Virus record (IMG/VR): IMGVR_UViG_3300034418_009056
Span: 1 to 32,919 of that record
Length of the DNA stretch: 32,919 nt
Strand: one strand, 5' to 3'
Source: a virus
A program made the translations under genes and the position numbers. The number at the start of each line of letters is the position of its first letter. Positions within the stretch are counted from its first letter, which is position 1. The notes beneath the pieces were generated by a model. The model was not told the origin of the DNA. It did not search any database and saw only the letters and a program-made list of their open reading frames with translations. Positions 1 to 32,919 of this stretch are shown one piece after another.

Positions 1-2
1 CG

Positions 3-20
3 CCCGAAGGAACGGGTTTT
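3..20 (+). terminator. possible short terminator at window edge
   Basis: A CCCG/CGGG stem (3-6 with 13-16) with a six-base loop is followed by four T. It could be the end of a terminator for a gene lying before the window. The stem is only 4 bp and the T run is short, so this is weak. Confidence 0.3.
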
Positions 21-49
21 AATTAACTCATTTCTTTGGAGGCAATCTC

Positions 50-184
50 ATGGCTAAAGTCGTATATCGTGGTGCCGCTTATGACACCAATGACCGTCTG
101 AACAAGATGGTTTGTTCAAAAGAAACCTTTGTAGAAACCTACAGAGGTGTGAAGCATACCGAAACTAAAGAGGTATGTAAATGA
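50..184 (+). CDS. small DUF4278-like protein
   Basis: A 44-residue protein, too short for most ORF finders. A good ribosome site (TTTGGAGG, ending 8 bases before the ATG) supports translation. It has two YRG motifs, VYRGAAYDT near the N-terminus and TYRGVKHTE near the C-terminus. This is the pattern of the DUF4278 family, common as short proteins in cyanobacteria and their phages; the function is unknown. The stop overlaps the next ATG (ATGA), so it is translationally coupled to the following ORF. The family call is by motif only. Confidence 0.7.
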   Translation: MAKVVYRGAAYDTNDRLNKMVCSKETFVETYRGVKHTETKEVCK

Positions 185-282
185 AACTGAATGTCCTGCA
201 GATCATTAAAGATCAAAAACAAAAACAGAATAGACTACATAAAGCACAAATTGCACACATTGTTGGGGCAAAAAAATGCTGA
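181..282 (+). CDS. small basic hypothetical protein
   Basis: A 33-residue lysine- and glutamine-rich peptide (MKLNVLQIIKDQKQKQNRL at its start). It begins on the ATGA that ends the DUF4278-like gene and overlaps the next ORF by 7 bases. The chain of overlapping starts and stops is the main evidence that it is translated. No domain is recognised. It may be a short helical peptide, as the central K/Q/N/R/H stretch suggests. It could also be a spurious ORF in a leader. Confidence 0.45.
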   Translation: MKLNVLQIIKDQKQKQNRLHKAQIAHIVGAKKC

Positions 283-356
283 CAGTAGCAGAAATAACTT
301 TGGCATCAATGGCATTTATGTTGTTGATAGTTGCTGAAGTTCATTTACTTAAGTGA
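276..356 (+). CDS. 26-residue putative membrane peptide
   Basis: A 26-residue peptide that is almost one continuous hydrophobic helix (roughly residues 5-21, including ASMAFMLLIVAEV) with a short polar end. It would be a single-pass membrane peptide if made. It starts inside the end of the preceding small ORF and ends 2 bases before a strong terminator stem, so it would be the last gene of that transcript. Function unknown. A tiny phage membrane peptide is plausible but unproven. Confidence 0.4.
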   Translation: MLTVAEITLASMAFMLLIVAEVHLLK

Positions 357-358
357 TT

Positions 359-387
359 AGAGAGGGTTGACACCCTCTCTTTTTTTA
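359..387 (+). terminator. strong Rho-independent terminator
   Basis: A perfect 9-bp stem (AGAGAGGGT, 359-367, with ACCCTCTCT, 372-380), a TGAC tetraloop and a T-run of six or more bases. It ends the small-ORF transcript. The loop and flanking bases also form the -35 box of the next promoter. Confidence 0.9.
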
Positions 388-395
388 TGTAAAAT
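367..395 (+). promoter_or_regulatory. sigma-70-type promoter overlapping a terminator
   Basis: TTGACA (367-372), a 17-base spacer and TAAAAT (390-395). Transcription would begin near 402, just before the ORF at 416, and read the thyX-phoH block. The -35 box sits in the terminator loop and the spacer holds the terminator's descending arm and T-run. No second promoter of similar quality was seen before 3179. Confidence 0.75.
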
Positions 396-415
396 GTTTT
401 TGTTGCGCGAATAAA

Positions 416-643
416 ATGAACAAGAAAAAAATTTCATTGATAATTCGAAACATGGAACTTCTGATTGAATCTCTTAAGTTGGAAATGGAAGATTCTAAGG
501 ATGATGATATAGAAAACATTATCAAGTTTGAGGATTTAATTCAAAAAATTGATGATTCATATGAACCTGATTATCATGAAGAAAGTACTTCCAAGAATCA
601 ATATCGGTTATATAGTGATGACGATGATGGATACCCAGACTGA
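416..643 (+). CDS. acidic hypothetical protein
   Basis: A 75-residue, strongly acidic protein with a basic N-terminus (MNKKK), a predicted helical middle and a C-terminus ending SDDDDGYPD. It is the first gene after the promoter at 367-395, with a short leader and no clear Shine-Dalgarno. Its stop overlaps the next start by one base (TGATG). I do not recognise the family. The acidic, DNA-mimic-like composition is noted only as composition. Confidence 0.65.
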   Translation: MNKKKISLIIRNMELLIESLKLEMEDSKDDDIENIIKFEDLIQKIDDSYEPDYHEESTSKNQYRLYSDDDDGYPD

Positions 644-822
644 TGTATGAAGATTTAGATTCCTTCGAAAGGGCTTTGCAACACTTCGGCACTCGCACCG
701 ATGTTATTATTGCAATGGAAATGGGAGATAAGATTGATGGAGAGACTGCCTATCAACTTATCAAAGCAGAGTTGAAAGAACTCAAAAAGAAACGTAAAAA
801 CTATAAGAAAGAAAATGAGTGA
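643..822 (+). CDS. small conserved hypothetical protein upstream of thyX
   Basis: A 59-residue protein starting MYEDLDSFERALQHFG and ending in a lysine-rich helix (ELKELKKKRKNYKKENE). It overlaps its neighbours on both sides: one base with the ORF upstream and 8 bases with thyX. This tight coupling supports real translation. No catalytic motif is visible. A basic C-terminal helix could bind nucleic acid, but that is inference from composition. Confidence 0.7.
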   Translation: MYEDLDSFERALQHFGTRTDVIIAMEMGDKIDGETAYQLIKAELKELKKKRKNYKKENE

Positions 823-1456
823 GCAAGTAAAACTGATTTCTGTGACCCCTGATGCTGAGAAGACAATGGGTTACGTAGCGAGGGTTAGCAACCCCGCCAA
901 CCAGGAGAACCCGAACGTTGCGGGTCTTCTTAAGTACTGCGTGAAACACCAGCACTGGAGCGTATTTGAGCAGGCATTCATGACGCTTGAGATTGAAACT
1001 AGCAGGGCAATCGCAGCTCAAATATTACGTCATCGTTCGTTCACATATCAAGAATTTTCTCAGAGGTATGCTGATTCCTCCCTACTCGCAGAGGCGATCC
1101 CAGTCCCAGAACTTCGCCGTCAGGATACCAAGAATCGTCAGAATTCTATTGACGACATTGATCCTTTCGTCAAGCAGGAGTTCGAAATCAAAATGAGAAA
1201 GCACTTTGATGAAGCAATGGTTCTTTATCAGTCAATGCTTGATATGGGAATCGCAAAAGAATGTGCTCGTTTTGTGCTTCCTCTGGCAACGCCCACACGC
1301 ATCTATATGAGTGGATCGTGCCGCTCCTGGATTCATTACATAACACTTAGGTCGGCCAATGGAACTCAGAAGGAGCATATGGATATTGCCGATGCTTGTA
1401 AGAAGATCTTTATGGAGCAGTTCCCAACTGTTTCAGAAGCACTTGAATGGGTCTAA
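815..1456 (+). CDS. thyX: flavin-dependent thymidylate synthase ThyX
   Basis: ThyX makes dTMP from dUMP using methylene-tetrahydrofolate, FAD and NADPH, and supplies thymidine for phage DNA synthesis in the host cytoplasm. The protein is 213 residues, normal for the family. The signature RHRx7S is present as RHRSFTYQEFS at residues 72-82. Later conserved segments include FVLPLATPTRIYMSGSCRSW around residue 155, the substrate-binding side of the family. The start overlaps the preceding gene by 8 bases. An AT-rich phage with a high thymidine demand is a natural owner, and ThyX is frequent in T4-like cyanophages. Confidence 0.96.
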   Translation: MSEQVKLISVTPDAEKTMGYVARVSNPANQENPNVAGLLKYCVKHQHWSVFEQAFMTLEIETSRAIAAQILRHRSFTYQEFSQRYADSSLLAEAIPVPELRRQDTKNRQNSIDDIDPFVKQEFEIKMRKHFDEAMVLYQSMLDMGIAKECARFVLPLATPTRIYMSGSCRSWIHYITLRSANGTQKEHMDIADACKKIFMEQFPTVSEALEWV

Positions 1457-1481
1457 ATAAACTATGCTATTGAGGTGAAAT

Positions 1482-1727
1482 TTGGCAACTTATCCTGTAA
1501 TTAACAAAAATACTGGTGAACAAAAAGAGGTGGTTTTAAGCGTTCACGAGTGGGATCAATGGAAAACAGATAACCCAGACTGGGACAGAGATTGGTCTGA
1601 TCCATCTACTTGTCCTGGTTCGGGAGAAGTTGGTGAATGGCGAGACAAGCACATCAACAAAAACCCTGGATGGGGCGAAGTTCTTAAGAAAGCATCAAAA
1701 GCTGGCGGAAGTAAATCACGTATCTAA
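1482..1727 (+). CDS. conserved cyanophage hypothetical protein (TTG start)
   Basis: An 81-residue protein that begins with TTG, preceded by a GAGGTG ribosome site at 1472-1477. It is rich in tryptophan and aspartate (DWDRDWSDPSTCPGSGEVGE), followed by a lysine-rich C-terminus. It has only one cysteine, so no zinc ribbon. I recall similar proteins at this place near thyX and phoH in cyanomyoviruses, but no function. It lies between thyX and phoH in the same direction. Confidence 0.75.
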   Translation: MATYPVINKNTGEQKEVVLSVHEWDQWKTDNPDWDRDWSDPSTCPGSGEVGEWRDKHINKNPGWGEVLKKASKAGGSKSRI

Positions 1728-1734
1728 TTAACAC

Positions 1735-2505
1735 ATGGCAAGAAAAAGAAAGAGCAGTGGAGACATCCATCCAATGGGGTCAGAAGTCCCAAATGCTAGG
1801 TTGTTGAGAAAAAGAAAGAATCAAATTAATTCTGATAAATTGTTGGATATTGAACCTCTAACAGAAAATCAAACAAAATTATTTGAATCTTTCAAATCAG
1901 GACAAAATTTGGTATCATATGGATGTGCTGGTACTGGAAAGACTTTCATTACTCTTTATAATGCATTATGTGAGGTATTAAATGAAAGGTCTCCATACGA
2001 TAAAATCTATATTGTAAGATCTCTTGTTGCCACTAGAGAGATTGGATTTCTTCCAGGAGATCACGAGGATAAATCATCTCTGTACCAAATACCATACAAA
2101 AATATGGTAAAATTTATGTTCGAGATGCCTGATGATCCTTCATTTGAAATGCTATATGCATCTCTGAAAGCACAAGGAACTATCAGTTTCTGGTCAACCT
2201 CTTTTATTAGAGGAACAACTTTAGATAATGCTATTATTATTGTTGATGAGTTTCAGAATCTTAATTTCCACGAATTGGATTCCATTATCACCCGAGTTGG
2301 ACAAGATTCTAAGATTATGTTCTGTGGAGATGCAACTCAGTCAGACTTGATCAAGACAAACGAAAAGAATGGTATTATTGATTTTATGAAGATCTTAAGA
2401 ATTATGCCATCTTTCGATCTTATTGAATTTGGACCAGAAGACATTGTTCGTTCTGGTATTTGTAAAGAATATATTTTGGCAAAACTTGAACTAGGAATTA
2501 ATTAA
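1735..2505 (+). CDS. phoH: PhoH-like ATPase
   Basis: A 256-residue P-loop protein of the PhoH family. Walker A is GCAGTGKT (residues 63-70), Walker B is IIIVDEFQNL (D171, E172), and a helicase-like sensor motif CGDATQSD follows (197-204). PhoH proteins are ATPases tied to the Pho regulon in bacteria, with suggested RNA or helicase-type roles. In marine phages the gene is a common marker whose exact role is unsettled. The basic N-terminus (ARKRKSS, LRKRKN) could contact nucleic acid. The stop overlaps the next start (TAATG), which couples it to the exonuclease. Confidence 0.93.
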   Translation: MARKRKSSGDIHPMGSEVPNARLLRKRKNQINSDKLLDIEPLTENQTKLFESFKSGQNLVSYGCAGTGKTFITLYNALCEVLNERSPYDKIYIVRSLVATREIGFLPGDHEDKSSLYQIPYKNMVKFMFEMPDDPSFEMLYASLKAQGTISFWSTSFIRGTTLDNAIIIVDEFQNLNFHELDSIITRVGQDSKIMFCGDATQSDLIKTNEKNGIIDFMKILRIMPSFDLIEFGPEDIVRSGICKEYILAKLELGIN

Positions 2506-3182
2506 TGATTTTTAATCACATTGAAACTGAATTTCCCACACTTACCAGGGAATTGATTGATGGCGTTCGTTATTATAAAGTTCCTACAAAAGAAGAAGTT
2601 CTACGACTTGTTTCTATCACTTCTGTAATCAGTCACTATAAAAAAGATTTCTTTCAAAAATGGAGAAAGAGGGTTGGTGAAGAAGAAGCAGATAAGATTA
2701 CAAAACGAGCAACAAGTCGTGGAACCGATTTCCACCTTCTTGTTGAGGATCACTTATATAATCGGAAATTATCCGATGTTCAACCTATTTCAGAGATTCT
2801 GTTTAGGATTTCCAAACCAACTTTAAACAGGATAAATAATATCCTTGCGCTTGAAGGATCTCTTTACAGTGAATTTTTAGGAATTGCTGGAACAGTAGAT
2901 TGTATTGCTGAATTTGATGGAGAATTGGCAATCGTTGACTTCAAAACTTCTGCAAAACCAAAACCGCGAGAATGGATTGAAGGGTATTTTGTTCAATGCT
3001 GTGCTTATGCTTGTATGCTACACGAATTGACAGGAATATCTGTTAAGAAGTTCGTGATTATTATGGCTTGCGAGAATGGAGAGTGTGTTGTATATGAAGA
3101 ATATGACAAATCAAAATATCTAAAAATTCTTGTTAAGTATATTAAAAAGTTTTTAAACGACAAACTTGCGAATATTTCTTGA
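2505..3182 (+). CDS. MGME1/RecB-like PD-(D/E)xK exonuclease
   Basis: A 225-residue nuclease-like protein. The motif order matches the RecB/Cas4/MGME1 nuclease group: RGTDFH (H77), E117 in the ALEG segment, GTVD (D132), IVDFKTS (D145, K147) and a QCCAYA segment (Q164). These are the metal-binding and catalytic positions of PD-(D/E)xK exonucleases acting on single-stranded ends. Among replication genes (phoH before, gp33, gp59 and gp32 after) it probably processes replication or recombination intermediates. T4 uses other nucleases for this. Substrate specificity cannot be read from the sequence. Confidence 0.85.
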   Translation: MIFNHIETEFPTLTRELIDGVRYYKVPTKEEVLRLVSITSVISHYKKDFFQKWRKRVGEEEADKITKRATSRGTDFHLLVEDHLYNRKLSDVQPISEILFRISKPTLNRINNILALEGSLYSEFLGIAGTVDCIAEFDGELAIVDFKTSAKPKPREWIEGYFVQCCAYACMLHELTGISVKKFVIIMACENGECVVYEEYDKSKYLKILVKYIKKFLNDKLANIS

Positions 3183-3207
3183 CATTTTTTAAATTATTTG
3201 GTATTAT
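3179..3207 (+). promoter_or_regulatory. sigma-70-type promoter before gp33
   Basis: TTGACA (3179-3184), a 17-base spacer and TATTAT (3202-3207). The -35 box overlaps the stop codon of the exonuclease gene. The expected start near 3214 would serve gp33, gp59 and the DUF1825 gene. Confidence 0.75.
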
Positions 3208-3231
3208 TGATTTCACTATTACAAAATTTTT

Positions 3232-3522
3232 ATGCCCACAATACTGGAAATAATGAATAATAAAATAGAAAAAGAGTTCAATAAGATTTTGGGAGAAAGA
3301 TTTGTTTGTCCATCTAAGTTTGCTCAAGAAATTGAAAAAATTGTCCAAGAGAATGATGATGTAAATTATATTGATGCAATTATTATCTTTTGTGAAAGAA
3401 ATAGCATTGAATTAGAATCTGTTCCAAAGTTACTTTCAAAACCATTGAAAGAAAAGATTAAATATCAGGCAATGGAACTTAACTTTTTGAAAAAAACATC
3501 TAAGGCACGTTTAGTATTTTGA
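3232..3522 (+). CDS. 33: late transcription co-activator gp33
   Basis: In T4, gp33 binds RNA polymerase and links it to the gp45 sliding clamp, allowing gp55-directed late transcription. This 96-residue protein resembles the cyanophage gp33 group: EFNKILGERFVCPSKFAQEI near the start, YIDAIIIFCE in the middle and LKEKIKYQAMELNFLKKTSK near the end. It sits directly before gp59, the usual T4-like neighbourhood. An in-frame ATG at 3253 (MNNKIEKEF) has a slightly better GGA upstream and could be the true start, giving 89 residues. The late boxes found elsewhere in this window are its expected targets. Confidence 0.8.
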   Translation: MPTILEIMNNKIEKEFNKILGERFVCPSKFAQEIEKIVQENDDVNYIDAIIIFCERNSIELESVPKLLSKPLKEKIKYQAMELNFLKKTSKARLVF

Positions 3523-4115
3523 AATTGGATCCCCTGAATTGCTATAAGACATACCTTGCCCTCAAGAATCATTTTACAAAACCAAAATATGATTATTTGA
3601 GATATAATGGCAAAGTAAAAGCATCTTTGCAAGCATTCTACAAACGTAAAGATAGAATGTGGTTTGAAAAAATGAGTAGACAAAAAACTGACGAGGAAAT
3701 TGTCAGTTTTTTTGTTGCCAACTTTGTTTTATGTAATGACCCAGAATCTTTATGGATTGGAGAAATAATTAATGAAGGAGAAAAGAGATTTTCTCTTTGG
3801 AAAAAAAGAACTCAATCTCTTTCTTATGTATTTAAAGAAGAAATTGAAAAACTTTTTAGTGAAAATTCAATGGAAGATTTATTTACTATCAAAAATGGAA
3901 GTCATCCAAGATTACTAAAGATATTTTTACAAGGAAATTTATCTTTAGAGACGATGGTTATTCTTGATTCTATTTTTGGATACAGAAAAAACTTCGATAA
4001 GAAATTGGATGACCCTATTTGGAAATTTGTATCAATGAGAATTGCAAAATATTTTCCATTCATACATATTGATGTATTTAAATATAAGAAAATTTTAAAG
4101 GAGATAGTATTGTGA
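3519..4115 (+). CDS. 59: gp59 helicase loader
   Basis: gp59 loads the gp41 replicative helicase onto gp32-covered single-stranded DNA at forks and recombination intermediates. The protein is 198 residues, close to T4 gp59 (about 217). Features matching the T4 protein include the N-terminal YKTYLALKNHFTKPKYDYLR block (T4 has a related YKLYLMIKQHMNGKYD block), a WIGEI segment near residue 80, and the DSIFG and WKFVSMRIAKY segments in the C-terminal half. The start is TTG, fused to the gp33 stop as TTGA. Its partner gp32 is encoded 416 bases downstream. Confidence 0.88.
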   Translation: MKLDPLNCYKTYLALKNHFTKPKYDYLRYNGKVKASLQAFYKRKDRMWFEKMSRQKTDEEIVSFFVANFVLCNDPESLWIGEIINEGEKRFSLWKKRTQSLSYVFKEEIEKLFSENSMEDLFTIKNGSHPRLLKIFLQGNLSLETMVILDSIFGYRKNFDKKLDDPIWKFVSMRIAKYFPFIHIDVFKYKKILKEIVL

Positions 4116-4444
4116 GTTTTTTCGACTCAGAAGTTGTACGAGCAGAGATGGCAGAAATCTCTGAATTACAAGAAGAAATATATCACAATGTTTATAAATT
4201 CTTTATGATGAACAAAGAAGAAAAACTTCAACATGTTGATTTGCTACAGAAACTTCTCGAAAAGCAACAAATCCTATATACTAGATTGAGTTTATCGGAT
4301 GATCCAGAAGCAAAAGATATGAAGGAAAAAGTATTAGAATCTGCTGAGGCGATGGGAATCCCTAAAACTTCTGATATTAATATGATTTTCAGTAATATGA
4401 CTCGCCTCATTGACACTATGAAAGAGGCTATTGACAAGGAGTAG
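4112..4444 (+). CDS. DUF1825 family protein
   Basis: A 110-residue protein starting with GTG (GTGA overlap with the gp59 stop) behind an AAAGGAG ribosome site. The N-terminal MSFFDSEVVRAEM and the all-helical body with LLEKQQILYTRLSLSDDPEA and a C-terminal M/I/L-rich helix match DUF1825. I know this family from cyanobacteria and their phages; its function is undefined. It is co-transcribed with gp33 and gp59 and lies just before gene 32. The gp32 promoter is embedded in its last codons. A replication- or transcription-related role is suggested only by position. Confidence 0.75.
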   Translation: MSFFDSEVVRAEMAEISELQEEIYHNVYKFFMMNKEEKLQHVDLLQKLLEKQQILYTRLSLSDDPEAKDMKEKVLESAEAMGIPKTSDINMIFSNMTRLIDTMKEAIDKE

Positions 4445-4459
4445 TTTCAGTGCTATTCT
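4431..4459 (+). promoter_or_regulatory. sigma-70-type promoter for gene 32
   Basis: TTGACA (4431-4436), a 17-base spacer and TATTCT (4454-4459). The -35 lies inside the end of the DUF1825 gene. The start near 4466 gives gene 32 its own transcript with a leader of about 65 bases. A second TTGACA at 4410-4415 has no -10 box at proper spacing. Confidence 0.65.
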
Positions 4460-4497
4460 AGGTCAGCGGCTAGGGAATCCGCACCAAAGCAAACCCC
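4451..4497 (+). promoter_or_regulatory. structured gene 32 leader, possible translational operator
   Basis: Two mutually exclusive folds are visible. In a transcript starting near 4466, GCGG (4466-4469) pairs with CCGC (4479-4482), and the loop GGG (4473-4475) could pair with CCCC (4494-4497) as a small H-type pseudoknot. In a read-through transcript, a longer hairpin 4451-4483 forms from TGC, ATTC and TAG pairing with CTA, GAAT and GCA. T4 gene 32 is known to be autoregulated through a leader pseudoknot. Equivalence here is inference and stem 2 is only 3 bp. Confidence 0.35.
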
Positions 4498-4530
4498 ACA
4501 GGCCAAATACTAACAAATACGAGGTACAAA

Positions 4531-5499
4531 ATGTCATTCGAAAGTCTTAAGAAGCAGTCCAAACTGGGTTCTCTCACCAACAAACTGGTGAAAGAAGTTG
4601 AAAAGATGAACAATGGTCCTAGCAGCGCAGATGACCGTTATTGGAAACCCGAAATGGATAAGAGCGGTGTTGGTTCCGCAATTATTCGTTTCCTTCCTGC
4701 TCCAGAAGGTGAAGACCTTCCTTGGGCAAAAATCTTTTCTCACGGATTCCAAGGAAATGGTGGTTGGTATATCGAAAATTCTCTGACTACTCTTGGGCAG
4801 AAAGACCCTGTAACTGAGTATAATCGTACTCTTTGGAACAGTGGTAATGATAAGGATAAGGAAACTGTTCGTAAGCAGAAGCGTAAACTATCATATTACT
4901 CCAACATCTATGTCGTAAAGGATCCTGCAAATCCTCAGAACGAAGGTAAAGTTTTCCTGTTTAAGTATGGTAAGAAGATCTTTGATAAGATTATGAATGC
5001 TATGCAACCAGAGTTTGATGATGAAGATCCGATCAATCCTTTTGATTTCTGGTCTGGTGCAAACTTCCGCCTTAAGATTCGTAAGGTTGAAGGTTACTGG
5101 AATTATGATAAGTCTGAATTTGATCGTTCTAGTGCTCTGTTTGATGACGACGATGCTCTGGAGACAATCTGGAAAAAGCAGTATTCTCTTGCTGCCCTTG
5201 CTGCTCCTGATCAATTCAAGACCTATGAAGAACTTGAAAAGCGTCTAAATTACGTTCTTGGTATTGGAAAAGTTGCTCCAAAAGCATCTACTTATGAACA
5301 AGAAGATGCACTGGAATCTTATTCTCAACCCAAAAACAGTGAGGAAGATGTCCTGAAAGAACTCGAAGAATCTTATAATAAGAGTAAGTCACTTACTTCA
5401 GAACTTCGTGAGGAAATCAATAGTCTTCCCAAATCCCATCAAGATGATGAAGATGAAGATGATGCAATGAGTTACTTTAAAAAACTAGTTGATGATTGA
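4531..5499 (+). CDS. 32: gp32 single-stranded DNA-binding protein
   Basis: gp32 coats single-stranded DNA and organises replication, recombination and repair, with gp59 as a direct partner. The protein is 322 residues (T4 about 301). The N-terminal basic segment (LKKQSKLGSLTNKL) fits the LAST-type cooperativity motif. The OB core includes KRKLSYYSNIYVVKDPANP (118-136) and GKVFLFKYGKKIFDKI (139-154). The C-terminus is highly acidic (DDEDEDDAMSYFKKLVDD), the part that contacts other replication proteins. Unlike T4 gp32, it has no cysteine, so the T4 zinc site (H64, C77, C87, C90) cannot form; only H71 remains near it. Confidence 0.95.
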   Translation: MSFESLKKQSKLGSLTNKLVKEVEKMNNGPSSADDRYWKPEMDKSGVGSAIIRFLPAPEGEDLPWAKIFSHGFQGNGGWYIENSLTTLGQKDPVTEYNRTLWNSGNDKDKETVRKQKRKLSYYSNIYVVKDPANPQNEGKVFLFKYGKKIFDKIMNAMQPEFDDEDPINPFDFWSGANFRLKIRKVEGYWNYDKSEFDRSSALFDDDDALETIWKKQYSLAALAAPDQFKTYEELEKRLNYVLGIGKVAPKASTYEQEDALESYSQPKNSEEDVLKELEESYNKSKSLTSELREEINSLPKSHQDDEDEDDAMSYFKKLVDD

Positions 5500-6165
5500 T
5501 TAATTATCATATAATCTAATATTATCAACTCTCTTAAGGGTAGGGCTAATGTATTGGTCACTACCCTTTTTATATTTTAATTTAGATTCCACATCATCTA
5601 AAATTAAAGGTAAGTAATTATCTTTTAATAGAAAGATATTTCTTTTCTCATTTTCTATATTCTGTTCATACTCATAGTTTGTGATTCTATGTTTAACATC
5701 TATATTATACAATAATCTCTTAGTATTAGAATCATAATACTCAAGAGTAAAGTTTTGATTTACTACTAATCCAGACTTTAAAATTATTTTTCCAGAAGAA
5801 TCTTTAATCTCCTTTGTTTCATAATGGTGAGTATTGTTAAGTGCTTCATAGGATCCATATTTTTCTATAAGATATGAATCAAAAGATTCTTGAGTTAAAG
5901 GCCATTCATCGTAAAGATTTAGGATGTTATTTGACAGCATAACTACCCAATCTAATGTTTCATCATTATAGACTTTAAATGCTATATTATCAGGTCTTTC
6001 ATCTCCAACTATTATATACTTATTAAAGTATGAAATATTTCCAAATATATCATCTCTTATTTTGCCTCTTTTAAAGAGGTTTTTTGTTTCAGAATATTCC
6101 GAGATTGCATTTTCATCTCTACTGATGTATTCTAAATTTGGTATATTTCTAAAGTAAAGTGCCAT
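5500..6165 (-). CDS. 53: baseplate wedge protein gp53
   Basis: gp53 joins adjacent baseplate wedges around the hub in T4. The protein is 221 residues (T4 196). The N-terminal block YFRNIPNLEYISR, then KNLFKRGKIRDDIFGNISYF, VGDERPDNIAFKVY and LDWVVMLSNNI, is the cyanophage gp53 pattern. The C-terminal part has a HHYET segment and SDQYISPTLKRVD. It converges with gene 32 with no base between the stop codons, and is 3 bases behind gp48 in the same leftward operon. Transcription probably comes from the late boxes at 7612-7625. Confidence 0.88.
   Translation of the reverse strand: MALYFRNIPNLEYISRDENAISEYSETKNLFKRGKIRDDIFGNISYFNKYIIVGDERPDNIAFKVYNDETLDWVVMLSNNILNLYDEWPLTQESFDSYLIEKYGSYEALNNTHHYETKEIKDSSGKIILKSGLVVNQNFTLEYYDSNTKRLLYNIDVKHRITNYEYEQNIENEKRNIFLLKDNYLPLILDDVESKLKYKKGSDQYISPTLKRVDNIRLYDN
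5536..5571 (+). terminator. gene 32 terminator inside antisense gp53
   Basis: An 8-bp stem AAGGGTAG (5536-5543) with CTACCCTT (5561-5568), a 17-base loop and TTTTT followed by ATATTTT. It lies 37 bases after the gp32 stop, within the coding sequence of the oppositely oriented gp53 gene. The large loop lowers certainty. Confidence 0.55.
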
Positions 6166-6168
6166 TTT

Positions 6169-7581
6169 TTACCATCCAGTTCCGATTTTTCCTTCGTTAA
6201 GTTCATAATCATTCTCATAAATTGGATCAATTTCTCCAAATGTTAGATTGAGTTCATATTGAGTCATCGATCCATCTTGATAGGTCATATAATTACCATC
6301 TGGAGTATAATTTACGGAAATATCTCTTAAGGCAGCAACTTTAATTCTATTTAGATATGGATGATCTTCGTTAAGATTACCTTTACCAGTATAAACATAA
6401 GATATTTTAAATACATTTGGTGCCAATAAAAAGAGTTGAGCTGTTGAGAGTGCTGGTGCCATACTCTTTTTAAAGTATCTGATCATTTTTTTTATAACTA
6501 CTGCTTCATTGGGTTCTCTTGGTGTCAATTTGAAGTTGAATGTAAAACTTCTCAACATAGGACCATTGAAAAGAAGTTCTAGATTGTTATTGATTGCCCC
6601 ACCAAGAGTTCTTGACAAAAGACCGTTTGTTTTAACTGATTGCTCTGTAAAATAATTTATCGCTAATTGTCTAAGTTCTGGACTTGCATTATTAAAAAGA
6701 TCTTTTATTGTTTCTGCACCCGTTGCAACTCCACCAAAAAATTTACCAAGATCAGCACTTCCAGCTGCGTTTATTGTTGAATATGCAGCACTTGCAAATG
6801 CCGCAGTAATTGGATTTAGTTCTCCACCACCCCAATCAACGGACATACCTTCAACAATTCCAGATTGAATTGGAAGATATATCGTTGCAAGTGGTTTTCC
6901 AGGATCTCTATATTCCATTCCAGGTAATGCTACAGATCCATTAACAATTGTACTTAAATTTGTTAATCCAGATTTTTGATAATTTAAAATTTCAAATTTA
7001 ATAAAATCTCCCCCGTTTGCATTTTTTCTTTTTACCGGATAAACTAATAATGAATCTGGATAATTATTTTTTCGACTTCCAATATCTGTATTTGTTCCAT
7101 TGGTGTTTGGATCACCATTTGTTGGCGTTGATGCCGGACCATTCTGAGGATTAGAACCAGTTACAGGTTCAGGTTGTGTTGTAGCAACTGTTGGGGCAGT
7201 TTGCGTTGGTAATGCGTTTGTATTTGGATCTTTAACTCCAGGAACTGGATTTTGTTTAGTTGCTAAAAATACTTTCGTGTTAAATGGTGAATTGGCATTT
7301 ATTATTGCTGCTCTTTCATTGTTAAATGTTTTAACACCTTCAACATCAAATATATCTTGAACTTGTGCTTCTGTTAATTTTGTTCCGTTTAAATTATTAT
7401 ATTTTTTTGTTAATGCAGAAATATTAGTAACTGTCCATTCATTATTTGCACCAACTTCTGCTATTTTAGTATCTCCAAAAATACCTTCTTTTGCAAAAAC
7501 TTCAGCTTGACCAGTTTCATCATTTACTAAAATTTTTGTTGGTATTTTTTTCCAAGGCAGATCGTTGGTTATTTGAGCCAT
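6169..7581 (-). CDS. 48: baseplate tail tube cap gp48-like
   Basis: In T4, gp48 caps the baseplate hub and begins the tail tube with gp54. This 470-residue protein has a low-complexity Pro/Thr/Asn linker (about 130-165) after a small N-terminal domain. The C-terminal half carries tube-like sequence: FTFNFKLTPREPNEAVVIKK, then FKISYVYTGKG and NYTPDGNYMTYQDGSMTQY. This fold is shared by gp48, gp54 and tube proteins, so the gp48 versus gp54 label rests on cyanophage precedent and on the gp54-like candidate at 8113. It is longer than T4 gp48 (364). It lies between gp53 and gp4 behind a late promoter pair. Confidence 0.75.
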   Translation of the reverse strand: MAQITNDLPWKKIPTKILVNDETGQAEVFAKEGIFGDTKIAEVGANNEWTVTNISALTKKYNNLNGTKLTEAQVQDIFDVEGVKTFNNERAAIINANSPFNTKVFLATKQNPVPGVKDPNTNALPTQTAPTVATTQPEPVTGSNPQNGPASTPTNGDPNTNGTNTDIGSRKNNYPDSLLVYPVKRKNANGGDFIKFEILNYQKSGLTNLSTIVNGSVALPGMEYRDPGKPLATIYLPIQSGIVEGMSVDWGGGELNPITAAFASAAYSTINAAGSADLGKFFGGVATGAETIKDLFNNASPELRQLAINYFTEQSVKTNGLLSRTLGGAINNNLELLFNGPMLRSFTFNFKLTPREPNEAVVIKKMIRYFKKSMAPALSTAQLFLLAPNVFKISYVYTGKGNLNEDHPYLNRIKVAALRDISVNYTPDGNYMTYQDGSMTQYELNLTFGEIDPIYENDYELNEGKIGTGW

Positions 7582-7611
7582 CAGATATTACTTATAGTTC
7601 TATAAGTCCTT

Positions 7612-7625
7612 TATTTATATTTATA
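7612..7625 (-). promoter_or_regulatory. two overlapping late promoter boxes TATAAATA
   Basis: On the minus strand the sequence TATAAATATAAATA holds two exact T4-type late boxes (7625-7618 and 7619-7612). They lie about 31 bases before the gp48 start and overlap the stop codon of gp4. This is the expected signal for gp55/gp33-dependent transcription of gp48 and gp53. Confidence 0.75.
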
Positions 7626-8067
7626 GGCCCAATTCATCTTCTGTTATGATTTTGAATTCTAACATACGATCTTGACACCACTCTTGTGCTGCTTTCCATT
7701 TAGCAACATTTTTTTCGTATGTAAGTGCTTCTGTAATAAAAGTTTTATTTCGTTTTCTTGGAGTCCTGATTGGTCTTTTTGTTTGACTTTTTGGTTTAAC
7801 TTCTATAACATATTTTTTTATTGCACCACTTCTTTCTTGTATTTTTACAAAAAAATCTGGAAAATATTTGTGAACTCTACCATCAACTGGAGAGATATAA
7901 GGAATAAAAAATTCTTCACTTCCCCATTCTAGAATATTGACTTTTCTATCACAATATCTCATAAAACGAAGTTCCCAAGAACTTCTGTAGATTATATTTC
8001 TTACATCACCTTTATATTTTTCCGGATTTTGGGGGTGAAATTTTCCTTGATGATATTTATCTCTCAT
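7621..8067 (-). CDS. 4: head completion protein gp4, nuclease-like
   Basis: T4 gp4 (also called gp50) completes the DNA-filled head before tail joining. This protein is 148 residues, matching T4 (about 150). The sequence YRSSWELRFMRYCD with E32, then YFPDFF with D71 and VIEVKP with E89 and K91, follows the PD-(D/E)xK layout of the TnsA/Vsr-type nuclease group to which gp4 belongs. It may trim packaged DNA ends. It is leftward, upstream of gp48, and divergent from the gp54-like gene across 45 bases that hold late-type boxes. Confidence 0.88.
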   Translation of the reverse strand: MRDKYHQGKFHPQNPEKYKGDVRNIIYRSSWELRFMRYCDRKVNILEWGSEEFFIPYISPVDGRVHKYFPDFFVKIQERSGAIKKYVIEVKPKSQTKRPIRTPRKRNKTFITEALTYEKNVAKWKAAQEWCQDRMLEFKIITEDELGL

Positions 8068-8084
8068 TACCTTACTACATAATA

Positions 8085-8104
8085 TATAAGTAAAAGTATT
8101 TATT
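8085..8104. promoter_or_regulatory. divergent late-type boxes between gp4 and gp54
   Basis: On the minus strand AATAAATA (8104-8097) is one base from TATAAATA and lies 30 bases before gp4. On the plus strand TATAAGTA (8085-8092) is also one base from consensus and lies 20 bases before the gp54-like gene. No TTGACA-type site is present in the 45-base gap. Each box alone is weak in such AT-rich DNA; the position is the main support. Confidence 0.45.
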
Positions 8105-8112
8105 TTAGTGCT

Positions 8113-8979
8113 ATGGGATTAGCTAGACATTATAAAGTGTCAGAAATTAAGCAAAAGTTATTGCGCCCAGCACAAACTTCAGTATATTCTGTCGAAATTT
8201 TAACAAATCAAAAGGTTAATAGTTTTGTAGGGGTAACTTTATCAAAGGAACAGGAGATTATTAATTTATCTTGTTGCGAAGCAAGTCTTCCAGGATCTAG
8301 TTTAGCAACTCACGAATCTAATAATGATTATCATGGAACTAGTGAAAAAATGGCATATCGTAGAATATATGACGATACAATTGATTTAACTTTTTATATT
8401 GATTATAGATATAATACTTTAAAATATTTTTTGGCCTGGATGAGTTTTATTGTTGGTGAAGGAAATTACTTTACTCAAAATGACTATATTGATCCAACAA
8501 CATTTTATAGAATGACTTATCCTTTCTCATATAAGACAAAAATTAAACTTTTAAAATTTGAAAAGGACATTTCAACATCTTCACCAAACTATAGAATAGG
8601 ATATGATTTTATAGATGCATTTCCTATCAATATCGCATCAACTCCAATTTCCTACGATCAAAGCGATTTATTAAAAGTAACTGTTTCCTTTTCATATACT
8701 AGATATGTGATTAGAAGTAAGTTTAGTCCTTATTCGACATCAGCAGAATCAGCAATAGATATTCCTTTTAATCCTCAAGTACAAGCATTTCAAAATAGTA
8801 ATAACTTTGATTTTGGAATTGAACCATTGAATGGATCGACCTACACATTACCAGATGGTGGAGGATTTGATTTTAATCCAAATGTATCACTTTTAGATAT
8901 AGCTCCTCAAAGACAGCAAAATATTAATGGATCAATTGGGGATTTTGGTCCATTCGGAGGAACATCAAATATTGGTTGA
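8113..8979 (+). CDS. 54: baseplate tail tube initiator gp54-like
   Basis: gp54 forms the ring from which tail tube polymerises in T4. This 288-residue protein (T4 320) has the tube-type pattern: YSVEILTNQKVN, CCEASLPGSSLATHE, LTFYIDYRYNTLKYFLAWM, a later FPINIASTPISYDQSDLLKV segment and SFSYTRYVIR. The ending with a recognition strand before a Gly/Asn-rich tail is typical of tube and tube-initiator proteins. A diverged tube protein is the alternative. It heads the rightward hub operon, and gp26 follows after a GATAAATA box. Confidence 0.7.
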   Translation: MGLARHYKVSEIKQKLLRPAQTSVYSVEILTNQKVNSFVGVTLSKEQEIINLSCCEASLPGSSLATHESNNDYHGTSEKMAYRRIYDDTIDLTFYIDYRYNTLKYFLAWMSFIVGEGNYFTQNDYIDPTTFYRMTYPFSYKTKIKLLKFEKDISTSSPNYRIGYDFIDAFPINIASTPISYDQSDLLKVTVSFSYTRYVIRSKFSPYSTSAESAIDIPFNPQVQAFQNSNNFDFGIEPLNGSTYTLPDGGGFDFNPNVSLLDIAPQRQQNINGSIGDFGPFGGTSNIG

Positions 8980-8985
8980 TAAATA
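8978..8985 (+). promoter_or_regulatory. late-type box GATAAATA before gp26
   Basis: GATAAATA overlaps the stop of the gp54-like gene, 30 bases before the gp26 ATG. It differs from the T4 late box only at the first base, and the same variant occurs at 31814 before another structural gene. Confidence 0.6.
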
Positions 8986-9015
8986 AAACAACCTGAATAC
9001 ATCATTCAATAAACA

Positions 9016-9738
9016 ATGCCATTACCAAAGATTTCGACACCAACATATGAGTTGGAATTGCCATCAACTGGACAAAACATTAAGTATAGACCATTTTTAG
9101 TTAGGGAAGAAAAACTATTAGTTCTTGCATTAGAGAGTGAAGACACAAAGGAAATCACAACTGCAATTAAAACGGTTATTAAAAACTGCATTCAAACTAG
9201 GGGAGTTAAAGTAGAAACGCTTCCTACATTTGATATTGAATATCTCTTTCTTAACATTCGTGGAAAATCAGTAGGAGAAGTGATTGATGTCAATCTAATT
9301 TGTCCTGATGATAATGATACAACCGTAAAAAAAGAAATTGCGATTGATGAAATTCAAATTAAACGAAATGATGAGCATACAAATCAAATCAAAATTGATG
9401 ATAATTTGATGATGGAAATGAAGTATCCATCACTTGAACAATTTATCAAGAGTAATTTTGATTTTTCTGCAGATGCAAATAATATGGATCAATCATTTGA
9501 TTTGATTGTTTCTTGTATTGATAAAATTTACAATTCTGAGGAAGTTTGGGCTTCTTCCGATGTAACCAAGAAAGAACTGGTTGATTTCTTAGAACAGATG
9601 AACTCGACCCAATTTAAGCAAATTGAGAAGTTCTTTGAAACTATGCCAAAACTACATTATTCAACTATTATTAAAAATCCAAATACTAAAGTTGAAAGTG
9701 AGGTTGTTCTTGAAGGACTTTCTAGTTTTTTCGGATAG
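9016..9738 (+). CDS. 26: baseplate hub protein gp26, tail-chaperone-like
   Basis: T4 gp26 is needed for hub assembly. This 240-residue protein begins MPLPKISTPTYELELPSTG and has IKYRPFLVREEKLLVLALES (23-42), then FDIEYLFLNIRGKSVGE, a form I recognise from cyanophage gp26 (T4_baseplate family). The C-terminus is acidic and helical (QFKQIEKFFETMPKLHY) and ends in SFFG. The last codons contain the slippery sequence T TTT TTC described separately. By position, immediately before a short ORF and a tape-measure-like gene, it occupies the place of the tail assembly chaperones of lambda (G) and P2 (E). Confidence 0.85.
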   Translation: MPLPKISTPTYELELPSTGQNIKYRPFLVREEKLLVLALESEDTKEITTAIKTVIKNCIQTRGVKVETLPTFDIEYLFLNIRGKSVGEVIDVNLICPDDNDTTVKKEIAIDEIQIKRNDEHTNQIKIDDNLMMEMKYPSLEQFIKSNFDFSADANNMDQSFDLIVSCIDKIYNSEEVWASSDVTKKELVDFLEQMNSTQFKQIEKFFETMPKLHYSTIIKNPNTKVESEVVLEGLSSFFG

Positions 9739-9756
9739 CCATGGTCCATATGGACC
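9726..9756 (+). promoter_or_regulatory. candidate programmed -1 frameshift element
   Basis: The slippery heptamer T TTT TTC (9726-9732) is in the correct X XXY YYZ phase of gp26 (codons AGT TTT TTC GGA TAG). After a 10-base spacer the palindrome GGTCCATATGGACC (9743-9756) can form a 5-bp GGTCC/GGACC hairpin with an ATAT loop. Slipping back one base continues as CGG ATA GCC ATG, with no stop, into the ORF at 9741. The product would be about 299 residues. The layout is the family standard, but frameshifting itself is not demonstrated. Confidence 0.7.
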
Positions 9757-9914
9757 TTGCTAACTATTATAAGTTGAATTTTGCCTTGATTCAGTATCAT
9801 AAATATTCATTGACTGAGATTGAAAATATGATGCCTTGGGAACGTGATGTATATGTTACATTATTGGAACAGCACTTGGAAGAAGAAAGGCAAAAACAAC
9901 AACAAAAGAGTTAG
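9741..9914 (+). CDS. 57-codon ORF, probable chaperone extension of gp26
   Basis: The ORF encodes MVHMDLANYYKLNFALIQYH, then KYSLTEIENMMPWERDVYVT and a glutamate/glutamine-rich tail. The MPWERDVY-type segment resembles the short C-terminal partners of phage tail assembly chaperones, in which a small helical domain with a P[FW]ER[ED] motif binds the tape measure. It has no good Shine-Dalgarno. It is in the -1 frame of gp26 and reachable by slippage, so it may be made mainly as a gp26 fusion. It ends 6 bases before the tape-measure-like gene. A gp51 label is possible but T4 gp51 is much longer. Confidence 0.7.
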   Translation: MVHMDLANYYKLNFALIQYHKYSLTEIENMMPWERDVYVTLLEQHLEEERQKQQQKS

Positions 9915-9920
9915 TAATTC

Positions 9921-12887
9921 ATGGCAGCCGAGGATCCAACCCAAACTAAAACCCAAATCATAGATCCAGAAATTGCCAAAATTCTTGGGTTGGAGGATAA
10001 CTTTGACTTAGAATATGATGAATATATGACTTTAATGAAGGAAGCAATCGCAAAAGGTGCTTTCGATGAAAAGTTAAAGTTATCCGAAGAAGATTTGGCA
10101 AAAATTGCCAATGAAAGAAAAAGAATAAGAGATTTAAAGGAATCTACATTTACTACTGCACCAAAGAAAACAGTAAATGTAGATAGTTTCTTTGGAAGAA
10201 GAAATAGAGAACAAAATAAACCAACGGACTCATCAAAACTTTTAGCAGGTTCTCCAGAAGCAATAAAAGCAAGTCGGGTAGAACCAATTGATGATATAGA
10301 AGATCAAAAAGATAATACAGTTGATAAATTATACAAATTTTTAAACGGAGATCTTTTAAGTATAGTTAAAGAGATTCGTAGTCTTACAGAAGATATTGTA
10401 AATATTTTTAAAAAGCAATCACAGGCAAACGAAAAATCACGAGAAAAAAATAGAATTGAAAAAAATAAACAAAAAAAGGCAGGAAAAGAGAATAAATTAG
10501 AATCAAAAAAACAATCTTCAAAAGGATCAAAATTACTCGATAAAGTTATAAAACCATTTACGAATATTTTTGATACTATAAAGAACTTTATTATGATGGT
10601 TCTTTTAGGGTCTGCAGTAAATTGGTTATTTTCTGTTATCAAAAATCCAAAAATTCTTTTGCAGCCAATACAAGATTTGTTTGATGGTATTGTTGGAGTC
10701 TTTAATAGTATTCTACAATTTATTGATAATAAACTTATTCAACCAGTAAGAGGATTTATTGATTCTATAAATTCTGCCATAAGTGGATTTATTGATATGA
10801 TAAATGGAGCACTCAAGTTCATTCCTGGTGCACCCCAATTGCCAAATGATCCAGATAAGGGAGTTATTCCAAACATTCCAAAAATACCCGAACTTCAAGC
10901 ACCGGACATTGTTGGAAATAGAGAACCAGAACCAGCAGAACCACAACAAAAACAACAATCTGCTCCTGGAGTTAATGTAAAGTTTAATGGTGGATCTATT
11001 ACTAAACTTAGTCCCGTTCTTACTAAGAATACGGGCGGATCTATTACTAAACTTAGTCCCGTTCTTACTAATAATACGGGTGGATCTATTACTAAACTTA
11101 GTCCCGTTCTTACTAAGAATATGGGTGGGTCCACAACTCCACCCCAAAGAAAAACTCCAACTATTGGAAATGATACTGTTTCAATTGAAGGTGGTGTAGT
11201 TAATAATAATACAGTTAATACAAAAATATCTGGTTTAGGACCAGATCAATATTTAACTGCACTTTCTCTCGGAGAATATGTTTTGAAACCCGGAGCAGTT
11301 AATTGGTTGGGTGGAGAAGAATATTTGGATAAAGTTAATTATATGTTTGGTGGAAGATCTGAAAGAAGAACAGCAAGTATTGGTGATATTAACATTGAGG
11401 CAATGAATACTGGTGGTTCTGTTGGAGGTCGTAGAAATGATGCTCACAAAGGCGGAGGTTCTTCAACAACTACTCCCACTCAAAATGCACCAAAAGATGA
11501 AACTAAACAGTCTGAATCGAAAGGTTCAATAGAATATAAATTAAAGAAAAGTGATCCTCCCAATAATGCACCAAAAGTTGAAACTAAAGAGGGCAGACAG
11601 TTAATTCCAGATGAGTATGTGAAAAATACAAAACATACAACACACATAAAGGTTGGTGATAAAGAAAAGAAAAATTATGTCATAAGATATGAAAAAACTG
11701 GAGATACTTATATTGTAAAACAAATTAATAAGTTGGTTCAAAGTTCTTTCTTAGGATTGAATGATAAATTTACTGGAGTGAATCCCCAGAGTCCAGAAGG
11801 AAAATTGGTTACAAACTCTATAGAATTAAAAAACTGGTTTAATGATTATGATAATATGAGTCTTCTAGATTCTAAAAAAATAAAAATAGAATCTCATAAA
11901 GATGCAGATCTTTGGTTCTGGTATTCTAGGTCTTATAAAGCAAATTATGATTATTGGAAAAAATTAAATGTAACTGAAAAAGAAGCACGAATTTTCGCGG
12001 CAAAAGCAGCAGCAGAGTTTGCTATGCCCGGAAAAAATAAGGATGATGAGGGAGTTACACTTATGCCAGGCGCAGATAATCCTGCTGCGGCACCAGAGCA
12101 TCTTAGAACAGTTGCCGTAGATTCTGATAACACCTCATCTTCAAGTTCTTCAAGTAGTTCTACACAAGCAAAATATGATCCAAACTTTAAAATAGAAGGT
12201 GGAAAAGTAAAACAGTTTTATCTTGATGCATTAGCAGATGGTTCTTACACTGGAAAAAGGAATATAAGTTCCTCTTCAGCTTCCAACTTTATTTCCAATA
12301 CTAATACTACTAATAATACTACTAATAATACTAATAATAATACTAATAATATTAAACAGTTAGTACGAGGAATGGGAGGTAGTGGTTCAAGTATATTGGA
12401 TCCTACAAAGACTGCTGCATCAATGCCACATGTATTTGAGGCTGCAAAAGAAGCAAGAGCAAAGGCAAGAGCAGAAGGTCTTTCTCCAGAAGAGGTTGAA
12501 AAAAGAGTTATAGTTGCTTCTGAAAATGCAAAAAGAAATGGACCATCTTTTAAGTCATTAACTCCAACATCTTCTCAGTCGAATCAACCAAGAAAAACAT
12601 TATTACAGACAACATTCCAAAATAGAAGAGAAAATAGAGGTTCTTCATATACTCCACCAACTCAACCACAAATTACACCAACAAAAACTCCAACAATTCC
12701 AAGTATACCACAATCTAGATCATCCACAACAATAATACCAATGCCTGGTGGAGAAAATCAATCCAAAACAATGAAAACTGGAATGACAAAAACTGGAACA
12801 ACTTCAATACCAACTATCAATTCATTTGATGATAATCAACAAACTATGGTAACAGTTGCCGCAATTTATAATATCTGGGGAATGTAA
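9921..12887 (+). CDS. tape-measure-like tail protein 1
   Basis: A 988-residue protein. A charged helical N-terminal region (about 1-200, very Lys/Glu-rich at 165-205) leads into a hydrophobic stretch (about 215-310) that begins IKNFIMMVLLGSAVNWLF. Three tandem copies of a 15-residue repeat follow, then LSLGEYVLKPGAVNWLGGEE near residue 450, a form of the LTPGEFVL..AV motif common in tape measure proteins. The C-terminal half is Ser/Asn/Thr-rich with low-complexity linkers and ends IIPMPGG...VTVAAIYNI. Position straight after the chaperone-like pair supports a tape measure role (T4 gp29 position). It is longer than gp29 (590). The next gene is a paralogue, so which one sets tail length is unclear. 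Confidence 0.65.
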   Translation: MAAEDPTQTKTQIIDPEIAKILGLEDNFDLEYDEYMTLMKEAIAKGAFDEKLKLSEEDLAKIANERKRIRDLKESTFTTAPKKTVNVDSFFGRRNREQNKPTDSSKLLAGSPEAIKASRVEPIDDIEDQKDNTVDKLYKFLNGDLLSIVKEIRSLTEDIVNIFKKQSQANEKSREKNRIEKNKQKKAGKENKLESKKQSSKGSKLLDKVIKPFTNIFDTIKNFIMMVLLGSAVNWLFSVIKNPKILLQPIQDLFDGIVGVFNSILQFIDNKLIQPVRGFIDSINSAISGFIDMINGALKFIPGAPQLPNDPDKGVIPNIPKIPELQAPDIVGNREPEPAEPQQKQQSAPGVNVKFNGGSITKLSPVLTKNTGGSITKLSPVLTNNTGGSITKLSPVLTKNMGGSTTPPQRKTPTIGNDTVSIEGGVVNNNTVNTKISGLGPDQYLTALSLGEYVLKPGAVNWLGGEEYLDKVNYMFGGRSERRTASIGDINIEAMNTGGSVGGRRNDAHKGGGSSTTTPTQNAPKDETKQSESKGSIEYKLKKSDPPNNAPKVETKEGRQLIPDEYVKNTKHTTHIKVGDKEKKNYVIRYEKTGDTYIVKQINKLVQSSFLGLNDKFTGVNPQSPEGKLVTNSIELKNWFNDYDNMSLLDSKKIKIESHKDADLWFWYSRSYKANYDYWKKLNVTEKEARIFAAKAAAEFAMPGKNKDDEGVTLMPGADNPAAAPEHLRTVAVDSDNTSSSSSSSSSTQAKYDPNFKIEGGKVKQFYLDALADGSYTGKRNISSSSASNFISNTNTTNNTTNNTNNNTNNIKQLVRGMGGSGSSILDPTKTAASMPHVFEAAKEARAKARAEGLSPEEVEKRVIVASENAKRNGPSFKSLTPTSSQSNQPRKTLLQTTFQNRRENRGSSYTPPTQPQITPTKTPTIPSIPQSRSSTTIIPMPGGENQSKTMKTGMTKTGTTSIPTINSFDDNQQTMVTVAAIYNIWGM
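10989..11123 (+). repeat. three tandem 45-base coding repeats
   Basis: Three units of 45 bases encode GGSITKLSPVLTKNT, GGSITKLSPVLTNNT and GGSITKLSPVLTKNM. Only a few bases differ between copies, so the expansion is recent and in frame. It lies in the linker of tape-measure-like protein 1. There are no spacers, so this is not a CRISPR array. Confidence 0.9.
12164..12253 (+). repeat. 90-base direct repeat, copy 1
   Basis: Identical at 89 of 90 positions to 16422-16511 in the next gene; the single T/C difference at 12242 is silent (Gly). It encodes a 29-residue segment beginning AKYDPNFKIEGGKVK and ending LDALADGSYTG, and follows a Ser-rich linker. Confidence 0.92.
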
Positions 12888-12900
12888 GGAGGAATTATAA

Positions 12901-15900
12901 ATGGCACTACCAGCAGCATTACTTGGAGCAGGAAGAATAATAGCATCTCAAGGTCTAAAACAAGGTCTAAAAACTGCTTCTAAAAATTTTGCTAAAGAAA
13001 AGGTTAAAGATATTGCAAAGAAAAAGGCACAGTCTTTTATTAAAAAAAAGGATGATGGTAAAGGTGGTGGATTAGTAAAACGAGATTCTGGCGATGGTGG
13101 TGAAGGAGGTTCCGGAGGATTTTTTGGTGGTGGATTCGGAGGAGGTGGAGGATCTGGTGGTTTTTTAGTAAAAACTAAAAAGATTGATATTAAAAAATTA
13201 TCTTTAATAGACAAAGAAGAAACTTCATCTAATCAAAAGAAATTTGATGGTTCAGAATTAATAGATGAACTTACAAAAATAAAAAACAATTTAATTACTA
13301 TAAAGAAAATTTCTAGTAGTAATTTGTCAAGTTTTTTAAGTGAGCAAAGAAATAGAAGAAGAGAGCAGGAGTTTTCAAAAAGAAAAAATAAAGAAGATAA
13401 TTTAGAAGCAACTAAAGAAAAAACTAAAAAACCAAAATCAAAAAAAGGAAAAAAGGCTCCAGGTTTTCTTGATCTTATTAGTGGTTTTATTAAAAACGTA
13501 TTATTAGGGTCTTTAGTCAATTATTTGTGGAAGTATATTCCTCAAATACTTGAAATGTTTGAGGAAATTGCTAATGGTTTAACTAATGTCTGGCAAAGAG
13601 TTAGACTTTCAATTATCAGTGCAAGTGTTCTTTTTAGGAGACAAATTAGATTTGTTTTTAATCTTGGAAAAAAAATATTAAAGTTTGCAGCACCTCTTAT
13701 AAAGAAATCTGGTTCTATTGTAAAAAAAGTTCTTGGTTTTGCCGGAAAAAGAATTTTTAATCTTATAAAAGGGGCAACAGGTCTTGCTCTAAAATTAGCA
13801 AAAAAACTTGTTCCAGGTGCAGTAAAAGCGGCTACTCCTATTGTTAAAGGTACTGCTAAAGTTGTCGGAAAGGTTGTTGGTGGTGCTGTCAAAGCAGGAG
13901 GATCTGCAATCAAAGCAGCTGGAAATGCAGTAAATATTGTAAAAAGATTTAAATTTGTTTCAAATTTATTTAAAAAAATTCCCTTTATTGGCGCACTCAT
14001 TGGGATTGGTATTGATCTTGCAATGGGTGAAAGAGTTGATAAGGCAATTGCGGGAGCAGCTGGAGCATCTTTAGGAACAGCAGTTGGTGCAGCAATAGGA
14101 ACTGGTATAATTCCTATTCCTGTTGTTGGAACTTGGGTAGGAGGTGCGGTTGGCGGTGCTATTGGTGATTGGGCAGGAAAGAAAATATATTCTAATTTAA
14201 TTGGTCTCCAAGATGTGGCAGATAAGGAAGCACCTGTTGATCCTGTTGAGCAAAAGTATTCTGCAGGTAGAATTGGCCAAAGAAGCACATCTGTAGTTAG
14301 TAGAAGTAGTTCAACTTCATCTCCAGGAACAATTTCCACAATAAACTCCAAAGTTTCTTCAGCAACTGAAAGTAATGCTAAGAAAAATATTTTTACAGAT
14401 GAAAAATCTTTAGAAACTTATAAAGAAATTAGAAGCAAACTGGGCACTAGTTCTTTTGTTGGAGAACTGATGCAAATTAGTCTCGATGTTGGATTGGGTG
14501 AAAAAATAAACAAAACAAGAACTGATAATGCAGCAAAACAAATTGGTTATTCGGTAGGTGATGCCTTATCGGAAAGTAAAGTTTTTGGATTTAATAAGAG
14601 ACTTGTAGAACCAATTTCGGAAGATCTTACCGAGTGGGCAAAAAAAGCAATATTTAATGATTTGACCAGAGTTTCATTAAACAATGATTACAAAAGAATT
14701 AAATCTGAATCTTATAAGGAAAATCCAAATAAAGGAACCTCTACCAATACTCCACAACAACAATCAAAAATTAATATTTCTGGAGGAACTTCCGATTTTT
14801 GGACTCTTGCTGCTGTTGCATCAAGAGAAGATGGTGATCCTCAAGGAAGAGCAGATGTTGCTCAATCAATTTACAATAGAGCAGCATCTGGTGCTTATGG
14901 GACAAAATCAATATCTGGATTGATTACGAGAACTTGGCAATATGAACCAACTTGGAGATATCCAAATGGAGCATCAAAGGGGAATGGTGTACCAAATCCA
15001 GAGTGGTTACAAATTAAAGATTTATCTTCAGCATCTGCTGCCACAGGAACTTCTGAAGATTTTGTTAAAGGTGCGGCAGATGCAATATTAAATCCAAAGT
15101 ATCAAAAAGATGCGATAGATTTTATTGGAGGAAGAACTGACTTTACAAATTACCCAAAATCAGAAAGAAAAGGACAAATATTGAGAAAGAAAGGTGATAA
15201 TTATTTTGGATGGGATTGGAATTATAGTGGAAATACTATCGGAGCAATTCCCAATTTTGGAGCAACTTCTACATCTATAACAAAAGCGTCATCCTCTTCG
15301 AGTGGAGGTGGAGGCAAATCTCCAGATAGTAATCGACCTATTGTTGCTGGATCTCCTATAGATGCAAAAAATAGAAAAATATTTTTACATTGGTCTGCTG
15401 GAGGATATAATACTCCATTTTCAGCATACCATAGTATTGTCTTGGGTAGTGGTGAAAAAGTTCAAAATACTCCTTATGATAAGGACAAGAGTGGTCATAC
15501 AGCAGGAGGAAATACAAATTCGGTTGGTCTTGCTGTCGCTGCTGCAGCAGGAGCAACTGAAAATAATTTAAAGACTCCACCAACGACCAAGCAATTGGAT
15601 GTTATGACATCTGAAGCAGCAAACTTGGCAAAGAGTTGGGGATGGACTCCAGCAAAAGTTGATAGCAATGTTAAAACTCACGGTGAATGGGAAAGATATG
15701 CGGTTCCAGCGGGAATACTGTCCCCACCAGTTCAAAGATGGGATTTGGATAAGTTATCACAATCTGATAGATTTGGTAGTGGTGGACCAAAACTTCGTGA
15801 TATGATTAAATCAAAGATGTCTGCTATGGGAGGAGGAAAAGGAAATGGTGGTCCTGTGAAAAAACATAAAGCTTCTGAATTTATTATGGGAGGTGGAAAG

Positions 15901-16728
15901 AGAGTATTAACTTCTGGTATGGGAATGAGAGATTTTGCATTATCTCCAGGAATGCATATGGGAGTTGATATTAATGGAACAACCGGAGAACCATTACAAG
16001 CATTTAGTGATGGAGTTGTTCAGGATACTGGTTATGAAGCAGGTGGATATGGTAATTGGGTAAGTTGGATTGATGATAATGGGATTGGTCATTTTTATGC
16101 TCATATGAATAAACCAGCATTTGTTAGAAAAGGTCAAAGAATTAAAAAAGGAACAATTCTTGGAGAACTTGGTAGTACTGGTAGATCTGATGGTCCTCAC
16201 TTACATTGGGAAACAGCAACAAATCCAAGTGATACTGGAAGATCAAAATCAGCAGTTCTTTCTAGATTTAATCCATTATCAAAATATGGTATTGATGCTC
16301 CTTTTGGGGGAACTATTCAACCAGATCCAAGTATAGCATCATCTTCTTCAAGTTCTTCAAGTTCCCCAACTCCTTCAAGTTCTTCAAGTTCCCCAACTCC
16401 TTTGAGCTCTTCATCTAAAGAACAAGCAAAATATGATCCAAACTTTAAAATAGAAGGTGGAAAAGTAAAACAGTTTTATCTTGATGCATTAGCAGATGGC
16501 TCTTACACTGGTCCAAGTGTTAATTCAATAAAAGAAGAAGCATCATATGAAAAGGAAGGTGCTAGTAATATTATAATGATACCAATGCAAGGTTCATCAT
16601 CACCCAATACAGTTAATGGTAGGATTAATAAATCGGGAGGAAGTTTGATTGGTAGTGTAAATAGTAATATAGATATTTACAATAAATCCTTAAAGCAAGT
16701 TATTGTTTCAGCATTTTATAAAATATAA
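12901..16728 (+). CDS. tape-measure-like tail protein 2 with three cell-wall hydrolase domains
   Basis: A 1275-residue protein after an AAGGAGG ribosome site. The N-terminal half is Lys/Gly-rich, then hydrophobic: IKNVLLGSLVNYLW near 200 (shared with protein 1) and glycine-rich helices to about 440. Three hydrolase-like domains follow. A SleB-like segment (about 622-776) has LAAVASREDGDPQGRADVAQ with E643. An amidase_2-like domain (about 811-955) has IFLHWSAGG (H830), THGEWER (H927) and RWDLD (D948). An M23 endopeptidase (about 996-1110) has MHMGVD (H1019, D1023), HFYAHM (H1064, H1068) and GPHLHWE (H1100, H1102). All canonical M23 residues are present. The C-terminus resembles that of protein 1. 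It probably opens peptidoglycan during infection. The SleB call is the least certain. Confidence 0.75.
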   Translation: MALPAALLGAGRIIASQGLKQGLKTASKNFAKEKVKDIAKKKAQSFIKKKDDGKGGGLVKRDSGDGGEGGSGGFFGGGFGGGGGSGGFLVKTKKIDIKKLSLIDKEETSSNQKKFDGSELIDELTKIKNNLITIKKISSSNLSSFLSEQRNRRREQEFSKRKNKEDNLEATKEKTKKPKSKKGKKAPGFLDLISGFIKNVLLGSLVNYLWKYIPQILEMFEEIANGLTNVWQRVRLSIISASVLFRRQIRFVFNLGKKILKFAAPLIKKSGSIVKKVLGFAGKRIFNLIKGATGLALKLAKKLVPGAVKAATPIVKGTAKVVGKVVGGAVKAGGSAIKAAGNAVNIVKRFKFVSNLFKKIPFIGALIGIGIDLAMGERVDKAIAGAAGASLGTAVGAAIGTGIIPIPVVGTWVGGAVGGAIGDWAGKKIYSNLIGLQDVADKEAPVDPVEQKYSAGRIGQRSTSVVSRSSSTSSPGTISTINSKVSSATESNAKKNIFTDEKSLETYKEIRSKLGTSSFVGELMQISLDVGLGEKINKTRTDNAAKQIGYSVGDALSESKVFGFNKRLVEPISEDLTEWAKKAIFNDLTRVSLNNDYKRIKSESYKENPNKGTSTNTPQQQSKINISGGTSDFWTLAAVASREDGDPQGRADVAQSIYNRAASGAYGTKSISGLITRTWQYEPTWRYPNGASKGNGVPNPEWLQIKDLSSASAATGTSEDFVKGAADAILNPKYQKDAIDFIGGRTDFTNYPKSERKGQILRKKGDNYFGWDWNYSGNTIGAIPNFGATSTSITKASSSSSGGGGKSPDSNRPIVAGSPIDAKNRKIFLHWSAGGYNTPFSAYHSIVLGSGEKVQNTPYDKDKSGHTAGGNTNSVGLAVAAAAGATENNLKTPPTTKQLDVMTSEAANLAKSWGWTPAKVDSNVKTHGEWERYAVPAGILSPPVQRWDLDKLSQSDRFGSGGPKLRDMIKSKMSAMGGGKGNGGPVKKHKASEFIMGGGKRVLTSGMGMRDFALSPGMHMGVDINGTTGEPLQAFSDGVVQDTGYEAGGYGNWVSWIDDNGIGHFYAHMNKPAFVRKGQRIKKGTILGELGSTGRSDGPHLHWETATNPSDTGRSKSAVLSRFNPLSKYGIDAPFGGTIQPDPSIASSSSSSSSSPTPSSSSSSPTPLSSSSKEQAKYDPNFKIEGGKVKQFYLDALADGSYTGPSVNSIKEEASYEKEGASNIIMIPMQGSSSPNTVNGRINKSGGSLIGSVNSNIDIYNKSLKQVIVSAFYKI
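16347..16400 (+). repeat. two tandem 27-base repeats in Ser-Pro linker
   Basis: Two identical 27-base units, each TTCAAGTTCTTC followed by AAGTTCCCCAACTCC. They extend the Ser/Pro linker just before the shared 90-base repeat in tape-measure-like protein 2. Confidence 0.9.
16422..16511 (+). repeat. 90-base direct repeat, copy 2
   Basis: Partner of 12164-12253, offset by 4258 bases, with one silent difference. It also follows a Ser-rich linker and sits about 100 residues before the C-terminus of its protein. Confidence 0.92.
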
Positions 16729-16733
16729 TTTAA

Positions 16734-18080
16734 ATGTCTAACCAGAAAGTTTTACCATCGGATATAAAATTATTTACGATCTTCCCCACTACTGGAAAAT
16801 ATAGTGAGAAGGGTCTTGACATTGCTGCTTCAATAGTTGAATTAAATTACTATGAGAATTTGTTATCAAATTCAATTACCATGAGAGTTGTTGTTGCAGA
16901 TTCTGGAGGATTGGAATTTCAAAAAAATGAAATGATAGGTCTTCTGGATGGATTGCCCATTAGAGGTGGTGAAAGAGTATCTATAAAATTTTCAGATAAT
17001 CAAGAAAAAAAGAATGTATTAGAATTTGGAACTCAAGGTTTTTATGTGAATAGAATTAAAAATGCAAATCCAGGAACTCAAAAAGAAGTTTTTATTCTTG
17101 ATCTATGTACTAGAGAGTTTTTGGCAAATGAACAGACAAGAGTTGTAAAAAGATATGATAACAAGATTTCCGAAAATGTAATACAAATACTAAGAGATAA
17201 AAATGGATTGAATACTACAAAGGATATTGAAGTTGATTCAACAATTATTCCATACAATTTTATTGGAAATGACCGAAAACCATTTTATGTTTGTACTTGG
17301 TTAGCAACAAAGGGAGCTCCAGAAGGAACTGGGAAGATTAATAGTGCTGCTGGTTATTTTTTCTATGAAACTTATGATGGATTTAAATTTAAATCGATTG
17401 ATATATTACTTTCTCAGAAACCAAAAGATGAAAAAAAATATGTATATACAAATGCGCCAAACATAAATAAATCAACGCAGTATACAGATAAAATATTGTC
17501 TGTGAGTATTGATAGAGACATTGATCTTCAACAAAATGTTTCTATGGGAACATATGCAAACAGAAGCTTATTTTTTGATTTGTATGCGATGGATTATGAA
17601 GTTAGAAATTATAATCTAAAATTCAATCAAATAGATGGAATAAAACCAGCAGAAGAAAATGTATTATTTGTCCCAGATGAATTTACAGAAGCACCTTCAA
17701 GATTAATGAATTTGATTTTAGACTATGGAACTATGCCATCTGGAAATAATCCAAACGCACAATTGAAAACCTGGAAAAATGATCCAAAATATGCTAATTA
17801 TGATGCACCAAAATTAATGGTTCAATCCATCATGCGTTATAATCAGCTATATACAATTAAGACTAATATTATTATAGCAGGTGATTTTAGTCTTAGAGTA
17901 GGTGATATAATTGAATGCGATTTTCCAGATCTCACAAAGAATAAAAACAAAAAACCAAATAAGGAGACAAAAGGAAAATACTTAATTGCTAGTTTGTGTC
18001 ATAGGATAACACCAGAAGATACTTATACTAGTTTAACCTTAATTAGAGATTCGTTTAATTCCACACAAATTATAGATTAA
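16734..18080 (+). CDS. 27: gp27-like baseplate hub protein
   Basis: In T4, gp27 forms the trimeric hub ring that holds the gp5 spike. This 448-residue protein (T4 391) begins MSNQKVLPSDIKLFTIFP and has SITMRVVVADSGGLEFQKNE, a hub-type strand pattern with residues for two tube-like domains. C-terminal segments include LRVGDIIECDFPDL and KGKYLIASLCHRITPEDTYT, the typical ending of hub proteins in which the last domain tests the tail-tube channel. The gp5-like gene follows one small gene later, as expected for hub and spike. The label rests on position and general pattern, not on strong pairwise identity. Confidence 0.7.
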   Translation: MSNQKVLPSDIKLFTIFPTTGKYSEKGLDIAASIVELNYYENLLSNSITMRVVVADSGGLEFQKNEMIGLLDGLPIRGGERVSIKFSDNQEKKNVLEFGTQGFYVNRIKNANPGTQKEVFILDLCTREFLANEQTRVVKRYDNKISENVIQILRDKNGLNTTKDIEVDSTIIPYNFIGNDRKPFYVCTWLATKGAPEGTGKINSAAGYFFYETYDGFKFKSIDILLSQKPKDEKKYVYTNAPNINKSTQYTDKILSVSIDRDIDLQQNVSMGTYANRSLFFDLYAMDYEVRNYNLKFNQIDGIKPAEENVLFVPDEFTEAPSRLMNLILDYGTMPSGNNPNAQLKTWKNDPKYANYDAPKLMVQSIMRYNQLYTIKTNIIIAGDFSLRVGDIIECDFPDLTKNKNKKPNKETKGKYLIASLCHRITPEDTYTSLTLIRDSFNSTQIID

Positions 18081-18084
18081 AACT

Positions 18085-18297
18085 ATGGAATCAATTAATC
18101 AGCACATACAAAGTATTAATGATGAATTAGATGACTCAAACACAAATAGACAAAGAGTTAGACATTTAAAGTCCGAATTAAACTCTTTGGAAAAATATAA
18201 AGATAATCATCCAGATGATGATCATGATCCAACACCATTAGAACTTTATTGCGATGAAAATCCCGACGCTTTAGAGTGCAGAATTTACGATGATTGA
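18085..18297 (+). CDS. cp12: CP12-like Calvin cycle regulator
   Basis: CP12 is a small, partly disordered protein that ties GAPDH and phosphoribulokinase into an inactive complex and shuts down the Calvin cycle. This 70-residue protein ends YCDENPDALECRIYDD. The two cysteines (C56, C65) have the C-x8-C spacing of the CP12 C-terminus (plant form CxxNPxxxEC followed by RTYDN), the GAPDH-binding end. The N-terminal part is a charged helix, not the AWDxVEE region, and the N-terminal cysteine pair of plant CP12 is absent. It starts 4 bases after the hub gene and overlaps the gp5-like gene by 8 bases, so it would be expressed late with virion genes. A structural role using a look-alike tail is the alternative. 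Confidence 0.75.
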   Translation: MESINQHIQSINDELDDSNTNRQRVRHLKSELNSLEKYKDNHPDDDHDPTPLELYCDENPDALECRIYDD

Positions 18298-21200
18298 ACA
18301 CGAACTGTTTAAAAAACAATTTGTTGGAAGAGATGGATTTGTCTGGTGGATAGGGCAAATTGTTGATTCAAAAATTTGGAAAACTAATATACCCGCATTT
18401 AGAACAAATAAGACTGATGATCATAGGGGATTTGGTGAAAGATATAGAGTTCGCATTATGGGATACCATACTGCAGATAACAAGGCTCTTCCCGATAATG
18501 ATTTGCCTTGGGCAACAGTAATGTATCCAGTGACTGCTGGAGCTGGTAGTGCTTCTGCATCAGAAAATACCCAATTGAGACAAGGAAATTTTGTCTTTGG
18601 ATTTTTCTTAGACGGTGAAGATGGTCAACAACCAGTTATTATGGGAGTTATTGGATATAACTCATACACTGCTGTCCAAAGAAATGTTCCCCCAGTTCCA
18701 TTTCTTCCTTTTGATGGTTATGAAAAACTTGACAAAAGAGCTCAATATGCTGTAAAAGAAAATAGAGAAGGTGTAAAAGGTATTCAAACTAAATCACCTG
18801 GGAGAATAAGAAAAGATCCTCAACCAAAAATAAGTACTGCAGCAGAAAATCCGACTAATTTAGAAAATGCTCAGGAAGAGTCTCAAAGAAAAGAAGCAAT
18901 AATTCCTACACATCAATCAAAATTAAGATCTCAGGGACCAAATCAAGTTAAGGGAATAAAAACTGATATACAAAATTTGATTAGTAAAATTGAGTTAATT
19001 CTTAGAGATCTTTCAAAATTTGGTTCAGAGCAAAAAGATTTAATAAACAGTTTTCAGGATAAGATACAAAAAGCATTAGATGAAGCAGTTAAGTTTGTTT
19101 CTGGTAAGATAAAATGGATTATTAAAGAACTGAGAAAAAATGTTATAGAAAAGGCAAACGATATTTCCAAGAAATTGACTTTCCTTTTTATGCCAAATGA
19201 AAGGCCAAGAGTTAAAACTGCAAGAGACAAGGTACTCTTTGGAATTTCTTGTCTTTTTAATAAAGCATTAAATGGACTTGGTAAATTAGTTGGAAAGTTT
19301 TTAAAAAATATTGCAAAAAAAGCAGTCAATGTAACAGAATGTCTGCTTGAAAATTTTGTCGGAGGTTTCTTAGGAAAAATTACTGGAATAATTTCTGGGG
19401 CATTAAATGCATTATTCAAACCCCTAAATTCTATAACAAATTTAATTAAGGGTATTGGTGGAGTTTCACTTAGTTTTAATGCAATAGGAGAAATTTTTGA
19501 TACTGTGAAAGGTATTCTTGGGTTTAGTTTTTGCGAAACCAAAATAAAAGGTCCATCTGTTGATGTGTGGAGTATTTGGGATGGACCTGGGAATAATGGA
19601 GGGGGTTCTGTAAGTTTAAAGAAAATTATTAAAAATGCAAAAAAGGCAGGTAAAGGATTAACTGGTCAATTTTTAAATGCAGCTGCATCTGGAATTGGAG
19701 TTGTTGATGAAGTTACTGGTGCAGTTGGAGATGTCGCAGGATTAGTTTCTGGTATTGGATTTGATGATTTATTTGATGGTGCTGGATGCGGAGTCGGTCC
19801 AGTTCCTTGTGGACCACCAACAGTGTCATTTTTTGGCGGTGGCGGTGTAGGTGCGGCAGCAAATGCAATTGTAAGTCAAACTGGACAAATACTCGGAGTA
19901 GATATTTTAAGTTCTGGTTCTGGATACACAGAAGCACCATTTATTAGTATTGGAGATCCTTGCGGAAAAGGAAAAGGTGCCGTAGCAAAAGTTGTCCTTA
20001 ACAATAACAATAGAGGTGGACAAGGATCTGGTATCGATTTAGATTCTACTTTAATAGATGCTTCAACATTATTAACTGGTTCTGCATCTGGTTTAAGTAA
20101 TGGTCAACCAATAACATTACCAGAAACTCAAACAACTCCAACAGATCAGTCAAGTGGTCAAACTGGAGTTGGTGGTCAAGTTCCTTTCGCAGGAAATGAT
20201 GGTTTTACTGGAACTCCAATAGAAGTTGTATTACTTTCTTCAGGAACAGGATATGCAGATGGTTCTAACGTTTCAACTACAGGTGGAACTGGTGAAGGTT
20301 TGACTGTTAATATAGAAACTACAATCGATGCAGTAATTGGTGAAATTGTTGATGAAATCGGACAACCACCTGCACCAGATATTAATAAAGATAGAACAGT
20401 ACGGATTATTGAAGGTATTAAATTAACTGCAGGAGGAGTTCCAATACAAATTGGAACGCCAGAATTTACAAAACCATCAAATTTATCAAAAACTGATTAT
20501 GATAGAATTGTAAATAATTTTGATGCTATTGATATTGATGGAGATAGATTTATTACGAATACTGATTCCGCACTACTTGCTGCATATAGCAGTGGTATTA
20601 CAGATTTTAGTGGAATTCCTCTTTCTCCTGACGCAACAAGGACAACTAATGCCGAAATATTAGCACATATTGGTATTCATACAATAGGTGGAACAGGTAT
20701 ACTTGATGTAAGTGACGATGGAGTTTTAGGTGCAATTGATTCTCAATTAATTTCTACATTTGCATCTGCAAATCCACGTAGTAATGTTGCAAATGTTTCA
20801 ACAAAAACTTTAACTGTTGGGGGTATTGGAGGAACTAATGTATTTGCCGGAGAACTTCCTATCACTGCAGGAGGAATAGGAGGAATTCCTGTTGTTAGTG
20901 AAGTAAGTAATGTCAAATTAACTTCGGGTATAAAAGAAATTAGAGCAGGTGCTACTGGCGGAGAACCAGTTAAAGCAGGAGCATTTGGTGGAAGAATAGT
21001 TACTATGGATGGAACTAGAATAACTGTTGGTGATAATGGTGGAGAATTTATTATCGCATATCAAGAAAAAGAAGTTACTGCTGTCTATCAAGGAAATGAA
21101 ACTAATCCAGAAGAAATTATTGATGGTTCTATAATTAGCATTGAAATATTTGATCCTGGAGATGGCTATCAAGTTGGAGATATTGTAACAGTTGATAATG

Positions 21201-21964
21201 GAAGTGGGGCAACATTTAGAATTGAAAAAGTTCAAGGTCCATCTTTAGAATTATTAGATAAAAATACAGAATCTCCAGGTGGAGTCGCAAAAGTTATAAT
21301 TCTTGATCCAGGAACTGGATATTTGTCAGGTTTTGATGGTGATGAAGGTGGTGATGGAAGAATTTGGAAAACTAAAGAGCAAACTTCTGTAAGAAGAGAA
21401 AATTTTGATTATGATAGACCGTATAATCCTGGACAAGTTATCAAACTTAATCCAGGTGATGAAGTGTGTATGCCAGCAGGAACTTCGGAAAAGATATTTG
21501 GACCAGATGGAAATGTTTTAGAAAATATTCCTGGAGGAGTATGCTATAAAGTTTCAAATCCCGCCGAAATTACCGCGCCACAAATTCCCGATGATTTAGA
21601 ATCTCCTTTACAATTCCCAACTTCTGGTAATGGTCAATATCCAGTTGTTTTATGTTTAGATGAGATTTATATCAAAGATTCAGGTTTTGATTATAGTCCT
21701 GGAGATACTATTGTAATGGAACCAAATTATGGTGCTGTTTTAGAACCAGTGTTTGATGAAAATGGTTCTTTGGCAAAAGTTAATATTATCAAGAACTCAG
21801 AAGGTTTCCTAGATCTTCCAGAAATCTTTATAGATAGTGAGACTGGGTACAATGCTAAACTTATTCCTGTATTTTCAGTATGTAGAATTGGCGATCTTCC
21901 TGAAGATGAGATTTCACCAGGTCAAAATATTATTTCTGTTGTAGATTGTGTAGGTAAATTTTAA
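18290..21964 (+). CDS. 5: gp5-like baseplate spike protein without lysozyme domain
   Basis: A 1224-residue protein. Residues about 10-125 form a gp5-type OB-fold: FVGRDGFVWWIGQIVDSKIW, RYRVRIMGYHT, LPWATVMYPV and QPVIMGVIGYN. T4 gp5 then has a lysozyme; here no such E-D-T active site is seen. Instead there is an amphipathic helical region (about 220-420), a Gly-rich stretch, two dockerin-like loops (D748-D759 and D806-D817), and several GSGY/GTGY beta motifs with GAxxxxV strands. The longest of these lie at 541-570, 951-982 and 1127-1196. The needle-like part is the next gene, overlapping by one base. It is likely the hub spike base, with the OB domain sitting on the gp27-like ring. Confidence 0.78.
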   Translation: MIEHELFKKQFVGRDGFVWWIGQIVDSKIWKTNIPAFRTNKTDDHRGFGERYRVRIMGYHTADNKALPDNDLPWATVMYPVTAGAGSASASENTQLRQGNFVFGFFLDGEDGQQPVIMGVIGYNSYTAVQRNVPPVPFLPFDGYEKLDKRAQYAVKENREGVKGIQTKSPGRIRKDPQPKISTAAENPTNLENAQEESQRKEAIIPTHQSKLRSQGPNQVKGIKTDIQNLISKIELILRDLSKFGSEQKDLINSFQDKIQKALDEAVKFVSGKIKWIIKELRKNVIEKANDISKKLTFLFMPNERPRVKTARDKVLFGISCLFNKALNGLGKLVGKFLKNIAKKAVNVTECLLENFVGGFLGKITGIISGALNALFKPLNSITNLIKGIGGVSLSFNAIGEIFDTVKGILGFSFCETKIKGPSVDVWSIWDGPGNNGGGSVSLKKIIKNAKKAGKGLTGQFLNAAASGIGVVDEVTGAVGDVAGLVSGIGFDDLFDGAGCGVGPVPCGPPTVSFFGGGGVGAAANAIVSQTGQILGVDILSSGSGYTEAPFISIGDPCGKGKGAVAKVVLNNNNRGGQGSGIDLDSTLIDASTLLTGSASGLSNGQPITLPETQTTPTDQSSGQTGVGGQVPFAGNDGFTGTPIEVVLLSSGTGYADGSNVSTTGGTGEGLTVNIETTIDAVIGEIVDEIGQPPAPDINKDRTVRIIEGIKLTAGGVPIQIGTPEFTKPSNLSKTDYDRIVNNFDAIDIDGDRFITNTDSALLAAYSSGITDFSGIPLSPDATRTTNAEILAHIGIHTIGGTGILDVSDDGVLGAIDSQLISTFASANPRSNVANVSTKTLTVGGIGGTNVFAGELPITAGGIGGIPVVSEVSNVKLTSGIKEIRAGATGGEPVKAGAFGGRIVTMDGTRITVGDNGGEFIIAYQEKEVTAVYQGNETNPEEIIDGSIISIEIFDPGDGYQVGDIVTVDNGSGATFRIEKVQGPSLELLDKNTESPGGVAKVIILDPGTGYLSGFDGDEGGDGRIWKTKEQTSVRRENFDYDRPYNPGQVIKLNPGDEVCMPAGTSEKIFGPDGNVLENIPGGVCYKVSNPAEITAPQIPDDLESPLQFPTSGNGQYPVVLCLDEIYIKDSGFDYSPGDTIVMEPNYGAVLEPVFDENGSLAKVNIIKNSEGFLDLPEIFIDSETGYNAKLIPVFSVCRIGDLPEDEISPGQNIISVVDCVGKF

Positions 21965-22551
21965 TGGCAGATAAATTACAGAGGAATTATCACGCTCATA
22001 GAAAAGGAACTAAAGATAGTGAAACTATAAGAGGTCACGTTCATAATGATAATGTTCTTTCGGCATATATGGTTCGTAGTGGATATGATTATAGGCATTA
22101 TATAACTCTTGATGCTGATAAAGGTAGACAAGGTTGGACTATTATTCGTTGTCCAGGAGCATTTGAAGTAAAAGCGGGTGATGATATTCCTTATAATAAG
22201 TATGGAATTTATTTTGAGGCAATTAATGGTGACATTGTTTTTAGAGCAAAAAATGGAAGAATTAAACTTGATGCTGAAAATATTGATTTAATTGCGGAAG
22301 GAACTAAAAATAATGCGGGAGTCATTAATTTAGAATCAAATGAAGAGATTAATTTAAAATCAAAAAATATAAAAATTGATGCCGACTCTGTTGCAAAATT
22401 CTTTTCTTCTGGTTCAATGCAATTAGTTGCTGATGCTTCTATGGATATTTACGGTGGTCTTGTTGATGTTGCAACTTCAGCACAAAAAATTAAGAAGTCC
22501 AAATTTCCATCTAACGTTGCTAAGATACATAATAAAAAGAACTTCGTTTAA
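21964..22551 (+). CDS. needle-like spike protein (separate gp5 C-terminal part)
   Basis: A 195-residue protein starting on the last base of the gp5-like stop (TAATG). An N-terminal region with several histidines (YHAHRKGTK, RGHVHND) precedes a repetitive beta region (about 85-165) of alternating hydrophobic and polar residues: GDIVFRAKNGRIKLDAENID, then EEINLKSKNIKIDADSV. This resembles the C-terminal triple beta-helix of T4 gp5 and VgrG spikes. So gp5 functions appear divided over two genes. The metal site of a tip protein is not certain. Confidence 0.7.
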   Translation: MADKLQRNYHAHRKGTKDSETIRGHVHNDNVLSAYMVRSGYDYRHYITLDADKGRQGWTIIRCPGAFEVKAGDDIPYNKYGIYFEAINGDIVFRAKNGRIKLDAENIDLIAEGTKNNAGVINLESNEEINLKSKNIKIDADSVAKFFSSGSMQLVADASMDIYGGLVDVATSAQKIKKSKFPSNVAKIHNKKNFV

Positions 22552-22561
22552 GATATAAAAA

Positions 22562-23368
22562 ATGTCAGCTAGTTTTGATGATGTCACAGTAGGAAAGAGA
22601 CTTTTTATAGGTAAAGGAAATCCCGAACTTCTTGGTAGAGGACCTTTTGAAATCAGGGGGTCAATGTACTGCGAATCTCCTGCAGTATTTGGAAGAGCAA
22701 ATCAGTTTCCAAATATTTGGGCAACTGTAATGATTGGTAAGATGCGTAATAGCGACTCACCTCCACCATTTGTTCCGGGATATTTGCCAAGTTGTTTTGG
22801 TCCAGTAAATCACTCCCCATATTCCCTTGCTGTAAAGGGAGATGCTGTTGTTTTTAATCATCTAGATGTTGCAAAAGACGTTACTGCTGGAAGAAAAGTA
22901 AGAGCTTTGGGTTTAGAAGCAATTGGAGACGTTACTGCTGCATGTGGAAGGCATAGACTATCAATTAAAAAGGATTTTGATATTAAACATCCAACAAAAG
23001 AAGGTTGGAGACTTACTCATTCTTGCGTCGAAGGACCTGAAGCAGCAGTATATGTTAGAGGAAGAGTTAAAAATAAAAAAGAAATTAAACTTCCTGAATA
23101 TTGGAAAAATTTGGTTGATGTCAAAACAATTACAGTGAATTTAACGCCAATTGGGTCTCATCAAGACGTTATTGTGAAAAGATGGGATAATGAAAAAATA
23201 TACTTACAATCTAATGGAGGACTTCCTATAGATTGTTTCTATTATATTATGGCAGAAAGAATTGATACTGAAAAATTAATTCCAGAGTATAAGGGAAATA
23301 TTGAAGATTATCCTGGAGATAATAATCAAAGGTCAATTGTTGGATACAATTACGACATTAAAAAATAA
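22562..23368 (+). CDS. virion structural protein, fibre-associated
   Basis: A 268-residue protein. The N-terminal half has short glycine-rich beta segments (FIGKGNPELLGRGPFEIRGS, SLAVKGDAVVFNHLDVAKDV). The C-terminal half carries FDIKHPTKEGWRLTHSCVEG followed by PEAAVYVRGR, a segment I know from the ends of cyanophage tail fibre and structural proteins. It could be a short baseplate fibre or a tip/PAAR-like protein. It lies between the needle-like gene and the two large fibre-like genes. No enzymatic motif is seen. Confidence 0.65.
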   Translation: MSASFDDVTVGKRLFIGKGNPELLGRGPFEIRGSMYCESPAVFGRANQFPNIWATVMIGKMRNSDSPPPFVPGYLPSCFGPVNHSPYSLAVKGDAVVFNHLDVAKDVTAGRKVRALGLEAIGDVTAACGRHRLSIKKDFDIKHPTKEGWRLTHSCVEGPEAAVYVRGRVKNKKEIKLPEYWKNLVDVKTITVNLTPIGSHQDVIVKRWDNEKIYLQSNGGLPIDCFYYIMAERIDTEKLIPEYKGNIEDYPGDNNQRSIVGYNYDIKK

Positions 23369-23395
23369 TATACATAAAACAATAGGCGATAAAAT

Positions 23396-25801
23396 ATGAC
23401 GGAAGAAGAATTAGAAGAACTTCTAGAGGAAGAGGGGTTTGTAGATTCAGAACCAATACCAAATCTCCCAAGAAACTATCCAGAATATTGGATAGTAGAT
23501 CGTGCTACGGGAATTGTTGGTATAGGAACGGCAGATCCCGTAAATTCAAGATTTCATATTGTTGATGATAGAGAAACTCCAACCGTTAGAATAATTCAAA
23601 AAGGTCGTGGAGATTCACTCTTAATTGATAATAAGAATCTTTCCGATCAAAATGGTCCACCAACAACTCCATATCTTAACATAAAGAATGATGGCAGAAT
23701 TGGTATTGGAACATCTCAACCTTTATCAGAAATTCATCTAATTACTGATGCAGAGAATAGTAATATTTTAATTGGAGAACTTCCCGATAATACTGGTTCT
23801 GCAACAGATTCTGGAATTTCATTTACTGGACTTGCAAACTCCGTAACTTCTGCACTCTTCACAGAAGTTGATGGCGCTTTAATTTCACTGGGAGCAAATA
23901 TTCCTCAAGCAGGAATTGTAGACACAAGTCGAGTTGGTGGAATTATTCGTATTGATACTCGCAAATCTGGACCTCTTGGAGACTCTAATTCAATTACAGT
24001 TAAGGGAATTGGTATTGGTGAAAGTATTGGTGATGAGTATAATGTATATACTGCCAATTTAGACACTGGTGATACATTCATTGCACCCGATAGAGGTGAT
24101 GTTTTTGTAGTTGCATTCTCAACAGAAACTTCACTTGGAGTTGCAACAGATAGAGTAATACCTTATTATAGATTCTATAATAACGGAAACGCTGGTATTG
24201 CCGGAACATTAACTCTTCCCGATGTGTCGGAAATAACTTTAGGAATCTCAAGTGATTTAACTTTATATCACGATCCAGTTACGGAAAATAGTTATATTAT
24301 TGAGGATAATCCAACTGGTTCTCTTGTTATTGCTGGTGATAACATTGAATTCAGAGATACTTCTTTAGTAGATCTTTATGCCCAATTCACTACTGATAGT
24401 GGAGTAGAGTTATTCTATAATAATGAAAAGAGACTTGAAACTGTTGGTGCAGGTATTTCTATTTTCAGTGGTTTAGGTGGAACATCAAATGTTTCCACGA
24501 TTTATGGTCCTTCTGAGATTATTATTGATCCAGCACCAACATTAGATGATAGAGGACTCGTTAGAATTAGAGGTGATTTGTATGTAGATGGAAGACAAAC
24601 AATCATTGATTCGACTGTAGTTACGATTGCTGATATTCAAATCGGAATTGGAACATCAGTATCCTTAGATAATGCTTTATTAGATACTGGTGGTATTACC
24701 ATTGGTCTTGGAACTATTCAAAAGAGTTTTACTTATAACTTAGCATCAGATTCTTTAAAATCTTCAGAAAATATTGATTTAGGTGTTGGAAAAACTTACA
24801 GAATTGATGGAGCAGATGTTTTAAGTGCCACAACTCTTGGTTCTGGAGTCACGGATTCTTCTTTGACTAATGTAGATACTCTGATTGACTTAGAGGTTAT
24901 TGGAGTAACTTCAATTGGAGTTCCTGGAAGATCATTGCCGACAGATAATTTCACTGTAAGTTTACTTTCAGAATTTACAGGTATTACAACATTTACAAAT
25001 AATGTAACCATTGGAGAAGTAGCAGTACCGTTAGATCAATTAACTGTAAATTCTATTTCAACATTTACCAATGGATTGACAGCAAAAAACATCACAATTC
25101 AAGGAACTGATGGAACTGCGGTTGCGCCGGGAGTTGGAATCCTTACTGTTTCGGCAATAAGTTTGCCGGATTTCTCAGTGAGAAGAACTTCAGCAGAATC
25201 TGGATATGGAAGTCCGGGAAATGTTTTAGTATCTACAGGATCGACCTTCTACAATACCACTGGTATTGGACTTTCTTGGGTTGAAATTGATACGGATACT
25301 CAAGTTGAAGACTTTATTGATTCTGTTGATGCTCCCAGTGGAGAATTTAAAATTGGAACAATAAGTGAATTTGATGCCGGTCTTGGAATTGCAACAGCAT
25401 TTTTTACTGCAGAACTAAGATATGATTTTAATAATGAGATTCTAAGGGATGGAATTGGCAATTTTAGAGCAATTCCTCAAGGTCCAACCACAGCATCAAT
25501 AGGTGGAACTTATGTTGGACAACATGTAATTAATACTTCATCATTTGTTGAATTTGTAAATAATAATTTTGCTGTTGGTGATGCAATAACTGTTGTAAAT
25601 AGAAACCTTGTAGGTGATGGCATTTCAACTGTTCGTTGGACTGAAGGAGGCACTTCAAATGGATCATATATACTTGCAGGAGTTCCCGGAACCATTGGCA
25701 TTGTAAGTTTTACTATGCTTCAAAATGCAATCGCAACGTTTTTATGTATTGATACTGTGGGAAGAACTGAATTTATTGTTGCCGGAGTCGGCATTTTCTA
25801 A
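23396..25801 (+). CDS. tail-fibre-like structural protein
   Basis: An 801-residue protein with an acidic N-terminus (TEEELEELLEEEGF). Fibre-type repeats follow: GIVGIGTADPVNSRFHIV and GRIGIGTSQPLSEIHLI, then a segment like DLTLYHDPVTENSYIIED before GSLVIAGDNIEF. These GIGT..P and HD..NSYI elements occur in many phage fibres and in cyanophage structural proteins. The C-terminal region is Gly/Thr/Ser-rich beta sequence without an obvious tip domain. It sits between the spike-side genes and a Gly-rich adhesin-like gene, so it is likely part of the baseplate fibre apparatus. No chaperone or peptidase S74 motif was seen. Confidence 0.7.
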   Translation: MTEEELEELLEEEGFVDSEPIPNLPRNYPEYWIVDRATGIVGIGTADPVNSRFHIVDDRETPTVRIIQKGRGDSLLIDNKNLSDQNGPPTTPYLNIKNDGRIGIGTSQPLSEIHLITDAENSNILIGELPDNTGSATDSGISFTGLANSVTSALFTEVDGALISLGANIPQAGIVDTSRVGGIIRIDTRKSGPLGDSNSITVKGIGIGESIGDEYNVYTANLDTGDTFIAPDRGDVFVVAFSTETSLGVATDRVIPYYRFYNNGNAGIAGTLTLPDVSEITLGISSDLTLYHDPVTENSYIIEDNPTGSLVIAGDNIEFRDTSLVDLYAQFTTDSGVELFYNNEKRLETVGAGISIFSGLGGTSNVSTIYGPSEIIIDPAPTLDDRGLVRIRGDLYVDGRQTIIDSTVVTIADIQIGIGTSVSLDNALLDTGGITIGLGTIQKSFTYNLASDSLKSSENIDLGVGKTYRIDGADVLSATTLGSGVTDSSLTNVDTLIDLEVIGVTSIGVPGRSLPTDNFTVSLLSEFTGITTFTNNVTIGEVAVPLDQLTVNSISTFTNGLTAKNITIQGTDGTAVAPGVGILTVSAISLPDFSVRRTSAESGYGSPGNVLVSTGSTFYNTTGIGLSWVEIDTDTQVEDFIDSVDAPSGEFKIGTISEFDAGLGIATAFFTAELRYDFNNEILRDGIGNFRAIPQGPTTASIGGTYVGQHVINTSSFVEFVNNNFAVGDAITVVNRNLVGDGISTVRWTEGGTSNGSYILAGVPGTIGIVSFTMLQNAIATFLCIDTVGRTEFIVAGVGIF

Positions 25802-25825
25802 TTTTATATTAAGGAGATTTGAAAA

Positions 25826-28800
25826 ATGCCTATAATGCAAGCTCTAATTATTGGTGGTGGACAAACTGAAGATGAAATTTTTAATACCAATTATTCAATA
25901 AAAACAATATTTACCATTCAGAGTGCGAATACAAGTGCATTATTTGATACTGGTATTATTGTTGGCCCACCTATTATTGACGTTGAACTTTGGGGTGGTG
26001 GTGGAGCATCAGGATCTGCTAGAGATGGAATATCTGGTTCTGGTGGAGCAGGGGGATACGTCAAAGCTAGAGTAAATGTCCTTGGAATTAATAATATCAG
26101 AGTCCAGGTAGGTGGAGGTGGAGGTGGAGGAATCCCGGAGTATTTTTCGGTTCCAGATACTGGAGAATTTGCTCCAACAAATATTGCTAATATAACACCT
26201 GTAGGATCAGCATCGGCAAATAGTGCGGTGACTTTAACAACTCCAGCAGAAGTTACAACACTTAGATCTACAGTCGCAGCAGCTGCAGGATCTAACCCAG
26301 CAGTTTCTTATGTAAGCTCCGTTTCAGCAACAACAGGAGATACATCTATATTAACAACAAACAGCATAGGGGATCTCATTATTTTAGCATCTTCTTGCGA
26401 TGAAGGAACAATTCCACAATTGACAAATTATACAACATTATCTTTTAGCAATGGTGGAAATCCAAGTTATAGAGTTCAATATAAAGTTGCTGATTTTGCC
26501 AATGAAGGTGTACCAGGATTAACTCCATCATTAACAGTAAATGGTGTTGCAAGACCAGTTTCTCACCTTGCCCAAGTTTTTGCAAATGTCGATACTGTTA
26601 ATGGTATTGATGTAAATCAGCTTGCTACTACTAATCAACCAGATTCCCCTTTCATCAGTGCCAATTTAACGGGAGCTATGGGAGTATCTTTTGGATTTTT
26701 TGATGATATTGGTATTCTACCAGGATCTATTACTCCGCCAGGTGGACATTCAAATCTTACAGTTGCCAATTCTACAAATAGTCCAACTTCAGTGACTCCA
26801 GTTACTACATTAACTGGAAACACTTTTGTCGCGGTTGATGCCGCAGATACATCATTTACTGTAAATGGATTACAAGCAGGTGATTTTGTTATTGTTATTG
26901 CTGGTTCAGATGGTCTAACTCCTGCCAATCCTACAGGTTGGAATAGTCTTTCTAGCGGAGGAAACGGGCCCGGTAGAAGAGTATCATATACATTTGCTAC
27001 AGGAACTTCAATTACTTTGAATGGTTTATCAGATCCTTCAAATAATCCAGATGAAAATATTGCATATACAGTTTTAGCATTTAGGGGTGTTGATCCAGAG
27101 TTTCCAATTGGAACAACTGCTGAGGACACATTAGGATTTGGTGGTGACTCTAATCCCGATCCACCTGCTGTAACTCCAACTGTTGATGGGTCTATGATTG
27201 TTGTTGCTGCTGTTCTCGATGATGACAATGCATCAGCAACTATTGCTGTACCTACTGGATTTACTGCTGGTCCAGTTGCTGCAACTGGTAGTCCTGGTGA
27301 TACTAATGATGCTGCAACTGTTATGACGGCATATTTGTCTCAAACTACAGCAGCAAATATAGATCCAGGTTCATTTGATACTGCCCCTGATGGCGATGAT
27401 AACTGGTTTGCAATTACAATAGCATTAACTCCTGCCAGAATTGATTCTACTGTAATGGCAGCTAACAGGGCATTTGTTAATGCTGTAAACTATAATCCAA
27501 GTCCATTTGGTCTTGGAGGTTTATCTGGTCCAAGTTGGGGAGTTAGTGTTCTTCTTAGTCGTAGTAATAATTTTATAGCGAGTCCAACATCTATAACTCT
27601 TCCTGCAGGATCTTTATCAAATGATATAATTGTAGTTGCTTCTTTTGCTGACGCTGGAACTCCAAATTTACCAGTTGGTTTTACAAATCTTGACGCTGGA
27701 AATGGGTACAGTCTTTCTTGGAAAAGGTGGATATCTGCTGCAGATAATACAATAACTGGATTATCTCCTCTTGGTCAGGATAATAATGGTAATAGTGCAT
27801 TAATTAGACATGTTGCTTATGTTTATAGAAATGTAAGCACCACAGACCCTATTAACATATCAACATCCAGTGGAATAAATGATACTACAATTAATCCAAG
27901 TGCTGTTGGTTTAGATGGTTCTCAATATGCAGTAGTACCTTTTGTTTTTATTAGAGATGTATCACTGACAGCAACTAATATTTCAATATCCAATCCAAAT
28001 TACACTATAGGACCAGTTTATCCTGTTGGAAGCAATTCAACTGGCATTTCCGAAGCAACATTAGTCAATGCATTTGAAAGTGGATTACTAGACACTCCAA
28101 CTGAAACACCAACTTCTTTTACCATAACACCGTCTGGAGTTGATTGGAATTCTGTTACTGTTGCATTAAGACCAACAGCAACACCATCATCATTTACTGG
28201 ATCAATTACATTGCCAACAGGAACTCAGGTAGGTGATTTAGTTTTAGTTGCTTCAGTTTCTGATGGAGGAACATTATCCACACCTTCTTGGGCAGCTGGA
28301 CCATCAAATTACACTTCAATAACCAATATAACCAATCAGGACCCTTCATATCAACTTTCATATAAGTTTGTTGAATCTGCATTAGAAACTACTGTTGATG
28401 GATTGACTGGAACTACTACTCAAGTTGGTGGTGGTGGAGGAGGACAACCAAGAGGTACTGCACATATTGTTCAAGTTTTTAGAGGTGCTGATCCTGCAGC
28501 AACAATATCTTTTGCCGATTCATCAAATAACAATGGAAATCCAGATCCACCACCTATTAGTGGTGTTGCTGCAAATAATATAGTTGCAGCATTTGCTTTT
28601 GTTGACGATATAAGCATTACAGCAACATCTCCAGGTGGATACACTTTAGGTGCTCTTCAATCTGTTGGAACGAATCCTAATGGATCACAGGAAGCAACTG
28701 TAATGTGTGCGTATAATTTGAATCCAACAACTCCAACAGAAAATCCTGGTCAATTTAATGTAAGTAATGATGATGCCTGGGAAGCAGTAACAATATTGAT

Positions 28801-29725
28801 TGAAAATAATATTACCCAAAAGTTTTTCGATAATCCAGCAGATCCCGGTTCAGTAGGAGGATCTAGTGGTGGATACACTGCTATTTTGAATGGAGATACT
28901 ATTCCAAACGAAGTTCTTTTAATTGTAGGTGGCGGAGGCGGTGGAGGAGGAGCATCTGTAAGACCAATTGGTGCCGCTGCTAATACAGTTCCAGGTGATG
29001 CAACAAGATCAAGAGGTGGAGATGGTGGTGTTGGGGGAAATGGAGCTGTTACTGGAAGAAACGGTGGAAATGGATTATCATATCTCTCTCTTTCTGGATC
29101 ATATGCTATAGCAGGAAGGGGTGGTGGAGGTGGTCTTCCTTCTGCTGGTGGAGCAGGAGGTGCTTCAATACGAAACGGAGTTGTCATTGCAAATTCAACT
29201 CAAGGGGAAAATGGATATTCTCCTTTCATAATTGATGCTGCATCATCTGATCCAACTGCAACAAACCCAGCAACTGGTGGAAGAGGAGGAAATTCTCCAT
29301 GGAATACTACTGGTGCTCCATTACAAGGTGCTAATGCAACTGGTGGATATATTGGGGGAAGAGGTGGTGGTGCATCTAGACTTATTAGCTTTGTTTCCGA
29401 TGCTCCTATTGCATCTGATTGTGGTGGAGCAGGAGGTCCAGGATGGCGTGGTGGTGGAGGAGGCGGTTCTGGACAATATGGAGGCGGCGGCGGTGGCGGT
29501 GGCGGAAGCGGTTACTATGATCCGTCTAGGGTAACTATTATATCCTCACAAACTGGTATACTTACCAGTCCTGGTGGCCAGAGTTCCGAATTTTGGAATT
29601 TTCCAATTGCTGTTGGCGGTGAGCGTATTACTGGTAATATAATCGCAAATACTTCAGCAACTTCAACTTCTATTGGACAAACTGGCGGCGATGGAAGAGC
29701 AGTGATAACTTACTTCTCAAATTAA
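25826..29725 (+). CDS. glycine-rich adhesin-like tail fibre protein with four internal repeats
   Basis: A 1299-residue protein behind an AAGGAG ribosome site. A Gly-rich domain opens at about 52-104 (VELWGGGGASGSARDG, then VQVGGGGGGG) and resumes at about 1002-1270 (LLIVGGGGGGGGASVRP and many GGAGG blocks). Between them lie four diverged repeats of about 140-215 residues (about 173-315, 325-537, 582-786, 787-994). Each has a GD(LI/FV/LV) strand near its start, a middle xxFRGxDP-like strand, and a late DD-containing segment (SFGFFDD, VAAVLDD, PFVFIRD, AFAFVDD). Gly-rich domains of this kind form polyglycine-helix adhesins in some T4-like phages, so host recognition is likely. Confidence 0.7.
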   Translation: MPIMQALIIGGGQTEDEIFNTNYSIKTIFTIQSANTSALFDTGIIVGPPIIDVELWGGGGASGSARDGISGSGGAGGYVKARVNVLGINNIRVQVGGGGGGGIPEYFSVPDTGEFAPTNIANITPVGSASANSAVTLTTPAEVTTLRSTVAAAAGSNPAVSYVSSVSATTGDTSILTTNSIGDLIILASSCDEGTIPQLTNYTTLSFSNGGNPSYRVQYKVADFANEGVPGLTPSLTVNGVARPVSHLAQVFANVDTVNGIDVNQLATTNQPDSPFISANLTGAMGVSFGFFDDIGILPGSITPPGGHSNLTVANSTNSPTSVTPVTTLTGNTFVAVDAADTSFTVNGLQAGDFVIVIAGSDGLTPANPTGWNSLSSGGNGPGRRVSYTFATGTSITLNGLSDPSNNPDENIAYTVLAFRGVDPEFPIGTTAEDTLGFGGDSNPDPPAVTPTVDGSMIVVAAVLDDDNASATIAVPTGFTAGPVAATGSPGDTNDAATVMTAYLSQTTAANIDPGSFDTAPDGDDNWFAITIALTPARIDSTVMAANRAFVNAVNYNPSPFGLGGLSGPSWGVSVLLSRSNNFIASPTSITLPAGSLSNDIIVVASFADAGTPNLPVGFTNLDAGNGYSLSWKRWISAADNTITGLSPLGQDNNGNSALIRHVAYVYRNVSTTDPINISTSSGINDTTINPSAVGLDGSQYAVVPFVFIRDVSLTATNISISNPNYTIGPVYPVGSNSTGISEATLVNAFESGLLDTPTETPTSFTITPSGVDWNSVTVALRPTATPSSFTGSITLPTGTQVGDLVLVASVSDGGTLSTPSWAAGPSNYTSITNITNQDPSYQLSYKFVESALETTVDGLTGTTTQVGGGGGGQPRGTAHIVQVFRGADPAATISFADSSNNNGNPDPPPISGVAANNIVAAFAFVDDISITATSPGGYTLGALQSVGTNPNGSQEATVMCAYNLNPTTPTENPGQFNVSNDDAWEAVTILIENNITQKFFDNPADPGSVGGSSGGYTAILNGDTIPNEVLLIVGGGGGGGGASVRPIGAAANTVPGDATRSRGGDGGVGGNGAVTGRNGGNGLSYLSLSGSYAIAGRGGGGGLPSAGGAGGASIRNGVVIANSTQGENGYSPFIIDAASSDPTATNPATGGRGGNSPWNTTGAPLQGANATGGYIGGRGGGASRLISFVSDAPIASDCGGAGGPGWRGGGGGGSGQYGGGGGGGGGSGYYDPSRVTIISSQTGILTSPGGQSSEFWNFPIAVGGERITGNIIANTSATSTSIGQTGGDGRAVITYFSN

Positions 29726-29736
29726 TGATTTTTCTC

Positions 29737-29765
29737 TTGACACGCCTTGGTCAGTATGCTACTAT
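29737..29765 (+). promoter_or_regulatory. sigma-70-type promoter
   Basis: TTGACA (29737-29742), a 17-base spacer and TACTAT (29760-29765). The predicted start near 29772 lies before the ATG at 29792, which helps choose that start. It opens the small-gene and tRNA block after the structural operon. Confidence 0.65.
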
Positions 29766-29791
29766 GGTTTGGTAATCAAGAAAGTTCCCAG

Positions 29792-29974
29792 ATGAAAGAA
29801 GAGTATCTGACTCGATGTGTGGTGGATCCTACCAAGCGCACTGTGCATATCTATTCTAGTGAGGGGTCAGAAAAGGAAGTGGTCTGTGAAACCGCAGAAG
29901 AATTTATGAATGTGCTAAAATTTGTTCGTGCCACACTGGGAGAAGACACTCTTGCTTATGTAAGTCCACTATGA
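29792..29974 (+). CDS. small conserved hypothetical protein
   Basis: A 60-residue protein starting MKEEYLTRCVVDPTKRTVHI and ending LAYVSPL. A TTG 45 bases upstream is in frame, but it lies inside the predicted promoter, so the ATG is preferred. An AAGAAAG sequence 7 bases before the ATG is a possible weak ribosome site. It shares ATGA with the next gene. I remember similar proteins from cyanophages without a function. The beta-rich first half and helical second half suggest a small folded domain. Confidence 0.75.
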   Translation: MKEEYLTRCVVDPTKRTVHIYSSEGSEKEVVCETAEEFMNVLKFVRATLGEDTLAYVSPL

Positions 29975-30174
29975 ATCAGATCAAAATCGACTCTTTAATT
30001 GAACAAAGAGTAAAAACAACACCACAAAACGTAAAAGAATCAAATGAGGCATTATTCTATGCTACAATGAATCTTCCAGCAGCAGCAAAGCACTGCGGTA
30101 TGACTCATAAGGAAATGAAAATGACCTTCCAAGAGTATCTTAAGTATCATCCACCAACTTACCAAATGGAATGA
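29971..30174 (+). CDS. small conserved hypothetical protein, HTH-like
   Basis: A 67-residue protein overlapping the preceding stop by 4 bases. Segments MNLPAAAKHCGMTHKEMKMT and FQEYLKYHP look like a helix-turn-helix of the kind seen in small DNA-binding proteins (a helix with AAA, a turn at CGM, then a second helix). This reading is by eye only. It ends 9 bases before a strong promoter. No other motif is seen. Confidence 0.7.
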   Translation: MNQIKIDSLIEQRVKTTPQNVKESNEALFYATMNLPAAAKHCGMTHKEMKMTFQEYLKYHPPTYQME

Positions 30175-30183
30175 TACAAGCAC

Positions 30184-30212
30184 TTGACAATCTGGGGTTT
30201 ATGCCTTATAAT
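30184..30212 (+). promoter_or_regulatory. consensus sigma-70 promoter for tRNA block
   Basis: Exact TTGACA (30184-30189), a 17-base spacer and exact TATAAT (30207-30212). The start near 30219 is about 11 bases before the first tRNA. It is the best promoter match in the window. Confidence 0.9.
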
Positions 30213-30229
30213 TGTTAAGTGCCTTTCAA

Positions 30230-30304
30230 GGGACTGTCGCCTATTGGTTAAGGCCCACTGCTTATAACGGTGTGAAGAGGGTTCAATTCCCTCCAGTCCT
30301 ACCA
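30230..30304 (+). tRNA. tRNA-Ile (UAU)
   Basis: The acceptor stem GGGACTG pairs with CAGTCCT (one G-U pair), with discriminator A and an encoded CCA. The D arm is GCCT/AGGC, the anticodon stem CACTG/CGGTG with loop CTTATAA, and the T arm GAGGG/CCCTC with loop TTCAATT. The anticodon TAT reads AUA directly. Most bacteria read AUA with a CAU tRNA modified to lysidine, so this phage tRNA is a bypass. Confidence 0.85.
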
Positions 30305-30308
30305 AAAT

Positions 30309-30392
30309 GCGAGTATGGCGGAATCGGTAGACGCACCAGACTTAAAATCTGTTGGGAGCAATCCCGTGGGAGTTCAAGTCTCCCTACTCGCA
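30309..30392 (+). tRNA. tRNA-Leu (UAA)
   Basis: A class II tRNA: acceptor GCGAGTA with TACTCGC, discriminator A, a long variable arm with GGGA/TCCC, and T arm GGGAG/CTCCC. The anticodon loop CTTAAAA gives UAA, reading UUA, a favoured codon in this AT-rich genome. CCA is not encoded. It starts 4 bases after tRNA-Ile, so the two are cotranscribed. Confidence 0.92.
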
Positions 30393-30436
30393 CTAGGGTT
30401 TTAATGCCCTAAATATTCAAAAGTAGAGAACTACTT

Positions 30437-30706
30437 ATGAAATACCGAATTGATGCCAGATATGTATGGTACAATGAAGGTAAACAAATAGTGCTTATGT
30501 ACTTTATAAGTGGTGTTCCCTTTACTTTTGATGAACTCCCCGACGAATCAATATTCGATGAGGAGTTAATCAAAATCGCAGACAAAGAAAGACGGTACGA
30601 AGTTGATGACATGTATAAATGTTCTTCATATTTGATTGAAGAGCAATGTCATCCACTCTTATTTGAATTAGATCTGGAAAATCCAGAAATGTTGCCTGTT
30701 GATTAA
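30437..30706 (+). CDS. hypothetical protein between tRNAs
   Basis: An 89-residue acidic protein beginning MKYRIDARYVWYNEGKQIVL, with a central FDELPDESIFDEELI segment. It lies between tRNA-Leu and tRNA-Thr on the same strand, with a weak TAGAGA ribosome site. The beta-strand-rich start and acidic remainder give no family I recognise. A weak TAGGG/CCCTA hairpin without a T-run precedes it (30394-30411). Confidence 0.7.
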   Translation: MKYRIDARYVWYNEGKQIVLMYFISGVPFTFDELPDESIFDEELIKIADKERRYEVDDMYKCSSYLIEEQCHPLLFELDLENPEMLPVD

Positions 30707-30708
30707 AT

Positions 30709-30780
30709 GCCCTTGTAGCTCAGTGGTAGAGCAACGGTTTTGTAAACCGTTGGTCGCTGGTTCAAATCCAGTCGGGGGCT
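30709..30780 (+). tRNA. tRNA-Thr (UGU)
   Basis: The acceptor GCCCTTG pairs with CGGGGGC (two G-U pairs) and the discriminator is T. The D arm is GCTC/GAGC, the anticodon arm ACGGT/ACCGT with loop TTTGTAA (anticodon UGU, reading ACA), and the T arm GCTGG/CCAGT with loop TTCAAAT. CCA is not encoded. It begins 2 bases after the preceding stop codon. Confidence 0.92.
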
Positions 30781-30799
30781 TGAGTTCATTAAACTCCAA

Positions 30800-30955
30800 A
30801 TGTCATTAATTTCACAAAAAGACCGAAAGAACGTCATTGAAGCAATTGATTTTTATCTTTTTAGCAAAGGTATAGATTTTACAGAAGAAAAAAGATCTGA
30901 ATTCAATGCACTTCTTAACTGGGTCAAGTTGGAGCATTTCAAAAATGAGAATTAA
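30800..30955 (+). CDS. small hypothetical protein
   Basis: A 51-residue protein, MSLISQKDRKNVIEAIDFYL at the start and LLNWVKLEHFKNEN at the end. It is predicted helical. It begins 20 bases after tRNA-Thr and overlaps the next gene by 11 bases, which argues that it is translated. No family recognised. Confidence 0.55.
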   Translation: MSLISQKDRKNVIEAIDFYLFSKGIDFTEEKRSEFNALLNWVKLEHFKNEN

Positions 30956-31118
30956 TCTTTGGTATTGTAATGATATGAACCTTTGGCGTTGGACACTTAC
31001 AGACAATCGTCGTCCAATATGTCGTCAAGAATCAGGACAACAACCAGATCTTCGTGTTGCTATGAATGACATTTCTAATACCGTAGAGTATATCTTAGAA
31101 TCAAAACAAACTAAGTAA
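30945..31118 (+). CDS. small conserved hypothetical protein
   Basis: A 57-residue protein, MRINLWYCNDMNLWRWTLTD, then a QESGQQPDLRVAMND segment. A longer in-frame start at 30906 would overlap the preceding gene by about 50 bases, so the start at 30945 is preferred. I recall close relatives in cyanophages with the LWYC..MN.WRWTLTD pattern but no function. Confidence 0.75.
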   Translation: MRINLWYCNDMNLWRWTLTDNRRPICRQESGQQPDLRVAMNDISNTVEYILESKQTK

Positions 31119-31128
31119 AAATACTTAA

Positions 31129-31740
31129 ATGAAATCGGATTTTAGTATAGATAAAGTTGGTAAGAATGAGATTAAAGATCTCTTATATACTTATCATTAT
31201 CTTAAAGATGAATCAAAAGATTTTAAATCAGGTTTCAACTATGGACTTTTTAAAAGAACTGAGTGGGAGTGCCCTCTTAACATTGGCGGGTCTCTTGGCG
31301 CTTGTATTTTTACTGGTCTCCCAGTTCCAGAAATTGCCAGAGGAGCATTTGGGTTAGAAAGAAATCAACAAGAAGGTTTATTTGAGCTTTCCCGACTTTG
31401 TATCCATCCAGATGTTCAGAAACAAGAATATAATATAACCTCTTGGTTTGTTAGTCGTTGCATTAAAAGGTTTCGTAAAGATGCAAATGTTCGTGCTATT
31501 CTTAGTTATGCTGACTCTAATCACCACTCTGGAGTTATATACAGAGCTTGTAATTTTACTTATTATGGGTTAACAGACCGTAAGAAAGACTTTTATTATG
31601 CTGATGGAACAAAGCATTCTAGAGGTCCTATAAAGGGATCTGAAGGTGAATGGAGAGATAGAAGTAGAAAACATAGGTACTTGATGGTATTTGATAAGGA
31701 ACTCAAAAAACGCTTGACTTGGCAACCTCAAGTGTGGTAA
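31129..31740 (+). CDS. mom: Mom-like DNA adenine modification protein
   Basis: Phage Mu Mom converts adenine in DNA to N6-methylcarbamoyl adenine, protecting it from restriction. This 203-residue protein has the related GNAT-like layout seen in cyanophage Mom-type proteins: EIARGAFGLERNQQEGLFEL, SRLCIHPDVQKQEYN, then SWFVSRCIKRFRKDANVRAI followed by LSYADSNHHSGVIYRACNF, and a C-terminal WRDRSRKHRYLMVFDK. The modification activity is inferred from family resemblance, and the exact base product is unknown. It is near tRNA genes under early-type promoters, so it could act on replicating DNA. No partner modification gene is visible nearby. Confidence 0.75.
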   Translation: MKSDFSIDKVGKNEIKDLLYTYHYLKDESKDFKSGFNYGLFKRTEWECPLNIGGSLGACIFTGLPVPEIARGAFGLERNQQEGLFELSRLCIHPDVQKQEYNITSWFVSRCIKRFRKDANVRAILSYADSNHHSGVIYRACNFTYYGLTDRKKDFYYADGTKHSRGPIKGSEGEWRDRSRKHRYLMVFDKELKKRLTWQPQVW

Positions 31741-31743
31741 AAT
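31714..31743 (+). promoter_or_regulatory. sigma-70-type promoter inside the end of mom
   Basis: TTGACT (31714-31719), an 18-base spacer and TAAAAT (31738-31743), followed by ATAAGAG. The start near 31750 leaves only about 60 bases before a strong terminator. Confidence 0.5.
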
Positions 31744-31749
31744 ATAAGA

Positions 31750-31809
31750 GTCCGTGTGAAGGAATGCACTTAATGTGCTGACCAAAACCTCCCTCTGGGA
31801 GGTTTTTTT
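31750..31809 (+). ncRNA. candidate small RNA
   Basis: A promoter-like site and a strong terminator bracket about 60 bases with no sizeable ORF. The RNA would have a small GCAC/GTGC hairpin (around 31766-31778) and a terminator stem with a U-tail. The start position is predicted, not observed. A 5-codon ORF (ATGCACTTAATGTGCTGA) after GAAGG is present and may be chance. Alternatively, the terminator only ends mom and the promoter is fortuitous. Confidence 0.4.
31784..31809 (+). terminator. strong Rho-independent terminator
   Basis: A ten-base stem AAAACCTCCC (31784-31793) with GGGAGGTTTT (31797-31806), a TCT loop and a run of seven T. It ends the early-type block containing mom and separates it from the late structural gene. 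Confidence 0.92.
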
Positions 31810-31813
31810 ATAT

Positions 31814-31821
31814 GATAAATA
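31814..31821 (+). promoter_or_regulatory. late-type box GATAAATA
   Basis: GATAAATA, one base from the T4 late consensus, 5 bases after the terminator and 31 bases before the ATG at 31853. The spacing is the same as that before gp26. Confidence 0.6.
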
Positions 31822-31852
31822 ACTTATAATAGAACTTATAAGTGCAGATAAA

Positions 31853-32919
31853 ATGGGTCTCAGCAGACTAGAGAATTTTTTGCGTTCCGTTAGAGGAAAC
31901 ATCATTTATGTAGATCCTAACTCATTGGATTCTACAGATTCTATTGAAAATACGGGTAGTGCTCTTACAAGACCTTTCAAGACAATTCAAAGAGCACTCA
32001 TCGAAGCAGCAAGGTTTTCATATTTACCAGGAACAAATAACGATAGATTTGGAAATACTACTATTGTTGTTTATCCTGGAGATCACGTAATTGATAATAG
32101 ACCAGGATGGATTCCACTTTCGGGATCTTCCTTCCAACTTCGTAGTGGTGGTACGTCAAACGATTTTAATGAATTTGATTCAAGAACAAACTTTGATGTA
32201 ACAACAGACAATAACGCACTTTATAAGTTTAACTCGGTTCATGGTGGAGTAATTGTACCAAGAGGTACATCTCTTGTAGGTATTGACCTTAGAAAGACTA
32301 AGATTAGACCTAAGTATGTCCCAGATCCAGAAGATGGAAATATTCAAAGATCGTCAATATTCCAATTGACTGGTGGTTGTTACATTTGGCAACTTTCTAT
32401 TTTTGACGCTGATCCAAATGGACAAGTTTATAAAAATTATGGAAATCAGACATTTGTCCCAAACTTTTCTCACCACAAATTAACAGTATTTGAGTATGCA
32501 GATGGTGCAAATAATATTGACATTAATGACGATAATTTAGTATATTCTACAGATAGAACGGATCTTGATATTTACTATGAGAAGATTGGTCTCGCTTATG
32601 GTCCTGCAAGTGAAAGAAACATTGCTCCAGATTATCCAGGAGCAGTTGATATTGAGACCAAGGTAGATGAATTTAGAATTGTAGGTTCTCGCGGTGCTGA
32701 AATTGGAATTTCTAGTATTAGATCCGGAAATGGAGTAACACCATCAGGAACAATTACGGTTACATTAGAATCAGAACTGGATGGTCTTGCGGTAGATACT
32801 CCTATCCGTATTAATGGAGTAACAGCATCTGGATATAATGGGCAATTTGTAGTTAAGGCAGTAAATAGTCCAACAGAAATTGAGTATTCCACATCAAACA
32901 TTCCAACTGTAGCAACTCC
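31853..32919 (+). CDS. virion structural protein, partial (runs off window)
   Basis: An open frame of 355 codons from an ATG behind a late-type box; the stop is beyond the window. It begins MGLSRLENFLRSVRGNIIYV, then RPFKTIQRALIEAARFSYLP and TTIVVYPGDHVIDNRPGW, which I recognise from large cyanophage structural proteins. The TIQRALIEA and VYPGDH segments resemble the start of pectin-lyase-type beta-helices (DUF1565-like). A role in a fibre, baseplate periphery or head-fibre is plausible. It is not assigned to a T4 gene number. Confidence 0.75.
   Translation, partial: MGLSRLENFLRSVRGNIIYVDPNSLDSTDSIENTGSALTRPFKTIQRALIEAARFSYLPGTNNDRFGNTTIVVYPGDHVIDNRPGWIPLSGSSFQLRSGGTSNDFNEFDSRTNFDVTTDNNALYKFNSVHGGVIVPRGTSLVGIDLRKTKIRPKYVPDPEDGNIQRSSIFQLTGGCYIWQLSIFDADPNGQVYKNYGNQTFVPNFSHHKLTVFEYADGANNIDINDDNLVYSTDRTDLDIYYEKIGLAYGPASERNIAPDYPGAVDIETKVDEFRIVGSRGAEIGISSIRSGNGVTPSGTITVTLESELDGLAVDTPIRINGVTASGYNGQFVVKAVNSPTEIEYSTSNIPTVAT

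Follow-up and report, generated by a model that had tools for sequence, protein, structure and literature searches.

We are highly confident that gp26 in the viral DNA analysed here (IMG/VR record IMGVR_UViG_3300034418_009056, positions 1 to 32,919; this whole stretch of 32,919 nucleotides is hereafter 'the window') is the tail assembly chaperone (TAC-N) of a T4-related cyanophage, and that most ribosomes translating it stop at its end and a minority slip into the -1 frame at 9726–9732, yielding a 299-residue TAC-NC fusion with the gp51 frame. An ocean cyanobacterial virus thus very probably makes a longer second helper protein by a -1 slip, in an arrangement kept across a wide T4-related set. 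The slip site, the open frame, the selection acting on that frame and the homologies can all be read in the sequence. The locus is made up of the following parts.

8113–8979, plus strand: tail tube protein gene, directly upstream of gp26 (phrog_45, E 3e-31)
9016–9738, plus strand: gp26, 240 codons (PF12322 T4_baseplate, E 9.9e-74; phrog_150, E 2.6e-78); its 0-frame product is the putative short chaperone (TAC-N)
9723–9725, plus strand: -1-frame TAG that abuts the heptamer on its 5' side, bounding the slip position
9726–9732, plus strand: slippery heptamer T_TTT_TTC, conserved in phase as T_TTT_TTN in 180/185 places
9733–9914, plus strand: -1-frame extension, the gp51 C-domain (phrog_634), adding 60 residues to give 299 in total
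9736–9738, plus strand: 0-frame stop TAG of gp26, one codon past the heptamer
9741–9914, plus strand: 57-codon ORF as listed from the sequence alone, with its ATG 2 bases past the gp26 stop and lacking a Shine-Dalgarno sequence
9743–9756, plus strand: palindrome GGTCCATATGGACC, an RNA hairpin with a 5-bp stem and a 4-base loop starting 10 bases after the heptamer; possible stimulator
9921–12887, plus strand: downstream 988-codon ORF; weak tape-measure assignment (phrog_4200, E 2.8e-4)

The possibility of a frameshift had been raised in an earlier note on this DNA, and all the coordinates that we checked from it are accurate. The 240-codon ORF 9016–9738 ends in AGT TTT TTC GGA TAG (9724–9738), and T_TTT_TTC at 9726–9732 lies in the exact X_XXY_YYZ slippery phase with respect to the gp26 frame, as had been claimed. 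Read from the heptamer, the -1 frame (TTT TTT CGG ATA GCC ATG) is indeed free of stops through the 57-codon ORF, up to 9914, and the computed -1 fusion is 299 residues long, in agreement with the products of 240 and roughly 299 residues proposed earlier. Since a TAG occupies 9723–9725 in the -1 frame, a slip is only possible between 9726 and the gp26 stop, i.e. on the heptamer or one codon after it. The ORF left unnamed in the earlier note is gp51, 'baseplate hub assembly catalyst', as identified by profile search (phrog_634, E 5.8e-28); a second match of this ORF is to the C-terminal end of phrog_150 (E 2.1e-6). The idea that gp26 and the next ORF form a chaperone frameshift pair is supported, with this correction of the partner's identity.

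We infer the slipping itself, its rate and the binding of partners as follows. Most ribosomes would end at the TAG at 9736–9738 and release the 240-residue protein, and a minority would move one base back on T_TTT_TTC and enter the gp51 frame to give the 299-residue TAC-NC fusion. If the two products work as lambda gpG/gpGT do, it would be the 240-residue protein that coats the tape measure protein and the fusion, made in small amounts, that brings in tail tube or hub subunits. For the window phage the predicted diagnostic peptides are VESEVVLEGLSSFFR and IAMVHMDLANYYK for the fusion, VESEVVLEGLSSFFG for the short form and MVHMDLANYYK for a free gp51.

To follow the slip site across relatives we assembled 185 places: the window itself, 80 contigs from a search with the window gp26 (the best 80 of 591), 79 of the 80 contigs from a search with P-HM2 gp26 (L148, which ends inside gp26, was dropped), five further viral contigs from three more searches (several of the five duplicate named phages), and the records of 20 named phages. 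A search with Ackermannviridae gp26 as query returned no loci. The 94-base junction regions of the 185 places comprise 152 distinct sequences. Relatives without the heptamer, or with stops in the -1 path, had been named as grounds for abandoning the frameshift; an in-phase T_TTT_TTN is present near the gp26 3' end in 180/185 places, and in all 185 the -1 frame is free of stops from the slip site, across the gp26 stop and for 120 bases or more beyond it, or, in five loci, as far as the contig runs. Counted by distinct junction (n=152), the heptamer is TTTTTTC in 122, TTTTTTA in 23, TTTTTTT in two and absent in five. In one case it stands nine codons before the stop, and in two it abuts the stop. 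The slip site is kept in CC2 (Emmerichvirinae) and ValKK3 (Schizotequatrovirus). The five exceptions (L089, L092, L093, L096 and L097) are Ackermannviridae or Vibrio phages; they carry T-runs of four or five and an open -1 frame that looks gp51-like by eye, and probably use a shorter slip motif akin to the GTTTTT of PMC12846349.

The occurrence of the in-phase heptamer at the gp26 3' end exceeds chance: in the gene interior T_TTT_TTN is found in phase at 17 of 37,458 codon positions (162 distinct genes), as against 180/185 at the 3' end. The first slippery Phe codon is TTT in all 157 sequences with Phe there, and of the 18 two-fold columns conserved over the 162 sequences no other has an invariant codon, the overall Phe usage in the gp26 set being 1385 TTT vs 717 TTC; within single clades there are other invariant codons too, namely one Glu column in the window clade (clade A) and one Phe column in clade C2. 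In 22 places of clade C2 the second residue has changed, FF becoming FL, and the heptamer is kept as T_TTT_TTA. It could be that a polymerase, rather than the ribosome, slips on the T-run and so makes the fusion. A run of six T residues, rarely seven, is conserved, as such transcriptional slippage would have it, but polymerase slippage normally requires longer runs, the phase of the heptamer is exact relative to the reading frame, and the run ends as TTTTTTC or TTTTTTA in 145 of the 152 distinct junctions (TTTTTTT in two, absent in five), all of which makes this explanation barely credible.

Could gp51 instead be a separate gene, translated by termination and reinitiation at the ATG beside the gp26 stop, with the open -1 frame and the T-run being incidental? 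Public gene tables partly point this way. Of the 20 named phage records that we opened, 19 have gene tables, and none of the 19 has a joined gene or frameshift annotated at gp26/gp51; 14 list gp51 as a separate gene, in three cases (Syn19, P-HM2 and Milchi) cut short, with the annotated start well downstream, and five (ACP17, CC2, D504, Atu_ph04 and STML-13-1) do not list it, the D504 table having a small ORF in another frame. The window ATG, 2 bases past the gp26 stop, is in keeping with reinitiation, as are two counts: in 48 of the 59 distinct window-clade loci the fourth codon of the -1 frame, counted from the heptamer (index 3), is an ATG, and in 25 of the 41 distinct clade C1 loci a GAGG motif stands before the first in-frame ATG. 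Against it are counts over the 147 distinct junctions in which the heptamer is where it normally lies and the -1 ORF is complete: in 80 of them no in-frame ATG appears until codon index 8 or beyond (counting from 0), and 38 lack ATG, GTG and TTG alike throughout the first 18 codons of the -1 frame. Selection is purifying over codons 3–17 of the -1 frame, a stretch that in many loci lies ahead of any start codon, with a pN/pS of 0.14 in the window clade (54 sequences), 0.16 in C1 (38) and 0.21 in C2 (30), compared with 1.2 to 1.9 in the other two frames over the same codons. Neither the conserved heptamer nor the existence of T4 gp51 as a hard-wired fusion (see below) is explained by a separate gene, and we consider this account highly improbable.

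In the window clade the ATG lies near the gp26 stop, so reinitiation could also make some free gp51. Such coupled reinitiation would add to the frameshift and is not an exclusive alternative to it: the clade keeps the heptamer together with the nearby ATG, as expected if both routes are used, but the earlier claim that the downstream ORF lacks a Shine-Dalgarno sequence holds well beyond the window (57 of the 59 distinct window-clade loci showed no such motif ahead of their first in-frame ATG) and two loci of the clade, L024 and L067, are without an early ATG. We regard the production of both forms as rather unlikely. In clade C1 (L103–L147) the 3' arm of a hairpin located just after the gp26 stop reads GAGGG and stands at Shine-Dalgarno distance from an in-frame ATG; this hairpin may mask an internal start site from which a short gp51 would be made.

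Comparison with T4 places the frameshifted pair beside an arrangement in which no slip is needed. Genes 26 and 51 of T4 stand apart and are transcribed divergently. We compared both with a profile built from 173 conceptual fusions, in a two-sequence search to which the E-values apply: the alignment with T4 gp26 ends at the slip site, and that with T4 gp51 runs across the N-domain, the junction and the C-domain. PHROGs agrees, with T4 gp51 spanning positions 13–280 of the 282 of phrog_150 (E 2.6e-84). T4 gp26 is thus a homologue of the short form of the window phage and T4 gp51 of the whole fusion; T4 encodes as two separate genes what a single slip site would join in the window. A tblastn search with T4 gp51 matched 1339 phage records, in 1334 of which one place covers at least 80% of the query, which fits the fused form being common among T4's relatives. 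We infer that the slip came first and the T4 arrangement later. If gp26 is indeed frameshifted into gp51, the cyanophage equivalent of the T4 hub 'assembly catalyst' gp51 would be the C-terminal part of the gp26 frameshift product, and not a separate catalyst-like protein. The locus allows one to trace, inside one phage group, the passage from a frameshifted gene pair to two ordinary genes, and supplies natural variants of slip codon and hairpin.

The assignment of gp26 as a chaperone was also approached through structure prediction. AlphaFold2 with a 37-row alignment gave a gp26 model with a pLDDT of 86.7. Residues 1–96 of the model match 3fgx (Z 7.9, rmsd 4.1, 86 aligned), 2ob9, the HK97 tail assembly chaperone (Z 7.8, rmsd 3.8, 84 aligned), and 3klu (Z 7.4, rmsd 4.0, 86 aligned), all three of which are named as tail assembly chaperones in PMC9603447; these Z scores come from a second look at 826 chains proposed by Foldseek and are below 8, a range in which chance matches occur. 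The next rows have Z scores of 5.3 and 3.2. Foldseek alone gave nothing for the model at E 0.001 or better, with 2ob9 ranking third (E 0.85), and no credible sequence relative of gp26 was found in the PDB (best E 0.22). Because the Z scores stay below 8 and the Foldseek E-value for 2ob9 is 0.85, we grade the match as moderate support for a predicted TAC-N fold in the gp26 N-domain. The gp51 C-domain is predicted as four helices (pLDDT 82.2, pTM 0.54); it matches the C-terminal part of T4 gp51, and a Pfam search gave nothing credible. The fourth structural match to the gp26 model, 5ir0 (Z 5.3), is an uncharacterised protein encoded by a PICI-like element of Vibrio cholerae, and is possibly a satellite protein with a chaperone-like fold.

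Conservation strongly supports gp26/gp51 as a chaperone pair of the P2 E/E' kind. The slip of P2 on a T-run heptamer, to which the earlier note had pointed, is an annotated -1 frameshift at T_TTT_TTG; as in the window, the heptamer lies close to the 3' end of the first gene. At 91 codons, P2 E is far shorter than the window gp26, and its C-domain is not detectably homologous to that of gp51: hmmsearch and hhalign detected no homology between the gp51 C-domain and P2 E'. The lambda gpG/gpGT heptamer differs from that of the window. In P2 the tape measure gene is next after E/E'. In the window, the ORF 9921–12887 is next; its link to tape measure proteins, proposed in the earlier note, is weak (phrog_4200, E 2.8e-4), no similarity was seen to the gene downstream in Cr30 (tape measure, a fragment), and a comparison with the downstream gene in P-SSM2 gave no support for this identity. 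Inside this 988-codon ORF, at about 10980–11140, are tandem GGSITKLSPVLTKN-like units, and an 87-base stretch coding for AKYDPNFKIEGGKVKQFYLDALADGSYTG is present in both large ORFs 3' of gp51 (12168–12254 and 16426–16512; 85 of 87 bases identical).

The earlier note knew of no description of such a frameshift for T4-like hub operons, but one probably exists. By its title, a 2022 paper by Vladimirov, Gautam and Davidson (Virology 566:9-15) is about T4-like tail assembly chaperone genes; PMC12846349 refers to it on poly-T -1 signals in the TAC-N genes of T4-like phages, and PMC10885494 on some T4-like phages that have a short gene and a separate long fusion gene. A 2016 review (PMC5009743) described the G-T frameshift as conserved in long-tailed phages 'except T4'. 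According to PMC12846349, the chaperone loci of Vandenendeviridae and Andersonviridae have a conserved GTTTTT, an open -1 frame and a second ORF annotated as a separate gene; the motif is shorter, like that of our five exceptions, and the phage families are other ones. Among the matches listed in the open literature (titles, abstract openings and passages), we found no description of a gp26/gp51 frameshift in cyanophages. Given the citations of the 2022 paper for poly-T slip signals, the chaperone frameshift is not new in kind, and what we describe is a very well supported further case; what may be new is that it is shown across cyanophages, that gp51 can lack a start, and that the hairpins are clade-specific.

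The earlier note had also proposed to compare gp26 3' ends for conservation of heptamer, phase and hairpin. Heptamer and phase are conserved, and the hairpin is clade-specific and not found everywhere. In the window, the 14-base palindrome was confirmed at 9743–9756, 10 bases downstream of the heptamer, and the 45 bases 3' of the heptamer, with the stem GGUCC/GGACC, fold at -12.7 kcal/mol vs -6.7 for synonymous shuffles (z -2.3). Excluding loci too short downstream of the gp26 stop, the mean folding z is -1.8 in the window clade (50 distinct sequences, five of which fold no better than synonymous shuffles), -3.2 in C1 (38 sequences; 6-bp stem 5 bases after the heptamer) and, in C2, -2.7 for TTTTTTA (21) and +0.23 for TTTTTTC (11); for the named records and their close copies it is -1.2 (22 distinct sequences). 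A universal hairpin was rejected on the strength of the five window-clade sequences, the C2 loci with TTTTTTC and the z of only -1.2 in the named records and their close copies. The stems lie at differing distances and are not one conserved element.

Covariation support for the hairpins is, on these alignments, mixed. In the window clade it is modest, with nine cells changed on both sides (a number reached by 20 of 500 shuffles) and a score reached in 43/500, and the nearly invariant C1 stem showed none. In C2, 13 such cells were counted (0/500 shuffles) and the score was reached in 8/500; pairs changed on both sides were reached in 338/500 and further pair types in 465/500, so that two of the five covariation measures are within the shuffles, and the stem slid by -2 scores higher. 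A strong hairpin is present in 12 of the 22 TTTTTTA loci of C2 vs none of the 12 TTTTTTC loci (Fisher p 0.0018). This pattern would fit a hairpin that offsets a weak slip codon, but the TTTTTTC loci form one group on the tree and hence represent a single evolutionary event, not independent support for a trade-off. We put forward only tentatively, as a doubtful scenario, that the clades came to equip this one slip site with stimulatory hairpins of different build (in the window clade a 5-bp stem 10 bases off, in the two others 6- to 8-bp stems 5 bases off), that hairpin strength would be balanced against the slip codon (UUC or UUA) so as to tune the ratio of short to long chaperone in each lineage, and that the T4 lineage abolished the slip by gene duplication. 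As a separate observation, the window has three tRNA genes: Ile (anticodon tat, 30230–30304), Leu (taa, 30309–30393) and Thr (tgt, 30709–30780). Part of clade C2 has UUA as its slippery codon, which the Leu tRNA would read.
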